This document shows, piece after piece, positions 1-64,000 of a DNA stretch of 64,000 nucleotides; position 1 is the first letter of the stretch, and each line of letters begins with the position of its first letter. The stretch spans positions 248,001 to 312,000 of the forward strand of contig NZ_JBGUAY010000001.1 of NCBI RefSeq assembly GCF_041821025.1, given 5' to 3'. The stretch comes from Egicoccus sp. AB-alg6-2 (GTDB taxonomy: Bacteria > Actinomycetota > Nitriliruptoria > Nitriliruptorales > Nitriliruptoraceae). The notes under the pieces were generated by a model that did no database searches, was not told where the DNA came from, and saw only the letters and a program-made list of their open reading frames with translations. The position numbers and the translations under genes are program-made.

Positions 1-538
1 CGACGGCCATGACGCCGAAGAGGATCGCCGACGTGTGCCGGACCGTGACCGGTGACAGGCGCTTCCAGAGGGCGCGTCCCAACACGACGGCGAGCACGCC
101 GGCCAACGTCATGCCCAGCGTGGCCCCGATCCACACCCCCACCGCGGACGTGGTCGCCGCCAACGCCAGCGCCGCGACCATCGTCTTGTCGCCGAGTTCG
201 GCCAGCGAGATCCCGGCGACGACCGCGACGAATCCTCCCTGCCCGCCGGCGGCCCGCTCGGCGTCGTCCTCCTGCGGGTCCTCGCGCCAGGTACGGACCG
301 CGAACACCGCGAACAGCGCCGACGCGGCCAGCAGCAACGGGCGCGTGGGCAGGGTGGTCCCGAGCACCGAACCGACGACGACTGACACGCCCATCGTCAG
401 GGCCGAGGCCGTGGCCACCGCGCCGATCAGCAGCGACGTGCGGTAGCGCGACGCCAACGAGAGGGCGAGCAGCTGCGACTTGTCCCCGAGCTCGGCGACA
501 AACACGGTCAGGAACGCCACGAGCACGGCGTTTGGCAT
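1..538 (-). CDS. GDT1/TMEM165 family Mn2+ transporter (partial, runs off window start)
   Basis: The reading frame begins at an ATG at 538 and continues past base 1, so about 179 residues are visible and the C-terminus is missing. It carries the two signature copies of the UPF0016/GDT1 family motif E-x-G-D-K-(T/S): AELGDKSQ near residue 14 and AELGDKT near residue 108. Each sits at the start of a hydrophobic helix, giving the usual two-times-three-helix repeat. Family members are inner-membrane cation/proton exchangers, in bacteria chiefly Mn2+ exporters. It lies 53 bp downstream of the LCP gene on the same strand. The family call is firm; metal specificity is inferred from the family. Confidence 0.9.
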   Translation of the reverse strand, partial: MPNAVLVAFLTVFVAELGDKSQLLALSLASRYRTSLLIGAVATASALTMGVSVVVGSVLGTTLPTRPLLLAASALFAVFAVRTWREDPQEDDAERAAGGQGGFVAVVAGISLAELGDKTMVAALALAATTSAVGVWIGATLGMTLAGVLAVVLGRALWKRLSPVTVRHTSAILFGVMAV

Positions 539-591
539 CGTCGGGTTCCCTGCAGCGGTGTGTCGGGCGGTCCCGACGTCCGCGCGGGAAC

Positions 592-1857
592 CTATCGACA
601 GGTCTCGCTGCGGTCGATGGGGGCGCGCGGGCCGTCCGGGGACTGGCCGACGGGTCCGCCCTGCCGCCGACCGGAGGCCGCCGCGACGTCCTCCTCGGCC
701 GCCTCGATGTCGGGATGCTGCGCCTCGGACTCCTGGTCGGCGTCGCGGCTCCCGCCCCGCTGTTCCGCGGGGTCGTCGCCGGTGATGAGCCAGCGCAGCA
801 ACTCGCGCGCACGGGCGTCGTCGACGATGACGTAGGCGGCCTCATTGATGTACTCGATCGAGCCGGTCAGGACGCGGCCGTCGATACCGCCCTGCAGCGT
901 GGCGCGGTGCTCACGGACCAGTTGTTGGATGCGGTTCAGCGTCAGCGAGTCGTCGAGCTCGACCGCCCGGGCCACCGCCTCGGCGACGCGGTAGGTGCGT
1001 GCCGGGTCGTCGAGCACGCCGACGCTCGCCAACTCGTTGCGCAGTTCGCTGACGAAGCGCTGCTGTCGCCCCATCCGGCCGAAGTCGTTGTCGATGTGTC
1101 TCGCCCGCACGAACGCCAGCGAGTCGGCACCGTCGAGGCGGACACAGCCCGCTTCGAGGTCGAGGTTGGCGTTGTCGTCCTGCAGCGGTTCGTCGAGGTA
1201 CATCGACACGCCGCCGAGCGCGTCGACGATGTCGACGAAGCCACGGAAGTCGACCTTCACCACGTGGTCGATGCGGACGCCGAGCCAGTCGCGCAGCGTC
1301 TGCACCACGCACGTCGCGCCGCCGCGACCGTTGCCTTCACCGATCGTGTACGCCGCGTTGACGCGTCCACTGGTGCCGTCACAACGCGTCATCAGCGTGT
1401 CGCGCGGGATGCTCAGCATCCGCACCTCGCCGTCGTCGGGGTCGAGCCGGACCAGCGAGATGACCTCGGTCCGTTCACCCTCGGCGTAGCCGGTGCCGAG
1501 CTCGACCCGCTCCTCGGGGGTCAGGACCTCGCGCGAGTCCGATCCGAGGACCAGCACCGTCAACGCATGCGGGTCGAGCTCGACCTCCTGGGTCGTGCCC
1601 CCGCTGCCGTCGCCGTCCCCGTGCCCGTTGTCGTCGTCGCCTTCGTCGGTGCCGCCGCCCGTGCCCGTCGGCGGTGCCGTGCCCAGACCGTCCACGTCGA
1701 CCCGGTCGATCGAGGCGTTGAGCGACGAGATCGCCACGGCGGCGACCACCGCGAGGAGTGCGACGACACCACCGATGGCGAAGGCCACCTGGCGGCCGCG
1801 CCCGGTCGCAGGCTGACGCCCGTCCCAGGGCGCCCCGCGAATCGTGTCGGTCACCAC
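592..1857 (-). CDS. LytR-CpsA-Psr (LCP) family cell-wall glycopolymer transferase
   Basis: A 421-residue membrane-anchored protein. A short basic cytoplasmic segment (about 1-22) precedes one transmembrane helix (about 23-45), a Gly/Asp-rich linker, and an LCP catalytic domain (about 95-265). Typical signatures include LVLGSDSR, a SIPRDT arginine/aspartate motif, an RVNAAYTIG segment and VDFRGFVDIVDALGGV. LCP enzymes move undecaprenyl-linked polymers such as teichoic acid or arabinogalactan to peptidoglycan on the outer membrane face. The GTG start at 1857 is preceded by a GAGGA Shine-Dalgarno. It is divergent from the antiporter gene across a 211-bp gap holding a perfect palindrome. Its polymer substrate cannot be told from sequence. 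Confidence 0.92.
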   Translation of the reverse strand: MVTDTIRGAPWDGRQPATGRGRQVAFAIGGVVALLAVVAAVAISSLNASIDRVDVDGLGTAPPTGTGGGTDEGDDDNGHGDGDGSGGTTQEVELDPHALTVLVLGSDSREVLTPEERVELGTGYAEGERTEVISLVRLDPDDGEVRMLSIPRDTLMTRCDGTSGRVNAAYTIGEGNGRGGATCVVQTLRDWLGVRIDHVVKVDFRGFVDIVDALGGVSMYLDEPLQDDNANLDLEAGCVRLDGADSLAFVRARHIDNDFGRMGRQQRFVSELRNELASVGVLDDPARTYRVAEAVARAVELDDSLTLNRIQQLVREHRATLQGGIDGRVLTGSIEYINEAAYVIVDDARARELLRWLITGDDPAEQRGGSRDADQESEAQHPDIEAAEEDVAAASGRRQGGPVGQSPDGPRAPIDRSETCR

Positions 1858-1900
1858 AGTCCTCGTGTCGCTCGGCCGGCCCCGCGCAGCCGTCGATGCA

Positions 1901-1917
1901 CAGGATGGTCCATCCTG
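1901..1917. promoter_or_regulatory. perfect palindrome between divergent LCP and antiporter genes
   Basis: CAGGATGG T CCATCCTG is a perfect 8-bp inverted repeat around a single central base. It lies 44 bp upstream of the LCP start and about 120 bp upstream of the antiporter -10-like box TAGCGT at 2034-2039. This is the form expected of a dimeric repressor operator. The binding protein is unknown. Confidence 0.45.
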
Positions 1918-2068
1918 CCCCGTCGTTGGGTGCCGTCGCCGGGGTCGTATGGCCGGCGGCCGGGCCGGAAGGGACCTTCGACCGGCGCATGACCGGCCAT
2001 GCGTTGGGGGACCGTTCGTCCCCTGGGTTCAGCTAGCGTCCCTCGCCCGCCGACCCGGTCTGTCGCCT

Positions 2069-4012
2069 GTGCTTCCCGATCTGTTCCCGCTGACCGACGC
2101 CGGCTCGGTGTTCGCGGTTCTGCTCCTGCTGGTGCTGGCCGGCCCGATCCTGGTGCGCCCGCTGCGGCTGCCCGACCTCGTCGGTCTCATCGGCCTGGGC
2201 ATGATCGTCGGCCCCAACGTACTCGGCATCGTGTCGGGGCAGGTCCTGATCCATGCGCTCGGGTTCGTCGGCCTGCTGTACCTGATGTTCCAGGGTGGCC
2301 TCGACCTCGACCTGGCCGGCTTCGCCAGGCGGCGGCGGGAGTCGGTCATCTTCGGCGCCGCGACCTTCGTCGTCCCCATGGTGGCCACCACCGCGGCCGC
2401 CGTCGCCCTGGGGCTGCCGTTCCTGGCGGCCGTGATCGTCGGCTCGGCGCTGACCAGCCACACCCCGCTGTCGTATCCGACGATCGCCCGCTACGACCTC
2501 GCGCGCAATCCCGCCGTGACGGCGAGCCTGGGGGCGACCCTGCTGGCGACGGTCGGGGCCCTGCTCGTGCTCGCCGTCGCGTCCGCCGGTGCGGCCGGGA
2601 GCGGGGGCTTCGGGTACTGGCTGCTGTTCACCATCGGGTTGGCCGGCTACCTCGTCGTCATGCTGATGGGCGTGCCGCGCTTCACGCGCTGGTTCTTCCG
2701 CGGCCTCGGCCAGGACCGGGAGGTCCGGCTGACCTACCTGCTGTCGGGCATGGTGCTCGCGGCGATCCTGGCCGGCGCCATCGGCATCGAACCGATCGTC
2801 GGCGCCTTCCTCGCCGGCCTGGCGTTCAACCGCTTCGTCCCCGACGGGACGGTCATCGCCGACCGGGTGTCGTTCCTCGGGCGATCGCTGTTCATCCCCG
2901 CCTTCCTCGTCAGCACCGGGATGATGCTCGACCCCGTCGCGCTGGTGACCGATCCCACCACGATCACGCTGGGCGCGGCGCTCGTCGCCGCCGAGGTCGC
3001 CTCGAAGTGGCTGGCGTCGTCGCTGTCCGGTCGCCTGTTCGGGTTCTCCGCCTCCGAACGGGGGCTGATGTTCTCGCTCAGCGTCGGGCAGGCAGCCGGC
3101 GCACTGGCCGCGGTGGTGGTGGGCCAGGACCTCGGACTGCTCGGCCCGGACGAGGTCAACGCGATCATCCTCGTCATCATGGTCACCGCGCTGCTGGCCG
3201 GCGTGAGCGCGGACCGCCATGCCCCCAACGTCGAACCGCCCGGCAACGAGGGACGTTCCCTCGGCAACCGGGTCCTCGTCCCCGTCTCCAACCCCAACAC
3301 CGTCGAATCGCTGGTCCGGGTCGCCGGCCAGGTCGCGGGTCCCGACTCCGGTGCCGTGGTCGCGCTCAACGTGCTGCCCTTCGAGGCGACCCCCGAGCAG
3401 GTCCGCGCGCACCGCAGCCTGGCCTCGAGGGCCGAGCGTGCGGCCCTGGCCACCGGCGCCGAGGTACGCACCAGTGTCCGCATCGACGCCTCCATCGAGA
3501 GCGGCGTCCTGCACAGCGTCGTCGAACAGGAGGGCACCTGCCTCGTCATGGGGTGGGAGGGCCAGTCCCGGCGCAGTGGGCTGTTCGGCACGGTGATCGA
3601 CCGCTGCGTCGCCATCTCTCCGGTCCCCGTGCTCGTCTGCCGGCCGGGGATCGACGAGGCCACCAAGCGGGTCGTGCTCGTGATCACCTCCGACGAGTTG
3701 GCCATCGGCACCGACCGTGGCCTGAGCCTGGCGGCCGACGTCGTGAACCGCCTGACGCGCCAGGCCGAGGTCCCGGTCCTCGTGGTGACCGACCTGTCCC
3801 GCGACGAGCTGATGCACCGTCTCGATGGCGCGTTCACCCCCGACGAGGTGATGACCGAACCGGCGGTCCTTCGGGCGTTGGCCAGCCGTGTCGGGGAGGG
3901 TGACGTGGTGCTCGCCATCACCCCCCAGGCCAGTAGTCGGCTCGGCCGGGGCGCGCACCGGGTCGCGCAGGCGGCGCGGGGCAGGACCGTGGTGGTCGCC
4001 GTCCCGAAGTGA
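2069..4012 (+). CDS. CPA2-type cation/proton antiporter with C-terminal universal-stress domains
   Basis: A protein of 647 residues when started at GTG 2069, which aligns its N-terminus (LPDLFPLTDAG) with its paralogue downstream. The open frame continues upstream to 1844 but that stretch does not look like protein. The first ~385 residues form about 12 hydrophobic helices with the Na+/H+ exchanger fold (GGLDLDL near residue 82; GIEPIVGAFLAGLAFNR near 237). From about 400 to the end there are two UspA-like domains, the first with the VMGWEGQSRRSGLFG nucleotide-loop-like segment. The family exchanges K+ or Na+ for protons. No RCK/TrkA domain is present, so the stress domains probably do the sensing. 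Ion preference is not determinable. Confidence 0.88.
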   Translation: MLPDLFPLTDAGSVFAVLLLLVLAGPILVRPLRLPDLVGLIGLGMIVGPNVLGIVSGQVLIHALGFVGLLYLMFQGGLDLDLAGFARRRRESVIFGAATFVVPMVATTAAAVALGLPFLAAVIVGSALTSHTPLSYPTIARYDLARNPAVTASLGATLLATVGALLVLAVASAGAAGSGGFGYWLLFTIGLAGYLVVMLMGVPRFTRWFFRGLGQDREVRLTYLLSGMVLAAILAGAIGIEPIVGAFLAGLAFNRFVPDGTVIADRVSFLGRSLFIPAFLVSTGMMLDPVALVTDPTTITLGAALVAAEVASKWLASSLSGRLFGFSASERGLMFSLSVGQAAGALAAVVVGQDLGLLGPDEVNAIILVIMVTALLAGVSADRHAPNVEPPGNEGRSLGNRVLVPVSNPNTVESLVRVAGQVAGPDSGAVVALNVLPFEATPEQVRAHRSLASRAERAALATGAEVRTSVRIDASIESGVLHSVVEQEGTCLVMGWEGQSRRSGLFGTVIDRCVAISPVPVLVCRPGIDEATKRVVLVITSDELAIGTDRGLSLAADVVNRLTRQAEVPVLVVTDLSRDELMHRLDGAFTPDEVMTEPAVLRALASRVGEGDVVLAITPQASSRLGRGAHRVAQAARGRTVVVAVPK

Positions 4013-4066
4013 CCCTTCCGCGGTGCCAGGCGCGCGGAGGAACGATGCGGCTCGACCCGCCGTCGG

Positions 4067-4072
4067 TATCGT
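4067..4072 (+). promoter_or_regulatory. candidate -10 box TATCGT for second antiporter
   Basis: TATCGT fits the actinobacterial TAnnnT -10 pattern. It would start transcription about 60 bases before the GTG at 4139, so the second antiporter may have its own promoter in addition to readthrough. No convincing -35 was seen. Confidence 0.3.
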
Positions 4073-4138
4073 TTCCGCCGGCCGCGCCAGGGTGAGGCCG
4101 TAGCCGACCGCCATCCCTGCGTCCCACCCGAGGTCGAG

Positions 4139-6097
4139 GTGTCGTTCGTCCTGCCGCAACTGCCGCTCGAGCGACCCGGTCTGCTCTTCGCGGTCCTGAC
4201 CGCAGCGATCCTGCTCGCCCCGATCCTCGCGCGCCGACTCCGGCTGCCCGAGGTCGTGGCCGTCGTCGTGGTCGGTTTCGCGATCGGCCCGACCGGACTG
4301 GGGCTGGTCGAGCGCGCCGGCGTGGTGGAGGTGCTCGGCAACGTCGGCCTGCTGTACCTGATGTTCGTCGCCGGACTCGAGCTCGACCTCGACGACTTCA
4401 TCGAGCACCGGCGCGACTCGATCGGCTTCGGGATCCTGACGTTCCTGGTTCCCATGGCGTTGGGCACCGTGTCCTCGCTCGCCCTCGGCTACGACCTGCT
4501 GGCCTCGGTGCTGCTGGCGTCGTGCTGGGCCTCGCACACGTTGGTGACCTACCCCGCCTACCAGCGTGTCGGCACGATCGGCAACCGGGCCGTGGCGACG
4601 TCGGTCGGCGCGACCATCATCACCGACACGGCGGCGCTGCTCGTGCTGGCCGTGGTCGCCAGGGCGCACCAGGGCGCGCTCACCCCGGTGTTCTGGCTCA
4701 CCCTGCTGCCGTCGATGGCGGTCGTCACCGCCGGCGTGGTCTACGGACTGCCTCGGCTCGCCCGGCGGTTCTTCAGCGGACGCGGCCAGGATCGCTCTCT
4801 GCGATTCCTGTTCGTGATGGTGGCGCTGTTCGTGGTGGCGTCCCTTGCCGAGATCATCGGCATCGAGGCGATCGTCGGCGCCTTCCTGGCCGGGTTGGCG
4901 CTCAACCGCAGCGTTCCCAACGGTGGCGCGCTCATGGAGCGCATCGACTTCCTCGGCGCGACCCTGTTCGTGCCGCTGTTCCTGCTCGCAACGGGCATGC
5001 TCGTCGACATCGAGGTCCTGCTGGAGCCGCGCACGCTGCTGGTCGGCGGCGTCTTCACGGCGGTGGCGTTGGTGGCGAAGTTCGGCGCCGCGTGGGCGGC
5101 CGGGAAGCTGCTGCGCTACACCGGCGCAGAGATCGGCGCGATGTTCTCGTTGTCGGCCGCCCAGGCGGCCGCCACCCTGGCCGCGATCGTGGTCGGGCTC
5201 AACGTCGGACTGATCGACGAGAGCACCGTCAATGCGGTCATGATGGTGATCCTGGTGACCTGCGTCGTCGCACCGGCGGTGGCGACCAGGTACGCGCCTC
5301 GCCTGCCGCGGCCCCAGCCCGTGCGCGACCTCGGCGAGGTGGTGGTGGTGCCCCTGGCGAACCCCGCGACGGCGCCACGGCTCATGCGGGTTGCCTCGGC
5401 GTTCGCGCGGGCCGACGGCGGCCTGGTGGTCCCGCTCATGGTGGTCCCCTCGGAGATCGACCGGGAGACGTTGCAGCAGGTCCGCGCCCTCGACGAAGAG
5501 GTGCTCCAGGTGGCCCAGTCGGCGGGCGCCGAGGCACGCAGCGTGCTGCGCATCGACGTCTCGACCGACGCCGGGATCGCGCACACCCTGGTCGAGCAGC
5601 AGGCCTCGTTGCTGGTCATGGGCTGGAAGGGCGGGACCGACCGGCACGGGGCCCGCTTCGGCGGCGTGATCGACCGGGTGCTGACCCGCGCGTTCGTACC
5701 CATGCTGCTGATCCGTGACGGCGACGTGCCGATCCGCCGCGTGCTGGTCGTCATCGACGAGAGCGTGACCGCGCCGGCCGGCAGGCCCGCGACGGAGCTG
5801 GCCCTCGCCGCCGCCCGGGTGCTCGCGCGCGAGGCAGGCGGCGTCCCCGTCGAGGTCATCGGCGCCCAGGACGACGTGGTCGACCGGCGCGTCGAGGAGC
5901 GGCTCGAGGTCGAGACCGCACACGACGAGCGGCGCCGATCGATCGTCGTCCGGGACCACGCGCAGGCGAGCGACCTCATCGTGGTGCCCACCGTCGCCGA
6001 CGAGCGCAACCTCACGGCGGTGGCGGACCGGATCGCGCGCGCCGCCCCCGAGGGCGCCTCACTGATCATCGCGGTGGACAACTCGACCGCGGGCTGA
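4139..6097 (+). CDS. second CPA2-type cation/proton antiporter with universal-stress tail
   Basis: A 652-residue paralogue of the preceding gene, in tandem and separated by 126 bp. The membrane domain (about 1-385) matches helix for helix, including GLLYLMFVAGLELDLDDF near residue 80 and GIEAIVGAFLAGLALNR near 240. Two UspA-like domains occupy about 395-645, the first with VMGWKGGTDRHGARFG. The GTG start has GAGGT just upstream. Tandem duplication suggests distinct ion ranges or pH optima, or a heteromeric transporter. That is inference. Confidence 0.88.
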   Translation: MSFVLPQLPLERPGLLFAVLTAAILLAPILARRLRLPEVVAVVVVGFAIGPTGLGLVERAGVVEVLGNVGLLYLMFVAGLELDLDDFIEHRRDSIGFGILTFLVPMALGTVSSLALGYDLLASVLLASCWASHTLVTYPAYQRVGTIGNRAVATSVGATIITDTAALLVLAVVARAHQGALTPVFWLTLLPSMAVVTAGVVYGLPRLARRFFSGRGQDRSLRFLFVMVALFVVASLAEIIGIEAIVGAFLAGLALNRSVPNGGALMERIDFLGATLFVPLFLLATGMLVDIEVLLEPRTLLVGGVFTAVALVAKFGAAWAAGKLLRYTGAEIGAMFSLSAAQAAATLAAIVVGLNVGLIDESTVNAVMMVILVTCVVAPAVATRYAPRLPRPQPVRDLGEVVVVPLANPATAPRLMRVASAFARADGGLVVPLMVVPSEIDRETLQQVRALDEEVLQVAQSAGAEARSVLRIDVSTDAGIAHTLVEQQASLLVMGWKGGTDRHGARFGGVIDRVLTRAFVPMLLIRDGDVPIRRVLVVIDESVTAPAGRPATELALAAARVLAREAGGVPVEVIGAQDDVVDRRVEERLEVETAHDERRRSIVVRDHAQASDLIVVPTVADERNLTAVADRIARAAPEGASLIIAVDNSTAG

Positions 6098-6104
6098 CGA
6101 CGCG

Positions 6105-6131
6105 GCCCCCGCCGCGCGATGCGGCGGGGGC
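6105..6131. terminator. bidirectional GC hairpin between convergent genes
   Basis: An 11-bp perfect stem (GCCCCCGCCGC, loop GCGAT, GCGGCGGGGGC) lies 8 bp after the antiporter stop and 26 bp before the stop of the convergent acidic-protein gene. It lacks a clear U-tract, as is common in GC-rich actinobacteria. Confidence 0.7.
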
Positions 6132-6156
6132 GGACGTCAGGCCGGTGGGGATGCGG

Positions 6157-6870
6157 TCAGCCGCGCCCGCGGCCGGCAGCCGCCTCGGGGCGCACCGACG
6201 CATCCGCGTCCTCGGCGTCGGCCTCGTCGGCGTCGTCGGACTCGTCGGTCTCGGGCCGGCGGTCCTGCGCGGCGGCGCGCTTCTCCTGCGCCGCCTGCCG
6301 GTTCTGCTCGGCGCGCTCCTGCCCAGCCGCTGCGGGCTCCGTGGGCGCGGCCGGACGCTCGGTCGTTGCCGGGTCCTGCGGTTCCCGCTCGGCACGGGCC
6401 TCGGCGGAGCGACCCCGCTGCTCGGAACGCCCCTCGCTGGCGGCGGCGGCGACGGCCCGGCCGAACTCACGGCTGCCGGGCTCGACCTCGCCGCTCTCCT
6501 TCACGGCGTGGACGGCGGCGGAACGGCCGCGGTCGCCCTCCTCGTCGCCGTCCTCGAGGTCGCCGTCCTCGAGGTCGCCGTCGTCCAGGTCGCCGTCCTC
6601 GACGCTTTCGGCGTCGAACCCGGACGACTCGTCGGTCTCGTCCGCGGCGGTCGTCTGCTCGACGGGCCCGGCGAGGTCGTCCGCGTCCTCACCTTCGTCC
6701 TGCTGCCCGGACGCGATCCGTTCGAGGGGATCGGTGGGGGGCGCCGGCTCGAGGCGGTCGGCGGCGACGACGCCGCCGGCGACGGTCAGGCCGCCGATTG
6801 CGGCGCTGGCGACGATCTTGTTGGCCAGGACGGCCAGCAGGGACTCAACGAAACTCACCGGTGATCTCAC
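6157..6870 (-). CDS. hypothetical single-pass protein with acidic DLEDGD repeats
   Basis: A 237-residue protein of no recognised family. An N-terminal hydrophobic stretch (about 8-37) could be a membrane anchor or signal. It is followed by a strongly acidic region with tandem copies of D-L-E/D-D-G-D near residues 88-112, then an Ala/Glu/Arg-rich tail likely to be helical or disordered. It starts with GTG and may start 4 codons later at a second GTG. It is the last gene of the unit downstream of the ECF sigma gene and may be an extracytoplasmic target or partner. Low-complexity composition makes homology calls unreliable. Confidence 0.6.
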   Translation of the reverse strand: MRSPVSFVESLLAVLANKIVASAAIGGLTVAGGVVAADRLEPAPPTDPLERIASGQQDEGEDADDLAGPVEQTTAADETDESSGFDAESVEDGDLDDGDLEDGDLEDGDEEGDRGRSAAVHAVKESGEVEPGSREFGRAVAAAASEGRSEQRGRSAEARAEREPQDPATTERPAAPTEPAAAGQERAEQNRQAAQEKRAAAQDRRPETDESDDADEADAEDADASVRPEAAAGRGRG

Positions 6871-6916
6871 TCGCTCAGCGTGACCGGTCGGTCACGGACG
6901 GACACCTTCGACCTCG

Positions 6917-7858
6917 TCATCGTCCTTCGGCAGCATCCGGGGGCGTCACATCGTCGCCCCGCGCGCTTCCCGCACGGGTGGTCATGAACCGACGGTTTCC
7001 TTCTGGCGCGGGTGCAGACGACACCTGCCCGCCCTGGTTGCCGTCGGCCGGCGGGCTTGCGTCCGCGCGACCGGCTGCCTCGGGGCGATCACCGGCGTCG
7101 AATGCCGGACCCCGACCCGCGCTCCCGCTGGCATCCGGAGCGCCGCTGCCGCTGGCGTCTGGACCCGCGCCCGGCGGTACGGGCGGAGCTGCGGGGCGTC
7201 GGTCGGGCGCGGGTGTGGGCGGTCGCTCGGGCCGGGACTCGGAGGTGCCCTCGGGTCGAGGCCGGTTCGTCTGTGCGCTGCGGCCGGCATCGTGTGGGTC
7301 GGCGGCCGGGGGACGGTCGCCGGGCCGGGTCCGGGAGCCCGCGGGTAGGTCCGCCTGGCCCGACGGGACCTCGGCCGGTGGTCCGCTCGGGCCATCGGCG
7401 GCGCGCGACGGGGATCGTGCGGGACCGGACGCCGGGTCGTGCTCGACCGTTGCGCGGTCGTTTCCAGCGCCCTCCGGCGGGTCGACGTCGGTGCGTTCCG
7501 TCGCGCGACCCGGCGCCGTGGGTGCCGGCCCGGGTGGCACCTCGGCGGTCGGGCGCGGCAGCAGGATGCCGACCCTGGCGGCCGCATCGGCCGCCACCTG
7601 CTGAACCGGGGCCGGCAGCAGGCCTCCCAGGGCGAGCGCGAACACCGCGACGGCCGCCGCGACCCCGGCGATCCCGGATCGGCGCAGGATGCCGACGGGG
7701 CCCAGCGGCAGCTCGGCCACGATCGCACGGCGATGGCGGCGGGCGGTCATCTCGTCGGGGGGCGCCTGCAACCGGTCGGCGATCGTGCACAGGACGACCT
7801 CGACCCGCGGATCGTCCTGCGGGCCGGTGAGTTCGTCGAGCGGGTCGTGGTCGGTCAT
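6917..7858 (-). CDS. sigma-associated single-pass membrane protein (putative anti-sigma-like)
   Basis: A 313-residue protein whose ATG lies 31 bp after the ECF sigma stop. The N-terminal ~58 residues are cytoplasmic (starts MTDHDPLDELTG). One transmembrane helix spans about 60-82, and the long exterior part is Pro/Gly/Arg/Ala-rich and probably disordered. Gene order and topology are those of an anti-sigma factor, but the zinc-binding HxxxCxxC motif of the ZAS class is absent. It could instead resemble the DUF5667-type proteins often found beside actinobacterial ECF genes. Function is inferred from position only. Confidence 0.6.
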   Translation of the reverse strand: MTDHDPLDELTGPQDDPRVEVVLCTIADRLQAPPDEMTARRHRRAIVAELPLGPVGILRRSGIAGVAAAVAVFALALGGLLPAPVQQVAADAAARVGILLPRPTAEVPPGPAPTAPGRATERTDVDPPEGAGNDRATVEHDPASGPARSPSRAADGPSGPPAEVPSGQADLPAGSRTRPGDRPPAADPHDAGRSAQTNRPRPEGTSESRPERPPTPAPDRRPAAPPVPPGAGPDASGSGAPDASGSAGRGPAFDAGDRPEAAGRADASPPADGNQGGQVSSAPAPEGNRRFMTTRAGSARGDDVTPPDAAEGR

Positions 7859-7889
7859 GGGCGGCGCAACACCTTCGTCCTCGGGCGGG

Positions 7890-8528
7890 TCATCGTCGGC
7901 CGCCTCCGAGTGGGGGCGGGGTGGGTTCGTCCGCCACGTCGGCGTCCGCGTGGCGCTCGCCGACGGCCAACCGTTCGCGCAGACGCGCCAGGCCGCGCTT
8001 GGCGAGTCCCTTGACCGCCTCGGGGTGGCGGTCGGTCACCGCTGCGATCTCACCGGTCCGCAGCCCGACGACCAGCCGCAGCACGAGCACCTCACGCTGG
8101 TCGTCGGAGAGGTGACCGAGCAGGTCCAACACGTGCTCCAGCGACAACCGCGCCAGTGCGTCCTCGTCGAAGCCGCCCAGCGCGGCCTCCAGCTCCTGCG
8201 GTGCACTCAGCTGCAACAGCCGCCGGCCGGCGCGTCGACGGACGTCGATCAGCCGCCGTCTGGCGATCGTGAAGACCCAGGCCCGGAACTGCTCCTCGGC
8301 GCTCCCCGTGAAACGTGGCAACGAACGGACCACCTCGAGGAAGACCTCGCCGACCAGGTCCTCGGGGTCTGGCGCGCCCTGGGCGCGGGCATAGCCCAGC
8401 AGGCGGGGCGCGAGGTCGCGGTAGATCGCGTCCCAGGCCGACTGCCGGCCGCGCCGGGCGGCCCGCAGGGTGTGGTCGAAGTCACGGATCGGGACGGCGG
8501 ATCCTCTCGCGTGGTTGCCCTGCTCCAT
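7890..8528 (-). CDS. ECF-type RNA polymerase sigma factor
   Basis: A 212-residue sigma-70 family protein. Region 2 covers about 30-95 (DPEDLVGEVFLEVVR for core binding and the -10-recognising FRAWVFTIARRRLIDVRRR). Region 4 covers about 130-190 (LSDDQREVLVLRLVVGLRTGEIAA and a helix-turn-helix ending in GLARLRERL). There is no region 1.1 or 3. It starts 4 bases after the ABM-domain gene stops and is followed by a single-pass membrane protein, the usual layout of a membrane-signal-responsive ECF module. The regulon cannot be told from the window. Confidence 0.92.
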   Translation of the reverse strand: MEQGNHARGSAVPIRDFDHTLRAARRGRQSAWDAIYRDLAPRLLGYARAQGAPDPEDLVGEVFLEVVRSLPRFTGSAEEQFRAWVFTIARRRLIDVRRRAGRRLLQLSAPQELEAALGGFDEDALARLSLEHVLDLLGHLSDDQREVLVLRLVVGLRTGEIAAVTDRHPEAVKGLAKRGLARLRERLAVGERHADADVADEPTPPPLGGGRR

Positions 8529-8532
8529 CGGC

Positions 8533-9096
8533 TCACCGGCCGACGGGGTAGAGCCACCGGTAGGCGGCGCGGGTGACGGCTGGCATGACCGCCCACGTCA
8601 TCAGCGCCACCAGGACCGGGGTCACCACGACCGTCTGCAGCCAGGCCGGCCAGCCGCGGGTCACCGGGCCGAGCGCGACCGACGACAGCAGGAGCAACGG
8701 CACCAGGCCCAGCGTCGTCAGCAACGCCTGCTTCCATCGCGGTGGCGGCCCGGCAGGGGTGGGGCGGTCGGCGAGCGTGAACCAGGTCTCGAGCCCGCTC
8801 TGTTCCTCCCACGCCCCGGTGTCGATGGTGAGGTCGTCCAGCCGTTCGATCCAGCGCGCGCGCAGGTCGGACCGCTTCCACCGCATCATCGCCTCGCGAT
8901 CGCGGAACCGCAGCACCAGCACCCACTCCGGCCCGCTGTGGGCCGTGCCCGGAGGCAGCACGGTGACCCCCTCGGCGCCGTCGAACTGGGCCAGGATCAA
9001 CCCGACGTCGTGGACCCAGGTCTCGTACGCGGCCTCGCGGCCGGCCCGGACGAGTCGGCTGATGACCACGGTGACGGGATCCGTGTCCGTGGTCAC
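8533..9096 (-). CDS. ABM (antibiotic biosynthesis monooxygenase)-fold protein with two membrane helices
   Basis: A 187-residue protein. Residues 6-100 match the ferredoxin-like ABM dimer fold (VTVVISRLVRAGREAAYETWVHDV, then a FRDREAMMRWKRSDLR segment). Residues 120-180 hold two hydrophobic helices. Many such membrane ABM proteins are annotated without known function, so enzyme activity should not be assumed. Its ATG overlaps the stop of the Fur-family gene by 4 bp (ATGA), implying translational coupling and possible metal or redox control. Confidence 0.8.
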   Translation of the reverse strand: MTTDTDPVTVVISRLVRAGREAAYETWVHDVGLILAQFDGAEGVTVLPPGTAHSGPEWVLVLRFRDREAMMRWKRSDLRARWIERLDDLTIDTGAWEEQSGLETWFTLADRPTPAGPPPRWKQALLTTLGLVPLLLLSSVALGPVTRGWPAWLQTVVVTPVLVALMTWAVMPAVTRAAYRWLYPVGR

Positions 9097-9530
9097 GACC
9101 GGCTCGTCGCGTCCCGCTGGCAGGTGGCGCAGCGCCCGTTGACGACCAGCTCCACCTGCTCGACCGCGAAGCCGTGCCCGTCGGCGAGGTGCCGTCGGAT
9201 CTCGGCGACCAGGGTTCCGACGTGGTGGTCGACGTCACCGCAGACCCGGCAGACGAGGTGGAAGTGCTCGTCGGGGTGTGCGAGCTCCCAGCGGCCGGCG
9301 TCGCGGTCGCCCAGCCGGGTGACGCGCGCCAGCCCGAGCTCCTCGAAGAGCGCCAGCGTCCGGTACAGCGAGGCGGTGTCCACCTCGTCGCCGCCGGCCG
9401 CGATGCTGGCGGCGAGCTCGTCCGCGGTGCGGTGGCCGTGACCGGCCCGCAACGCGCGCCACACGGCCCGCCGGGGCTGGGTCACCCGGTGGCCGTGGTC
9501 ACGCAGCGTGCGATCGAGTTCGGCATCCAT
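9093..9530 (-). CDS. Fur-family metalloregulator
   Basis: A protein of 145 residues from ATG 9530. An N-terminal winged helix (about 1-75; RVTQPRRAVWRALR, then VDTASLYRTLALFEELGL) is followed by the dimer/metal domain with HFHLVCRVCGD and a second Cys pair GRCATC near the C-terminus, the structural zinc site. It could be Fur, Zur or PerR. A TACCCT -10 box ends 7 bases before the ATG, so the mRNA is probably leaderless, which fixes this start over a longer upstream frame. It heads a unit running through the ABM protein into the ECF module. Confidence 0.9.
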   Translation of the reverse strand: MDAELDRTLRDHGHRVTQPRRAVWRALRAGHGHRTADELAASIAAGGDEVDTASLYRTLALFEELGLARVTRLGDRDAGRWELAHPDEHFHLVCRVCGDVDHHVGTLVAEIRRHLADGHGFAVEQVELVVNGRCATCQRDATSRS

Positions 9531-9537
9531 ACGCGGC

Positions 9538-9543
9538 AGGGTA
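9538..9543 (-). promoter_or_regulatory. -10 box TACCCT of the Fur-family gene (leaderless)
   Basis: On the minus strand TACCCT is followed by 7 bases and then the ATG, placing the transcription start at or beside the A of the start codon. The same arrangement recurs at other genes in the window. Confidence 0.5.
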
Positions 9544-9606
9544 GGTCCGGACGCCGCGGCACGAGCGCCCGGGGGTGGAGCGGGCAGCGGATCAGGGCGG
9601 AGGCGT

Positions 9607-10128
9607 TCAACGGAGCACGACGACCTTGGTACCCACGGGCGCGAAGTCGTACAGCGTCCTGGCGGCGTCGTCTGCCTGGCGGATGCACCCCGCCGACAAC
9701 GGTGTCCCGAGCTGCTTCGTCGTCTGGATCGGCTGGCCGGCCCGGTCACGCGGGATCGAGTGAAACCCGACCCAGGCGCGGCCGGCGTGGTGGAAGCGCA
9801 CCATGTGCTTCATGGTGACCTTGCCGTCGAGCGAGCGGGTCGTGACCGACCTCGAGCGGACCTGGTAGGTCCCGGCGGGCGGCAGGGTGTTGCCCTTGTG
9901 CCCCGACACCAGGTAGCTGCGGGCGACGGTGTTGTCGGCGCGGACCAGCCAGACCCGCTGCTGCGGCGCGGAGTAGACGACGCGCTTGCCGGTCCCGGAC
10001 TTCGCCGGCGCGACGACGGTGGCGGCTTCGGCGGGTGTCGCCGTCGCGGCCTGCAGCACGCCCAGCAGCAGCGTGCAGGCGAACAGGACGGTCAGCAGCC
10101 GGCGCGGAAGGGAGGAGGTGGTGGTCAT
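9607..10128 (-). CDS. secreted L,D-transpeptidase (YkuD domain)
   Basis: A protein of 173 residues from ATG 10128. It has a Sec signal peptide (about 1-32, hydrophobic core LLTVLFACTLLLGVL, ending near AEAA) and a YkuD catalytic domain (about 48-173). The active-site pattern is visible: a histidine in VGFHSIPRD and the nucleophilic cysteine in LGTPLSAGCIRQ. The enzyme makes 3-3 cross-links in peptidoglycan or trims them, outside the membrane. No PGB or Ig-like domain is present, so this is a minimal secreted form. A longer frame to 10227 would place non-signal sequence before the signal peptide and is not favoured. Confidence 0.9.
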   Translation of the reverse strand: MTTTSSLPRRLLTVLFACTLLLGVLQAATATPAEAATVVAPAKSGTGKRVVYSAPQQRVWLVRADNTVARSYLVSGHKGNTLPPAGTYQVRSRSVTTRSLDGKVTMKHMVRFHHAGRAWVGFHSIPRDRAGQPIQTTKQLGTPLSAGCIRQADDAARTLYDFAPVGTKVVVLR

Positions 10129-10295
10129 CTCGGTCTCACACGGACGTGCGGGCAGGGGTACATCGGCTTCGACGCCGACCGGCCCGGTGACGTTGCGTGC
10201 GAGCCGACCGCCCGCGTGCCCGCGCACACCGCGGCATCCCGGTGCAACCTGGCGCGGTGCCGATGCGTCGGTAGCCGCCGCGCCGCGGCCGCGGG

Positions 10296-11504
10296 TCAGC
10301 GGGAGACGACCAGCAGGCCGCTGCGCAGCTTCGGCAGGACATAGGTGGTCTTGGGCGGCATGACCTCGCCCGCCTCGGCGACCGCGAGGACGTCCTCGAG
10401 CGCCGGCGGGGCGAGCGCCACGCCGACCACGTCCGGCGCAGCCAGCGACGCCAGTCCCTGCGGCGCCGGTACGGCGACGACCCGCGGGTCGTTCGCGGGA
10501 TCGGTGTCGGTTCCGGGGTCCTCGGCCGCCGCCAGCAGCGGGGCGAGGACCTCGCGTTCGGCGCGCCGCGCGTCGAGCGACTCCACCGGCCCCGCCCCCG
10601 TGCGCCGCTCACGCAGGTCGACCGCCCACCACGTGCCGCCGATCGCGAGGTGGACGATTCCCGGCACCGCCGGCGGCGAGGCCCCGTCCAGCGGTTGGAG
10701 CAGCAGCCCTCGGTCCCGCAGTCGCTGCAGCAACGCTTCGGCGGGCACGGGCGTGCCCAGGCCGTGGATGCGACGGTGGAACGGCAGGATGCGGAGGTGG
10801 TCACCGGGCAGGATGGCGGACAGCACGCGGCCGGTCCCGGGCCGGTGCGCGGCGACCGCGGCGGCGCGATGGTGTCCGTCGGCGACGAAGAGGCGGCCGG
10901 CGGCCGCGACGGCGGCGCGCAGTTCGGCCTGCAGGTCGGCGTCGTCGACGAGCCAGAGCGCGAGGTCGGTCCCCGCCTCGTCGCGGTAGGCCACGTCCGG
11001 CGGACGTGCCGTCGCGGCCGCGGTCGCCGCGGGCACCGCGGGATGCGGGCGATGGGTCAGGGCGACCGGACTGGAGGCGATCCCGACCACCTCGAGGTAG
11101 CGCACCAGGTTCGCCACCCGGGCGGGGCGGACCCGTTCGTGTGGCAGCACCCGGTCCTCTCCGGTCGCCGTGAAGGCGCCCACCTCGAGGTCGCCCACGA
11201 TCGCGGTGGCACGGTCGGCGCCGGTCCCGATGGCGACCACGGCGAGCGCCGGGTCCGCGATGGGGCGGAAGTGGCCGTCACCGAGCAGCCGGTCGAGGTT
11301 GCGGCGGCAGGCCCGCAGGGTGTGTTCGAGGTCGGCCTCCACCTCGGGACCCGAGGGCGGCAGCACGTTGAGGAAGCTGCGCGGGTCGGCGGCCGCCATG
11401 GCCGTGCGCTGGGCCGGCGTCAGCGCGTCGTAGGGCGGGGCGACCACCGCGTGCGCGCCACCGCCGGCCACGACGTGGCCGACGAAGGGCAACAGCTCTG
11501 CCAC
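10296..11504 (-). CDS. DUF1015 family protein
   Basis: A 402-residue protein with the DUF1015 hallmarks: VVAPPYDALTPAQR near residue 21, SFLNVLPP near 43, a conserved HERVRPARVANL region near 124, and LFVADGHHRAAA near 215. The family is widespread in actinobacteria and anaerobes; its biochemical role is not securely established. GTG start with a GGAGTGG Shine-Dalgarno. A TAGCGT -10 box lies at 11532-11537. Full length for the family. Confidence 0.85.
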   Translation of the reverse strand: MAELLPFVGHVVAGGGAHAVVAPPYDALTPAQRTAMAAADPRSFLNVLPPSGPEVEADLEHTLRACRRNLDRLLGDGHFRPIADPALAVVAIGTGADRATAIVGDLEVGAFTATGEDRVLPHERVRPARVANLVRYLEVVGIASSPVALTHRPHPAVPAATAAATARPPDVAYRDEAGTDLALWLVDDADLQAELRAAVAAAGRLFVADGHHRAAAVAAHRPGTGRVLSAILPGDHLRILPFHRRIHGLGTPVPAEALLQRLRDRGLLLQPLDGASPPAVPGIVHLAIGGTWWAVDLRERRTGAGPVESLDARRAEREVLAPLLAAAEDPGTDTDPANDPRVVAVPAPQGLASLAAPDVVGVALAPPALEDVLAVAEAGEVMPPKTTYVLPKLRSGLLVVSR

Positions 11505-11531
11505 ACCCCACTCCCGACTCGTCGCGTGGGC

Positions 11532-11537
11532 ACGCTA
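11532..11537 (-). promoter_or_regulatory. candidate -10 box TAGCGT for the DUF1015 gene
   Basis: TAGCGT on the minus strand lies 27 bases before the start codon, leaving room for a short leader with the visible Shine-Dalgarno. It falls in the 71-bp gap after the helicase-gene stop on the same strand. Confidence 0.35.
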
Positions 11538-11575
11538 CCCGCGCCGACGCGGGCGCTCGGTGGCGACGCGGTCCG

Positions 11576-13210
11576 TCATGCCCGGTCGATCCACGTGTCG
11601 GCGGCGCGCAGGCGGCGCTCGAGGTCACGGACGGTCGCTTCGGTGATGGACCGAACGCCGGACTCGCGGTTGAGGCGGCCGTTGATGACCTCTGGCGCCA
11701 GGCCGGTGAGGTGGGTCAGCATCCGGACCCGGTCCGTGTTCGCCTGTCGCAGTTCACGCTTGCGTTGGGTCCGGCTGACGGTCAGGGTCGTGCCCGGCGC
11801 GCCTTCGGCACCACCTCCGGCGCGGGGTGGCGGCGGGGCCAGTTCGATCTCGAGCGAGAAGTCCTCGAGCGCCGGGTCGTGGACCAGGTCCTCGGGATGG
11901 TGGTCGTCGAAGATCGAGGACGGGTCGTGGTCGACGACGGCCGTGGCGGAGATGGCGGCGAACAACGACAGCTGGTCCTCGCCCTCGGGAGGCAGCTGGT
12001 CGAGCAGGTCCACCGGGTCCTGGTCGCCCTCCTCCTCGCGTCGCTTGAGGCTGTGGGTCCGCTGCTCGGCGATCTGGGTCGCGAACGTGCGCAGTCGGAA
12101 GTCGTCGGGGATGAACATGAACGCCTTCTGACGGCGCAGCGACCCCGACCAGCGCACGAGGCGCCCCACCGCCTGTCGGAAGAACAGCTCGGTGACCGTG
12201 TTGGTGGCGTAGACGCCGACCCGCAGTCGTGGGACGTCGACGCCCTCGGAGACCATCCGCACCGCGACGATCCAGGGGTCGCGACCGGCCGCGAAGTCGG
12301 CGATCTTCTCGCTGGCCAGCGGGTCGTCGGAGGTGGCGACGACGGCGTCGACCCCGTGGCCCGCCTTCAGCAGCTTCTGGATCGACCGCGCGTGCTCGAC
12401 GTCCATCGCGATGACGAGACCACCGGCGTCGGGCTGCGACTCACGCAGGCGCAGCAGTTGGGTGTGCGCCTGTTCGAGGACGGTGGGCAGCCACTCGCCG
12501 TCGGGCGACAGCGCCGTACGCAGCCGCTGCGAGGACAGGGTGCGGTCGAGGTGGTCGTCGAAGGTGGCCGACACGATCGCGCCTTCGGGCGTGGACCACT
12601 CCATCTGCCCGTTGATGCGTGGGAAGAACACCGGCCGGACGACGCCGCCGTCCTTGAGGGCCTCGCCGTAGCCGTAGACGTAGTCGGCGACGGCCTCCTC
12701 GAAGTCGTAGGCCACGAACGGGATCGGGTTCTGGTCGCTGCGGAACGGCGTGCCGGACAGCGACAGGCGGTGCGCGGCCAACTCGAACGCCTGGAACACC
12801 CCGTCGCCCCAGGCCCGTTCCGTGCCGGCGTGGTGGACCTCGTCGAGGACGACGAAGGCGTCGTCGGACGGTCCGCGCAGGGCGCGGGGCTGGGCCGCCA
12901 CCTGCTGGTAGGTGACGACGACGCCGTGCATGTCGTGCGGAAACGCCTCGGCGGAGGCCCATTCGGGCTCGAGGTGCAGCCCGAAGTTCGCGGCTGCGTT
13001 CGACCACTGGTGTTTCAGGTGCTGGGTCGGCGCCACGACGACGAGACGACGATGGGGGTGACGCCCGAGGTCGCGCACGGCAGCGGTGAGCGCGAACGTC
13101 GTCTTCCCGGCGCCCGGCGTGGCGACGGCGAGGAAGTCGCGCCTCGCGGTGGTCTCGAACCGGTCCAGCGCCTCTTTCTGCCACCGGCGTAGACGCAGGG
13201 ATCGACGCAC
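11576..13210 (-). CDS. superfamily 2 DEAD/DEAH-box helicase
   Basis: A protein of 544 residues from GTG 13210, which has AAGG 7 bases upstream and opens straight into the Q-motif-like LRRWQKEALDRF. Motif I is ATPGAGKTT, motif II is the DEVH box in VVLDEVHHAG, motif III is SLSGTPFR, and the RecA2 part includes VRMVSEGVDVPRL and the motif VI-like QAVGRLVRW. The C-terminal ~150 residues have no recognised domain. An ATG at 13309 would add a Pro/Ala-rich leader and is possible. Nucleic-acid target unknown; the fold resembles UvrB/XPB/RadD-type restart helicases. Confidence 0.85.
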   Translation of the reverse strand: MRRSLRLRRWQKEALDRFETTARRDFLAVATPGAGKTTFALTAAVRDLGRHPHRRLVVVAPTQHLKHQWSNAAANFGLHLEPEWASAEAFPHDMHGVVVTYQQVAAQPRALRGPSDDAFVVLDEVHHAGTERAWGDGVFQAFELAAHRLSLSGTPFRSDQNPIPFVAYDFEEAVADYVYGYGEALKDGGVVRPVFFPRINGQMEWSTPEGAIVSATFDDHLDRTLSSQRLRTALSPDGEWLPTVLEQAHTQLLRLRESQPDAGGLVIAMDVEHARSIQKLLKAGHGVDAVVATSDDPLASEKIADFAAGRDPWIVAVRMVSEGVDVPRLRVGVYATNTVTELFFRQAVGRLVRWSGSLRRQKAFMFIPDDFRLRTFATQIAEQRTHSLKRREEEGDQDPVDLLDQLPPEGEDQLSLFAAISATAVVDHDPSSIFDDHHPEDLVHDPALEDFSLEIELAPPPPRAGGGAEGAPGTTLTVSRTQRKRELRQANTDRVRMLTHLTGLAPEVINGRLNRESGVRSITEATVRDLERRLRAADTWIDRA

Positions 13211-13379
13211 GAGGCAACCTTCACAGGGGTGGTGACGTGGAACTGCGGCCGGTGCGGGGGCCGGCGCGGCAGCGCCCGAGCCCGGCGGGGCGGCGGGCGA
13301 TGATGCCATGCGGCTGCGACGACGACGAACGACCCGGCACCATTGCACGCCGGCTTGACGATCCTCGCATGCTGCCGGC

Positions 13380-14390
13380 TCAGGCGTCCTGGACCGCCCG
13401 CTGTCGTACGAGCTTCGTGAAGTCGTGGTGACGTTCCAGCGGGGCCTGGTGCCCGGCCCCCTCGAACTCCAGCAACTCGGCGTCCGGCAACGCCTCGACC
13501 AGTCGCTGCGCATGCACCGGCGGTGTCAGCCGGTCGTCGGTGCCGACGACGACCGTGGTCGGCACCGACAGCTTGGCAAGGGCGTGCCGCAGATCCAGTC
13601 GACCGATCGTGACCCCGATGGCGGAGCGCACGTCGGCCGGGCAGTCGAGGAACAGCTGCTCGGTCAGCACGATGGCCGACGGGGGCGCGTCCTTGCCGAC
13701 GGCGATGTAGGCCGTGGCGCGATGCCCCACCGGCGAGGGACCGTGCGGGAGCGGCAGCCTCGACGTGAACGCGCGGGCGCCGAGGGTGTCCGCGACGAGC
13801 TTCGCGAAGCCGAGCTCGGCGAAGAAGGTCGAGTTGAGCTGGTCGACGCCGGTGCTGGCCAGGACGGCCCCGTGAACGCGGTCCGCCACGGGGCCCGGCT
13901 GCGCGTCGGCCCAGGCGATGATGCTCATCGCCCCCATGGAGTGACCGACCAGCAGCGCGCGGCGGTCGGCGGGAACGCACGTGGTGAGCACCGCATCGAG
14001 GTCGGCGGCGAAGGCGTCGGTGGAGTAGTCGCCGTCGGCGGCCCGGCCGCTGGCGACGTGGCCGCGCTGGTCGTAGGCGATGACGCGGTGGTCGTTGCTG
14101 AGCTCACGCAGCTGGTGGATCCAGAACCGCACGCCCATGCCCCAGCCGTGCGCGAAGACCACCACGGGCCCGTCGATCGGCCCGGCCTCCCACACGGCGA
14201 GTCGTGTGCCGTCCGCCGACACGACGGTGCGGCCCATTCCCGGCAGGGGCGCGTCGAGGATGTCGCGCTCGGGGTCGGCGAGCAGCTGGGCCAGGTTGCG
14301 GCGCCGGCTCCACTCCCAGGTCGCCGCGGCGCCGACGATGCCGGCCAGGCCGACGGCTGCCCCCGTGAGCTTGGTGCGTCGCGTGGCCAT
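13380..14390 (-). CDS. membrane-anchored alpha/beta hydrolase
   Basis: A protein of 336 residues from ATG 14390 (GAGGT 6 bases upstream). A hydrophobic helix at about 10-26 is followed by an alpha/beta hydrolase domain. The catalytic triad is readable: nucleophile Ser in VGHSMGAMS, Asp in VGTDDRLTPP and His in EGAGHQAPLE. The oxyanion region is VVFAHGWGMGVRFW. The substrate is unknown; esterase, lipase and epoxide-hydrolase-like activities are all possible. A -10 box TAGCCT lies at 14413-14418. Confidence 0.85.
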   Translation of the reverse strand: MATRRTKLTGAAVGLAGIVGAAATWEWSRRRNLAQLLADPERDILDAPLPGMGRTVVSADGTRLAVWEAGPIDGPVVVFAHGWGMGVRFWIHQLRELSNDHRVIAYDQRGHVASGRAADGDYSTDAFAADLDAVLTTCVPADRRALLVGHSMGAMSIIAWADAQPGPVADRVHGAVLASTGVDQLNSTFFAELGFAKLVADTLGARAFTSRLPLPHGPSPVGHRATAYIAVGKDAPPSAIVLTEQLFLDCPADVRSAIGVTIGRLDLRHALAKLSVPTTVVVGTDDRLTPPVHAQRLVEALPDAELLEFEGAGHQAPLERHHDFTKLVRQRAVQDA

Positions 14391-14412
14391 CGCTACCTCG
14401 TGGTCGGCGCGC

Positions 14413-14418
14413 AGGCTA
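14413..14418 (-). promoter_or_regulatory. candidate -10 box TAGCCT for the alpha/beta hydrolase
   Basis: TAGCCT on the minus strand lies 22 bases before the ATG; the leader includes the GAGGT Shine-Dalgarno. It separates the hydrolase from the helicase unit upstream. Confidence 0.4.
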
Positions 14419-14455
14419 TCCGGCCCCCACCGAGGTCCGGCGGCCCGCGACCGGG

Positions 14456-15964
14456 TCAGGGGGTGGTGGCGGATGCCACGACGTCGAGGAGGTCGTCGCC
14501 GTAACGCTCGAGCTTCGTGGGTCCGACGCCGGGGCAGCCGGCCAGCTCGCGCAGCGTCGTGGGACGGCGACCCGCGATCACCTGCAGGTGCCGGTCGTGG
14601 AACACCAGGTAGGGCGGAACCCCCTGTTCGGCGGCGATTCGGGTCCGCCACTGCCGCAGCGCCTCGTAGAGCGTGTCGTCCATCGGCGGTTCGTCGTCGC
14701 CGAGCAGACGTCCCCCGAGGTCGCCGACACCGCCGTTGGCGGTGGCCCGCGGTCGCGTGGTGCGAGGCGCCGGCGCGAGCGTGGCACGGCGCCCGTCGAC
14801 CGTCACCGCCGCGCCGTAGGGCAGCCGGAGCGCCACCGGGTGTCCGTCGTCGTCCACGTCGACCGCGACGCCGGCCGGGTCGACCACGGTGACGCGGGCG
14901 TCGAGTCCGCCGGGCAGGCCGATCCGGAGTCCGGGCTGGGCGACGATCGCGCCGTCGGGCCGCGTCCTCGCGGTCACGTGCTCCGGCAGCGTCGCGGCGG
15001 CGTCACGCGGTGCGGTGACCGCGTCGCCGGCGCGGTGCAGCTCGGCGACGAACGCCGACGTCCGCTCGCGGTCCGCGACCACGTCGACGCGGCGGCGCCC
15101 CCGGGTCACGGCGACGTGGAACACCCGCCGCTCCTCCTCGACGTCCTCGGACAGCCGGTGGGGAAACAGGCCGGCGGTGGCGGCGAACACCACGACGTGG
15201 TCCCACTCCATGCCCTTGACGCGGTGGACCGTGGACAGCACGACGCCGTCGGGGTCGGCCGGCACCCGCAGCCGGTCGACCAGCCAGTCGCGGAAGGTGG
15301 CCGGGTCGGGATGCAGGGCGGCCAGCTGCTCGAGCGCGTCGAGGTCGTCGCCGTGGCTGGATCCCTCGGGGCGCGTGCGCGAGGAGTCGAGCGCCTCCAT
15401 CGCCTCGCCCAGCCCGATGCGGTTGCGCACGATCCACAGCACGCGTGCGGTGTCGGCCCCGTCGGTGATGGCGGCGGACAGGTGGTGGAGGTCACCGAGA
15501 TAGCCGGTCCAGCGTTCGCGGTGGCTGGGATCGAGGGCGTCGGCCATGGACTCCAGTTGGCCGATGGACCAGCGCGTCGAGCGGCGCAGGTGCGGCTGCA
15601 CCGCCGACTTCACCTTGCGCGCCGGCCGGTTGAGCGTGTCGAGAAGGTCGTCACGCTGGCAGCGGTCGAGGTCGAGCCCGAGACGCAGGTAGGCCAGGGC
15701 GGTCCGCACCCCGGTGCGGCCGAGCACGCTGGCGTCCAGCGGGGCGGAGTGGCCGACACCGGCCTCGGTCAGGGCGACCTGCACCGGCAGCAGCGCGCTG
15801 TTCACCCGCGCCAGCACCGCTGCCTGGTTCGCGGCAGCGCCGCCGTCGAGGCGGTCGCGGACGAGGGCGACGGCGCGCTCGGCCATGGCGCCGGCGGTGA
15901 CGCGGTGGATGGCGAGGGCTTGGTCCCGCCCGACGTCGCTGGTGGCCGGCGAGGTAGCGCTCAC
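14456..15964 (-). CDS. C-terminal half of split UvrD2-like helicase (2A motifs and HRDC domain)
   Basis: Starting at GTG 15964, 502 residues. It contains UvrD motif V (STVHRVKGMEWDHVVVF, near residue 252) and motif VI (HVAVTRGRRRVDVV, near 294), then an HRDC domain at the C-terminus (LAGCPGVGPTKLERYG). It lacks motifs I-IV, which lie in the upstream frame. Its GTG overlaps the stop of the N-terminal part (GTGA), and a GTGGAG sequence sits 8 bases before it, so separate translation by coupling is plausible. Together the halves form a protein like mycobacterial UvrD2. A frameshift or sequencing error is the main alternative. Confidence 0.75.
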   Translation of the reverse strand: MSATSPATSDVGRDQALAIHRVTAGAMAERAVALVRDRLDGGAAANQAAVLARVNSALLPVQVALTEAGVGHSAPLDASVLGRTGVRTALAYLRLGLDLDRCQRDDLLDTLNRPARKVKSAVQPHLRRSTRWSIGQLESMADALDPSHRERWTGYLGDLHHLSAAITDGADTARVLWIVRNRIGLGEAMEALDSSRTRPEGSSHGDDLDALEQLAALHPDPATFRDWLVDRLRVPADPDGVVLSTVHRVKGMEWDHVVVFAATAGLFPHRLSEDVEEERRVFHVAVTRGRRRVDVVADRERTSAFVAELHRAGDAVTAPRDAAATLPEHVTARTRPDGAIVAQPGLRIGLPGGLDARVTVVDPAGVAVDVDDDGHPVALRLPYGAAVTVDGRRATLAPAPRTTRPRATANGGVGDLGGRLLGDDEPPMDDTLYEALRQWRTRIAAEQGVPPYLVFHDRHLQVIAGRRPTTLRELAGCPGVGPTKLERYGDDLLDVVASATTP

Positions 15965-17442
15965 GACGACGTCTCCACCAGCGACGTGCCGGTGACGGGC
16001 GTCGCACGGGGTCGGTCGTCGGCCAGCCCGGCACGGATCCGCTTCGGCACCCGACGCTGGTTGTGCCCGAGCAGCGACACCGCCGCGTCCACGACGGCGG
16101 GCGGGCAGCGGTAGTTGACCTCGAGGGCATGGTGCTCGGCTCCGGGGAACCAGCGGTCGAAGTCGACGAGGTAGTCCGGCGTCGCACCGGCGTAGCTGTA
16201 GATGGTCTGGTCGTCGTCGCCGACGGCGAACACCTGCATCGACGGTCCGGCGACCAGCCGCACGAGCAGCAGGAACGCGGGCGTGAGGTCCTGGAACTCG
16301 TCGACCAGCAGGTGGGTGCCCACGCGCTGCGCGGTCCGGCGCAGGTCCGGTCGCGTCAGCAGCAGCTCGAGGGCGCGGTAGACCTGTTCGTCGAAGTCGA
16401 GCAGGCGCCGCTCGGCCAGCAGCTCCCGGTAGCGGGGGAACAGCTCGGCGAAGCCGTCGACGTCGCCACGCACGGCCTCGACCTCGACGGGATCGCGCAG
16501 GGCGAGCCGGACCTCGGTGAGGGCCTCGAGGTAGGGCTGGAACGGGTCCTGGTTCGGGATCCGGGCCACGGTGAGGAGTCGGTCGAGCAGGCCCCGCTGG
16601 TCGCGTTCGCCGATGACGTCGCGGCGTTCGTCGAGGTTGCAGATCCACAGCGCCAGCGAGTGCAGTGTCCGGATCGACGCGCCGGTCCCGGCGGTGCGGT
16701 CACGCATCTCCTGCGCCGCCCGGGTGTTGTAGGCCAACGCGGTGACCAGCTCGCGTTCGACGCCGCGATCGCTCAGCAGGTGCTTCAGGCGGGCCGTCAG
16801 CACGCGGGTCTTGCCGGATCCGGCGGGGGCGATGACGCGGGCCGGGCCGGCGCGGTGCGTGACCGCGGCCAGCTGATCGGCCGCGAGGGCGTCGCGCGGC
16901 GCGGCCTCGCCCTGGACGGTGAGCCGACCGAGGCCCACGGACTCGCGGTGGACGAGTGCGGCGTCCACCGGGCCGGTGAGCGGGCCCCGCGGGCCACCGT
17001 CGACCCATGCGTCGCGACCGTCGGGCAGGATGATGTCCGCATCCGTGCCAGCGGTCGCGTCGCCGCGTCGCTGCGCCAGCTCGCCGTGCCACCAGATCGG
17101 GTGGCTGCCTCGCAGGTCGTAGCTGTTGGCCCAGGTGAGAAAGTGCAGCCGCTCGCGGTGGAAGGCGAAGTCGTCGGGCAGGGTGTGGGGCGCGGCGGAG
17201 GTCAGCTCGGGTTCGCGCAGGGCGTCGTTGTCGGTGGCCAGCTCCAGCACGAATCGCTGTCGTCTGAGCCAGCGGTGGTGGAGGACGGCGGCCAGGGCGG
17301 CAGGCGATGCCGCCACCTCGTCGTCGACGACGAATCGCCGGACCCCGTCGAAGCCGGGCGGCACCGGTGCGCCCGCTCCGACGACGACGCCCCGGCCGAG
17401 GAGATCAGGACCGGGGTAGGCGGCAGCGGGTGTGGCGGACAC
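15961..17442 (-). CDS. N-terminal half of split UvrD2-like helicase (Walker A to motif IV)
   Basis: A protein of 493 residues from GTG 17442. An N-terminal region of about 160 residues precedes the 1A/1B helicase core. Visible are motif I (APAGSGKTRVL), motif II (LLVDEFQDLTP), motif III (VGDDDQTIYSYAGA) and motif IV (LEVNYRCPP). The frame then ends at a TGA 40 residues after motif IV, before motifs V and VI. An isolated N-half could bind but should not productively hydrolyse ATP, because the motif VI arginine is on the other polypeptide. The start follows the stop of a 56-codon gene by 4 bases. UvrD-type helicases unwind DNA in repair and recombination. Confidence 0.75.
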   Translation of the reverse strand: MSATPAAAYPGPDLLGRGVVVGAGAPVPPGFDGVRRFVVDDEVAASPAALAAVLHHRWLRRQRFVLELATDNDALREPELTSAAPHTLPDDFAFHRERLHFLTWANSYDLRGSHPIWWHGELAQRRGDATAGTDADIILPDGRDAWVDGGPRGPLTGPVDAALVHRESVGLGRLTVQGEAAPRDALAADQLAAVTHRAGPARVIAPAGSGKTRVLTARLKHLLSDRGVERELVTALAYNTRAAQEMRDRTAGTGASIRTLHSLALWICNLDERRDVIGERDQRGLLDRLLTVARIPNQDPFQPYLEALTEVRLALRDPVEVEAVRGDVDGFAELFPRYRELLAERRLLDFDEQVYRALELLLTRPDLRRTAQRVGTHLLVDEFQDLTPAFLLLVRLVAGPSMQVFAVGDDDQTIYSYAGATPDYLVDFDRWFPGAEHHALEVNYRCPPAVVDAAVSLLGHNQRRVPKRIRAGLADDRPRATPVTGTSLVETSS

Positions 17443-17446
17443 GCGC

Positions 17447-17617
17447 TCAGAAGCCCCTGTGGTCGCCCGTGCCGCCGCAGCGGACCACGAGCCCGAAGAA
17501 TTCGCGCACGTCGGCCGCGCCCCACCGCTCGCGCAACCGCGACGGCGGCTGCCTGTCCGCCACCAGCGCCACCAGCACCACCTCGACACCGGGCGCGGCG
17601 ACGCGTGGGCGGGACAT
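17447..17617 (-). CDS. small hypothetical protein upstream of the split helicase
   Basis: A 56-codon frame with ATG at 17617 preceded by AGGAG at 6-base spacing, a very good ribosome site. The product has a hydrophobic VEVVLVALVAD stretch, a RLRERWGAADVREFFGL helix and a C-terminal VVRCGGTGD. No family recognised. It ends 4 bases before the helicase GTG, so translation may be coupled. It could also be a leader whose main job is to feed ribosomes to the helicase frame. Confidence 0.45.
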   Translation of the reverse strand: MSRPRVAAPGVEVVLVALVADRQPPSRLRERWGAADVREFFGLVVRCGGTGDHRGF

Positions 17618-17712
17618 GGGGGCTCCTGTGGCGGGAACGTGGGAACGTATCGGGCCGGGATCCGAGGTCCCCGGCGGTGCGCGCCCGACCTGAGGACGGA
17701 GGGCGCCGGTCG

Positions 17713-18546
17713 TCATCCGGGCTGGTACCAGGCCCGCTCGGTCAACCACCCGATGGCCCAGGCGAGCAGGTCGTCGTCGCCGACCACGTGCAGGGTGGCC
17801 AGCAACTGCTCGGTCGAGGGGAGCGTCCGGTCGAGCACCTGGGCCAGCCCGGCCGCGTCGAGCCAGTCGGCGTGCGCCGGGTCCACGGTGAACGGCCCCA
17901 GTTCCAGCGTCCCTTCGCGCGCGTGCCGGTGGACGTCGTCCCAGGTCGCCGTGGTCGGGTCGAGCCCGTCGCCGAGCGGCGGACGCCCGGCGACCTCGGC
18001 CAGTTCGGCCGGGTCGACCTCACGGGGGCCGTCCGCCGCGTCGAAGCGCTCGACCGCCTCGCCCGTGACCGCGAGGAGCCATGTGCGCGCGTACAGGTCG
18101 GTGACGGGCGGGACGTCGACCAACGACGGCAGCCCGAACGCCCGTCTGGCGGTGTTGGCGGCGGCGTCGCGGGGTCGCAGCGCCTGGGCATCGAGGTCGT
18201 CGGGGTCGGCGGTCGACCAGGCGGCCACGTCGTCGCCGTCGGCCACGCGGTAGACACCGACCTCCGCACCTCCGCGCAGCACGCACACCAGCTGCTGCAG
18301 GGTGACGACCTCGGCCTCGTCCTCGGCCGCCACGTCCTCGGAGGTGACCACCACCAGGCCGTCGGATCCGTCCGGAGCCTCGAGGATCCCGTTCTCCTGC
18401 ATGGTGACGTCGACCAGGGTCACGGCGCCCGGACCGGTGGCTTGGAGGCCGACGATGGCGCGGGCGTCGGGATCGACCGGCCCGAGCTGGTCGTGCAGTT
18501 GGCGGAGCACGTCCACCGCGGTGGTGGGATCGAGCTGGGACGTCAC
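17713..18546 (-). CDS. hypothetical protein
   Basis: A protein of 277 residues from GTG 18546, with GAGGAG 6 bases upstream deciding the start. It is an acidic, soluble protein with no signal or membrane segment. Residues 1-90 look alpha/beta (LVDVTMQENGILE, then an LVVVTSEDV strand). The rest is rich in Asp/Ala with tryptophans (LLAWAIGWLTERAWYQP at the end). No catalytic motif or family was recognised. It is divergent from the small gene at 18753 and stands alone upstream of the helicase cluster. Confidence 0.7.
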   Translation of the reverse strand: MTSQLDPTTAVDVLRQLHDQLGPVDPDARAIVGLQATGPGAVTLVDVTMQENGILEAPDGSDGLVVVTSEDVAAEDEAEVVTLQQLVCVLRGGAEVGVYRVADGDDVAAWSTADPDDLDAQALRPRDAAANTARRAFGLPSLVDVPPVTDLYARTWLLAVTGEAVERFDAADGPREVDPAELAEVAGRPPLGDGLDPTTATWDDVHRHAREGTLELGPFTVDPAHADWLDAAGLAQVLDRTLPSTEQLLATLHVVGDDDLLAWAIGWLTERAWYQPG

Positions 18547-18752
18547 GACACTCCTCGCGTTCTCCACGCCGACGGCGGCGACCGGGCGGTAGCCGACCCT
18601 ACTGCGGGGACCGACGGCGGTCAGCGCTGGTACGGGCGCTGCCCGGATGGGCACCCGCAGCGGTGGACACGGCCGCCCGGGGGGACTGTCATGGCGGTCC
18701 GCAGGCGGGACACGCCGCCCGGGACACCGCGTCCGAGTGCGAGGAGAACGAC

Positions 18753-19169
18753 GTGAGCGAGGACATGCTCGTCTATCCGACCGAGAAGGTCGTCGGGGTG
18801 CTCGACGACCGCAGTGCGGTCGACGATCTCCGGCAGTCGCTGTCCGAGGCCGGCGCGACGGACGTCGAGGTGCTGACCGGCGACACCGGCGAGGAACAGC
18901 TCGACCCGAAGGGCGAGGAGCATGGCGCGCTGGGCAAGGCGATGCGCACCGTGCAGAAGGCACTGGGCGACGAGGCGGAACGGCTCGAGAACCTCAACGA
19001 CGAACTCGGGCAGGGCAACGCCGTGGTGCAGGCGGGGCTCTCCGCCGAGGACGACGACGCCCGCGAGGACGAGAAGCGCACGATCGCCGGCGTGATGCGC
19101 CGGCACGGGGTGCGCTCCATCGCCTTCTACGGCAAGAACCAGATCGAGGAACTCACGCTGGACGCGTGA
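18753..19169 (+). CDS. small acidic protein, possibly stress related
   Basis: A protein of 138 residues from GTG 18753, set by GAGGAG 6 bases upstream. It begins with a beta-alpha-beta segment (VVGVLDDRSAVDDLRQSLSEAGATDVEVLTG) like those of small general-stress proteins. A Glu/Asp-rich helical middle follows, then a basic C-terminal part (GVMRRHGVRSIAFYG). No transmembrane segment. The resemblance to general-stress folds is by eye only. Confidence 0.6.
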   Translation: MSEDMLVYPTEKVVGVLDDRSAVDDLRQSLSEAGATDVEVLTGDTGEEQLDPKGEEHGALGKAMRTVQKALGDEAERLENLNDELGQGNAVVQAGLSAEDDDAREDEKRTIAGVMRRHGVRSIAFYGKNQIEELTLDA

Positions 19170-19175
19170 GCGCGA

Positions 19176-19424
19176 TCACGGCATCGGGCCGGGGTGGCCG
19201 CCCATCGAGCCGGCACCGGTGACGCGCTCGACCTCGTAGCCCGCATCACTGATCGCCTTGGTGACGGCGTCCTCGCTGGCGCTGCCCGTGACGACCACGG
19301 TCTTGCTCTCGATGTCGACCATGCGCGAGTCCACGCCGGCGACGTCGTCGAGCGCGCCCTCGATCGAGTTGCGGCAGTGGTCGCAGGAGATGTCGGGGAC
19401 GTGGTAGGTGCGGGTGTTGAGCAT
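19176..19424 (-). CDS. HMA-domain copper chaperone (CopZ-like)
   Basis: A protein of 82 residues from ATG 19424, which has AAAGGA 6 bases upstream; a start 7 codons earlier is possible. The heavy-metal-associated fold is complete, with the metal-binding CxxC in VPDISCDHC near residue 10 and the usual VVVTG and DAGYEV elements. A Gly/Pro/Met tail (GSMGGHPGPMP) extends the domain and could add metal ligands. It binds Cu(I) in the cytoplasm for delivery to P-type ATPases; none is encoded nearby. Confidence 0.85.
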   Translation of the reverse strand: MLNTRTYHVPDISCDHCRNSIEGALDDVAGVDSRMVDIESKTVVVTGSASEDAVTKAISDAGYEVERVTGAGSMGGHPGPMP

Positions 19425-19454
19425 GGTGGTCCTTTCGGTCGTCACGAGTCTGCC

Positions 19455-20495
19455 TCAGCCGGTGACCCCGCCGTGCCGCCCATCCCGTACCAGCGAACGT
19501 GCCGCGGGATGGTCCGCCAGCACCGACTCGAGTGCGCCGAGCTCCAGTGCCAGCAGCGTCGTCGGCAGCCGGCGGCCACGGTGGACGTCGGCGAGCCAGG
19601 GAACGACGTCGGTGAACACCGCCGGGTCGTCCACCAGCACCGCGGCGGCGAGGTGGTCGTAGAGCTGCTCGAGGTCCTCGACGGTCTGGTCGATGGCGGC
19701 GTCGGTGCCCGCAGCGGCCACCCCGTCCTCGACGGCCGTGACCGCCTCGCTCAGCAGGCGCGTCCGCGCGCGGCGCAACCCGTCGGCCTCGGCGTCGCGT
19801 AGACGAGCGATCCCGGTCGGCCGGGTGCGGTGCCGGATCCAGCCGAGGACGGTCTGCGTCCCCGCCTCGACCGACGGGGCATGGGCGTCGGCGCCCAGGG
19901 CCCGTGCCCGCGAGACGGAACTGGCGCCACCGCCCAGCAGCACCGGCAGTCCGGCACTGTGGCCGGCCGCCACGGTCCGCGCGGCACCGGTCAGGTTCGA
20001 GGGCATGGTGACGCTGACGGCCAGCGCGTCGACCCCCAGCGCGGGCAGGGTCCTGGCCACGTCGGTGGCGGGCAGGCCGGCGCCGAGGAACACCGTGTCC
20101 AGGCCGACGCAGGCGAAGGCGTGCTCCGCCAGCCGCGCGGGCAGTGCGTGCCATTCGCCGTCGGCGGCGGCGATCGCGACGCGCCCGACGGCAGCGACGT
20201 CGCCGAGGTGGTCGTCGAGGCTCGCGAGGACCGCTTCCGCGACGGCGGTCGCCGCGTGCTCCTGCGTGATGGTCCAACGGCCGCTCTGCCACAGTTCACC
20301 GACGCGTCGTTGCGCGCGACCGACGGCGTCGCGGATCTCGTCGGCCGGGCGACCGGCGCGCAGCTGTGCTCGGGCGTGCGTCGCGGCGCCGTGGCGGTCG
20401 GCCAGTTCGAAGTAGGCGACGAACGCCTCGACCAGCTCCGGGTCGCGGACCTCGGTTCGGAGCGGCCGGCCACCCGTCGGGCCCGGGCGGCTCAC
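19455..20495 (-). CDS. cobalamin-binding (CarH/MerR-partner-like) sensor protein
   Basis: A protein of 346 residues from GTG 20495. The first ~90 residues form a helical B12-binding cap (LWQSGRWTITQEHAATAVAEAVL). The following Rossmann-like domain has DGEWHALP, matching the E-x-H signature seen in CarH-type photoreceptors, then GLDTVFLGAGLPATDV and a glycine-rich LPVLLGGGAS strand. A C-terminal helical region of ~120 residues is unassigned, and there is no MerR DNA-binding domain. It is probably a B12- or light-dependent sensor acting with the overlapping GGDEF-like partner. Photoreception is inference. Confidence 0.75.
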   Translation of the reverse strand: MSRPGPTGGRPLRTEVRDPELVEAFVAYFELADRHGAATHARAQLRAGRPADEIRDAVGRAQRRVGELWQSGRWTITQEHAATAVAEAVLASLDDHLGDVAAVGRVAIAAADGEWHALPARLAEHAFACVGLDTVFLGAGLPATDVARTLPALGVDALAVSVTMPSNLTGAARTVAAGHSAGLPVLLGGGASSVSRARALGADAHAPSVEAGTQTVLGWIRHRTRPTGIARLRDAEADGLRRARTRLLSEAVTAVEDGVAAAGTDAAIDQTVEDLEQLYDHLAAAVLVDDPAVFTDVVPWLADVHRGRRLPTTLLALELGALESVLADHPAARSLVRDGRHGGVTG

Positions 20496-21259
20496 GTGGT
20501 ACCTCGCGCCGCGTCGTCGCGTCCCAGGCCGAGTTCGTCGCGCAGTCGCGCCAGGGCGTCGATCGGCTCGTCGCCGGTCACCGTCACCGCGGCGCGCAGG
20601 GCGATGCCGGTCGCGTCGGGACGGCGGCGCCACCGGTCCTCGAGACGCCGCCGCAGCACGCGCGCATGGTCACCCTCCGGGCGGGGAAGGACGGCCACCA
20701 CGGCGAGGCCGTGCAGGCGCCCCACGCGCTCGTCGACGTCCAGTTCGCTGCGCACGCTCATGGCCAACTGGTGCAGCAGGTGGTGCAGCCTGGCCGTGCC
20801 ATGGAGACGCTCGACGGCCCCCGAGGGGTCGAGTCCGAACCCGACGAGAGCCGTGCCGGGCGCCGACCGCCCGATCAGCCGGGTCGTCGCCGTGGCGTGC
20901 AGTGCGCCGGTCAGGTCGTCGTGCAGCGTCGGGTCGTCACGCTCGGCCAGTCGCCACAGCCGTTGCACCATCCGTTGGCCGTCCTCGACCAGGCCGGGCA
21001 GCACGTGCTCGAGGTGGCTGCGGGCCGGATCGTCGGGAGCGGCGCAGGGCAGCAGTGGTCCCCGCACGCCCAGCCCGATGTCGACGTGCAGCGCCTCGCC
21101 GCCGGCGACGTGGGCCCGGACCAGGTCGCCCCCCAGTCGGGTCACCGCGCGTTCGAGCGCGGCGACGACGTCCTCCGGGCGCCTCGCCCGCAGGATGTCG
21201 CGTTGCGCCTGCACGGTGGTGTCGAGCATCTGCAACTCGACCCCGGGGTGATGTTCCAC
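20492..21259 (-). CDS. degenerate GGDEF-like protein
   Basis: A protein of 255 residues from GTG 21259. The C-terminal ~110 residues follow the GGDEF fold, but the catalytic loop reads GRLHGLAVVAVLP instead of R-x-GGDEF, so no diguanylate cyclase activity is expected. The N-terminal ~130 residues resemble a small GAF-like sensory region. It overlaps the B12-sensor gene by 4 bp (GTGA), so the two are probably made together. The fold assignment is by pattern and moderately secure. Confidence 0.55.
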   Translation of the reverse strand: MEHHPGVELQMLDTTVQAQRDILRARRPEDVVAALERAVTRLGGDLVRAHVAGGEALHVDIGLGVRGPLLPCAAPDDPARSHLEHVLPGLVEDGQRMVQRLWRLAERDDPTLHDDLTGALHATATTRLIGRSAPGTALVGFGLDPSGAVERLHGTARLHHLLHQLAMSVRSELDVDERVGRLHGLAVVAVLPRPEGDHARVLRRRLEDRWRRRPDATGIALRAAVTVTGDEPIDALARLRDELGLGRDDAARGTT

Positions 21260-21347
21260 GGTCGCGACCTCGGGTGCCCCTGCGCCGGCGGTCCCCACCG
21301 GCCCGGCCGCTGAACGTAGCGCTGGTCGAGTCGCGCCGGTGACGGCA

Positions 21348-21353
21348 TAGCCT
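21348..21353 (+). promoter_or_regulatory. -10 box TAGCCT of tadA (leaderless)
   Basis: TAGCCT followed by 8 bases and the tadA ATG puts the transcription start on the start codon. There is no Shine-Dalgarno upstream of tadA, consistent with leaderless translation. Confidence 0.5.
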
Positions 21354-21361
21354 GCCCGACG

Positions 21362-21826
21362 ATGGACGACGTGACCTGGATGCGGGAGGCGATCGCCGAG
21401 GCCGAGCTGGCGTCGGCCCACGACGACGTGCCGATCGGCGCGGTCGTGGTCCGTGGCGACGAGGTGGTGGCGCGGGCGCACAACCGGCGGGAGGTCGACG
21501 CCGATCCCACCGCGCACGCCGAGATCCTGGCGCTGCGGCAGGCCGCCGACGTGGTGGGCTCCTGGCGCCTGGCCGGATGCACGCTCTACGTCACCCTCGA
21601 ACCCTGCACGATGTGCGCAGGTGCGCTGGTGCTCGCCCGGCTGCCGCGGCTGGTGTTCGCCGCGGACGACCCCAAGGCCGGCGCGGTCGGCGCGCTCTAC
21701 GACATTCCGCGCGACCCCCGGCTCAACCACACCGTCACGGTCGTTCGTGGCGTCGAAGCCGAAGCGGGCGCGGCGCTGTTGCGCGAATTCTTCGCCGCCC
21801 GACGACGGCCACGCGCCAGCCGCTGA
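21362..21826 (+). CDS. tadA: tRNA-specific adenosine deaminase TadA
   Basis: A 154-residue zinc deaminase. The active site is plain: HAEILALRQAA (His ligand and catalytic Glu, near residue 53) and EPCTMCAGALVLAR (the two Cys ligands, near residue 80). It converts A34 to inosine in tRNA-Arg(ACG), letting one tRNA read three codons. Full length. It is transcribed away from the B12-sensor operon, probably from a leaderless promoter. Confidence 0.95.
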   Translation: MDDVTWMREAIAEAELASAHDDVPIGAVVVRGDEVVARAHNRREVDADPTAHAEILALRQAADVVGSWRLAGCTLYVTLEPCTMCAGALVLARLPRLVFAADDPKAGAVGALYDIPRDPRLNHTVTVVRGVEAEAGAALLREFFAARRRPRASR

Positions 21827-21888
21827 GTCCATCGCTCGGCGAGCCGCCACCTACGGTTGCCGCGACTGCCGAGACGGGAGAGGCGCAC

Positions 21889-23067
21889 GTGGGCTTCAAC
21901 ACGTTCCAGTACGAGTTGTACTTCGCCGGCATGGGGGGCCAGGTCCCGGAGCTGCCGGTCACCTACGACGCGTTGGAGGCCCGGGCCCGCGACCACCTCG
22001 ACGACCGCGCGTTCGGCTACGTGGCGGGCAGCGCCGGGGCGGAACGCACCGCTGCGGCCAACCGCGAGGCCTTCGGGCGCTGGCGCCTGGTGCCGCGAAT
22101 GCTCGTCGACGTCGCCGAGCGCGACCTCGAGGTGGAACTCCTCGGCCGCACGCTCCCGGCGCCGCTGCTGGCCGGACCGGTCGGGGTGCTCTCGATCGTC
22201 CATCCCGAGGCGGAGAAGGCCGTGGCCCGGGCGATGGCCGGGCTGGGGCTGCCCTCGGTGCTCTCGACCGTGTCGTCCTTCCCGCTCGAGGAGGTCGCCG
22301 ACGCGGCCGGCGAGGGGCCCCGCTGGTTCCAGCTCTACTGGCCCGCCGAGGACCCGGTCACCGACAGCCTGCTCCAGCGCGCGGCCGACGCGGGGTACGA
22401 GGCGGTGATGATCACGCTCGACACCCGCCTGCTCGCGTGGCGTCCCCGCGACCTCGCCACCGCCTACCTACCTTTCCTGCACGCCGAAGGGCTGTCCAAC
22501 TACCTCACCGACCCGGTCTTCGCCGCCGGGGTGGCGGAACCGAACGAACACCTGTCGGCGACGCAGGCCGCAGTGATGCGTTGGATCCAGGTCTTCTCCG
22601 ATCCCGCCCAGACGTGGAGCCACCTGCGTGAGCTGTGCGCCCGTTCGCCGCTCCCGGTGCTGGTGAAGGGCATTCAGCACCCCGACGACGCCCGCCTCGC
22701 CATCGACGCCGGCGTCGCCGGACTGGTGGTGTCCAACCACGGCGGACGGCAGGTCGACAACGCGATCGGGTCCCTCGACGCGTTGCCGGGGGTGGTCGCG
22801 GCCGTCGCCGACGAGGTACCCGTGTTGTTCGACAGCGGCGTGCGCACCGGCGCCGATGCGGCGGTCGCGATCGCGTTGGGTGCGAAGGCGGTGCTGATCG
22901 GACGCCCGTGGGTGTGGGGACTCGCACTGGCCGGCGAGGACGGGGTCCGACACGTGTTCCGTTGCCTGCTCGCCGACCTCGACCTCACGCTGGCGCTGGC
23001 AGGGATCGCCTCGGTGCGCGACCTCGACCGCGGCGTGCTGGTCCGTGCCGGATCCGAACCGAGCTGA
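21889..23067 (+). CDS. FMN-dependent alpha-hydroxy-acid oxidase (lactate 2-monooxygenase-like)
   Basis: A protein of 392 residues from GTG 21889 (GGGAGAGG upstream). It is a TIM-barrel FMN enzyme with the catalytic LVVSNHGGRQVDNA motif near residue 280, FDSGVRTGADAAVAIALGAKAVLIGRPWVWGL for phosphate binding, and LYWPAEDPVTDSLLQRA. Length and the N-terminal FNTFQYELYFAGM segment fit the lactate 2-monooxygenase or oxidase branch rather than the membrane-bound LldD dehydrogenase. The substrate is likely L-lactate or a similar 2-hydroxy acid. It follows tadA by 62 bp. Confidence 0.85.
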   Translation: MGFNTFQYELYFAGMGGQVPELPVTYDALEARARDHLDDRAFGYVAGSAGAERTAAANREAFGRWRLVPRMLVDVAERDLEVELLGRTLPAPLLAGPVGVLSIVHPEAEKAVARAMAGLGLPSVLSTVSSFPLEEVADAAGEGPRWFQLYWPAEDPVTDSLLQRAADAGYEAVMITLDTRLLAWRPRDLATAYLPFLHAEGLSNYLTDPVFAAGVAEPNEHLSATQAAVMRWIQVFSDPAQTWSHLRELCARSPLPVLVKGIQHPDDARLAIDAGVAGLVVSNHGGRQVDNAIGSLDALPGVVAAVADEVPVLFDSGVRTGADAAVAIALGAKAVLIGRPWVWGLALAGEDGVRHVFRCLLADLDLTLALAGIASVRDLDRGVLVRAGSEPS

Positions 23068-23161
23068 CCAGACCCGTCCGGGTGCGTGCCCCCCGGCGAC
23101 GCGGACGCGCGTGCGTGCCGGTTGCCGGTTCGGGCGCCGACGGCGTACCCTCCGCGCCGCT

Positions 23162-23250
23162 GGAGGGATCGCATAGTCCGGCCTAGTGCGCTCGCCTCGA
23201 AAGCGAGTAGGCCCGCAAGGGTCTCGAGGGTTCGAATCCCTCTCCCTCCG
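23162..23250 (+). tRNA. tRNA-Ser (CGA)
   Basis: An 89-base class II tRNA. The 7-bp acceptor GGAGGGA/TCCCTCC with discriminator G, the anticodon stem CTCGC/GCGAG around loop CTCGAAA (anticodon CGA), a long variable arm, and TTCGAAT in the T loop are all present. CCA is not encoded. It reads UCG codons. Confidence 0.95.
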
Positions 23251-23257
23251 CTGCTAA

Positions 23258-23280
23258 CGCCCCGGCCATGTGCCGGGGCG
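23258..23280 (+). terminator. GC hairpin after tRNA-Ser(CGA)
   Basis: A 9-bp perfect stem CGCCCCGGC / GCCGGGGCG with loop CATGT begins 8 bases after the tRNA. A hairpin with the same stem follows the second tRNA-Ser. Confidence 0.75.
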
Positions 23281-23417
23281 TCGCCATTTCCGGCGTCACG
23301 ACCGGCCGGTCATCTCGGACCGATGGCGACGAATGCCGGGTGTCCGACCGACCCCAGCGGCCGCGTCGGCGTACGTCACCTTGGGAGACCGCCCCAACAA
23401 TGACCCGAGGTGCCGAC

Positions 23418-24395
23418 GTGGGAACGAAACTCAAGGACGCGGTCGTCGTCGTGACCGGCGCATCCAGCGGCATCGGCCGCGCGACGGTGAAGGCCCTGCT
23501 TCACGCCGGCAGCACGGTGGTCGCCGTCGCCCGCCGCGAGGACGCGCTGCAGGACCTGGCGGACGAGTTCGACGGGGACACCCGTCGCCGCCTCGACATC
23601 GAGGTGGCCGACGTCAACGACGCGACCGCGCTCGAACGCGTCGCCGCGGAGGCCATCGGCCGCTACGGCCGCCTCGACGCCTGGGTCAACAACGCGGCGG
23701 TCAACCAGTACGGCCGATTCGAGGAGGTGCCGCTCGACGAATGGCGCCGCGTGGTGGAGACCAACCTGTTCGGCTACGTCAACGGTGTCCGCGCCGCGCT
23801 GCCGTGGTTCCGTGAGCAGGGACACGGCGTCGTCGTCAACGTCGGTTCGGTGCTCTCGAAGGTCCCCGCGCCGCTACAGAGCGCGTACGTGGCCAGCAAG
23901 TACGCCATCCGCGGCCTGACCGAGTCGTTGCGCCAGGAGACGAGGGACGTCAAGGGCATCGACTTCGCGTTGATCATGCCGGGCCCGGTCGACACGCCGT
24001 TGTTCCAGCACGCCGCCAACCGCACCGGCAAGCGGATCAAGCCGCCGGAACCGACGGTGGACGCCGCCCGGGTCGCCGCCGCCATCGTCAAGAACATCAA
24101 GCGACCGCGCCGCGAGGTGCCGGTCGGGGCATCGACCCGCCCGGCCCTGTTGTTCATGCGACTGGTCCCCGGCATGACCGAGCGTGCGGCAGCGAAGCCG
24201 ATGGCCGCCGCGCACCTGACCGACGAGGCGGAGACGCCGACGGCCGGCAACGTGTTCGAGCCGGTTCCGCACGGCATCTCGGTCAGCGGGGGCTGGAAGC
24301 CGGCCCGTGCCGGAAACCCGGGCCGCACGCTCGCGCTCGCCGGTGCCGTCGCGGCCGCGACCGCCGTCGGGCTCAAGCGCCGGAACGCCGCATGA
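23418..24395 (+). CDS. short-chain dehydrogenase/reductase
   Basis: A protein of 325 residues from GTG 23418, chosen for GAGGT 6 bases upstream; an ATG at 23400 would add 6 residues. The Rossmann signature VVTGASSGIGRATV is at the N-terminus, NNAAV near residue 90, and the catalytic Ser/Tyr/Lys set is in VGSVLSKVPAPLQSAYVASK near 138. The C-terminal ~70 residues extend beyond the core and end in a hydrophobic segment (LALAGAVAAATAVG) that could be a membrane tail. It heads a four-gene operon. The substrate is not predictable. Confidence 0.88.
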   Translation: MGTKLKDAVVVVTGASSGIGRATVKALLHAGSTVVAVARREDALQDLADEFDGDTRRRLDIEVADVNDATALERVAAEAIGRYGRLDAWVNNAAVNQYGRFEEVPLDEWRRVVETNLFGYVNGVRAALPWFREQGHGVVVNVGSVLSKVPAPLQSAYVASKYAIRGLTESLRQETRDVKGIDFALIMPGPVDTPLFQHAANRTGKRIKPPEPTVDAARVAAAIVKNIKRPRREVPVGASTRPALLFMRLVPGMTERAAAKPMAAAHLTDEAETPTAGNVFEPVPHGISVSGGWKPARAGNPGRTLALAGAVAAATAVGLKRRNAA

Positions 24396-25213
24396 GCCAG
24401 CGTGCGACGGCGACCCCGACACCGCGCTGGCACGAGGTCCGTGCCGGCCGGTGGAGGGTGGCCAGCCGCGTCTGGCAGCGATTCGACACGACCGGCCGAC
24501 GGCCGGTCGTGCTCGTCCACGGCCTGGTGGTCAGCAGCGCCTACCACGTACCCCTTGCCGAGCACCTGGCCCGGGAGTGGACCGTCCACGCGCCGGACCT
24601 GCCCGGGTTCGGTCGCACCGAAGGGCCCGCCGAGGCGCTGGACACCCGCGACCTCGCTCGGGCCCTCATCGCGTGGATGGATGCCCGGGGGCTCGCGGAC
24701 GCGGCGGTCGTGGCCAACAGCTACGGCTGCCAGGTCGCCGCCGAGGCGCTCATGGCACGGCCCGACCTCGCCGGCCGGTTGGTCCTGTTGGGACCCACGA
24801 TCGACCCGCGGGCCCGTCGCTACGACGAGCAGCTGCGACGTTGGCGACGCGAGATGAAGACCCAGAGCGGCAGCCTGCAGCGCCTGTTGTTCCGCGACTA
24901 CCTGCGTGCCGGCCTCGGTCGCGCGGTCGCCACGTTCCGCCATGCGATGAACGACGCGATCGAGGACAAGCTGCCCCACCTCGAGGTCCCGACGCTGGTC
25001 ATCCGCGGCAGCCGCGACCCGATCGTCGACGACCGTTGGGCCGAGGAGGTCGCGGGGCTGCTGCCCGACGGGGAACGGGTCCGGCTGCCCGGCGCCACCC
25101 ACGCGATCAACCACGAGATGCCCCTGCAGACGGCGCGCGTCGTCGCTGCCTTCCTCCGCCGCCCGGACGCCGATCTGGGTACGGCGCATGGGGCCGGCGC
25201 GCGAGCCGCCTGA
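24392..25213 (+). CDS. alpha/beta hydrolase
   Basis: A 273-residue alpha/beta hydrolase overlapping the SDR stop by 4 bp (ATGA). The oxyanion strand is VVLVHGLVVSSAYHVPLAEHL. The nucleophile elbow reads VVANSYGCQ, with Asn in place of the usual first Gly. The acid is in IRGSRDPIVDDRW and the histidine in PGATHAINHE. The fold is that of MhpC/BioH-type hydrolases. Coupling to the SDR suggests both act on one small lipid or carbonyl metabolite. Confidence 0.85.
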   Translation: MSQRATATPTPRWHEVRAGRWRVASRVWQRFDTTGRRPVVLVHGLVVSSAYHVPLAEHLAREWTVHAPDLPGFGRTEGPAEALDTRDLARALIAWMDARGLADAAVVANSYGCQVAAEALMARPDLAGRLVLLGPTIDPRARRYDEQLRRWRREMKTQSGSLQRLLFRDYLRAGLGRAVATFRHAMNDAIEDKLPHLEVPTLVIRGSRDPIVDDRWAEEVAGLLPDGERVRLPGATHAINHEMPLQTARVVAAFLRRPDADLGTAHGAGARAA

Positions 25214-25286
25214 CCCAACGCCCTGACGCACCGACCGCCCCACCCACCACCGCAGCATCGAGAACCGAAAGGACGGCGATTTTCCG

Positions 25287-26705
25287 ATGGCCTCCCCTCC
25301 ACCCTTCGTAGCGGGCTTCGACTCCGCGACCGCCATGGTGCTCGCGACCGCCGCATACCTGCGCGGCGAGGACTGGCCCGCGCTGGGCAATCCGCGGGCG
25401 CTCGAGCCGCCGGTCGCCCTCGCCAACCTGCTGCCGAGGAAGGCACGGGAGCAGTTGTTCATCGTCAGCGGCGCGCTGGAGACCACCTCGCCCCGCAAGA
25501 TGGGCAGCATCGACCTCGACGACATCGGCGAATGGCTGCTCGACGAGTACCCCGAGCGCCGGTATCCGGCGGTCGCCGTCGGTTCGTCGAGCGGCGCCGC
25601 CGTCAACCTCAACGCCGCGCTCGGCAGCCCGTGGCTGCCGCAGACGGTGTTCCTGCCGGTCCGCCAGCCCGTCCATCCCGACGACCCGACCGAAGCGATG
25701 GAGCGCGGCATCGAACCCGGCCGCGAGCTGATGGAGGCCAACCCGGACTGGCAGTTGCACCACATGCACGATGCCAACCAGGACCGGCTCATGGTCCGGG
25801 TACTGACCTACTTCCGCGTCAAGCGTCGAAACCTCGGCGACGGCTACGAACGCTTCCTGGCGGACCGGCTGCCGCCAGGGGGGACGGTGCTGCTGTACGA
25901 GTGCCGCACGCGGTGGAACACGACCCGCATCGGGGACCGGCACGTGTTCCAGCACGGCGCCGTCGGCGGTGCGACCGAACGCGAGTTCCACGAGGGCAGC
26001 GAGCGGGTCGAGGGCTACCTCGAACGCTACGACTCCCCCAAACGCCGCTGGGACGGACCCGAGCCCGACACCGTCAGCCCCGAAGCCGAGTGGGGCTTCG
26101 AGGAGTCGCTGCGCGACGACGTGTTGCGTTTCGCCAGGGAGCGCCGCTACCGCGTCCGGCGGATCGTGTTCGACGGGCCTGACGACCTCAGTCCCCTGGT
26201 CGCCGACCTGTATCGCTGGTGGTACCGACGGCGGCGCATCCCGGCGAACCGGCTGATGGTCGGATCCTTCGTGATCAACGATCCGCACTGGATCCTCCGT
26301 ACCGGCTCGGTGCCGTACTGGATGCGCTTCAACATGCAGCCGTCACTGGATGCACTCCACGAGTTCCTCGACGGCCGTGACCCCTTCGACGAGATCCATC
26401 TCGCGTTGTTCCAGCACGGCGTGCAAGCCGTCGGTATCCCGTCCCCGGACGACTGGCGCGAGCTCCTGGCACGCGCACGCACGCAGGGTTCGACATTGGG
26501 GGCCGACCTCGACGAGTTCCCCCACGACTTCGCGCACTACGCCCGCTACCACCGGGCGATGAAGCAGGTGCCGGCGCGCTATCCCCTGCCCGGTCCGCTC
26601 TCGATGCGCGAGTTCGACGAGTTCCTGGCCCAGGCCGGCCCCTACGAGCACATCGAGATCGAGGACATCACGCCGGACGGTGAGCGGCAGCCCGTCGCGG
26701 CATGA
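25287..26705 (+). CDS. conserved hypothetical protein, alpha/beta-hydrolase-like core
   Basis: A 472-residue soluble protein, not recognised. A G-x-S-x-G-like elbow AVGSSSGAAVNL lies near residue 97, followed by a strand and LPVRQPVHPDDP, suggesting an alpha/beta-hydrolase-type core at the N-terminus. The second half is rich in Trp, Tyr and Arg (DLYRWWYRRRRIPANRLMVGSF) and ends acidic. AAAGGA lies about 13 bases before the ATG. It sits between two hydrolase genes and its stop overlaps the next ATG. Confidence 0.7.
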   Translation: MASPPPFVAGFDSATAMVLATAAYLRGEDWPALGNPRALEPPVALANLLPRKAREQLFIVSGALETTSPRKMGSIDLDDIGEWLLDEYPERRYPAVAVGSSSGAAVNLNAALGSPWLPQTVFLPVRQPVHPDDPTEAMERGIEPGRELMEANPDWQLHHMHDANQDRLMVRVLTYFRVKRRNLGDGYERFLADRLPPGGTVLLYECRTRWNTTRIGDRHVFQHGAVGGATEREFHEGSERVEGYLERYDSPKRRWDGPEPDTVSPEAEWGFEESLRDDVLRFARERRYRVRRIVFDGPDDLSPLVADLYRWWYRRRRIPANRLMVGSFVINDPHWILRTGSVPYWMRFNMQPSLDALHEFLDGRDPFDEIHLALFQHGVQAVGIPSPDDWRELLARARTQGSTLGADLDEFPHDFAHYARYHRAMKQVPARYPLPGPLSMREFDEFLAQAGPYEHIEIEDITPDGERQPVAA

Positions 26706-28318
26706 GGCTTCGTTGGCCGGCTCGTACGGGGGTGGTGGCCTACGCCATCCTCGTCGGGCTGGTCACGCTGGGCGTGGCGGCCGGTGCGGTACCGCGCTGG
26801 TCGGGGAGCCTGCACCTGGTCGCACTGCCGCCACTGGACCTCGCGGCGGACCTGCGGTGGCTCCTCGCACGCGCCAGTACCTGGCCGGCCGCGGTCGCCG
26901 GCATGGCCGTCCTGCTGGCGGTGCGGATCACCGTGCTCGCCCTGCTCATCGACGCCGAGCGGCCGCGCTGGCGGCTGGCAGCGACCTTCTATGCCGTCGC
27001 GTGGTTGCCGCTGCTGCTCGCGGCCCAGTTCGACTTCATCGCCCACGCGGCGTTGTACTCGCGTCTCTTCGGGGCCGCCTTGTTCGTGCTCGGGCTGGTC
27101 TTCGTGGCGTTGGCGGCCGCGCCATGGAGCGAGGGAACCGGGGATGCCGCCGGGCGCTCCGCGGCCGCCGACCGCCCGCTGGTCGGACGGCTCTCCCGTG
27201 CCTGGCGGGGGGCGGCCCGGGCTGGACTGCGAGCCCCGGTCCTGCTCGCCTACGTGGCGGCGTTGGTGGTGCTGGGCGCCGTTGCCGAGCGCTGGCGTCC
27301 GCAGTCGCTGTGGCTGGCCGTGCCTGCGTCCGGGCTGCTGACACTCGCGACGATCGCCAGGCTCCGGAGTCCGGCCCCCGCACGGCCCGGGCGCGGCCTG
27401 GCCGCCGTGACCGTGCTGGGGCTCGCGCTCTGGGGCACGACGGTGGTGACCCGCGACGCGCCCTGGACCGCCTCGACGGCAACGAGGGACGGCTCGGCGG
27501 TCATCATGTCGGGCATCAACTCCGCCTCCGGCGAGGGCGCGATCTTCACCCTTCGGCCCGCCTACGTCGGCTTCACCTGCGAGCAGTTCACCTACTACTC
27601 CTACGCCGGGCCCGGTGACGGCCAGCCCCAGGGTGTCGCGGTCTGCCCACTCGACGCCGGTGCCCCCTACGTGCCCGAGGACACCCAGCGGCCCTTCGAG
27701 GAGCAGGTCGACCTGCTCGCCGAGCAGACGGCTGGCCTCGAGCCGCCGATCGTCGTCTTCGCTCACTCGCAGGCGGCGTGGGTCGCCTGGCAGGCCGCCG
27801 TTGAGGAGCGGATCGACGGCCTCGCCGCACTGGTCCTGATCGGTCCGTTCCCGTCCAGCCCGTTGGCCTGGCCGCCGCCGGGCGAACCCGGTCCAGGCAT
27901 CGTCGGCGGGGCCCTGTTCCGGTTCCTCGCACCCGCTGCCGCGGTGGTCGACTTCGACTTCGACGTCGACGCATCACTGAGCCGCGAGCTGCTCGCCAGT
28001 CCCGATGCGGCCGCGACCGTGTTCGCGCAGCCCCTGCCTCAGGACGTCGCGGCCCTGGCGGTGACGGCCTCCAGCGACCTCGCCGTGATGCCCGACGGCT
28101 GGCGCATCGACGGTGCCGTGGACGTCTGCCCCGTGCGGGAGGCCCACCCCTACCTGCCGATCACCCCGCACGTCCACCGTGCCGTGGACCGCTTCCTCGA
28201 CGGCCAGGTGCTGCGCGACCCGCCGGCCGCGGGGTCGGGGCAGCAGGGATGTCCGCCATGGCCGGAGCTGTACCGCCTCGCGTCGCAACCGTTCGGGGCG
28301 CCTCCGGCCGGCCGGTGA
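26702..28318 (+). CDS. polytopic membrane protein with C-terminal alpha/beta-hydrolase-like domain
   Basis: A 538-residue protein overlapping the previous stop by 4 bp. About seven hydrophobic helices occupy residues 8-245. The exterior domain (about 255-538) includes a lipase-like elbow VVFAHSQAAWVAWQAA near 353 and several Cys (TCEQF, AVCPLDAG, DVCPV, QGCPPW) that could form disulfides outside the cell. A histidine in ITPHVHRAVDRFL may complete the triad. Function unknown; probable membrane lipase or esterase. Confidence 0.7.
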   Translation: MRLRWPARTGVVAYAILVGLVTLGVAAGAVPRWSGSLHLVALPPLDLAADLRWLLARASTWPAAVAGMAVLLAVRITVLALLIDAERPRWRLAATFYAVAWLPLLLAAQFDFIAHAALYSRLFGAALFVLGLVFVALAAAPWSEGTGDAAGRSAAADRPLVGRLSRAWRGAARAGLRAPVLLAYVAALVVLGAVAERWRPQSLWLAVPASGLLTLATIARLRSPAPARPGRGLAAVTVLGLALWGTTVVTRDAPWTASTATRDGSAVIMSGINSASGEGAIFTLRPAYVGFTCEQFTYYSYAGPGDGQPQGVAVCPLDAGAPYVPEDTQRPFEEQVDLLAEQTAGLEPPIVVFAHSQAAWVAWQAAVEERIDGLAALVLIGPFPSSPLAWPPPGEPGPGIVGGALFRFLAPAAAVVDFDFDVDASLSRELLASPDAAATVFAQPLPQDVAALAVTASSDLAVMPDGWRIDGAVDVCPVREAHPYLPITPHVHRAVDRFLDGQVLRDPPAAGSGQQGCPPWPELYRLASQPFGAPPAGR

Positions 28319-28336
28319 GCCCGCTCGTGGTCGCCG

Positions 28337-29368
28337 TCAGGCGGCGGTCCGGTCCAACAGGTAGATCGCGAACGTCGGCAGCCAGTGCTCGCCGACATAG
28401 TCACCGCCGAGGACCTCGGGCAGCGCGGCGTCGCGGTGCCGCGCAGCGGCGTCCCTGGCGAGCTCGGCGAGCGCGTCGCCCGAGGGAAGGGCGTCACCGA
28501 TCGCCGCCCAGCACCATGCCCGGCTGAGGTTGAGGCCGTCGAGGTGCACCGTCTGCGGGTCGGTCCGGTCGCTGACGACCGCCGGGCGGGTCAGCGGCGA
28601 AGGGTCGGGAAGCAGTCGGTGCAGCCAGCCGGCGAACTCACCCGCACCGAGGACGCGACGCAGCAGATCGGCCTCGACGAGCACCGGCGAGAGGAAGTCG
28701 TTGGCCGAGGGCTCGAAGCCCGCGGCGTACCCCTCGTCGCGTCCGTACCAGCGGAGGGCGGCTTCGCCGACCGCGGCCGTCAGCGGCGCATCGTTGGTGA
28801 CGACGGCGGCATCGTGCAGCAGCCCGCAGGCGAAGGCGCTGTTGGCGTGGGTGCCGCTGCGCTGCGGATAGACGGTCGAACGCAGCCACTCGAGGCTGCG
28901 TTCACGCACGGTCTCCGCGAGCGGCGCCAACGTCGCGTCCCAGCGGTCGAGGTCGCGGTCCGTCGCCGCCCCGGCGCGCAGTTCGGCCGCCAGCGTGAGC
29001 AGCCATGCCCATCCGTAGGGTCGCTCCCAGGTGCGGCGCGCCGGATCGGCGAGGTAGTCGACCTCCGCCGCCACCGCTTCGGACGTGCAACGCTGCGTGA
29101 ACCAGTCCCGGATGGCGGGCGCCTCGGGCAGATCGGGATGACGGCGCAGCAGCCGGACCAGCATCCAGTGCTGGTGCACCGAGGAATGCCAGTCGTTGCT
29201 GCCGAAGAACAGTGGATGCAGTTGCGAAGGGGCGCGGCCGAGATCGTCGGGTCCGGTCAACAGGTGCATCGGGTGATTGGGGTACTCGCGTGCCACATTG
29301 GCGAGTCCGGTCGCCGCGTAGCGGGATGCAGTCGCGGGATCCAGCACATCGGGCGCGTCGGCGGTCAC
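28337..29368 (-). CDS. DUF2891 family protein
   Basis: A protein of 343 residues from GTG 29368 (AAGGA at good spacing). The DUF2891 features are clear: FFGSNDWHSSVHQHWMLVRLL near residue 52, RPYGWAWLL near 118, HANSAFACGLLHDA near 175 and FEPSANDFLSPVLVEADLL near 217. These form an alpha/alpha-toroid like those of glycan-processing enzymes. Activity has not been established for the family as far as I know. It converges with the membrane-hydrolase gene 18 bp away. Confidence 0.85.
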   Translation of the reverse strand: MTADAPDVLDPATASRYAATGLANVAREYPNHPMHLLTGPDDLGRAPSQLHPLFFGSNDWHSSVHQHWMLVRLLRRHPDLPEAPAIRDWFTQRCTSEAVAAEVDYLADPARRTWERPYGWAWLLTLAAELRAGAATDRDLDRWDATLAPLAETVRERSLEWLRSTVYPQRSGTHANSAFACGLLHDAAVVTNDAPLTAAVGEAALRWYGRDEGYAAGFEPSANDFLSPVLVEADLLRRVLGAGEFAGWLHRLLPDPSPLTRPAVVSDRTDPQTVHLDGLNLSRAWCWAAIGDALPSGDALAELARDAAARHRDAALPEVLGGDYVGEHWLPTFAIYLLDRTAA

Positions 29369-29442
29369 CGGGGGTCCTTCCCACTGGCCACCACGGCGAC
29401 GTGCGGACAGGGAGGGGATCGTTCGAGAGGACCGCCGCAACC

Positions 29443-29448
29443 TACCCT
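29443..29448 (+). promoter_or_regulatory. candidate -10 box TACCCT for the DUF72 gene
   Basis: TACCCT lies 27 bases before the ATG at 29476; the leader contains GGAG at 7-base spacing. Confidence 0.35.
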
Positions 29449-29475
29449 CGAACCAGGCGGCGACGGAGTCGCGTC

Positions 29476-30288
29476 ATGGCAGGCGAGGTACGGGTCGGCA
29501 CCAGCGGCTGGCAGTACGACGACTGGCGCGGGACGGTCTACCCGCCTGGCGTCGGGCCCGCCCGGTGGTTGTCCCACTACGTCGGCTGGTTCCCCACGGT
29601 CGAGGTGAACTCGACGTTCTACCGGCTGGCGCGCGAGACCGCCGCCGAACGATGGCGCGCCACCGCACCGCCCGGATTCGAGTACGTGCTCAAGGGCAGC
29701 CAGTTCATCACGCATCGGTTGAAGCTCAAGAACGCGCACGAAGCCGTCGGCCGGTTCTTCGCTCCGCTCGTGCCGGTGCTCGAGCGCACCTCGGTGGTGC
29801 TGTGGCAGCTGCCACCGAACTTCAAGCGCAACCTCGATCGGCTCGACCGCTTCCTCGACCTGCTGCCGCCGACGCACCGGTACGCCGTCGAGTTCCGCGA
29901 TGACGACTGGTTCCACCCCGACACCTACGCGCTGCTCGACCACCACGGCGCCTCGCACGTGTGGTTGTCGTCGAGCCTGACCCGGCGCCACGAGTCCGTC
30001 GCCACCGGCGACCACGTCTATCTGCGCTTCCACGGGTTGTCTGAGCGGGCCTACCGGCACGACTACACCGACGCCGAGCTCCTGCCGTGGGTGGAACGGC
30101 TGCGCGGGGTCGCCGAAGCCGGCACACCGGCCTGGGTGTTCTTCAACAACGACTACGAGGGGCACGCCGTCCGCAACGCGAGACGCCTGATCGAACTCCT
30201 CGGGGACGCGGCTCGGCCATGGCCTCCGGCGGACTACGACGTCATCGCGCTGCCCGAACACCAGGGGACCACGTTGCCGCCGAGGTGA
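29476..30288 (+). CDS. DUF72 family TIM-barrel protein
   Basis: A 270-residue protein with the canonical DUF72 opening VRVGTSGWQYDDWRGTVYPPG and the segments VEVNSTFYRL, FKRNLDRLDRFLDLLP, YAVEFRDDDWF and AWVFFNNDYEGHAVRNA. The family adopts a TIM barrel related to sugar isomerases or endonuclease IV; its reaction is not established. Start ATG with GGAG 7 bases upstream. Divergent from the DUF2891 gene. Confidence 0.9.
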   Translation: MAGEVRVGTSGWQYDDWRGTVYPPGVGPARWLSHYVGWFPTVEVNSTFYRLARETAAERWRATAPPGFEYVLKGSQFITHRLKLKNAHEAVGRFFAPLVPVLERTSVVLWQLPPNFKRNLDRLDRFLDLLPPTHRYAVEFRDDDWFHPDTYALLDHHGASHVWLSSSLTRRHESVATGDHVYLRFHGLSERAYRHDYTDAELLPWVERLRGVAEAGTPAWVFFNNDYEGHAVRNARRLIELLGDAARPWPPADYDVIALPEHQGTTLPPR

Positions 30289-30342
30289 TCGGGCGCGTAC
30301 CCTCCTGCCCGCCTCGCTTCGAGCTCGCTCGGAACGGGACAC

Positions 30343-30434
30343 GGAGGGTTCGCCTAGTCCGGCCTATGGCGCACGGCTGGAATCCGTGTTGGGAGTCACA
30401 TCCCTCGGGGGTTCGAATCCCCCACCCTCCGCCA
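30343..30434 (+). tRNA. tRNA-Ser (GGA)
   Basis: A class II tRNA with acceptor GGAGGGT/ACCCTCC, discriminator G and an encoded CCA (30432-30434). The anticodon stem CACGG/CCGTG surrounds CTGGAAT, anticodon GGA; the long variable arm and TTCGAAT T loop are present. It reads UCC and UCU. Confidence 0.95.
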
Positions 30435-30459
30435 GAGCATCACCGCTTGAACGGCGACG

Positions 30460-30486
30460 ACGCCCCGGCCACATCGGCCGGGGCGT
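30460..30486 (+). terminator. GC hairpin after tRNA-Ser(GGA)
   Basis: An 11-bp perfect stem (ACGCCCCGGCC, loop ACATC, GGCCGGGGCGT) 26 bases after the tRNA. It contains the whole stem of the hairpin behind tRNA-Ser(CGA). Confidence 0.75.
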
Positions 30487-30503
30487 CCGCGTTCGCGACA
30501 CCA

Positions 30504-30751
30504 CCCCACGTTCGGTTCCCGGCACGAAAGCCGGCGGCACCCGGCCCGCGCGAACGGCCGCGACGCCCCACGTTCGGTTCCCGACGCGAAAGGCGGCGGC
30601 ACCCGGCCCGCGCGAACGGCCGCGACGCCCCGCGTTCGGTGCCCGGTACGAAACTGGGCGGTATGCCCACCGGCGCGGCCGTCTTGCCGCCCCACGTTCG
30701 GCGTCCGGCACGAAAGCCGGCGGCACCTGGCCGCACCCGACCGCAAGGGGG
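30504..30751. repeat. four tandem 62-bp repeats with conserved hairpin
   Basis: Units begin at 30504, 30566, 30628 and 30690, an exact 62-bp period. Each opens with CCCC(A/G)CGTTCGG and has a central hairpin: CCGGC-ACGAAA-GCCGG in units 1 and 4, and CCCGGT...ACTGGG in unit 3, where both arms changed yet pairing is kept with one G-T. Units 1 and 2 differ at 3 of 62 positions; units 3 and 4 diverge in the second half. The period is not a multiple of 3, arguing against coding. This array fills most of the 461-bp gap 30435-30895. Its role is unknown. Confidence 0.85.
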
Positions 30752-30895
30752 ATCATCGTCCCTGGTCGCCGCCTCCGTTTCGGGCGAAGCTTCCCCGCGG
30801 GGCGTTGGCATCCGGCGGAACTGCTGCATGGGGACGGCGCGATCCGTGACTTCTGTGCGTCGGGCGTGCGCCCGGCGACGAGTTTGGAGCCGTCA

Positions 30896-31435
30896 ATGCG
30901 AAGCAGGTGCATGCACGTCCTCATGGTCGCCGCGATGCTGCTCACGATGCTGGCCGGCCCGGCGGCCGCCGACTCGGCGGTCCCCGCCGGCGGTGACTAC
31001 GACATCAAGATCGTCGGCAACGCCCGGCTGTACCCGTGGAACGGCGTGATCGACGGCACCACGGTCGCCTTGAACGTCCGCGTACGGTGCCCGGCCGGCG
31101 AGACCGCCGTCGTGCCCTTCGCCGGCATGCCCGATGCCTTTGGCGGGCAGTTCCCTGCGCCGTATCTGCCCGGCCACACGAGTCCGGCGGTGTACGGCGG
31201 CCTGGTGCAGTGCACCGGCGGCTGGGTCAAGGCGACGACGGTGGCGCGCAGCGTCGCCCGCCTGCAGAACCCGGCGACCCACCCGTTCGAGTACTTCTCG
31301 CACGGTCGCGTCGCGTTCGTGGTCGAGATCGCCGGGTGGCCCGACCCGCTGGCGACGCACAGCAAGACACTGCAGGTCGTGGTGCCGGGTCGGCGGGGGG
31401 CGGGCGGTACCCAACCGGGTGTGCGGGCGGCGTAG
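30896..31435 (+). CDS. secreted hypothetical protein
   Basis: A protein of 179 residues from ATG 30896, set by GGAG 7 bases upstream. A Sec signal peptide covers about residues 1-26, with a hydrophobic core (VLMVAAMLLTMLAGP) and predicted cleavage after AAA. The mature part is beta-rich with one Cys pair (VRCPAG and VQCTGG), suggesting a small disulfide-bonded beta-sandwich. No family recognised. It stands alone just after the 62-bp repeat array. Confidence 0.65.
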   Translation: MRSRCMHVLMVAAMLLTMLAGPAAADSAVPAGGDYDIKIVGNARLYPWNGVIDGTTVALNVRVRCPAGETAVVPFAGMPDAFGGQFPAPYLPGHTSPAVYGGLVQCTGGWVKATTVARSVARLQNPATHPFEYFSHGRVAFVVEIAGWPDPLATHSKTLQVVVPGRRGAGGTQPGVRAA

Positions 31436-31602
31436 CGCACCTCCGATCCGTGGGGGGCGACCACCACCGGCACACGCCCGGGGATGGCTCCGCGCGGTGG
31501 TGCGTTCCGCCGGAGGTCCACCTCGGGTTGGCGGCACGGCCGCGTCCAGGCATCACCGGGCGCGACCTTGCCGGTGTGGGGTCGAGGCGCGGACACCGCG
31601 AC

Positions 31603-31608
31603 TACGGT
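31603..31608 (+). promoter_or_regulatory. -10 box TACGGT of a leaderless leader ORF
   Basis: TACGGT is followed by 6 bases and an ATG at 31615, the leaderless spacing seen elsewhere in the window. It would drive the 12-codon leader and the mannitol-dehydrogenase-family gene. Confidence 0.45.
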
Positions 31609-31614
31609 TGCGGC

Positions 31615-31653
31615 ATGCCAGTTCCGCTTCCTGCCACGGCCTTTGCCGCGTGA
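31615..31653 (+). CDS. putative 12-residue leader peptide coupled to the dehydrogenase
   Basis: A complete mini-ORF, ATG to TGA, encoding MPVPLPATAFAA. Its start sits 6 bases after a TACGGT -10 box and its stop TGA overlaps the dehydrogenase GTG in GTGA. Ribosomes on a leaderless mRNA would translate it and re-initiate on the dehydrogenase. It holds 3 prolines in 12 codons. Detected from signals only; no homologue known to me. Confidence 0.4.
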   Translation: MPVPLPATAFAA

Positions 31654-33101
31654 CGGCGCTGTCCGCCGCGGCGCTGGGAACACTCGACGCGCGCGTCGGC
31701 GTTCCCGCGTACGACCGCGGCCGCCTCGTCGGAAGCATCGTGCACCTCGGGGTCGGCAACTTCGTCCGGGCCCACCTCGCGTCGTACCTCGACGAGGTGG
31801 CGCAGTCGGGAACGACGTCGTGGGGCATCGTCGGTGCCGGGGTGCGCCAGCACGACCGTCAGATCGCGGCGACGCTCGCGGCCCAGGACCACCTCTACAC
31901 CCTCGTCCAACGAGGGGAAGACACGGCGGACGTGCGGGTGATCGGCAGCCTGCTCGACCACCTTGCCGGCGGTGAACCCGATCGCACCGAGGTACGGCTG
32001 GCAGCACCCGAGACCCGCATCGTCTCGCTCACGATCACCGAGGCCGGCTACCCGATCGACGCGGACGGACATTTCGATCCCGCCTCGAGTCAGGCCGGCC
32101 CGGACTCCGCGATCGCGGTCGTCGTTCGGGGGCTGCGGCTGCGGCACGACGCCGGCCAAGGCCCGCTGACCGTCCTCAGCTGCGACAACATCGTCGGCAA
32201 CGGTGACGTGACGCGTGCCGCGGTCCTCGGTGTGGCGGAGCGGCTCGACACCGCGCTGGCCGGCTGGATCGAGCGAAACGTCGCCTTCCCCAACAGCATG
32301 GTCGACCGGATCACCCCCGCGACGACTGACGCGGACCGGGCCTGGCTGGCCAGCACCCACGGCATCGAGGACCGCTGGCCGGTGATGACCGAGCCGTTCC
32401 GCCAGTGGGTCCTCGAGGACACCTTCGCGGCCGACCGGCCCCCACTCGAGCAACTCGACGTCCTGCTCACCTCCGACGTCCGCCCCTACGAGCGGATGAA
32501 GCTGCATCTGCTCAATGCCGCGCACAGCTGTCTCGCGTATCCGGCCGCGCTGCTGGGGTTCGGACGTGTCGACCACGCGATGGCGGATCCGCTCGTCGAA
32601 CGGCTGGTCCGGTGCTACCTCGACACGGAGGGTGGACCGGTCGTACCGCCCGTCCCCGGCATCGACCTCGACGCCTACCGGTCGACGTTGGTGCAACGAT
32701 TCCGCAATCCGGCCGTGGCCGACCAGGTCTCCCGGCTGTGCCAGGACGGCTCGGCGAAGCTGCCGACGTTCGTGCTCCCCGTCGTGCGTGAGCAGCGCAC
32801 GAGACAGGGGCCGATCGGTATCGCCGCGCTCGCGGTGGCCAGTTGGTGCGTATACCTCGCCGGCGGGGTCGGCGACATCGTGACCGAGCCAGCGCCGGAT
32901 CCCCTGCTCGACACGCTCAGCCTCCACGCTCGGGCGGCCGACGACGACCCCCGCGAGTTCCTGCGCCTGCGCCGGGTCTTCGGCGACCTCGACCGGGACG
33001 AGCGGTTCGTCGCGGCCTTCCTCGACGCCCACCGTCGTCTGCGCGACGGCGGCGTGCGACGGGCCATCGAGGCGGCGATCGACGGGTCCGTGGCCGGCTG
33101 A
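31650..33101 (+). CDS. mannitol dehydrogenase family oxidoreductase
   Basis: A protein of 483 residues from GTG 31650. The N-terminal NAD domain has IVHLGVGNFVRAH. The central part carries SLTITEAGYPID and LSCDNIVGNGD; the family C-terminal domain holds the catalytic-lysine region PYERMKLHLLNAAHSCLAYPA near residue 280. Length and motifs match mannitol 2-dehydrogenase and fructuronate/tagaturonate reductases (UxuB group). Which polyol or uronate is used cannot be fixed. It starts the sugar island and converges on the ribokinase-like gene. Confidence 0.9.
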   Translation: MTALSAAALGTLDARVGVPAYDRGRLVGSIVHLGVGNFVRAHLASYLDEVAQSGTTSWGIVGAGVRQHDRQIAATLAAQDHLYTLVQRGEDTADVRVIGSLLDHLAGGEPDRTEVRLAAPETRIVSLTITEAGYPIDADGHFDPASSQAGPDSAIAVVVRGLRLRHDAGQGPLTVLSCDNIVGNGDVTRAAVLGVAERLDTALAGWIERNVAFPNSMVDRITPATTDADRAWLASTHGIEDRWPVMTEPFRQWVLEDTFAADRPPLEQLDVLLTSDVRPYERMKLHLLNAAHSCLAYPAALLGFGRVDHAMADPLVERLVRCYLDTEGGPVVPPVPGIDLDAYRSTLVQRFRNPAVADQVSRLCQDGSAKLPTFVLPVVREQRTRQGPIGIAALAVASWCVYLAGGVGDIVTEPAPDPLLDTLSLHARAADDDPREFLRLRRVFGDLDRDERFVAAFLDAHRRLRDGGVRRAIEAAIDGSVAG

Positions 33102-33108
33102 CGCTCGC

Positions 33109-33990
33109 TCAGCGCTGTGCGCGTGACAGCTGCACGATCCTGGCGGCCGCGTCGTTGGCGGCCCCGGCTGCGTCCGCCAGGGACGCGCCGCGCGACAGGC
33201 TCGCCGCCAGCGTGCCCGCGAACACGTCGCCGGCGCCCGTCGTGTCGACCGGGGTCACCCGAAGGCCGGGCACGTGCACGACATCGCCCGGGTTCGTCGC
33301 GACGTACGCACCCTCGGCGCCGTCGGTCACGACCACGGAGGCCACCCGCGCGGCAAGCCGGCGTGCGAGCTGGTCGGCGGCGTCGCGGGGCGCGCCGGAG
33401 CCGAGGACGGCAGCCGCCTCGCCCCGGTTGACGATCAGCGGATCGCAGCGGGCAAGCAGATCGGGCGCCAGGTCACGGACGGGGCTGGCGTTGAGCACGA
33501 ACCGGGTGTCGTTGTCTGCCGCCCAGGTCGCCGCGGCCTCGACCGCGACCAGGGGCACCTCGAGTTGAGCGAGTACCACGCGCGGCTGCAGGGCCGTCAA
33601 GGCGGCACCGACGGCGTCGGCCTCGAGGGTGCCGTTGGCGAGCGCCATGACCACGATGCGGTTCTCGCCGTCCGGCGTCACCTCGATGTAGGCGCGTCCG
33701 GTCGGCTGCGGGGACCTCACCACCCGAGAAACGTCCACGGCCGCGCGGTCCAGTTCGCCCAACAGCAGGCGACCCGCTTCGTCGTCCCCGACGCAGCCGA
33801 CGAACGCGGCGGGGGCCTCGGCGGCCGCCGCGACGGCCTGGTTGAGCCCCTTGCCGCCCGCGACCTCCTCGAGGTGGTCGCCCATGACCGTCTCCCCGGG
33901 AGCGGGAAACGCCGGCACGGCCACCACGACGTCGAGGTTGGCCGACCCGACGACGGTCACCGCCACGCCCTCACGCCTGTCGCCCGTCAT
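33109..33990 (-). CDS. PfkB-family ribokinase-like sugar kinase
   Basis: A 293-residue kinase. N-terminal VVGSANLDVVVAVPAFPAPGETVMG and GGKGLNQAVAAA are the PfkB signature 1 region. Signature 2, DTTGAGDVFAGTLAA near residue 240, contains the catalytic Asp. The overall pattern is close to ribokinase (VPLVAVEAAATWA, LIVNRGEAAAVLG). It phosphorylates ribose or another free sugar with ATP in the cytoplasm. It is the last gene of the minus-strand unit starting with the alpha-galactosidase. Confidence 0.88.
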   Translation of the reverse strand: MTGDRREGVAVTVVGSANLDVVVAVPAFPAPGETVMGDHLEEVAGGKGLNQAVAAAAEAPAAFVGCVGDDEAGRLLLGELDRAAVDVSRVVRSPQPTGRAYIEVTPDGENRIVVMALANGTLEADAVGAALTALQPRVVLAQLEVPLVAVEAAATWAADNDTRFVLNASPVRDLAPDLLARCDPLIVNRGEAAAVLGSGAPRDAADQLARRLAARVASVVVTDGAEGAYVATNPGDVVHVPGLRVTPVDTTGAGDVFAGTLAASLSRGASLADAAGAANDAAARIVQLSRAQR

Positions 33991-34002
33991 CTCGACCTCG
34001 GG

Positions 34003-35016
34003 TCACTCGCCGGGGTAGCGCACCCCGATGGCGGCACGGACTTGGTCCATGGTCGCCATCACGGCGACCGATTCCTCGGGTGGCATCAGGGGACTGGCGG
34101 TCTCACCGGCCGTGAGCAGCCGTTCGACCTCGGCAGCCTGGTACTGCATGCCGCGGCCGGACACCGCCTGCTCGAACCGGTCGACGGGCGTGCCCTTCGC
34201 GTCGAGCACGGTCACCGAGGCCGGGGAGTACCAGACCGCGTCGATCTCGATGCGGCCCTCGCTGCCCAGCACGACGGCCCGGTTCGATCCGCGCGAGCGC
34301 ATCGTGGAGAACGAGGTCGACACCACGCCCTCCCCGTGGTCGAGGATGGTGGCCACCGACTCGTCGACGCCGGTCGGGCCGATCACCCCGTGCGCCATGA
34401 CCCCGGTCGGGGTGCCGAGCAGGTCGTGTGCGAACGCCAGCGGGTACGAGCCGAGGTCGAGCAGCGCCCCGCCGCCAACCGCGAGGTCGTTGAGGCGGTG
34501 CGTGGGCTCGGTCGGCAGGTTCTGGGTGTGGTCGGCGTGCAGCGAGCGGATCGCGCCGATGCGGCCGGCAGCGATCACCTCGCGGACGTAGGCCATGTGC
34601 GGCAGGAAGCGGGTCCACATCGCTTCCATGACCAGCAGCCTGCGCTCGCGGCCGAGGTCGACGATCCGGCGTGCTTCGTCGGCGTTGAGGGTGAACGCCT
34701 TCTCGACCAGGACGTGCTTGCCGTTCGCGAGCGCGTCGCAGGCGTTGGTCACGTGCAGGTGGTGGGGCGTGGCGACGTACACCACGTCGACCTGCGGGTC
34801 GGCGACGAGGTCCGCGTACGACCCGTGGGCGGTCGGGACGTCGAACTCCTCGGCGAACCGCTGTGCCGCCTCGGGCGTCCGCGACCCGACGGCGGCGATG
34901 CGGTGACCGTGGGCGGCGAGGTCGCGGGCGAACAGACGGGCGATGCCGCCGGTGGCCAGGATGCCCCAGCCCACCTCGCCGGCGGACGTCGGCTCGGGCG
35001 CGGTGGTGTCGGTCAC
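34003..35016 (-). CDS. Gfo/Idh/MocA family oxidoreductase
   Basis: A 337-residue NAD(P)-dependent sugar oxidoreductase. The Rossmann start is GWGILATGGIARLFARDL, with VDVVYVATPHHLHVTNACDALANGKHVLVEKAFTLN near residue 75 holding the EK(P/A) signature, and GGALLDLGSYPLAFA near 187. It overlaps the stop of the preceding zinc-type dehydrogenase by 4 bp. Likely oxidises or epimerises a sugar released by the galactosidase. Confidence 0.9.
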   Translation of the reverse strand: MTDTTAPEPTSAGEVGWGILATGGIARLFARDLAAHGHRIAAVGSRTPEAAQRFAEEFDVPTAHGSYADLVADPQVDVVYVATPHHLHVTNACDALANGKHVLVEKAFTLNADEARRIVDLGRERRLLVMEAMWTRFLPHMAYVREVIAAGRIGAIRSLHADHTQNLPTEPTHRLNDLAVGGGALLDLGSYPLAFAHDLLGTPTGVMAHGVIGPTGVDESVATILDHGEGVVSTSFSTMRSRGSNRAVVLGSEGRIEIDAVWYSPASVTVLDAKGTPVDRFEQAVSGRGMQYQAAEVERLLTAGETASPLMPPEESVAVMATMDQVRAAIGVRYPGE

Positions 35017-36059
35017 CGGCCGCCTCCGTAGTCGAGGACCACCTGCATGGCGTCCTGCGGGTGCTCGTCGAGCATCGCGAACGCGTGCGGCGCCTCCTCG
35101 GCGTCGACGACATGGGTGACCAGTGCTTCGAGGTCGAGCTGACCGTTGCGTTCGAGCTCGAGCACCGTGGTGGACATGCGGACCTCGTCCCAGCGGTGTT
35201 GCAGGTGCGGCGCCACGCCGGAGATCTGTGAGCCGACGATGTTGACGCGGTTGTGGTGGAACTCGTCACCGAGTCGCACCGGCTCCGCCGGGCCCTGGAA
35301 GAAGCCGGCCGCCACCACCTTCGAGCTGTAGGCCACCGTCCGGACCGCTTCGTGCAGGGCGTGGTAGCTGCCGCTCATCTCGATGACGACGTCGGCGCCG
35401 CGATGGTCGGTCGCGTCGCGTACGGCGCGGGCGACGTCCTCGGTCGTCGGGTCGAGCGTGCGGACGGCGCCGAGCCGTTCAGCGAGCCGGCGTCGCGGTT
35501 CTACCGGGTCGACCACCGTGACGCGGCCACCGTTGAGGCGAGCCAGCTGCCCGGTGATCTGGCCGGGAACGCCCGCCCCGAAGACAACCACGTCCTCGCC
35601 GACGTGGATGTCGGCGTCGAGCACCGCGTTCATGGCGATGCCGCCGATCTTGCCGAACACGCCCGTGAGCGGGCGCGCCCCCTCCGGCAGCAGGCGGGAC
35701 CGCACGTAGGCGGTCGGCCGGACGGCGCTCGTGCGGTGGCCCCACGAGCCCCAGACCAGCTGTCCCACCAGGTCCTCGTCGTCCGCGCTGCCAGCGGCGA
35801 CGACGCGGCCCACCTCCTCGTATCCCCAGCCGTCGAGGGGGTAGCTCTGGGTCGTCCCGCCGGCGACGAACAGGCGGCGTTGCGGGTCCCATTCGCTGTT
35901 GAGGTAGGGATTGCTGCCCCGGTAGGCCGTCAGCTCGGTGCCGGCGGAGATGCCCGAGTACAGGGTCTCGATCCGTACCTCGCCGGGTCCGGGCTCCGGC
36001 TCGTCCACGTCGACGACCAGCGCCTCGCGTGGCGCGGCGATCCTGACGAGTCGTCCCAC
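35013..36059 (-). CDS. zinc-type alcohol dehydrogenase-like oxidoreductase (MDR family)
   Basis: A protein of 348 residues from GTG 36059 with GGGAGGT upstream. The GroES-like part has PEPGPGEVRIETLYSGISAGTELTAYRG. The nucleotide domain has VVVFGAGVPGQITGQLARLNGGRVTVVD and VVIEMSGSYHALHEAV. The usual catalytic-zinc Cys is replaced in SGISAGTE, so this is the zinc-less or atypical polyol-dehydrogenase branch. It is 5 bp downstream of the alpha-galactosidase gene and coupled to the Gfo/Idh gene. Confidence 0.85.
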   Translation of the reverse strand: MGRLVRIAAPREALVVDVDEPEPGPGEVRIETLYSGISAGTELTAYRGSNPYLNSEWDPQRRLFVAGGTTQSYPLDGWGYEEVGRVVAAGSADDEDLVGQLVWGSWGHRTSAVRPTAYVRSRLLPEGARPLTGVFGKIGGIAMNAVLDADIHVGEDVVVFGAGVPGQITGQLARLNGGRVTVVDPVEPRRRLAERLGAVRTLDPTTEDVARAVRDATDHRGADVVIEMSGSYHALHEAVRTVAYSSKVVAAGFFQGPAEPVRLGDEFHHNRVNIVGSQISGVAPHLQHRWDEVRMSTTVLELERNGQLDLEALVTHVVDAEEAPHAFAMLDEHPQDAMQVVLDYGGGR

Positions 36060-36064
36060 GACGC

Positions 36065-38245
36065 CTACCTCCCGTTGTCGGTGGATGTGTCCTCGTGCAG
36101 CCGCACCAGCAGCGCTCGTTCGGGGTCGATCATCGGACCCTGCAGCCCGATGGTGCCGAGCAGCCGGCCGCTGACGACCGGTGGGTCCACCCACCACGAC
36201 GGTGGTCCGCTCGCGGTGTTGGTCATCGCGCTCTCCGAGAGGAGCACCGGCTCGATGCGGTACCTGCGATCCGGGTCCAGTCCCGGCAGGCGGATGCGTC
36301 CGGGCTGTGCCACGGGGCTGGTGTCCATGGCCACGAACGCGAACAGGGCGGAACGACGGTCGATCGCGACGACGCCGTGGGCCCAGTAGGCCTCGTCCGG
36401 ATAGTCGCAGCGGACGGTGGTGCCGGTGCACACGAGCTCGCGCACCTGCTTGTAGAAGGTCACCCAGCCGGCGAGTTCGTCGAGCTCCGCCGGCGAGGCG
36501 TCGCGAAGGTCCCACTCGATCCCGAAGTGGCCGAAGACCGCCGTCGCGGCACGGAAGGCGAGGTCGTGGGTGCGGCGGGTCGTGTGGGCCGTCGGGGCCC
36601 CGACGTGACTGCCGATCAGCTCCGGTGGGAGCAGCAGGCTCGTCCACCGCTGGATCCGCTGGCGTTCGACGGCGTCGATGCAGTCACTGGCCCACACGCG
36701 ATCGGTGCGCTCGAGCACCGCGAGGTCCACGCGTCCCCCACCCGAGGAGCACGACTCGATCTCGAGGCCAGGGTGCCGGCGCTTCAGCTCGTCCATCAGC
36801 CCGTACACCGCGAGCGTCTGCTCGTGCACGCGCGGCCGGCGGGTGGCACGGTCACCGGGCTCGAGCAGGTCGCGGTTGTGGTCCCACTTGATGTAGTCGA
36901 TCTCATGCGCGTCGACGAGCCGGCTGATCGATTCCAGCACGTGCTCGAACGCTTCCGGGACGGTGAGGTTGAGGACCTGCTGGTGACGGCCGCGCAGCGG
37001 CAGCCGGTCACCTGGGCCCATGATCCATTCGGGATGGGCACGGGCGAGGTCGGAGTCCTCGCTGACCATCTCGGGCTCGAACCACAGGCCGAACTGCAGG
37101 CCGAGCGAGCGGACGCCCTTGACCAGTGGCTCGAGGCCGTCGGGCCACACCGCAGCGTCGACCACCCAGTCGCCCAGGCCAGCCCGGGCGTCGCGACGTC
37201 CGAGGAACCAGCCGTCGTCGAGGACGAAACGTTCGACGCCGACCCGGGCGCCGAGCTCGGCGAGCTCGAGCAGTGCATCGAGGTCGTGGTCGAAGTAGAC
37301 CGCTTCCCAGGTGTTGAGCACGACCGGACGTGTTGGCGCCGGGTGCGTCTCGCGGCGGCGAAGGTGCTCGTGGAAGGACGCGCTGACGGCGTCGAGGCCG
37401 TGGCCGTGGGCGCCGTAGAGCCAGGGCGTCGTGTACTGCTCGCCGGGCGCGAGACGTACCTCGCCGGGGAGCAGGAGCTCGCCACCACCCAGGACCCGCA
37501 CACCGCTGAGGGTCAGCTCGGCGAAGGTCGCGTGGTTGCCGCTCCATGCGGTGTGCACGGCCCAGATCTCGCCGTCCCGGAAGCCGAAGCCGTCCGTGCC
37601 GGCGGCCAGGACGAACGTGGCGTCCGACCCGGTTCGGCCGCGTCGGCCCTCGCGCAGGTGGGTGCCCGACGAGAAGGTGTGCCGCTGTGGGGTGCGTTCC
37701 CGCAGGTGCCGGCCGGTGAAGTCCAACAACTCCTGCGCCTCGGCCGGGACCGGGAGCGCCAGGCGCATCGCGTCGAGGGTGTAGCTCCCCGTGGAGGCGG
37801 TGTTCGAAACGGTCGCGCGCACCCGCACGACGCCGGCCGGGCACAGCTCGAGGTGGCTGCGCAGGCCGAGGCCGGCGACCTCGTCGGCGGCGTCGACGGT
37901 GAGGGCCCACCCCTGCTCGGCGTCGCCCTCGAGGTGCCAGTCCGTCCGTGTGAAGGCGGTCGAGAAGTCGGTGCCCTCGCGGTGGCCCTCGAGGCCCGGG
38001 GTGCCCATCCATCCGGTGGACTGCTCGGGCAGGATTGCCGGGTGACGCTGCGCACCGGTCAGTCCGTCGGACCAGCGCTGCGCCTCACCCAGCGTCGAAA
38101 GGAACCGGCGGTCGCTGGCGTCGTCACCCACGGGGGCGCCCCAGTGCAGCACCCGTGGGACCCCGCCGGCGACGTCCACGACGAGCCCGACTCCGCCGGC
38201 GTCGAGGACGACGGGCTCCGCGACGTCCTGCTCCCTGGTCCCCAC
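36065..38245 (-). CDS. GH36 alpha-galactosidase
   Basis: A protein of 726 residues from GTG 38245, which has GAGGAGGT 7 bases upstream; full length for the family. An N-terminal beta-sandwich (about 1-290) is followed by the TIM barrel with WEAVYFDHD, FVLDDGWFLGRRD and FGLWFEPEMVSEDS. The nucleophile Asp is in YIKWDHNRDLL (near residue 453) and the acid/base Asp in WASDCIDA (near 520), then a C-terminal beta domain. It cleaves terminal alpha-galactosyl groups of raffinose-type sugars. No signal peptide, so it acts in the cytoplasm on imported sugar. First gene of the unit divergent from the ROK regulator. Confidence 0.93.
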   Translation of the reverse strand: MGTREQDVAEPVVLDAGGVGLVVDVAGGVPRVLHWGAPVGDDASDRRFLSTLGEAQRWSDGLTGAQRHPAILPEQSTGWMGTPGLEGHREGTDFSTAFTRTDWHLEGDAEQGWALTVDAADEVAGLGLRSHLELCPAGVVRVRATVSNTASTGSYTLDAMRLALPVPAEAQELLDFTGRHLRERTPQRHTFSSGTHLREGRRGRTGSDATFVLAAGTDGFGFRDGEIWAVHTAWSGNHATFAELTLSGVRVLGGGELLLPGEVRLAPGEQYTTPWLYGAHGHGLDAVSASFHEHLRRRETHPAPTRPVVLNTWEAVYFDHDLDALLELAELGARVGVERFVLDDGWFLGRRDARAGLGDWVVDAAVWPDGLEPLVKGVRSLGLQFGLWFEPEMVSEDSDLARAHPEWIMGPGDRLPLRGRHQQVLNLTVPEAFEHVLESISRLVDAHEIDYIKWDHNRDLLEPGDRATRRPRVHEQTLAVYGLMDELKRRHPGLEIESCSSGGGRVDLAVLERTDRVWASDCIDAVERQRIQRWTSLLLPPELIGSHVGAPTAHTTRRTHDLAFRAATAVFGHFGIEWDLRDASPAELDELAGWVTFYKQVRELVCTGTTVRCDYPDEAYWAHGVVAIDRRSALFAFVAMDTSPVAQPGRIRLPGLDPDRRYRIEPVLLSESAMTNTASGPPSWWVDPPVVSGRLLGTIGLQGPMIDPERALLVRLHEDTSTDNGR

Positions 38246-38273
38246 CGTGCCGACCTCCTCGGGCCGCGTCAGA

Positions 38274-38290
38274 AGTTCCAGCGTGAAACT
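38274..38290. promoter_or_regulatory. imperfect palindrome, candidate ROK operator
   Basis: AGTTCC-AGCGT-GAAACT is a 6-5-6 inverted repeat with one mismatch. It lies in the 127-bp gap between the divergent alpha-galactosidase and ROK genes, 12 bp upstream of a TAGGAT -10 box (38302-38307) for the ROK gene. It shares the GTGAAA half-site and 5-base spacer with the element before the ABC operon. Confidence 0.4.
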
Positions 38291-38301
38291 AATACCCCAC
38301 G

Positions 38302-38307
38302 TAGGAT
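38302..38307 (+). promoter_or_regulatory. candidate -10 box TAGGAT of the ROK gene
   Basis: TAGGAT fits the TAnnnT pattern and would give a leader of roughly 60 bases to the ATG at 38373. The candidate operator lies just upstream. Confidence 0.35.
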
Positions 38308-38372
38308 GCCACAAGCCCTCGCGGCAGGTTCTGTCGGCGCGGCGCCGGCCACGCCCGCACCACGGAGACGCG

Positions 38373-39503
38373 ATGTCGTTGGAGCTGCCCCCGCCCGCCG
38401 AGGCGGTCGCGGTCGCGGTGCTCGTGCACGGACCGGTGTCGCGATCGCAGCTGGCCAAGCAGCTCGGGCTCTCACCGCCGACGATCACGCGCCTCGTCCG
38501 GCCACTGATCACGGCGGGCGTGCTGGTCGAGTCCGATGCCGTCCGCACCCCGGGCCGCGGGCGGGCGTCCTTGCCGCTCGACGTGGTGGCGGACGCCTAC
38601 CGCTTCGTCGGCGTCAAGCTCACGACCGAATCCATCTACGCGGTGACCACCGACCTGCGCGCCCGTGTGCTCGACAGCGAGACGATCGCCGAGCCGTCGT
38701 TGGACGTGCCCGACGTGGTCGCCGCGGTGGTCGAACTCGTGACCCGGCTGCAAGATCGCAGCGGTCGCCCCGCCGACGCGATCGGGGTGACCGTGGGTGG
38801 GGTCGTCGACGACGGCGAGACCGTGGTGGACTCACCGTTCCTGCACTGGCACGAGGTGCCGTTCCGGTCCCTGCTCGCGGTCAAGCTCGATTCGCCGGTG
38901 TTTCTGGCCAACGACGTGGTCGGGCTCACGATGGCGCAGCAGTGGTTCGGGCACGGCCGGGAGTACTCGGACTTCGCCCTGCTGACCGTCGGCGCCGGCG
39001 TCGGGTACGGGCTGGTGATCAACGACCAGCTGGTTCCCACGACGGTCAGTCCGGTGAGTCACCTTCCGATCGACCCCCACGGTCCGCTGTGCCCCGCGGG
39101 TCACCGCGGGTGCATGACCGCCTACGTCACGGCCGGTGCGATGACGGCGGCGGCGGCGCTGGCCTACCGCGAGCCGGTGACCTATGCGCAACTGCTGCAG
39201 CGTGCCGAGGACGCCGATCCCGTCGCGGTACGCGTCGTCGACGATGCCGCGCACGCCCTGGGCCGCGCGGTCGCCGCTGTCACCGCGTTGACGGGCGTCG
39301 AGCGCATCATCCTGACGGGTGAGGGCGTTCGGCTGGCGGAGTTGGGCCGCCGAGCGCTGCGCGCGGCCCGTCTCGAGTACGGCGGGCGGGGTGAACGGGA
39401 GGACCCCGTGATCCGCCAGATGGACTTCCTCGAGTGGGCGCGCGGCGCCGCCGTGGTGGCGCTGCGAACGACCTTTCCGGACCCGCCGCGGATTTGTCCT
39501 TGA
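38373..39503 (+). CDS. ROK family transcriptional regulator
   Basis: A protein of 376 residues from ATG 38373. N-terminal winged helix (about 15-65; SRSQLAKQLGLSPPTITRLVRPLI) and a ROK sugar-kinase-like domain with GVTVGGVVDDGETVV, LLTVGAGVGYGLVIN and the zinc loop CPAGHRGCMTAYVTAGAM near residue 240. This is the XylR/NagC class: a repressor released by the sugar. Placed between the alpha-galactosidase operon and the ABC operon, it is the likely regulator of both. Its stop codon overlaps the -35 box of the next promoter. Confidence 0.9.
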   Translation: MSLELPPPAEAVAVAVLVHGPVSRSQLAKQLGLSPPTITRLVRPLITAGVLVESDAVRTPGRGRASLPLDVVADAYRFVGVKLTTESIYAVTTDLRARVLDSETIAEPSLDVPDVVAAVVELVTRLQDRSGRPADAIGVTVGGVVDDGETVVDSPFLHWHEVPFRSLLAVKLDSPVFLANDVVGLTMAQQWFGHGREYSDFALLTVGAGVGYGLVINDQLVPTTVSPVSHLPIDPHGPLCPAGHRGCMTAYVTAGAMTAAAALAYREPVTYAQLLQRAEDADPVAVRVVDDAAHALGRAVAAVTALTGVERIILTGEGVRLAELGRRALRAARLEYGGRGEREDPVIRQMDFLEWARGAAVVALRTTFPDPPRICP

Positions 39504-39529
39504 CAACCAATCGTTTCGCGGTGAAAGAT
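39500..39529 (+). promoter_or_regulatory. ABC-operon promoter with embedded inverted repeat
   Basis: TTGACA (39500-39505) and AAAGAT (39524-39529) are separated by 18 bases. Within the spacer and -10 lies TTTC-GCGGT-GAAA (39514-39526), an inverted repeat with the same spacer length as the candidate ROK operator upstream. A protein bound there would block polymerase. Confidence 0.55.
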
Positions 39530-39562
39530 GAAGCTCTGGTCGCCACGTATCGAGGGAGAACG

Positions 39563-40849
39563 ATGCGCGTCTTTCGCTCCAAGGTCCTGGCCGTCGCCAC
39601 GCTCTTCTTCGTGGCCGCCGCCTGCACGGGAACCACGCCGGAGTCGGCGACGACCGAGGAGGACGCCGCGAGCTCCTCGGAAGACGTCACCCTCAAGTGG
39701 CTGATCGAGGAACCGGAGGACGCCGCGGCGCTCCAGGCGCTCGAGGACCACATCGCGGAGTTCGAGGCGGCGTCGGGGATCACGATCGACATCGACACGC
39801 TGCCGTGGGAGAACATGCGCACGATCCTGCAGACGCAGCTGCGCTCGGGTGACGGGCCCGACGTCTTCAACTGGGGTGCGGGACCGAGCTGGGGCGGCGC
39901 GCTGGCCGAGGCCGGCATGCTGCTCGATCTCACGGACGCCTACGAGGAGCGCGGTTGGGACGTCTACGACTTCGCGGTCGAACGGGTGACCGCCGGTGAC
40001 CAGATCTACGGGATCCCGGGCGAGATGGAGATCATCGGCATCTTCTACAATCAGGAGATCTTCGACGAACTCGGCATCGAGGAGCCGCAGAACCTCGAGG
40101 AACTCCGCGCCGCGGCCGAGACCGTGCGCGAGGCGGGCATCCTGCCCATGGCCGTCAGCGACAAGGCGGGCTGGGAGGGCGGCCACCTGCTGAGCATGTC
40201 GCTGTCCAGCAACATCGGCTCCGACGCCATGGAAGCCCTGTTCGAGGGGGAGCAGTCCTGGGACTCGCCCGAGGTCGTCGAGTCACTGCAGCTGTGGAAG
40301 GATTTCCACGACGCGGACTTCCTGCCGCCTTCGCCGACGTCGGTCGACTACGACACCGCCATCTCGACGTTCTACGCCGGTGATGCGGCCATGCTTCCCA
40401 CCGGGAGTTGGCTCGTCAACGAGATCGACACCAACGCGGACTTCGAAGTCGGCTACTTCGCCTTCCCCGCTCCCGACGGTAACGGCATCTTCGCCGGCGG
40501 CCTGGGCTCGGGCCCCTTCGTCAACGCCCAGACCGAACACCCCGAGGCGGCCCTGGAGTTCCTCGACTTCCTCGCCTCGCCCGAACACGCCAAGTGGACC
40601 ATCGAGAACCTCGGCTCGATCCCACCCATCCCGACCACCGGTGAGGACCTCGACGTGTCGCCCCTGATGCAGCAGGTCGTCGACGACGTCTCGGGCTTCG
40701 CGGACGGCGGCGACTTCGGTTACAACATCGACGTCATGGTCGGCGACGCCTTCAACGAGGCCATGTACGACGGCATTCAGGGGCTGTTCACCGGACAGAC
40801 GACGGCCGAGGAGATCGCGGCCAACCTCGCCGCCGCGTCCGACAGCTGA
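39563..40849 (+). CDS. sugar ABC transporter substrate-binding lipoprotein
   Basis: A protein of 428 residues from ATG 39563 (GAGGGAG upstream). Lipoprotein signal peptide (about 1-21) with the lipobox ending VAAAC before an acidic Thr/Ser linker. The mature part is a family-1 extracellular binding protein (VTLKWLIEEP, GDGPDVFNWGAGPSWGGALAEAGMLLDL, YGIPGEMEIIGIFYNQEIFDELGI). It binds an oligosaccharide outside the membrane and delivers it to the two permeases. The GH36 context points to an alpha-galactoside. Confidence 0.92.
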   Translation: MRVFRSKVLAVATLFFVAAACTGTTPESATTEEDAASSSEDVTLKWLIEEPEDAAALQALEDHIAEFEAASGITIDIDTLPWENMRTILQTQLRSGDGPDVFNWGAGPSWGGALAEAGMLLDLTDAYEERGWDVYDFAVERVTAGDQIYGIPGEMEIIGIFYNQEIFDELGIEEPQNLEELRAAAETVREAGILPMAVSDKAGWEGGHLLSMSLSSNIGSDAMEALFEGEQSWDSPEVVESLQLWKDFHDADFLPPSPTSVDYDTAISTFYAGDAAMLPTGSWLVNEIDTNADFEVGYFAFPAPDGNGIFAGGLGSGPFVNAQTEHPEAALEFLDFLASPEHAKWTIENLGSIPPIPTTGEDLDVSPLMQQVVDDVSGFADGGDFGYNIDVMVGDAFNEAMYDGIQGLFTGQTTAEEIAANLAAASDS

Positions 40850-40915
40850 CCCTGGCACTCGGGAACGCCCGACGCAGACGATCGCCAGGCCCGTAGCCGA
40901 CACCGAGGAGCCGAT

Positions 40916-41908
40916 GTGACGGCGGTGCCCTCTCCCGCGGCGGCGCCACCCGCGCCGGCGGCGCAGCCGACGGGGAGGGCCCGCCAGTCAGCGCCCCCTC
41001 GGAGCACCCTGCCGGCACCGACCCGTCGCGAGCAGGCCCGACTGGGGATCCTGCTGGTCGTGCCGCTGCTGCTGGTGGTCGGGATCTTCCTGCTGTTCCC
41101 GCTCGCGAACGCGGTCTACTTCGCGTTCGTCGACTTCGACGGTCTGGATCCGGCACCACCCTGGGTCGGGCTGGGCAATTTCACCGAACTGGCCCAGGAC
41201 CGCGCCGTGTGGGCGGCGTTCCGCAACAACGTCGTCTGGATCATCATCGGTACGGTCGCGCCACTGGCCATCGGCCTGTGGCTGGCGTTGCTGGTGTGGG
41301 GTGTCGAACGCGGTGGCATCTTCTACCGGCTCGCGTTCTTCATCCCCTACGTGCTGCCGCAGGTGGCGGTCGGGATCGTCTGGGGTTGGATCTACGAGCC
41401 GTCGCGGGGGTGGCTCAACCGGGTACTCAACGCGGTCGGCCTCGACGGCCTGGCCACGGGATGGCTCGGCAACCCCAACACCGCCCTGTACGCGGTGCTG
41501 TTCACGGCGATCTGGGCGACGTTCGGTTTCGTCTTCGTGATCTTCCTGGCGGCCCTGCGCAACGTCGACATGGAGCTGATCGACGCGGCCCTGCTCGACG
41601 GTGCCAACGCCTTCGCACGCGTGCGCTACATCATCCTGCCGCAGATCATGCCGGTGTTCATCGCGGTGACCACGATCACCCTCATCGGTGGGTTCGCGGT
41701 CTTCGACATCGTCTTCGTCATGACGGGTGGCGGGCCGGCGGGTGCGTCCGAGGTGCTCGGCACCTATGCCTACAGCAGCGCTTTCGGCCTCAACCGCATC
41801 AGCTACGGCACCACGCTGGCGCTGGTCATCACGGTCATGTCCATCCCGTTCGCCGTCGGCCTGAACCGGCTGCAACGGCGGCTCTCTCTCGAAGGCGGTG
41901 GCGCATGA
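40916..41908 (+). CDS. CUT1 sugar ABC transporter permease (MalF-like)
   Basis: A protein of 330 residues from GTG 40916, with GAGGAG upstream. A Pro/Ala-rich cytoplasmic N-terminus is followed by six membrane helices. The EAA-type loop is near residue 222 (MELIDAALLDGANAFARVRYIILPQIMP), the contact for the ATPase. It pairs with the next gene. Confidence 0.92.
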   Translation: MTAVPSPAAAPPAPAAQPTGRARQSAPPRSTLPAPTRREQARLGILLVVPLLLVVGIFLLFPLANAVYFAFVDFDGLDPAPPWVGLGNFTELAQDRAVWAAFRNNVVWIIIGTVAPLAIGLWLALLVWGVERGGIFYRLAFFIPYVLPQVAVGIVWGWIYEPSRGWLNRVLNAVGLDGLATGWLGNPNTALYAVLFTAIWATFGFVFVIFLAALRNVDMELIDAALLDGANAFARVRYIILPQIMPVFIAVTTITLIGGFAVFDIVFVMTGGGPAGASEVLGTYAYSSAFGLNRISYGTTLALVITVMSIPFAVGLNRLQRRLSLEGGGA

Positions 41909-42753
41909 GCAGGCAACGACGAGCAGCCGGACTGGGACGCAAGCCCATCACCTGGGCCCACCCCATCCTCATCGCCATGTCGATGCTGACCCTGTTTCCG
42001 CTGGTCCTCACGGTCTCCACGGCGCTGAAGACTCCGCAGGACGTGAGGGTCAATCCGTTCGGGCTGTTCTCGTCGTTCTCGACCGACAACCTCGTCACGG
42101 CCTGGACGGTGGGCCGCTTCGGGGACTACGTGGCCAACAGCTTCCTGCTGTCCGTGCCGAGCACGCTGCTGGTCATCGTGCTGTCGACGATGGGTGGTTA
42201 CGCCTTCGCCAGGTTGCCGTTCCGCGGCCGGACGACGCTGTTCTACCTCGTCGTGCTCGGCCTTCTCGTGCCCTTCTTCGCCTACATGATCCCGCTGTAC
42301 TTCCAGCTTCGGTCGATGCAGCTGCTCAACAGCCTGATCGGGGTCAACCTCGTGCTGGCCAGCACCGGCCTGTCTTTCGGCACGTTCTTCATGCGCGCCT
42401 TCTTCGCCGAGCTGCCCGGCGAGATCGAACAGGCCGCCCGGGTCGACGGTGCGACCGAACTGCAGATCTTTCTCCGGGTGATGCTCCCGCTGGTGACCTC
42501 GGGGATCGGCGCCCTGGCCGTCTTCACGTTCCTGCAGAACTGGAACAACTTCCTCGTCCCGCTGCTGTACATCCCGAGTGGCGAGTACCGGCCGCTCACG
42601 ACGGGCCTGTACCTGTTCATGGGTGGGCGCACGGTCGACATCGGCCCGCTCGCGGCCGGCACCCTGATCACGATCCTGCCGGTGGTCGTGCTGTTCATCG
42701 CCCTCCAGCGACAGGTGACCCAGGGCTTCCTGTCCGGCGCGGTCAAGGGCTGA
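41905..42753 (+). CDS. CUT1 sugar ABC transporter permease (MalG-like)
   Basis: A protein of 282 residues from ATG 41905, overlapping the previous gene by 4 bp. Six membrane helices and the EAA loop IEQAARVDGATELQIFLRVMLPL near residue 173. No ATPase gene follows, so the complex probably uses a shared MsiK/UgpC-type ATPase encoded elsewhere, as in other actinobacteria. Confidence 0.92.
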   Translation: MSRQRRAAGLGRKPITWAHPILIAMSMLTLFPLVLTVSTALKTPQDVRVNPFGLFSSFSTDNLVTAWTVGRFGDYVANSFLLSVPSTLLVIVLSTMGGYAFARLPFRGRTTLFYLVVLGLLVPFFAYMIPLYFQLRSMQLLNSLIGVNLVLASTGLSFGTFFMRAFFAELPGEIEQAARVDGATELQIFLRVMLPLVTSGIGALAVFTFLQNWNNFLVPLLYIPSGEYRPLTTGLYLFMGGRTVDIGPLAAGTLITILPVVVLFIALQRQVTQGFLSGAVKG

Positions 42754-42792
42754 GCCGCCCCGAGCCCCGACCCCCCGAGCCGCAGGAGCACC

Positions 42793-44085
42793 GTGCACGA
42801 CGTCCTCGACCCCCGCGACCTGGTCCCCGACGAGGCCGAGCAGCTCACGCTCAGTGGCCACCAGGTCGGGCCGTTGGCCGAGCAGGCGCGCGCTGCGGCC
42901 GACGCCGGCGATCTCGAGGCCCTCGACCGGCTCCGCGATGCACTGTCGCGGGTCCCACGCGACCCCGACTGGGACCACGACGAGCCGGACGACGAGACCA
43001 CCCTCCGCGGCATCCTGGCGGCGGTGCCGCGCTCGGAGGTGGATGCGGCCGCCCTGCCCGACCGGATCGCCGGGGCGTGGCTGGGCCGGACCGTCGGCAA
43101 CACGCTGGGCAAACCGGTGGAGGGCCTGCCCCGGGAACAGCTCGAGATCTATCTGCGTGCCGCCGACCAGTGGCCCCAGACCGGCTACCTGCCGTTGCTC
43201 GACCCCCTGCCGCCCGGCGTGACGGCACTGCACCCCTCGGCACCCGTCGCGAGCGCCGGCACCTTCACCGACGTCCCGCGCGACGACGACATCGACTGGA
43301 CGATCCTCGGCCTCCACGTCCTGGAGCGGCACGGCCGCGAGGTGACCACCGAGCAGTTCGCGGCGGCGTGGCTGGACCGGTTGCCGTTCACCCAGACCTA
43401 CACGGCTGAACGTGCCGCCTACCGCAACCTGATCTGCGGGCTCCGGCCGCCGCGGACGGCGACGTACGACAACCCCTACCGCGAGTGGATCGGTGCCCTC
43501 ATCCGGGCCGACATCTTCGGCTACGTCTGTCCCGGGGACCCCGGTGCGGCGGCACGGCTCGCCCTCGTCGATGCCCGCCTGAGTCACACCGCAAACGGCC
43601 TCTACGGCGAGCTGTGGGCCGCGGCCCTCGTGGCTGCCGCGCTCAGCGTCGAGACGGCCGAGGATGCCCTGCGTCAGGCCCAGGCGGTGCCGCCGCCGGG
43701 GTCACGCCTCGCGCGCGTGATCGACCAGGTCCTGGCGCTGAGCGTGCAGGGGGCGTCGCACGTCCAGGCGCTCGACTGGGTCGACGCGGAACTCGGGCAC
43801 TATCCGTGGGTGCACACCCTCAACAATGCGGCGCTGATCGCCGTCGGGCTGCTGTGGGGCACCAGCTTCATGGACGCCGTCGGCATCTCGATCTCCGGCG
43901 GGCGTGACACTGATTCCAACGGCGCGACCGTCGGCAGTGTCTACGGCGCCCTGCACGGCCGGGGCGGGGTACCCACCGCGCTGGTCGGGACGACCCACGT
44001 CCGGGTCCGGAGTGCCGTGCGGGACTTCGACCGGGTGACGATCGAGGAGCTGGCGGAGCGGACGCTCGAACTCGTCCGGCGCTGA
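42793..44085 (+). CDS. ADP-ribosylglycohydrolase family protein
   Basis: A 430-residue protein with GTG start. After ~95 residues of unassigned N-terminus it has the family core: RIAGAWLGRTVGNTLGKPVEG, a TDDT-like acidic loop VPRDDDIDWTILGLHV near residue 160, and the metal-binding GGRDTDSNGATVGSVYGA near 373. Known members remove ADP-ribose from proteins or tRNA, or act on related N-glycosides. In a sugar-transport operon it more likely cleaves a nucleoside or glycoside. Follows the permeases by 39 bp. Confidence 0.85.
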   Translation: MHDVLDPRDLVPDEAEQLTLSGHQVGPLAEQARAAADAGDLEALDRLRDALSRVPRDPDWDHDEPDDETTLRGILAAVPRSEVDAAALPDRIAGAWLGRTVGNTLGKPVEGLPREQLEIYLRAADQWPQTGYLPLLDPLPPGVTALHPSAPVASAGTFTDVPRDDDIDWTILGLHVLERHGREVTTEQFAAAWLDRLPFTQTYTAERAAYRNLICGLRPPRTATYDNPYREWIGALIRADIFGYVCPGDPGAAARLALVDARLSHTANGLYGELWAAALVAAALSVETAEDALRQAQAVPPPGSRLARVIDQVLALSVQGASHVQALDWVDAELGHYPWVHTLNNAALIAVGLLWGTSFMDAVGISISGGRDTDSNGATVGSVYGALHGRGGVPTALVGTTHVRVRSAVRDFDRVTIEELAERTLELVRR

Positions 44086-44213
44086 ACGGTCCGGGTGGAC
44101 CAGGGCGGTCGCTACCGTCGCCATCCCCGCCTCGGAGCTCCGCCATCACCACGTCGTCCTCGGTCGCCGCCCCGGTCGAGGAGGCCCGCGCGTGGGGGCG
44201 GCTCGCCGCCGAG

Positions 44214-45392
44214 GTGACCGACCGGATCTTGGCACGGACCGTCCACCACGTGCACCGCGCTGTCGCCGATCGCGTCTTCGGTACGGTCGGACCGATCGCC
44301 GCACCGGTGCGACTGGCCCACGACGTCGTGTCCGAGGGGGTCTACGCGCTCGTGCGTGGCTCGCTGCACGGTGCCGCGCTCGTCGGGGGCATGGTCGCGG
44401 CCCGTCGCGCCGTCGCGCATGAGCGGCCGTGGCTCGAGCGATCTGCCGCCGGGTCCCGGCTCGCGGCCATCGCCCACGGCATGATCGGCGATCTCGGGCA
44501 GTTCGGACCCGGACTCGAACTGGACGTCGCTGTCCGGCAGGACGGCCGCACCGTCGCCGTGACCCCGGGTGACCTCGCCACCGCCTTCCCGGACGCGCGT
44601 GGCCGCGTCGCGGTCTTCCTGCACGGGCTGGTCGAGGACGAGTCGGTCTGGGGCAGCGAATCGGCGACCCAGCCGGATCGCGTCTGTCTGCCGGCGGCCC
44701 TCGCCTCGGTGGGGGTCACGCCCGTCAGGTTGCGGTACGGCACCGGCGCCGCCGTCGGGGTCAACGGTGCCGTCGTGGCCGACCTCCTCGCCGACCTGGT
44801 GGCGCACTGGCCCGTCCCCGTGACGCAGCTGGTGCTCGTCGGCCACTCCATGGGTGGACTGGTGGCGCGGTCCGCCTGCGCCCAGGCGCCCACACGCGGG
44901 CACCGTTGGACCGAGGTGCTCGACCACGTCGTCTACCTCGGTACGCCCCACCTCGGCGCACCGCTGGAACAGGTCGTCCACCGCGGTGTCGACGTGCTGC
45001 GCCACTTCCCCGAGGTGGTGCCCTTCCTCGACGTGCTCGAGCGCCGCAGCGTCGGGATCCGCGACCTGCGCCACGGAACGCTCGTGGAACAGGTCGACGA
45101 GCTCGTGGACGTGGTCGAACCGGGTTCCGACGAACCGTGGCTCGGCGGGGTCGACCATCACCTCGTCGTCGGCCGGATCGCCGCCAGCGAACGCCACCCG
45201 ATCAACCGCGTCCTGGGCGACCTGCTCGTCCCTTCGTCCTCCGCCACCGGCCGCGGAGCGACACGCCGTATCGATGGCGAGCGGGTGCACGTGCTGTCGG
45301 TCGCAGCGAACCACTTCGGCCTGTGCCGGCATCCCGACGTCGCCGCCCACCTCGTCCGCCACGTCGGCACCGCCGATGCCGTGGCGTCCTGA
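44214..45392 (+). CDS. lipase-like alpha/beta hydrolase (PGAP1/PHA-synthase-like)
   Basis: At least 392 residues from GTG 44214. The hydrolase region has VAVFLHGLVEDESVWG near residue 131, the nucleophile elbow VLVGHSMGGLVARSA near 217 and VVYLGTPHLGAPLEQVV near 243, typical of lipases that act on membrane or polymer esters. A C-terminal histidine in VAANHFGLCRHP completes the triad. The frame stays protein-like for 23 codons upstream to an ATC at 44145 that has GGAG 7 bases before it and a TACCGT box at 44113-44118, so the true start may be non-standard. Confidence 0.8.
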   Translation: MTDRILARTVHHVHRAVADRVFGTVGPIAAPVRLAHDVVSEGVYALVRGSLHGAALVGGMVAARRAVAHERPWLERSAAGSRLAAIAHGMIGDLGQFGPGLELDVAVRQDGRTVAVTPGDLATAFPDARGRVAVFLHGLVEDESVWGSESATQPDRVCLPAALASVGVTPVRLRYGTGAAVGVNGAVVADLLADLVAHWPVPVTQLVLVGHSMGGLVARSACAQAPTRGHRWTEVLDHVVYLGTPHLGAPLEQVVHRGVDVLRHFPEVVPFLDVLERRSVGIRDLRHGTLVEQVDELVDVVEPGSDEPWLGGVDHHLVVGRIAASERHPINRVLGDLLVPSSSATGRGATRRIDGERVHVLSVAANHFGLCRHPDVAAHLVRHVGTADAVAS

Positions 45393-45423
45393 GCGCGGGT
45401 CGTCAGGGCGCGCGGGGAATTGG

Positions 45424-45429
45424 TACCGT
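45424..45429 (+). promoter_or_regulatory. candidate -10 box TACCGT of the SRP RNA gene
   Basis: TACCGT would start transcription near 45436, just before the first paired base of the SRP RNA fold at 45441. Confidence 0.4.
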
Positions 45430-45440
45430 CCGCTCTCCAC

Positions 45441-45598
45441 GCGGGGTCGTGCGACCCGGCGGTGTGCGGTGACGGGCGTCCGTCGGTGACGTCCCCCGGT
45501 GAACCGGGTCAGGGCCGAGAGGCAGCAGCCCTAAGCCGTTCTCGGACGGGTGCCGAGCCGGGCGTCCGTCACCACACCTCGTCGGGTCGCCGCCCCGC
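45441..45598 (+). ncRNA. ffs: signal recognition particle RNA (small bacterial SRP RNA)
   Basis: The conserved Ffh-binding tip is plain at 45508-45530: GTCAGG...GAGA...AGCAGCC, with a GAGA (GNRA) tetraloop closed by CC/GG and the CAGG/AGCA internal loop. The arms close the rod: GCGACCCG (45451-45458) with CGGGTCGC (45583-45590), GGTGTG with CACACC, and GCGGGG (45441) with CCCCGC (45598). Ends are taken from the outermost pairs and may be off by some bases. It lies directly upstream of dnaX, as in many Gram-positive and actinobacterial genomes. Confidence 0.88.
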
Positions 45599-45700
45599 GT
45601 GAGCCGTTCGCCGGGCCGTCCGCCGTGCCGCCCGGCGTGTCCCGGTCCGCCGCTACGGTGTGCCGCGAACGTGTCCCGGACCGCCTGTGGGGTGAAGCGC

Positions 45701-47845
45701 GTGGCCTACGTGTCGCTGTACCGCAAGTACCGGCCACAGACGTTCACCGACGTGGTCGGCCAGCAGCACGTCATCCAGACGCTCGTCCACGCCATCGAGG
45801 AGGACCGGCTCCATCACGCCTACCTGTTCACGGGGCCGCGTGGGACCGGTAAGACCTCCACCGCTCGCCTGCTCGCCAAGGCGATCAACTGCGAGCAGGG
45901 GCCGACCCCGACCCCCTGCGGGGTCTGCGAGCACTGCACCTCCATCGCCGAGGGCAGTTCGGTCGACGTGATCGAGCTCGACATGGCCTCCCACGGCGGG
46001 GTCGACGACGCCCGCGAACTGCGTGACCGCGCCCTGTATGCCCCCGCACGCGCGCGCCGCAAGGTCTACATCCTCGACGAGGTCCACATGGCCTCGACGG
46101 CGGCGTTCAACGCGCTGCTCAAACTGATCGAGGAGCCGCCCTCACACGTGCTGTTCGCGATGGCGACGACCGATCCGCAGAAGGTGCTGCCGACCATCCT
46201 CTCGCGGGTGCAGCGCCTCGACCTGCGGCGCGTCGCGGCCGCGGACGTGGCCGGCAACGTCCAGCGCATCTGCGACGCCGAGGGTTACACGATCGACGCC
46301 GGCGCCGTCGAGGCGATCGTGCGTGCCGGCGACGGCTCACTCCGCGACACCCAGTCCGTGCTCGAGCAGGTGCTCGCGTTCGCCGGGACGACCGTGACCG
46401 CGGAAGCGGTGACCCAGGTGCTCGGGCACACGCCGGCCGACCGGGTCTTCGAGACGGTCGAGATGGTCGCCGGTCGCGACCTGGCCGGGCTGCTGGGCAT
46501 GGTCCAGGGGCTGTTGGACGAGGGCCACGACCTGCGCCGGTTCACGCTCGACCTGGTGCAGCACCTGCGCGACCTGCTCGTCCTGCAGGTCGCACCCGAC
46601 CGGCCCGACCTCGTCGACGCGACCGACGACCGGCGTCGCCAGCTGCAGGCCCAGACCACCGCGATGCCCCGCGAATCGCTCCTGCGTGCCGTCGACCTGT
46701 TGGCCGCGACCGTGGTCGAGCAGCGGCAGGGATCGCCACGGCTGCCCCTGGAGCTGACGCTGGCCAAGCTGGCCGTCCCCGGCGCCGACGGTGACGTCGC
46801 GGGCCTCGCCGACCGGCTGGCCCGCCTCGAGTCGCGGGCGGTCACGGCCGCGCCGGCTGCCTCGGCGCCGGCTGCCTCGGCGCTGGCTGCCTCGGCGGCG
46901 GCTGACTCGGCGGCGGCGGACTCGGCGCCGGCTGCTTCCGCGCCGGCTGCCCCCTCGCCGGTCACGGCCGGGCCGGACGCCGCCCCGTCACCCCGACCGC
47001 GGGCGGGGCGACCCCCCGAACCGCAGCAGCCGGGTCCCGCCGACGAACCGGCACCGTCGCCCTCCGGCCGTCTTGCGCCGACGCCCTCCGACGTGCAGCC
47101 TGAGGCCGCCGCCCCGGCGGCCGAGACGCCGTTGCAGGCACGAGCACGTGCCCGCGGTCAGGGACCCCCGGCCACATCGGGACCGCCCGGGGCGACCGCG
47201 GCCACCGAGGCGGCTGCCTCCGAGCCGGCAGCCGAGCACCCGCGGCCGGCCACACCGGCGGGCACGACCGCAGAACCGGCCGCGCCCGGGCCGACGACCG
47301 CCCAGCCGACGACCGCCCCACCCACCACCGGGGCGGCGGCAGGTGCCGAGGCGGCGGCCGACGGGGACAGCGAGCTCGAGTTGCTGCGGCGCAATTGGGA
47401 CGGGGTGCTGGAACTGGTCAAGAACCGCAGCCGTCGCAGCCACGCCGTGTTCCTCCCGGCCACCGTCACGAGTGTGTCGCGCGGCATCGTCATCCTGCGC
47501 TATGCGCAGCGCTACGCCTCCTTCCACGCCCAGAACGCGAGCAAGGGCGAGTTCGCCGACGTGCTCAAGGAGGCCATCGAACGCGCCTGCGGCCTGCGGC
47601 TGCGCGTCGAGGTCGTCATCGAGGGGGACGACGACCGCCGCCGACCCGTGCCGCCGTCCGTGACCCCCGACGATGCCCGCACCCCCGTGCTCGACGACGG
47701 CCCCAGCGCCGCCGAGGAGGCCGACGTGCGCGAGGCCGAGCAGTCGGCGCCGGCACACGTCGAGGCGGCGGCGACCGACCAGCTGCTGGCGCAGGAGCTC
47801 GGCGCCGAACTGCTCGAGGAACAGCCGGCCCCCGGCGTCGAGTGA
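45701..47845 (+). CDS. dnaX: DNA polymerase III subunit gamma/tau
   Basis: A protein of 714 residues from GTG 45701; GTG codons at 45692 and 45671 are in-frame alternatives. The AAA+ clamp-loader module covers about 1-370: YRKYRPQTFTDVVGQ, Walker A TGPRGTGKTSTAR, a zinc Cys cluster CEQGPTPTPCGVCEHC, Walker B YILDEVHMAS, and sensor ATTDPQKVLPTILSR. A long Ala/Pro/Thr-rich linker (about 385-560) contains seven 15-bp repeats; a tau-like domain (about 560-650) follows. It loads the beta clamp and joins the two replicative polymerases. Confidence 0.95.
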   Translation: MAYVSLYRKYRPQTFTDVVGQQHVIQTLVHAIEEDRLHHAYLFTGPRGTGKTSTARLLAKAINCEQGPTPTPCGVCEHCTSIAEGSSVDVIELDMASHGGVDDARELRDRALYAPARARRKVYILDEVHMASTAAFNALLKLIEEPPSHVLFAMATTDPQKVLPTILSRVQRLDLRRVAAADVAGNVQRICDAEGYTIDAGAVEAIVRAGDGSLRDTQSVLEQVLAFAGTTVTAEAVTQVLGHTPADRVFETVEMVAGRDLAGLLGMVQGLLDEGHDLRRFTLDLVQHLRDLLVLQVAPDRPDLVDATDDRRRQLQAQTTAMPRESLLRAVDLLAATVVEQRQGSPRLPLELTLAKLAVPGADGDVAGLADRLARLESRAVTAAPAASAPAASALAASAAADSAAADSAPAASAPAAPSPVTAGPDAAPSPRPRAGRPPEPQQPGPADEPAPSPSGRLAPTPSDVQPEAAAPAAETPLQARARARGQGPPATSGPPGATAATEAAASEPAAEHPRPATPAGTTAEPAAPGPTTAQPTTAPPTTGAAAGAEAAADGDSELELLRRNWDGVLELVKNRSRRSHAVFLPATVTSVSRGIVILRYAQRYASFHAQNASKGEFADVLKEAIERACGLRLRVEVVIEGDDDRRRPVPPSVTPDDARTPVLDDGPSAAEEADVREAEQSAPAHVEAAATDQLLAQELGAELLEEQPAPGVE
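46856..46960 (+). repeat. seven 15-bp repeats inside dnaX
   Basis: Seven in-frame copies of a 15-bp unit (gctgcctcggcgccg and variants) encode an A-(S/D)-(A)-P/A-A linker in DnaX. They are coding low complexity, prone to slippage, and probably set linker length. Confidence 0.75.
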
Positions 47846-47936
47846 GCCACGCCGTTGGTGTCGGCTCGACCGTTGCCATGAGGTCGCGCACGCGCCGGGC
47901 GCATGCCGGTGACCCCGGCGGCGGACCGGCCGCGGA

Positions 47937-47942
47937 TACGCT
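47937..47942 (+). promoter_or_regulatory. candidate -10 box TACGCT of recR
   Basis: TACGCT lies 42 bases before the recR ATG; the leader contains AAGGA at 7-base spacing. This suggests recR has its own promoter within the 139-bp gap after dnaX. Confidence 0.35.
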
Positions 47943-47984
47943 GCGGCTCGTTGCCACGACCTCGCCCTCGACAAGGACATCAGC

Positions 47985-48584
47985 ATGTACGAGGGTGCCG
48001 TCCAGGACCTGATCGACGAGCTCGGTCGCCTGCCCGGTGTCGGTCCGAAGAGCGCCCAGCGGATCGCGTTTCACCTATTGCAGGCCGAGACCGTCGACGC
48101 ACAGCGGCTCGCCGACGCGATCACCCGGGTCAAGGCGACGGTGCGGTTCTGCGCCCGGTGCTGGAACATCAGCGAGGCCGAGGAGTGCCGCATCTGTCGC
48201 GACCCTCGGCGCGACGGCAGCGTGCTCTGCGTGGTCGAGGAGGCCCGCGACGTGATCGCCATCGAGCGCACACGCGAGTTCCGGGGTCGGTATCACGTGC
48301 TCGGTGGCGCGATCTCACCGATCGACGGGATCGGTCCCGACGACCTGCACGTCCGCGACCTCGTGCAGCGCCTCGATGCCGAACCGGTCGACGAGCTGAT
48401 CATCGCGACCAATCCCAACGTCGAGGGCGAGGCGACCGCGTCGTACCTCTCACGCCTGCTCGAACCGCTCGGGGTGCGCATCACCCGCCTCGCCAGCGGG
48501 CTGCCGGTCGGCGGTGATCTCGACTACGCCGACGAAGTGACCCTCGGTCGCGCCTTCGCCGGCCGTCGCGACGTACGCGCCTGA
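47985..48584 (+). CDS. recR: recombination mediator RecR
   Basis: A 199-residue protein of standard length. Helix-hairpin-helix [20 protein letters not shown], a Cys4 zinc finger [17 protein letters not shown], a Toprim domain ([16 protein letters not shown]) and the C-terminal [10 protein letters not shown]. It works with RecO to load RecA at gaps. The ybaB gene that often lies between dnaX and recR is absent here. Confidence 0.95.
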
Positions 48585-48729
48585 TTCGCCGGACGGCGAG
48601 GTCGTCGCGCGGGCGCCACGGAGCCGGCGCGTCGCCGGCCCGACACACGGTGCAACCTCTCGGGAGAGCTGTGCGTCTGGCGGGCCGAGAGCGCACCACC
48701 GGGGTGCGCACCCGCCCACGAGAACCGCC

Positions 48730-49416
48730 ATGTCTCGCTCCTCCCGCTCCTTCCTCCTGCTCGCCGTCGTCGCCGTGACCGCCGTGGCGTGCGGCACCGC
48801 CGACGCGCCGCACGACGCGCTCGCCGCCCAACCCGTCGCCGCTCCGGTCGCCGCCCCGGCACCCGAACCAACCCCCGAGGCCGACCCCGAAGCGGCTGCG
48901 GACCCGGCTCCGGAACCGGACGCCGATCCCGCACCCGCGGCGCCGGCTCCCGCCCCCGCACCGGCCGGTCCCGCAGCGGCCCCTGCACCGGCACCTACGC
49001 CGGAGCCGACCGCTGCGCCGGTGGCCGACGCCGACCGCGTCCACGTCTTCGGCTTCGTCCGTGGTGTCGACGCCGCCGGCTTCCCCGCCACCGTGACCTT
49101 CGACGAGGCCCGTCTGTTGGACGGCGTGGAGGCCGAGACGGCGTTCGTCGCCGACCACGGTGAACTTCCCGAAGGTGGCCTGCCCAACGACTACTACATC
49201 TCCAACCCCGAACCCGAGCTCACCACCCTGCCGCTGGCCGGGAACGTGGTGATCGTCCTCGTCGCCCCCGACGGGGCCGAGACCGTCATCAGCCCGCAGG
49301 CCTGGCAGCGGCACGTGAAGGTCAACGCCGACGGCGAGGCGACCTTCTACGAGCCCTACCACTTCGTCCTCGTCGACGGCACGATCGTCGAGGTGAGGGC
49401 CCAGTACCTGCCCTGA
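48730..49416 (+). CDS. secreted lipoprotein with proline-rich stalk
   Basis: A 228-residue lipoprotein: signal peptide (about 1-20) with lipobox VTAVAC, an Ala/Pro/Glu-rich stalk of ~75 residues (PEPTPEADPEAAADPAPEP), then a globular domain (about 100-228) starting VHVFGFVRGVDAAG, with DEARLLDGVEAETAF. The small C-terminal domain resembles the calcium-responsive or DUF-type beta folds seen on wall lipoproteins but is not identified. Confidence 0.75.
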   Translation: MSRSSRSFLLLAVVAVTAVACGTADAPHDALAAQPVAAPVAAPAPEPTPEADPEAAADPAPEPDADPAPAAPAPAPAPAGPAAAPAPAPTPEPTAAPVADADRVHVFGFVRGVDAAGFPATVTFDEARLLDGVEAETAFVADHGELPEGGLPNDYYISNPEPELTTLPLAGNVVIVLVAPDGAETVISPQAWQRHVKVNADGEATFYEPYHFVLVDGTIVEVRAQYLP

Positions 49417-49506
49417 CCAGCGCCATCGACGCCCCCACGACGGCCGGGTGCCGCGCGACGGCGACCGCCACGACGTGGTCGAGATGAAGACCGCGGCCCG
49501 GTTGCG

Positions 49507-49512
49507 TAGGCT
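49507..49512 (+). promoter_or_regulatory. candidate -10 box TAGGCT of lysC
   Basis: TAGGCT would start an mRNA with a leader of about 125 bases before the lysC GTG, long enough to hold the two hairpins described at 49514-49588. Confidence 0.4.
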
Positions 49513-49513
49513 G

Positions 49514-49588
49514 GCGGCGCCCCCACCGGTGTCAGACCCGACCGGGGCGCCGCTACGTCGCGCACCCGAGCCCCGGTGACGGGCCTCG
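49514..49588 (+). promoter_or_regulatory. structured leader of lysC-asd (two hairpins)
   Basis: Hairpin 1 pairs GCGGCGCCCC (49514-49523) with GGGGCGCCGC (49544-49553) around a 20-base loop. Hairpin 2 (49567-49588) is CGAG-C-CCCG with loop GTGA and CGGG-C-CTCG. Both lie between the candidate -10 and lysC. They could form an attenuator or protein-binding leader. No lysine riboswitch motif was recognised. Confidence 0.4.
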
Positions 49589-49645
49589 CACGACCCGGCG
49601 CACGAGCGGCTCCATGACCACCGCTCACACGAAGGCCCACACCCC

Positions 49646-50886
<1,241 letters not shown>

Positions 50887-50887
<1 letters not shown>

Positions 50888-51942
50888 TGGCTGCCAAGGT
50901 CGCCCTCGTCGGCGCAACCGGAGCGGTCGGCCGCGAGATGCGCCGCCTGCTCGAGTCGCGCGACTTCCCCATCGACGGCGAGCCGGTCTACCTCGCCTCG
51001 GAACGCTCCGCCGGTACGAAGCTGCCGTGGCGGGACGGCGAGGTCGAGGTCCGGGCCATCAGCGCCGACGCGTTCGACGGCGTCGACATCGCCCTGTTCT
51101 CCGCCGGCGGGTCGCGCTCGAAGGAGTGGGCGCCGATCGCCGCCGAACGCGGTGCCGTCGTGATCGACAACTCCTCGGCGTTCCGCATGGACGACCAGGT
51201 GCCACTGGTCGTCAGCGAGGTGAACCCCGATGCGGCGCGCAACCGCCCCAAGGGCATCATCGCGAACCCGAACTGCACCACGATGGTGCTCATGGTCGCC
51301 GCGAAGCCGCTGCACGACGCGCTCGGCCTGACCGACGTCGTCGCGACCTCCTACCAGGCGGCTGGCGGCGCGGGACAGTCGGGCATCGCCGAGCTGCTCG
51401 AGCAGACCGTCAAGCTGGCCCAGGACCCCGAACTGCTGCGCACCGACGGGGCGGCCGCCGAGGCCAGCGTCGAGGCCTCGGCCTTCTCGCGGGCGATCGC
51501 GTTCAACGTCCTGGCGCACTGTGGGAACTTCACCGACGCTCGCCACACCGACGAGGAGTGGAAGCTCGTCAACGAGTCGCGCAAGATCCTCTCGTTGCCC
51601 GCCCTGCGGGTCTCGCCCACCTGCGTCCGGGTGCCGGTCGTAGTCGGGCACGCCATCAACGCCCGTCTGAGCTTCGCCGATCCGGTGAGCCGCGAGGCGG
51701 CCCTGGACGCCCTCCAGGACGCGCCCGGACTGGTGGTGGTCGACGGCGTCGACCGCGAGGGGGAGCAGTTGGCCTATCCGACGCCGCTGGCTTCCGCCGG
51801 TCGTGACGAGGTGTTCGTCGGCCGCATCCGCGAAGATCTCGCCGACCCGCACAGCCTCAACATCTTCGTCGTCGGTGACAACCTGCTCAAGGGTGCGGCG
51901 CTCAACGCGGTCCAGATCGCCGAACTCGTCCTCGCCGAGTAG
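50887..51942 (+). CDS. asd: aspartate-semialdehyde dehydrogenase
   Basis: A 351-residue enzyme starting at ATG 50887, within the TGATG that ends lysC. N-terminal VALVGATGAVGREMRRLLESRDFP, active-site cysteine in ANPNCTTMVLMVA near residue 132, SYQAAGGAGQSG, and the substrate-binding RVPVVVGHAINARLSF. It reduces aspartyl phosphate made by LysC to the semialdehyde with NADPH. Full length. Confidence 0.96.
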
Positions 51943-52025
51943 CCGACCGACCGGCCAGGGGTGGGGGAACCCGCAGGACAGAGTGCTCCATAGCGTCGGA
52001 AGCGTGCACGGCTGACGCGGGGGGC

Positions 52026-52040
52026 GGTCCGTGCCGGACC
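52026..52040 (+). other. short hairpin upstream of the BCCT gene
   Basis: GGTCCG-TGC-CGGACC forms a 6-bp stem 31 bases before the BCCT ATG, in the 128-bp gap after asd. It could be a leader structure or the end of the lysC-asd transcript. Confidence 0.25.
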
Positions 52041-52070
52041 ATCCGCCCACGTGAGCTGGAGACACGTCGC

Positions 52071-53810
52071 ATGATCGGCCCTGTCCGCGAAACCCGCACG
52101 GTGCGCGAGACCATCCATCCGCCCGTGTTCGTCGCCTCTGCCGTCCTGATCCTGGCGTTCGTGGCGTTCGCGGTGGCGGCTCCCGACACCGCCGGCGAGG
52201 TGCTCGGCGGCGTCCAGGGCTGGATCACCGGGGCCTTCGGCTGGTTCCTGATCCTCGCCGTCGTGCTGTTCCTCGGGTTCTGTGTGTGGCTCGCGCTCGG
52301 TCGCTTCGCCAAGGTCCGGCTCGGTCCCGATGACGCCACCCCCGACTACGCGACGTCGTCGTGGTTCGCGATGCTGTTCGCCGCCGGTATGGGCATCGGG
52401 CTGATGTACTGGGGCGTCGCCGAGCCGGTGATCTTCTACGCGTCCGATCCGCCCCGTTTCGAGCCCGGCACCTCCGAGGCAGCCCGCGACGCGATGCTGC
52501 ACGCCTTCCACCACTGGGGCTTCGCGCCGTGGGCGATCTACGCCGTCATCGGGCTCGGGCTTGCCTACTTCGGGTTCCGCCATGACCAGCCGCTCGCCAT
52601 CCGCTCGTTGTTCCGGCCGCTGCTCGGCGGCCGCGTGGACGGCGGGCTCGGCAACGTCATCGACGTGATGGCGGTGGTCGGCACGATGTTCGGTGTCGCC
52701 ACCTCGCTGGGACTCGGGGTCGCCCAGGTCAACGCGGGCCTCAACCGGGTGTTCGGCGTGACCATCTCGACCGGCGTGCAGCTGTTGCTGATCGCCGGGA
52801 TCACGCTGGTGGCGACCGTGTCGGTCGTCTCCGGGCTGGACAAGGGCATCCAACGCCTGTCCCAGTTCAACATCGTGCTCGCGGCGCTGCTGATGGGCTT
52901 CGTGCTGCTCGCCGGACCGACGTTGTTCCTGCTCGGGGCGTTCGTCCAGAACACCGGCGCCTACCTCGGCGGGATGACGGAGCTGCTGTCACGCCTCGGC
53001 GTCTACGCCGGTGAGGACGGCCAGGGCTGGATCGGCGGCTGGACCGTCTTCTACTGGGCCTGGTGGGTGTCGTGGTCGCCGTTCGTCGGCATGTTCATCG
53101 CCCGGATCTCGCGCGGCCGCACCATCCGCGAGTTCGTGCTCGGGGTGCTGCTGGTGCCGTCGCTGGTGTCCTTCGGCTGGTTCACCGTCTTCGGCAACTC
53201 CGGCATCTTCTTCGAGGACGCCGGTGCGGGCATCGACGCGCTGGCGGCCGAGGACTCCTCGCTCGCCCTGTTCGGCCTGCTCGAGCAGCTGCCGCTGGCA
53301 GGCATCGTCTCCATGCTGGCCGTGCTGCTGGTGATCACCTTCTTCGTCACCAGTTCCGACTCGGGCTCGTTCGTCATCGACATGCTCACCTCGGGCGGCG
53401 ATCCCGACCCGCACGTCGCGACGCGGGTGTTCTGGGCCGTCACCGAGGGAGCGGTCGCCGCCGCGCTGCTGCTGGCGGGCGGGCTCGGCGCCCTGCAGGC
53501 CGGGGCGGTGTCGACCGGGTTGCCGTTCACGATCGTGCTGGTGCTCGCGACGTGGTCGATCGCGCGCGGCCTCAAGCGCGAGTTCGCGGGTGCGGAGCCG
53601 GGTCGCCCGAAGGGCCTGCCGCCCGTCCACGTCCGCGACGTCACCGACCGCGAGCGCGAGTTCCGGCGGCGCGAACAGGAGCTCGGGCAGCTGCAACGCG
53701 AGATCGAGGTTCGGGAGCGCGAGCTCGACGTGCTCTCGCGCGAGATCAGCCTCGACACCGGCGACCTCGACGTCGACGCGCGGTCAGGTCAGCCCCGCGA
53801 CGGCGGCTGA
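52071..53810 (+). CDS. BCCT family betaine/choline/carnitine transporter
   Basis: A 579-residue transporter with twelve membrane helices (about 20-505). Signatures include GMGIGLMYWGVAEPVIFY near residue 104 and the BCCT motif WTVFYWAWWVSWSPFVGMFIARISRGRTIREFV near 325. The C-terminal ~65 residues are a charged coiled coil (DREREFRRREQELGQLQ) like the osmosensory tail of BetP. It imports compatible solutes by Na+ or H+ symport. Suits a salt-adapted host. Substrate inferred from family. Confidence 0.92.
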   Translation: MIGPVRETRTVRETIHPPVFVASAVLILAFVAFAVAAPDTAGEVLGGVQGWITGAFGWFLILAVVLFLGFCVWLALGRFAKVRLGPDDATPDYATSSWFAMLFAAGMGIGLMYWGVAEPVIFYASDPPRFEPGTSEAARDAMLHAFHHWGFAPWAIYAVIGLGLAYFGFRHDQPLAIRSLFRPLLGGRVDGGLGNVIDVMAVVGTMFGVATSLGLGVAQVNAGLNRVFGVTISTGVQLLLIAGITLVATVSVVSGLDKGIQRLSQFNIVLAALLMGFVLLAGPTLFLLGAFVQNTGAYLGGMTELLSRLGVYAGEDGQGWIGGWTVFYWAWWVSWSPFVGMFIARISRGRTIREFVLGVLLVPSLVSFGWFTVFGNSGIFFEDAGAGIDALAAEDSSLALFGLLEQLPLAGIVSMLAVLLVITFFVTSSDSGSFVIDMLTSGGDPDPHVATRVFWAVTEGAVAAALLLAGGLGALQAGAVSTGLPFTIVLVLATWSIARGLKREFAGAEPGRPKGLPPVHVRDVTDREREFRRREQELGQLQREIEVRERELDVLSREISLDTGDLDVDARSGQPRDGG

Positions 53811-53818
53811 ATCGGCGG

Positions 53819-54121
53819 TCAGGGGCGCGCAGGGTCCTGCGCGCCACACCGGCACGGCGACGCCGAACACTTCGGACAGCCGTGTTCGTAGCGGCGGGCC
53901 GCCTCGGCGAGGTCGACGCCGGTCATGTCGGCGAGGGTGATGAGCCAGGCGAGCACGTCGGAGAACTCCTCGACGCGTTCGGCGTGCCCCTCGCGCCGGA
54001 TCGCCCGCGACAGCTCCCCCACCTCCTCGACGAACCAGGCGAAGGTGGCGTCGACGCCACGCCGGCGGTCCTGGTCGCCGTAGGTCGCCGCGATCGTCTG
54101 CTGCAGCTGCGTCAGATCCAT
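53819..54121 (-). CDS. MazG-like nucleotide pyrophosphohydrolase
   Basis: A protein of 100 residues from ATG 54121. The single MazG domain has [13 protein letters not shown] (EExxE) and [16 protein letters not shown] (ExxD), the Mg2+ ligands. It hydrolyses (d)NTPs to monophosphates. The tail [14 protein letters not shown] adds a four-Cys cluster outside the fold, probably a small zinc site. It converges on the BCCT gene 8 bp away. Confidence 0.88.
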
Positions 54122-54146
54122 CGTCGTCCCCGCTGCCGCCGGCAAG

Positions 54147-54183
54147 CGACGCGCGGCACCGGACCAGCCGGTGCCGCGCGTCG
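54147..54183 (-). terminator. 16-bp perfect hairpin downstream of tRNA-Pro
   Basis: CGACGCGCGGCACCGG, loop ACCAG, CCGGTGCCGCGCGTCG: a perfect 16-bp stem 11 bases past the tRNA-Pro 3' end on the minus strand and 25 bases before the MazG start. It should end the tRNA transcript. Confidence 0.75.
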
Positions 54184-54194
54184 TCGCGTGACGG

Positions 54195-54271
54195 TGGTCG
54201 GGATGGCCGGATTTGAACCGGCGACCCCCTCGTCCCGAACGAGGTGCGCTACCAAGCTGCGCTACATCCCG
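54195..54271 (-). tRNA. tRNA-Pro (CGG)
   Basis: Minus-strand tRNA with acceptor CGGGATG/CATCCCG, discriminator A and encoded CCA. D arm GCGCAGCTTGGTAGCGC, anticodon stem CCTCG/CGAGG around TTCGGGA (anticodon CGG), T arm GCCGG/CCGGC with TTCAAAT. It reads CCG codons. Confidence 0.96.
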
Positions 54272-54355
54272 TCGTGCACGCGAAGTGCCCCGAGAACCGG
54301 GGCGGGGCGGAGATTACACCGCCCCCGGAGACCGCGCGAACCGGGGGGACCATCC

Positions 54356-55261
54356 TCACGCCGAGAGCTCGAGCAGCGTGGCCTCGGGACGGCAGGCGAA
54401 GCGGAACGGTGCGTACCGGCTGTGACCGAGGCCGGGTGAGACGTGCAACCAGCGGCCGCGGTAGCGCGACGCGCCCCGCGCCTGTTGCAACGGCAGGTCA
54501 CAGTTGGCGACCAGCGCCCCCAGCCCGGGCAGGCGGACCTGGCCGCCGTGGGTGTGTCCCGCGAGCAGCAGGTCGTGCCCGGCGTCGACCAGGACGTCGA
54601 GGGCCGCGAGGTAGGGCGCGTGCACCAGCCCCAGGTGCAGGACGGCGTCGTCGGCGTCCGCGGTCACCGCCGCGACCGGCGGCAGCACCGTCGTCGGCAG
54701 GTGGGGGTCGTCGATCCCGCCGACACCGATCCGGCCGGCCGGGGTCTCGAGCCGGAGCGACTCACCGTGCAGCGTCCGGTAGCCGTACGCCGCCAGGCGA
54801 TCGGTGAGGCGATCGGTGTCGAGCCGCTGGCCGTGGATCCGCCGCTCCGGACGGGTGAAGTACGTCGACGGTGACTTCGGGATCGGGCCGTACAGGTCGT
54901 TGCTGCCCAACACGACGAGGCCCGGCCGTCCCCCGGCGGTCAGGGGTGCCAGCGCGTCGGCCGCGAGGTCCTCGGCGTCCGTTGCGCCGAGCAGGTCGCC
55001 GGTGGCCACGACGAGGTCGTGGTCGAGCCGGGCCAGCGAGCCGAGGAACCGCACCCGGTGGTCCTGGCCGGGCACGAGGTGCACGTCGCTGACGTGCAGG
55101 ATCCGCAGCCGGCCGTCCGGGGTGTTCGCCGCCCGCCGCAACGCCCCCGGCAGCGGAAGGTGGCGCAGGCGGTACCAACGGCGCTCGACGAGCGTGCCGT
55201 AGGCGACACAGGCGACGCCGGCGCCGCCGACCGCAGCCGCGGTGCGTGCGAGGCGACCCAT
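54356..55261 (-). CDS. metallophosphoesterase (YkuE/Rv3683-like)
   Basis: A protein of 301 residues from ATG 55261, 1 base after the PBP stop. A short N-terminal hydrophobic segment (AVGGAGVACVAYG) anchors it. The calcineurin-like motifs are in order: ILHVSDVHLVPG, VATGDLLGATD, VVLGSNDLYG (Asn for the usual His position GNHD), and LLLAGHTHGGQVRLPG. It hydrolyses phosphoesters, possibly lipid-linked. The same order PBP-phosphoesterase occurs in mycobacteria (ponA2-Rv3683). Confidence 0.9.
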   Translation of the reverse strand: MGRLARTAAAVGGAGVACVAYGTLVERRWYRLRHLPLPGALRRAANTPDGRLRILHVSDVHLVPGQDHRVRFLGSLARLDHDLVVATGDLLGATDAEDLAADALAPLTAGGRPGLVVLGSNDLYGPIPKSPSTYFTRPERRIHGQRLDTDRLTDRLAAYGYRTLHGESLRLETPAGRIGVGGIDDPHLPTTVLPPVAAVTADADDAVLHLGLVHAPYLAALDVLVDAGHDLLLAGHTHGGQVRLPGLGALVANCDLPLQQARGASRYRGRWLHVSPGLGHSRYAPFRFACRPEATLLELSA

Positions 55262-55262
55262 C

Positions 55263-58064
55263 TCAGTCCTGTCCGGGTGGTCCGGACCCACCGGGTCCAC
55301 GACCGCCGGCCCCGCCGGCCTGGTCGTCGTCGTCCCCCTCACCGCCGCCCTCCTCGGGCGGAGGCTCGGGCTCGGGTTCTGGCTCCGGTTCGGGTTCTGG
55401 CTCCGGTTCCGGCTCGGGCTCGATGCCGATGGTGATCACCACGACGGCGCCCTCGCCCGGCAGCAGGTTGGCGCCCGGGCCCGGGCTGGTCCCCACGACC
55501 CGTCCGACGGCGTCGGGATCCCCGGTCGGCGCCTCCTGCACGGCGACCTCGTAGCCGGCCGAGACCAGGACGTCGATCGCCTCGTCGAGCGTCATGCCCC
55601 GCACGTCGGGGACCACCGGCGCCTCGCCGGTGCCGTTGGAGACCTCGAGCACGATGCTGCTGCCGAGCGGATGGGTCGTGCCGGCCGGCGGGTCCTGGTT
55701 GACGAACGTGCCGGCTGAGCGGTAGTCGTCGACCTCGACCACCCGCAGCCGGAATCCGGCCTCCTGGGCGATCTGCTCGGCCCGGCTGATCGAGCCCGCC
55801 GACAGCAGGTCGGGCACGCTGCCGGTCGGCAGCGGACCGGGCTCGGGGAAGTTCTCGGGTTCGAACCGCTCCGCGGCCTGGCGCATGTACGAGGACCAGA
55901 TCGTCGCGGGCAGGCTGCCGCCGGTGACCCGGGCGTAGTACTCGCCGGCGATGGTCACCTCGGTCAGGAACTTGGTCTGGCCCGGGCACTGGCCGCTCTC
56001 GCCCGGTCGGAACCACGGCTCGTCCCCACAGACGGTGGCAGCCGCCTCGGAGTCGACGAAGTACCGCGTGTCGGCCGGATAGCCGATCCAGGTCGCGGTC
56101 GCCAGCTGCCGGATGAACCCGACGAACCAGGCGTCACGGTGCTGGTCGGTCGTGCCGGTCTTGCCACGCGTTGGCCAGGTCTCGAGGTTCGCGCGCGGGG
56201 CGGTGCCGCCGGGACCGACCGGGCCGGCCATGATGTCGACGGTGCGGTCGGCCACCTCGGTGTCGATGACCTGGGCGCAGTCGGCGCGGTGCTCCCAGAT
56301 GACCTCGCCGGCCGCGTTCTCGATCCGACTGATCGGGAACGGGGCGCAGTACACGCCACGGTTGGCCAGGGTGGCGTACGCCGACGCCATCTCGAGCGGC
56401 ATCAGGTCGGCGGCGCCCAGGGAGAGCGAGCAGTCGGCGCGCACGTGGGGCGAGGTGATGCCGAGCTTGCGGGCCATCTCGACCGCCTTCTCGGGGCCGA
56501 TCTCGGCGATGAGCTTGGCGTGGTAGACGTTGTTGGAACGCCGCACCGCCTCGTACATGTCCATGATCTCGCCGGCGCCGCTCTCGGCGAAGTTGCCGAC
56601 CTCCCACGGCTCACCGCGGTCGAGGCAGCCCTCGATCTCGCTCGGACCGGCGCCGTCCATCTCCAGCGTCGGGGGCACACCGTCCTCGAGCGCGGCGGCG
56701 ATGATCAGCGGCTTGAACGACGAGCCGGGCTGGCGACCCGAAGCGCCGACGCCCGGGACGACCGTATTGACCTTGGTCTTGTGGCAGAGCAGCTCCCCCT
56801 CGTCGGTCTCGTCGGCCCACTCGCCGTCCTCGGCACACGAACCCCACGGATGGGGGCCCTGCGCCAAGGCAACGATGGCGCCCGTCTCGGGGTCGATGGA
56901 GGCGATCGCACCCCGGGGCTCACGGGCGAGTTGCGCCGGTGACTCGTCGGGGACGCTGAGGTGGTCGGTCAGCGCCTGCTGGGCGAGCGCCTGCAGCTCG
57001 GGATCGAGGGTGGTGTGCACCCGCAGACCGGACTGGTAGACGCGGGCGCGGCGTTCCTCGACGGTGGCGCCCATGGCCTCGAGCGCGCCACGTTGCGTGC
57101 CGAGACCGTTGGCGACGTCCTCGTTGATCAGCAACCGGGTGACCCAGTCGACCCACAGCGGCTCGTTGGGCGCCGGCGGCTCGGTGATCTGCAGGTTGAG
57201 GTCCCGGGCCGCGGCCACCTCGGCCTGCTCGGCGGAGATGAACCCGTGGTGACGCATCTGGTTGAGGACGATGTTGCGCCGCGTCAGCGCGTTCTCGGGG
57301 CTGACGATGGGGTTGTTGCGCTCCGGACTGCGGATGATGCCCGCGAGCATCGCGGCCTGGTCGAGCGTGAGTTCGTCGGCGGGCTTGGAGAAGTACCGCT
57401 CCGCGGCCGTGCCGATGCCGTAGACGCCGCTGCCGAAGTAGACCCGGTTGAGGTAGCGCTCGAGGATCTCGTCCTTGCTGAGCTGTCGTTCCAGCTGCGT
57501 CGCGTACACCGCTTCCTGGATCTTGCGGCCCAGGGTCTGCTCCGGGGTGAGGAAGGTCTGCTTGACGTACTGCTGGGTGATCGTGGACGCCCCGCCCTGG
57601 ATGCTGCCAGCGCGGAAGTTGGTCAGGGCCGCGCGCACGATGGCGAGGTGGTTGACGCCCTCGTGGTTGTAGAAGTCGGCGTCCTCGGTGGCCAGCACCG
57701 CGTTCTTCACGCCCTCGGGGATGTCGGCCAGCGGCACCGGGACCCGGTTCTCCTCGAAGGTCAGCTCGGCGAGCTCGGTGCCGTCCGCGGCGTACAGATA
57801 GGAGTTCTGCGGCGGCGTGGACGCCTCGCCCAACGGGGGGACGTCGAGCACCTCCGCCCGGACGGAGCTGAGCACGTCGTCGGTCGCCATCGCCGCCGGC
57901 AGGAACAGGGCGCCGAGCAGCAGTCCGGTGGCGCCGATGACGGCCAGCAGCAGCATGATCCGGGCCAGGAAGGCGCTGGTGTTCTGGGCCGCCGTGGCAC
58001 CGCGGGAACGCCCGGAGGCCGGCTGGCTCCGAGCCGGGCGCTTCGAGGCCGCCGACGCGCCCAT
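55263..58064 (-). CDS. class A penicillin-binding protein with two PASTA domains (PonA2-like)
   Basis: A protein of 933 residues from ATG 58064 (AGAGG upstream). Cytoplasmic tail, one membrane helix (about 33-58), a GT51 glycosyltransferase domain (EDADFYNHEGVN near residue 125, GGASTITQQYVKQ), a transpeptidase with SSFK (GSSFKPLIIAA), SNN (RRSNNVYHAKL) and KTGT (RGKTGTTDQHRDAWF), then two PASTA repeats (about 740-890) and a Glu-Pro repeat tail. It polymerises and cross-links peptidoglycan. Promoter box TACCCT at 58124-58129. Neighbours match mycobacterial ponA2. Confidence 0.94.
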   Translation of the reverse strand: MGASAASKRPARSQPASGRSRGATAAQNTSAFLARIMLLLAVIGATGLLLGALFLPAAMATDDVLSSVRAEVLDVPPLGEASTPPQNSYLYAADGTELAELTFEENRVPVPLADIPEGVKNAVLATEDADFYNHEGVNHLAIVRAALTNFRAGSIQGGASTITQQYVKQTFLTPEQTLGRKIQEAVYATQLERQLSKDEILERYLNRVYFGSGVYGIGTAAERYFSKPADELTLDQAAMLAGIIRSPERNNPIVSPENALTRRNIVLNQMRHHGFISAEQAEVAAARDLNLQITEPPAPNEPLWVDWVTRLLINEDVANGLGTQRGALEAMGATVEERRARVYQSGLRVHTTLDPELQALAQQALTDHLSVPDESPAQLAREPRGAIASIDPETGAIVALAQGPHPWGSCAEDGEWADETDEGELLCHKTKVNTVVPGVGASGRQPGSSFKPLIIAAALEDGVPPTLEMDGAGPSEIEGCLDRGEPWEVGNFAESGAGEIMDMYEAVRRSNNVYHAKLIAEIGPEKAVEMARKLGITSPHVRADCSLSLGAADLMPLEMASAYATLANRGVYCAPFPISRIENAAGEVIWEHRADCAQVIDTEVADRTVDIMAGPVGPGGTAPRANLETWPTRGKTGTTDQHRDAWFVGFIRQLATATWIGYPADTRYFVDSEAAATVCGDEPWFRPGESGQCPGQTKFLTEVTIAGEYYARVTGGSLPATIWSSYMRQAAERFEPENFPEPGPLPTGSVPDLLSAGSISRAEQIAQEAGFRLRVVEVDDYRSAGTFVNQDPPAGTTHPLGSSIVLEVSNGTGEAPVVPDVRGMTLDEAIDVLVSAGYEVAVQEAPTGDPDAVGRVVGTSPGPGANLLPGEGAVVVITIGIEPEPEPEPEPEPEPEPEPEPPPEEGGGEGDDDDQAGGAGGRGPGGSGPPGQD

Positions 58065-58367
58065 GTTCACCCTCTTCCGCGCGAGTGGGAGCGCGACGCT
58101 CAGGCTCCCGCGAGTCGGCGCGAAGGGTACCCCGTCGGCCTGATCCGACCGCCTGACGGCCGCGCCAGTTCGCCAGGCGGCCCCGCCGGCGGGCCGATGC
58201 GACGCCGACCCACGCGAGAAGGACTAGTTCCTGTCCACCCCCACAATCCCCACAGCGGGCTATGGAGAGATGTCCCATGCGCCCGTAGCGTGATTCGGGC
58301 GCGGGCACGAGCAGCGCGGAGCAACACACCACCGCACGACCGACACACGTGGGGCGAGGTGGTCGGG
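58065..58367. promoter_or_regulatory. 303-bp divergent promoter region (PBP / WhiB)
   Basis: No gene is seen here. It holds a minus-strand -10 box TACCCT (58124-58129) serving the PBP gene with a ~50-base leader, and a plus-strand TAGCGT (58286-58291) serving the WhiB gene with a ~70-base leader. -35 boxes are not distinct. Confidence 0.45.
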
Positions 58368-58619
58368 ATGGGGAGTTGGGCTGTGGACGAGACCACCTGG
58401 GCTGACCAGGCACGGTGTCGGGGGCTGGATCCGGAGCAGTTCTTCGTACGCGGCGTCGCGCAGGCCAGGCCGGCCCTGCGCGTCTGCGAGCGGTGCGTGG
58501 TCAAGGACGAGTGCCTGCGCTATGCCCTGGACAACGACATCGATTTCGGCGTCTGGGGCGGGCTGACCGAACGTCAGCGGCGCGCATTCCAGCGCCGCCA
58601 GTTCGCCGCCGCCTCCTGA
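58368..58619 (+). CDS. WhiB-family Fe-S transcriptional regulator
   Basis: A protein of 83 residues from ATG 58368; a GTG at 58383 with GGGGAG upstream is an equal alternative. Four Cys ligands for a [4Fe-4S] cluster: ARCRG, VCERC and DEC (C-x21-C-x2-C-x5-C). The G(V/I)WGG turn is FGVWGGL and the basic tail RQRRAFQRRQ binds DNA or sigma. Placed between the PBP and the ArsA-pair operon, it corresponds by position to WhiB4. Confidence 0.93.
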   Translation: MGSWAVDETTWADQARCRGLDPEQFFVRGVAQARPALRVCERCVVKDECLRYALDNDIDFGVWGGLTERQRRAFQRRQFAAAS

Positions 58620-58674
58620 CCGACCGCCGCTTCCTGATCAACGGGTCCGCAACGGCCCGATGCGACGTCGCGAC

Positions 58675-59388
58675 TCAGAGATAGCCGCTCGCGTTGGGAG
58701 GCGGGGTCGGACCCTGGTTGGGCTCGGGCGGCTGCGCGCGCCGCTGAACCTCGTCGGGCGCCTCGGCGAAGGTGCGTCCGCCGAAGCGCTCCTTGATCGG
58801 GTCGTCGACGTGCGCCGCCGTGGTGGCCACCGACGCCACGGCGGACTGCAGCTCCGGCCCGTCCAGGGTCGTGCCGAGCAGCGTGTGCCGCAGCCACACC
58901 GAGCGGTTGTCGCCGTCGTAGCTGAACGAACCGAACCCGAGCGTGTGGTTGGTGGTCAGCAGGAAGTTGGCGAGCGGTGGGCTCAGGTCGATGTCGAGGT
59001 TGGTGACGGAGAAGACGCCGACCTGCGGCCCGATCGGGGACGGTCCCACGGTGACGAAGATCCGGGCGCCTTCGTGCAGGAAGGTGAAGTTGCCGAACGC
59101 GTCGACCTCGTAGCCGCCGAGGATCGAACGCAGGAGTTGGCCGACGTGGTCGCGCAGCTCGTCGGGATCGACGAACACCCCGGTGCGCCGCGGCGGTCGC
59201 GGAGGCCGTAGTCCGGGCACGACGGCCGCCAGTGCCGCCGGGAGCCCGACCTCGGGAGCGGCGTCCTCGCGTCCGCCGCCCGGGCCGTGCTCGTCCCGGT
59301 CGTCGGCGGCCGCGTCCGGCTCGGACGCCGGCGCGGGGTCGGCGACGTCGCGCTCGTCGTGGTCGGGGGCGGTGGGGTGGTCGCTCAC
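58675..59388 (-). CDS. YbjN domain-containing protein
   Basis: A 237-residue protein with GTG start. After a disordered acidic N-terminus (about 1-60) comes a YbjN/T3SS-chaperone-like domain (about 72-205): LRDHVGQLLRSILGGYEVDAFGNFTFLHEGARIFVTVG, then LANFLLTTNHTLGFGSFSYDGD. The tail is Pro/Gln-rich. It lies 21 bp after the second ArsA-like gene and is probably in its operon. YbjN domains act as chaperones or adaptors; the client may be the ArsA pair. Confidence 0.75.
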   Translation of the reverse strand: MSDHPTAPDHDERDVADPAPASEPDAAADDRDEHGPGGGREDAAPEVGLPAALAAVVPGLRPPRPPRRTGVFVDPDELRDHVGQLLRSILGGYEVDAFGNFTFLHEGARIFVTVGPSPIGPQVGVFSVTNLDIDLSPPLANFLLTTNHTLGFGSFSYDGDNRSVWLRHTLLGTTLDGPELQSAVASVATTAAHVDDPIKERFGGRTFAEAPDEVQRRAQPPEPNQGPTPPPNASGYL

Positions 59389-59409
59389 GGGAACTCCACG
59401 GGTGGGCCG

Positions 59410-60546
59410 TCAGGCGGTCAGGGTCTGGGCGATGGCGCCCAGACCGTCGAGGTCGTGCACGTCGCGGCCCAGCAGGGGTACCTCGACGAGCGCGGGGATG
59501 CGCACGCCGTACAGCGCCGACGTGACGTCGCGCCGCTGCCGGCCGGCGAGGTTGCGGACGTCGCCGAGCAGCGCGAGCGCCCCGGCGACCGCCCGGCCGT
59601 CGTCGTCGTCGGCCTGGACCTCGATGGCCCGTCGCAGGGCGGCGTCGGAGGGGTCGCGAGGCACCTCGGGGCGGATCCGGTTCACGATCACGCCGGCGGC
59701 GTGCAGGCCTTCCTTCTCCAGCCGCTCGAGGAAGAACTTCGCCTCGCGCAGCGGCGGCGGATCCGCGGAGGTGACGACGACGAACCGGCTGCTGGAGTGC
59801 TGCAACAGGTCGCGGACCTGCTCGGCGCGTTCCTTGAAGCCTTCGTACATGCCTTCGAAGTTGCGGAAGAAGCTGGCCAGGTCGTCGAGCAGCTCCATCC
59901 CCGTCACGCGCCCGGCGACCTTCATGAACGTCGTGGCGCCGAATCCGACCATCTTGCCGACCCGCTTGCCGGCGGCGACGCCCGGACGCATCAGCAGGCT
60001 CAGCAGCCGGCCTTCGAGGAAGGAGGTCATCCGGTTGGGGGCGTCGAGGAAGTCCAGCGCCGACCGGGTCGGCGGCGTGTCGACCACCAGCAGGTCCCAG
60101 GTGCCGGTCTCGTGCAGCTCGTGCAGGCGCTCCATCGCCATGTACTCCTGCGTGCCCGACAGCGTCGACGACAGGGTGCGGTAGATCCGGTTCGCCTTGA
60201 TGTTGTCGGCGTTGCCGGGGGTCGACGCGTGCCGGTCGATGAGGCGATCGAACGTGGTCTGCATGTCCAGCATCATCGCCCACAGCTCGCCGCTGTCGGG
60301 GGCGTCGGGAAGCGCCACGCGCGTGGGCTCGTCGTCGAGCTCGTCGATCCCCATGGCCTGGGCGAGGCGGCGCGCCGGATCGATCGTCAGCACCAGGGTC
60401 CGGCGTCCGGCGCGGGCGGCGGCCAGCCCGATGGCGGCCGCGCTCGTGGTCTTGCCGACGCCGCCGGAGCCCGTCGTCACGAGGATGTGCGCGTCCGCGA
60501 TCGCCCGCTGCAGGGAGTGGTTGCGGGCTTCCTCGAGGTCTCTCAC
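59410..60546 (-). CDS. ArsA/Get3-family ATPase, second of pair
   Basis: A protein of 378 residues from GTG 60546, overlapping the first ATPase stop by 4 bp (GTGA). P-loop VTTGSGGVGKTTSAAAIG, DPARRLAQ and WDLLVVDTPPTRSALDFLDAP are the deviant Walker A, switch I and switch II of the SIMIBI class. A VLTIDPARR segment and long C-terminal helices follow. No Cys metal sites of ArsA are seen. These paired ATPases probably form a heterodimer, as for mycobacterial Rv3679/Rv3680. Confidence 0.88.
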   Translation of the reverse strand: MRDLEEARNHSLQRAIADAHILVTTGSGGVGKTTSAAAIGLAAARAGRRTLVLTIDPARRLAQAMGIDELDDEPTRVALPDAPDSGELWAMMLDMQTTFDRLIDRHASTPGNADNIKANRIYRTLSSTLSGTQEYMAMERLHELHETGTWDLLVVDTPPTRSALDFLDAPNRMTSFLEGRLLSLLMRPGVAAGKRVGKMVGFGATTFMKVAGRVTGMELLDDLASFFRNFEGMYEGFKERAEQVRDLLQHSSSRFVVVTSADPPPLREAKFFLERLEKEGLHAAGVIVNRIRPEVPRDPSDAALRRAIEVQADDDDGRAVAGALALLGDVRNLAGRQRRDVTSALYGVRIPALVEVPLLGRDVHDLDGLGAIAQTLTA

Positions 60547-61628
60547 GCGCCGCCCTCCGCGCCCAGGAAGGCGGGCAGGGCGTCCCCGAGCAGCTCCACC
60601 GCACGCGGGCCGTCGGCACCGACCTGCAGCGCCAGCACGTCGGCGAGCACCTCGAGGTCGGCCGCGTCGAACGTCGCTCCGGTCAGCAGCGGCAGCGAGA
60701 GGACCGGCACCCCGCACGTGGCCGACAGCTCGGCGCGCAGTTCGCTCTGCAACTCCACCCGCGCAGCGTGCGTCGCCGCGATCTCGAGGGCGAGGGCGGC
60801 CGTGCGTCCCGACATCGAGGCACCGGCGGCTTCCGCCCGCTCGCGCAGGCCGTCGGCGCCCATCGCGGCCAACGCATCGGCGGCGGCCGGGTCCAGCCGT
60901 GGCGCTCGGACCTGGTTGGCGATGACCGGCCCGACCGCGATCCCGGCGCCGCGCAGCGCGGCGATGCCCTCGCCGGCCTCGCGGACGGGCATCTCCTCGA
61001 GCAGCGTGGCGATGACGGTGGTCGTGCGGCGCGGGTTGGTCAGCATCTCGCGGATCTGGCCGGCCTGACGCTTGATCGGCCCGACCCGGACGATCTCGGT
61101 GACACCTTCGGGTGCCTGCAGGAACGGCACGATCCGTCCGGTCGGCGGCGCGTCGACCACGATGAGGTCGTACTGGCGTCGGCCGTCGTCGCGCTTGCGG
61201 GCCTCGATCTCGTAGATCTTGCCCACGAGCAGCAGATCGCGCAGTCCCGGGGCGGCCGTCGTCACGAAGTCCAGCGCGTTCGAGCGTTCCATCACCCACT
61301 GGACCCGCTTGAGGCCGTAGAACAGTTCGAGGTACTCGTACACCGACTCGGTCGGGTCGATGGACGCGCCCCACAACCCCGGGCGGAACTCGCGCTCGGT
61401 GTAGTCCCACGGCTGGGTGCCGAACGTGCGCGAGAAACCCTGCCGTCCCTCGACCTCGACCAGCAGGGTGCGACGCCCCGACGCGCGACCGGCGAGCGCC
61501 AGGGACGCGGCGACCGTGGTCTTGCCGACGCCGCCCTTGCCGGTGACGATCACGACGTTGGACGAGAACAGCGCGTCGTAGCCGCCGTCGAGCAGCGGTC
61601 GCGGCAGGGTCGGGTTCGATGCGCTCAT
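60543..61628 (-). CDS. ArsA/Get3-family ATPase, first of pair
   Basis: A protein of 361 residues from ATG 61628. P-loop VTGKGGVGKTTVAASLALAG, LLVEVEGRQGFSRTFGT and YDLIVVDAPPTGRIVPFLQAP. Family members are dimeric ATP switches that shuttle hydrophobic or small-molecule cargo. The 4-bp overlap with the next ATPase supports 1:1 production. A TAGGAT -10 box ends 6 bases before the ATG, so the mRNA is probably leaderless. Confidence 0.9.
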   Translation of the reverse strand: MSASNPTLPRPLLDGGYDALFSSNVVIVTGKGGVGKTTVAASLALAGRASGRRTLLVEVEGRQGFSRTFGTQPWDYTEREFRPGLWGASIDPTESVYEYLELFYGLKRVQWVMERSNALDFVTTAAPGLRDLLLVGKIYEIEARKRDDGRRQYDLIVVDAPPTGRIVPFLQAPEGVTEIVRVGPIKRQAGQIREMLTNPRRTTTVIATLLEEMPVREAGEGIAALRGAGIAVGPVIANQVRAPRLDPAAADALAAMGADGLRERAEAAGASMSGRTAALALEIAATHAARVELQSELRAELSATCGVPVLSLPLLTGATFDAADLEVLADVLALQVGADGPRAVELLGDALPAFLGAEGGA

Positions 61629-61634
61629 GCCGCG

Positions 61635-61640
61635 ATCCTA
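61635..61640 (-). promoter_or_regulatory. -10 box TAGGAT of the ArsA pair (leaderless)
   Basis: TAGGAT on the minus strand, 6 bases, then the ATG. It is back-to-back with the leaderless box of the NfeD-like gene, 46 bp away. Confidence 0.5.
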
Positions 61641-61686
61641 AGGCCGACACGCCCCCGCGGGGTGCCTCGGCGTGTCCGTGCGCCGG

Positions 61687-61692
61687 TACGCT
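61687..61692 (+). promoter_or_regulatory. -10 box TACGCT of the NfeD-like gene (leaderless)
   Basis: TACGCT, 8 bases, then ATG 61701. No Shine-Dalgarno is present. Confidence 0.5.
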
Positions 61693-61700
61693 CCTGCGCC

Positions 61701-63080
61701 ATGCATGCCCCGCTCGCGGCTGTCCGCCGCATCCTCGTCCTGGCCGCGCTCGCCCTGCTGCTCGTCGGGCTGACGGCCTCGTTCGCGACCGCCCAGACCG
61801 GCGAGGCCGACGGGGGCGACCCCGTCGCCTCCACGCGGGTCGAGATCCTGCCGGTCTCCGGCTTCCTCGACCCGCCGGTGGCCGCCCAGATCCAGGACGT
61901 GCTCGCGGTCGCCGAGGCCGACGGTTCGCAACTGGTCGTCCTGCAGGTCGACGCTCGCGGCGGGGTGTCGGTCGACATCGGCGCGCTCGTCGCCGACGTC
62001 CAGGCCTCGCCCGTCCCCGTTGCCGTGCTCGTCGGTCCGCTCGGCGAGGCCGCCGACGCCGGTGGCGCCGCGGCGCTGCTCTGGTTGGCCGCGGACGTGC
62101 GCGCCGCCTCGGCCGATGCGCTGGTCGGTCCGCTGGACCCGATCACCTTCGACGAACGCGGGGACACCCCGACGTCGGAGGACCTCGAGGCACTGCTCGC
62201 CGCCGCGGGTGGCGACGCCGACCTGCTCGACCGGTTGCGCACCGAGGGGCTGGATCCCGGCGCACTGGCCCAGGCCGGTGTCCTCGACATCGAGGCACAG
62301 GGACTCGAGCCGCTGCTGGTCGAACTCGACGGGGTCACCCTCGACGCGGGTGACGGCGCCGAGCAGACGCTCCGCATCCGCGGCGACGAGATCGAGGTCC
62401 GGTTCCACAGCCTCGGCCTCGTGCGACGGCTCCTGCACGCCGCCACGACGGCGCCGTTCATCTACCTGCTGCTCACCATCGGCCTCGGCATGCTGCTGTT
62501 CGAGGTCTTCCAGCCCGGGTTCGGGGTCGCCGGCATGGCCGGGATCGTCACGATCGGCATCAGCGCGTTCGGACTGAGCGTGCTCCCCGTGGTGTGGTGG
62601 GCGGTGGCCCTGGTCGTGCTCGGGCTCCTGCTGTACGCCGTCGACACCGCCATCGCCGGTTTCGGACCGATCACCCTCGCCGCGACCGTCGCGTTCGTGG
62701 TCGGTTCGCTCAACTTCTACGCCGCCGATGCCCTGCAGTTGCCGGTGTGGCTGGTCGTGTCGACGGCCCTGCTCGCGCTGGTGTTCTTCGTGTTCGTGAT
62801 GACCAGCGTGCTGCGCGCCCAAGCGGGGCCCGAAGGTGTCTCCGTCGACGACCTCGTCGGCCGTCCCGGCATCGTCCGCTCGGTGCTCAACCCCGAGGGG
62901 CACGTCTACATCGACGGCGCGCTGTGGCGGGCCCGCTGGACGGGCGAGACCAAGCGGGCCAAGGTCGGCACGCCGGTGCGCGTCCACGCCGTCGAGGGCG
63001 CGGTCGTGCTGGTCGAGCCGTTCACCCCCGCCGCCGGCGAGACGCCCGCCGTCCACGGCGCGGAGTCCGACGGGAGCTGA
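61701..63080 (+). CDS. NfeD-like membrane protein with a ClpP-class domain
   Basis: A 459-residue protein. Signal/anchor (about 10-32), an extracytoplasmic SppA/ClpP-like domain (about 45-230), then four to five membrane helices (about 250-380) and a C-terminal NfeD OB-fold (about 390-450; LVGRPGIVRSVLNPEGHVYIDGALWRARW). The expected serine nucleophile region reads GEAADAGGAAALLW, without Ser, so the protease domain is probably inactive. Such proteins work with stomatin-like partners in membrane quality control; no partner gene is visible here. Confidence 0.82.
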   Translation: MHAPLAAVRRILVLAALALLLVGLTASFATAQTGEADGGDPVASTRVEILPVSGFLDPPVAAQIQDVLAVAEADGSQLVVLQVDARGGVSVDIGALVADVQASPVPVAVLVGPLGEAADAGGAAALLWLAADVRAASADALVGPLDPITFDERGDTPTSEDLEALLAAAGGDADLLDRLRTEGLDPGALAQAGVLDIEAQGLEPLLVELDGVTLDAGDGAEQTLRIRGDEIEVRFHSLGLVRRLLHAATTAPFIYLLLTIGLGMLLFEVFQPGFGVAGMAGIVTIGISAFGLSVLPVVWWAVALVVLGLLLYAVDTAIAGFGPITLAATVAFVVGSLNFYAADALQLPVWLVVSTALLALVFFVFVMTSVLRAQAGPEGVSVDDLVGRPGIVRSVLNPEGHVYIDGALWRARWTGETKRAKVGTPVRVHAVEGAVVLVEPFTPAAGETPAVHGAESDGS

Positions 63081-63135
63081 GGAGCGTCGGCGCCGCTCCG
63101 CCCCGGTGCGCGCTGGACGCCGTGTGCGCCAACCA

Positions 63136-63149
63136 GGTCTAGTCAGACC
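63136..63149. promoter_or_regulatory. inverted repeat at the second WhiB promoter
   Basis: GGTCT-AGTC-AGACC is a perfect 5-4-5 inverted repeat whose 3' part lies where the -35 of the TAGCCT box (63163-63168) is expected. It is a candidate operator, possibly for autoregulation. Confidence 0.4.
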
Positions 63150-63162
63150 GGACGGGCCGCCC

Positions 63163-63168
63163 TAGCCT
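63163..63168 (+). promoter_or_regulatory. -10 box TAGCCT of the second WhiB gene (leaderless)
   Basis: TAGCCT, 8 bases, then ATG 63177. This supports the ATG over the downstream TTG (63201) that has a Shine-Dalgarno-like AGGGGGAG. Confidence 0.5.
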
Positions 63169-63176
63169 GCGCTGGA

Positions 63177-63500
63177 ATGGAACGACAGCAAGGGGGAGAC
63201 TTGCAGCTCGTGGGCGCGACGACGATCTACGTCTCGAAGGAGTGGGAGGAGCGGGCCAGCTGCCGCTCCGAGGACCCGGCGTTGTTCTTCGGCCCGGCCG
63301 GCTTCGAGAGCAAGCACGACCGGTTGCAGCGCGAGAGCGCGGCCAAGGCGGTGTGCTCGGTATGCCCGGCCATGGCCGCCTGCCGGGAGTACGCGGTGGT
63401 GACCGGCGAGGCGTACGGGGTCTGGGGCGGCCTCGGCGAGACCGACCGGCGGGCGCTGATCGCCTCCCGTGGACCGCGGCCGGCCGCACACGCGGTCTGA
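63177..63500 (+). CDS. WhiB-family Fe-S transcriptional regulator, second copy
   Basis: A protein of 107 residues from ATG 63177. Cluster cysteines: RASCRSED, AVCSVC and AACREY; the turn is YGVWGGLGE. An N-terminal extension of ~25 residues precedes the first Cys, and the C-terminal tail has fewer basic residues than the first WhiB. A TTG at 63201 is an alternative start. It lies in the block with DUF4177 and RidA. Confidence 0.92.
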   Translation: MERQQGGDLQLVGATTIYVSKEWEERASCRSEDPALFFGPAGFESKHDRLQRESAAKAVCSVCPAMAACREYAVVTGEAYGVWGGLGETDRRALIASRGPRPAAHAV

Positions 63501-63603
63501 CGCACGCCGGTCGACCGACGACGGTACGTCGGGTGTTGCCCGTATGCCTCCGGCTGCGGTAGGAAGCAGCCGACACCGCCGCACCGACGCGAAAAGAGGC
63601 GCC

Positions 63604-63741
63604 GTGACCCGCTGGGAGTACGCCACCGCTCCGCTCATCAGCCACGCCCTGCAGCAGATCCTCAACCAGTGGGGCGACGAGGGCTGGGAGCTGGTCGCCG
63701 TCGCCGAGAACGTGGCGTACTTCAAGCGCCCCAAGGAGTGA
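63604..63741 (+). CDS. DUF4177 family small protein
   Basis: A protein of 45 residues from GTG 63604 with AAGAGG upstream. WEYATAPL and LNQWGDEGWELVAVAE are the DUF4177 signature (aromatic strand-turn-strand). Function unknown. Ends 2 bases before the RidA ATG, so the two are co-transcribed. Confidence 0.88.
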   Translation: MTRWEYATAPLISHALQQILNQWGDEGWELVAVAENVAYFKRPKE

Positions 63742-63743
63742 CC

Positions 63744-64000
63744 ATGGGTGCCCAGCAACGTCTCGAGGAACTCGGGCTCGAACTGCCGTTCGCGCCGGCA
63801 CCGGCGGCTGCCTACCAGCCGTGGGCGCAGCTGCCCGATACGGCCGGCGGCCTGGTCTTCACCGCCGGACAGCTTCCCGTCGTCGACGGCACGCTGCCGC
63901 GCACCGGCAAGCTCGGCGCCGACCTCGACACCGAGGAGGGCGCCGCCCTCGCCCGCACGGCCGCGCTCAACGTGCTCGCCGTCGCGGCTGCGGCGTTCGG
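63744..64000 (+). CDS. RidA family (YjgF) protein, partial at window end
   Basis: About 85 codons are visible from ATG 63744 (GGAG 5 bases upstream). RLEELGLELP and LVFTAGQLPVVDG, then EEGAALARTAALNVLAVAAAAF, match RidA-family enamine/imine deaminases. The catalytic Arg and C-terminus lie beyond the window. Corresponds by position to mycobacterial Rv3678c. Confidence 0.88.
   Translation, partial: MGAQQRLEELGLELPFAPAPAAAYQPWAQLPDTAGGLVFTAGQLPVVDGTLPRTGKLGADLDTEEGAALARTAALNVLAVAAAAF

Follow-up and report, generated by a model that had tools for sequence, protein, structure and literature searches.

Palindrome arrays phased to the DNA helix are candidate sites of an AbiEi/Vsr-like protein family in Egicoccus and its relatives

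A tandem repeat in Egicoccus sp. AB-alg6-2 belongs to a family of short palindrome arrays that are dispersed through the genome at a fixed pitch, and over many species such arrays, with cores private to each, accompany genes of a single protein family. These proteins pair an AbiEi-type winged helix with a Vsr-like nuclease domain. In our judgement the arrays are probably the cognate DNA sites of this family, those of Egicoccus being the predicted sites of the protein encoded at C6:44127-45053. Array pitches fall into two classes, and the residues of the nuclease motif are conserved. Below, this genome, in which a WhiB gene (PF02467) indicates an actinomycetotal origin, is called G000 and other G numbers denote compared genomes; the window is the whole 64,000-nucleotide stretch that was analysed.

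Phased dyad arrays in the Egicoccus genome

Four tandem units lie at 30504-30751 of the window at an exact 62-bp pitch, and all four can be aligned without gaps. TRF called the repeat at 30504-30732 (period 62, 3.7 copies) with a score of 274, the highest among 31 arrays in the window. The fourfold 62-bp repeat of the original prediction was thereby borne out, and its shared unit start, CCCC(A/G)CGTTCGG, and its placement between a tRNA and a secreted-protein gene proved equally correct. The tRNA-Ser(GGA) upstream is detected by ARAGORN, with a score below the Rfam tRNA gathering threshold, and a Pfam scan of the secreted-looking ORF downstream returned no family match. Elsewhere in the window, in-frame short tandem repeats of 15 bp and 18 bp are found within coding sequence at 46850-46951, in a dnaX-like gene, and at 55363-55422.

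Features at the window array, and arrays flanking homologues of the partner gene in other genomes
Feature	Coordinates	Strand	Core (position)	Pitch or remark
tRNA-Ser(GGA)	30343-30434			upstream of array
Array unit 1	30504-30565	+	TTCGGTTCCCGGCACGAA (30511-30528)	
Array unit 2	30566-30627	+	TTCGGTTCCCGACGCGAA (30573-30590)	
Array unit 3	30628-30689	+	TTCGGTGCCCGGTACGAA (30635-30652)	spacer unlike units 1-2
Array unit 4	30690-30751	+	TTCGGCGTCCGGCACGAA (30697-30714)	last dyad, array end
Secreted-looking ORF	30911-31435			downstream of array
G001 homologue flanks			TTGCCGC..GCGGCAA	61 bp
G003 homologue flanks			GGTTTCCGTC..GACGGAAACC	62-63 bp
G022 homologue flanks			AGAAGTCGGC..GCCGACTTCT	61 bp
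G004 homologues, two copies				arrays at 61 and 62 bp
G011 homologue flanks				62-63 bp
G006, G019, G024, G013, G044, G042 and G050 homologues				72 bp

A whole-genome DNA search of G000 revealed related arrays at other loci, and a covariance model built from 49 units and searched against the same genome gave a total of 72 units, grouped between genes into 19 arrays of 2-6 units each. The unit is therefore found at 18 places besides the one in the window, where failure to find it elsewhere had been named as grounds for abandoning the original prediction. Solitary units gave hits at background level only. Among 53 pitches measured, 51 were 61-63 bp (62 bp in 35, 61 bp in 8 and 63 bp in 8), the other two being 69 and 72 bp. 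Contig C6 (422 kb) carries six of the 19 arrays, above its share. Arrays often start a few bases from a stop codon, and the genes on either side may have any relative orientation.

The conserved part of the unit is a dyad of ~30 bp, CCCACTTTCGGCTCC/CGGCACGAAAGTGGG, whose symmetry resides in an outer dyad, TTCGnnnCSSGnnnCGAA, bordered by CCCAC/GTGGG. When arrays were weighted equally, information was confined to this dyad; the other 32 bp were at random level and fixed in length. Indeed, the core is common to arrays at different loci and the spacers often are not. Tandem duplication is evident from the many units that nearly match others in their own array.

An AbiEi/Vsr-like gene flanked by arrays in many species

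The G000 gene at C6:44127-45053 (308 aa) lies between two arrays of opposite orientation, one upstream and one at its 3′ end, and its product is the sole homologue of the family in this genome; the genes next to it code, by Pfam, for a PucR-type regulator and an acyltransferase. The 19 arrays appear to be the sites of one DNA-binding, nuclease-like protein. Its N-terminal part is an AbiEi-type winged helix and its C-terminal part a Vsr/DUF559-like (EDxHD-type) nuclease domain. Among 18 homologues scanned, the PADLOC AbiEi model matched all, Pfam AbiEi_4 six, REase_MTES_1575 four and DUF559 four. Scores above the DUF559 cut-off were confined to G005, L150 and L151. MTES_1575 has been described as a Vsr-fold REase (PMC3710099). 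The top PDB profile match, a remote one, is to I-Bth0305I, an EDxHD homing endonuclease, in its catalytic domain (3r3p, E 0.0057); its family is reported to form dimers on a target almost 60 bp long (PMC3943268). Residues E201, D228, E239, G242, H246, D255 and R258, among others, are invariant in the 18 homologues; the acidic and histidine positions in this set are catalytic-type residues of a Vsr/DUF559/EDxHD nuclease.

Of 61 genomes searched at the protein level, 24 contain homologues, and most members of the family are flanked by palindrome arrays, mostly on both sides. Our initial flank statistic was too permissive, with 27% of random sites passing, and was replaced by a z-scored search together with exact pitches. 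Scored against shuffles, this de novo search yielded 37 significant flanks, with pitches of 61-63 bp in 18 and 71-72 bp in nine; locus-by-locus checks bore out the pitches, often on both sides of the gene. The core is private to each homologue, the exceptions being near-identical proteins (G024, G013 and G044) and the pair G002 and G003, whose cores are alike. The 72-bp pitch of L147 comes from a count by eye only, and at the flanks of L132 and L133, which lie within the family, no array pitch could be verified. The more distant homologues L148 and L170-L187 have no array nearby. Among 396 genomes sampled more widely from Actinomycetota, 49 contain homologues (profile search, E 1e-20), and the distant ones inspected there are mostly without arrays; the array association holds for a subset of the wider protein family. 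The G003 homologue (L140, G003:C12:107771-108679) carries an in-frame TAG and was split in gene calling, while its flanking arrays persist; it is possibly a recent pseudogene.

Two further genomes bear on this association. The complete 5.56-Mb chromosome of G010 encodes two homologues and contains two separate array families: core A, TTCCTGGGCCTGAGCCCAGGAA, borders one paralogue and turns up at four other places, and core B, GAACnCGCGnATnCGCGnGTTC, borders the second paralogue and turns up at nine. Each of the 23 pitches measured there is exactly 62 bp, and a reversed-pattern control found none. Cores are similar across these arrays and many spacers are unrelated, which argues that the arrays were not simply copied whole. 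As a control we also scanned 400 kb, without bias, of G005, a genome lacking a close homologue at the cut-off used. The scan returned one clear phased array, and this adjoins a gene with both AbiEi_4 and DUF559 above Pfam cut-offs, ~20% identity to the profile and 62-bp arrays on both sides.

At 10.4 bp per turn, 62 bp corresponds to six helical turns and 72 bp to seven. On the protein tree the two pitch classes require three changes, as compared to 5.9 when shuffled, and only six of 500 shuffles were as low. G019 (72 bp) clusters with G010 (62 bp), and switches by one turn must therefore have occurred more than once. Pitches of 82 bp at L150 and 41 bp at L151, from one pair each, fit eight and four turns. 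For comparison, AbiEi itself recognises two inverted repeats of 23 bp, separated by 3 bp, and its family member Rv2827c recognises two tandem pairs of 23-bp inverted repeats in which the inner gap is 13 bp and the outer gap 4 bp, the authors remarking on the extra 10 bp (PMC7319586). By arithmetic from those figures, the Rv2827c pairs have a pitch of 63 bp.

Relatives of Egicoccus have other cores at similar pitch. The G000 core occurs in arrays in none of 40 relatives, including three congeners, and weak model matches in G016, G021 and G028 are single sites outside any array. The proposal that hairpin arms might prove to drift at random in relatives is consequently not simply applicable: the G000 unit is absent there, and the arrays that are present have different cores. 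For example, the tsf-pyrH site has no array in G002 or G003, where the adjoining genes are 85-95% identical, and in G001 it holds two copies of another palindrome, GGTTGCCGCnCATATGCGGCAACC, with a pitch of 61 bp. A pattern search placed the G001 core on six G001 contigs, at a 61-bp pitch on each, and found it in G001 alone among 25 genomes; two of the six dispersed G001 arrays are at loci orthologous to G000 arrays, with different cores. Similarly, an unbiased 400-kb stretch of G003 contains a third core, GGTTTCCGTCG..CGACGGAAACC, at 61-63 bp. Next to G001 cores (L083 1480-1600, L084-L085) there is often CCGGCACG or GTGCCGG; both look like G000 half-sites and are possible relics of an older core. 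In G002 (L106 14970-15090) a 14-bp palindrome, GACGCACGTGCGTC, occurs three times past a PucR-type gene, with spacings of 62 and 38 bp. Among GTDB contigs, a strict pattern for the G000 core had no match, and a relaxed one picked up repeats within coding sequence and, in a Kiritimatiellota genome, a repeat of 63 bp. In that genome, Kiritimatiellaeota bacterium B1221, the 63-bp tandem repeats contain TTTCGGAGCCCGCATCGAA and lie at contig ends (L067 1-159, L070 1-132); the architecture is similar, and the resemblance may be due to chance.

Candidate role and origin of the arrays

If this protein family does recognise the arrays as its own sites, the winged helix would bind each ~30-bp dyad, and dyads six turns apart, or seven in some lineages, would place the bound proteins on one face of the DNA and able to contact one another. 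Constraint would then fall on dyad sequence and spacing, leaving the sequence of the spacer free. The arrays flanking the gene probably serve autoregulation in the manner of AbiEi operators, and the dispersed arrays would be additional sites, either of a regulon or as landing sites that the nuclease makes or homogenises, after the fashion of REP/RAYT. The specificity of the protein and the sequence of its site would shift jointly from species to species. Binding, cooperativity, cutting and a biological role are in this sense predicted attributes of the protein, and its role is divided about evenly between that of a resident selfish element and that of a regulator. Both are claims on role, and each is compatible with the arrays being cognate sites.

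One good possibility, if not quite an even chance, is a selfish element of REP/RAYT-like habit, whose nuclease would cut at or near the arrays and spread or homogenise them by repair without benefit to the cell. A gene placed between its own repeats, with dispersed extragenic copies, is consistent with such an element, as are a C-terminal domain resembling a homing endonuclease, the conserved nuclease-motif residues, the lack of any obvious common function among array-adjacent genes in G000, and the emptiness of the tsf-pyrH site in G002 and G003 despite 85-95% identity of the adjoining genes. Against it, arrays that share a core across loci but often not a spacer were not copied whole, and the positional orthology of two of the six dispersed G001 arrays with G000 arrays, with differing cores, also fits it poorly. 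The same orthologous positions favour a global regulator, which we entertain more tentatively as a still plausible reading; here the arrays would be operators for the gene itself and for a regulon, with the nuclease domain used for dimerisation or conditionally. AbiEi proteins indeed autoregulate via inverted repeats (PMC7319586), one array is upstream of the gene, and phasing to the helix is a usual mark of cooperative binding to operators. Nevertheless, promoters in G000 hold arrays no more often than do gene 3′ sides or convergent gaps, the gene itself also has an array where its 3′ end lies, and the nuclease-motif residues are invariant, all of which speaks against this reading.

The arrays might instead be bound by some other, unrelated chromosomal protein, with the nuclease-like gene merely tending to sit between them. 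We consider this unlikely, given that the G010 paralogues each lie inside their own private array family and that the association persists at ~20% protein identity and at a different locus in G005.

Very improbable, too, is the reading put forward in the original prediction, of structured RNA or tandem small RNAs with a conserved, compensated hairpin under selection. Some single units, above all in G001, are long perfect palindromes, a point in its favour. The inner stem CCGGC/GCCGG of the window array, however, is intact in two units, the first and the fourth; unit 2 has lost it (CCGAC/GGCGG), and unit 3 maintains it only via a G-T wobble. Paired changes did not exceed those in shuffles: over the 49 units of the genome-wide family, 68.4% of cells were paired as compared to 69.1% in shuffles, and 15 cells were double-changed as compared to 16.2, and in a second array family, that of G010 core B, the count was 299 against 305 +/- 6. 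Folding of the array region was no better than that of shuffled sequence (z of +0.42 and +0.47 on the two strands), and an Rfam scan over the array gave no match. Moreover, the pitch classes of 61-63 and 72 bp are one DNA helical turn apart, which fits binding to one face of double-stranded DNA and does not fit RNA. The lack of covariation, the confinement of information to ~30 bp and the random spacer of fixed length together support selection on the dyad, as a site in DNA, and on how far apart the dyads lie. Of the earlier claim of selection on RNA or DNA structure, therefore, the selection stands and the hairpin does not.

Neutral minisatellites arising by slippage, for which the near-copy units within arrays do attest tandem duplication, are scarcely credible in view of the single pitch in 19 arrays and again in other genomes with unrelated cores, the conservation of cores but not spacers between arrays, the many cases in which spacers unlike all others of the family still measure 61-62 bp, and the association with one protein family.

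Relation to known systems

The layout most closely recalls REP sequences and BIMEs with their RAYTs, which likewise are species-specific dispersed extragenic palindromes, often in regularly spaced clusters, and have copies of the repeat on both sides of the cognate gene (PMC2817692). Here, too, the gene is within its own repeats and copies are dispersed between genes. The differences are that the units lack the GTAG/CGTC-type tetranucleotide head, both in the 49-unit consensus and in the other cores, and that they form head-to-tail arrays at six or seven turns, in tens rather than hundreds of copies. A Y1_Tnp (PF01797) RAYT gene was found in none of six genomes tested, G000 included, with positive controls detected; the G000 protein, an AbiEi-wHTH joined to a Vsr-like domain, is unrelated, and REP/RAYT proper was ruled out.

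With the AbiE type IV toxin-antitoxin systems (AbiEi, Rv2827c) the protein shares its N-terminal domain family and an arrangement of tandem inverted-repeat sites, which are bound in AbiE (PMC7319586) and are candidate sites here. It differs in its C-terminal nuclease-like domain and in having 19 dispersed arrays rather than one promoter. No AbiEii (DUF1814) toxin gene is next to the partner gene in G000, and an AbiE toxin-antitoxin pair was ruled out in this genome. I-Bth0305I and related EDxHD/Vsr-like homing endonucleases share remote C-terminal homology and the E/D/H/D residues, whereas the G000 protein is not the product of an intron, carries an AbiEi-type winged helix and has at most putative cleavage and homing activity.

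Type I-E CRISPR arrays also have a pitch near 61 bp and partly palindromic repeats. In contrast, the cores of the present arrays vary, spacers are often duplicated, arrays of 2-6 units are dispersed and the partner is not a Cas protein. A CRISPR array was ruled out, as the repeats are not near-identical and spacers are shared within arrays. The original prediction had set aside CRISPR, an IS end and a tRNA; no CRISPR, tRNA or Rfam family was found over the array.

Having neither a Y1_Tnp gene nor an adjacent AbiE toxin gene, and being unlike CRISPR, the arrays and their partner likely constitute a separate kind of system, with a layout like that of REP/RAYT and, by analogy, DNA recognition like that of AbiEi. 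In the open-licence literature we found no description of such arrays and no described role for AbiEi-DUF559-type proteins. There is perhaps an even chance that they represent an undescribed repeat-protein class, in which an AbiEi protein with a Vsr-like nuclease would bind, and perhaps propagate, arrays of palindromes spaced by whole turns, the array sequence following the protein in each species and the spacing moving by single turns.

AbiEi-DUF559-type proteins, widespread in Actinomycetota, thereby gain specific and testable candidate DNA targets. The replacement of the core between species, with spacing kept in helical steps, offers a natural experiment on the co-evolution of protein and site, and the arrays may be a second, unrelated solution to what REP/RAYT systems do.
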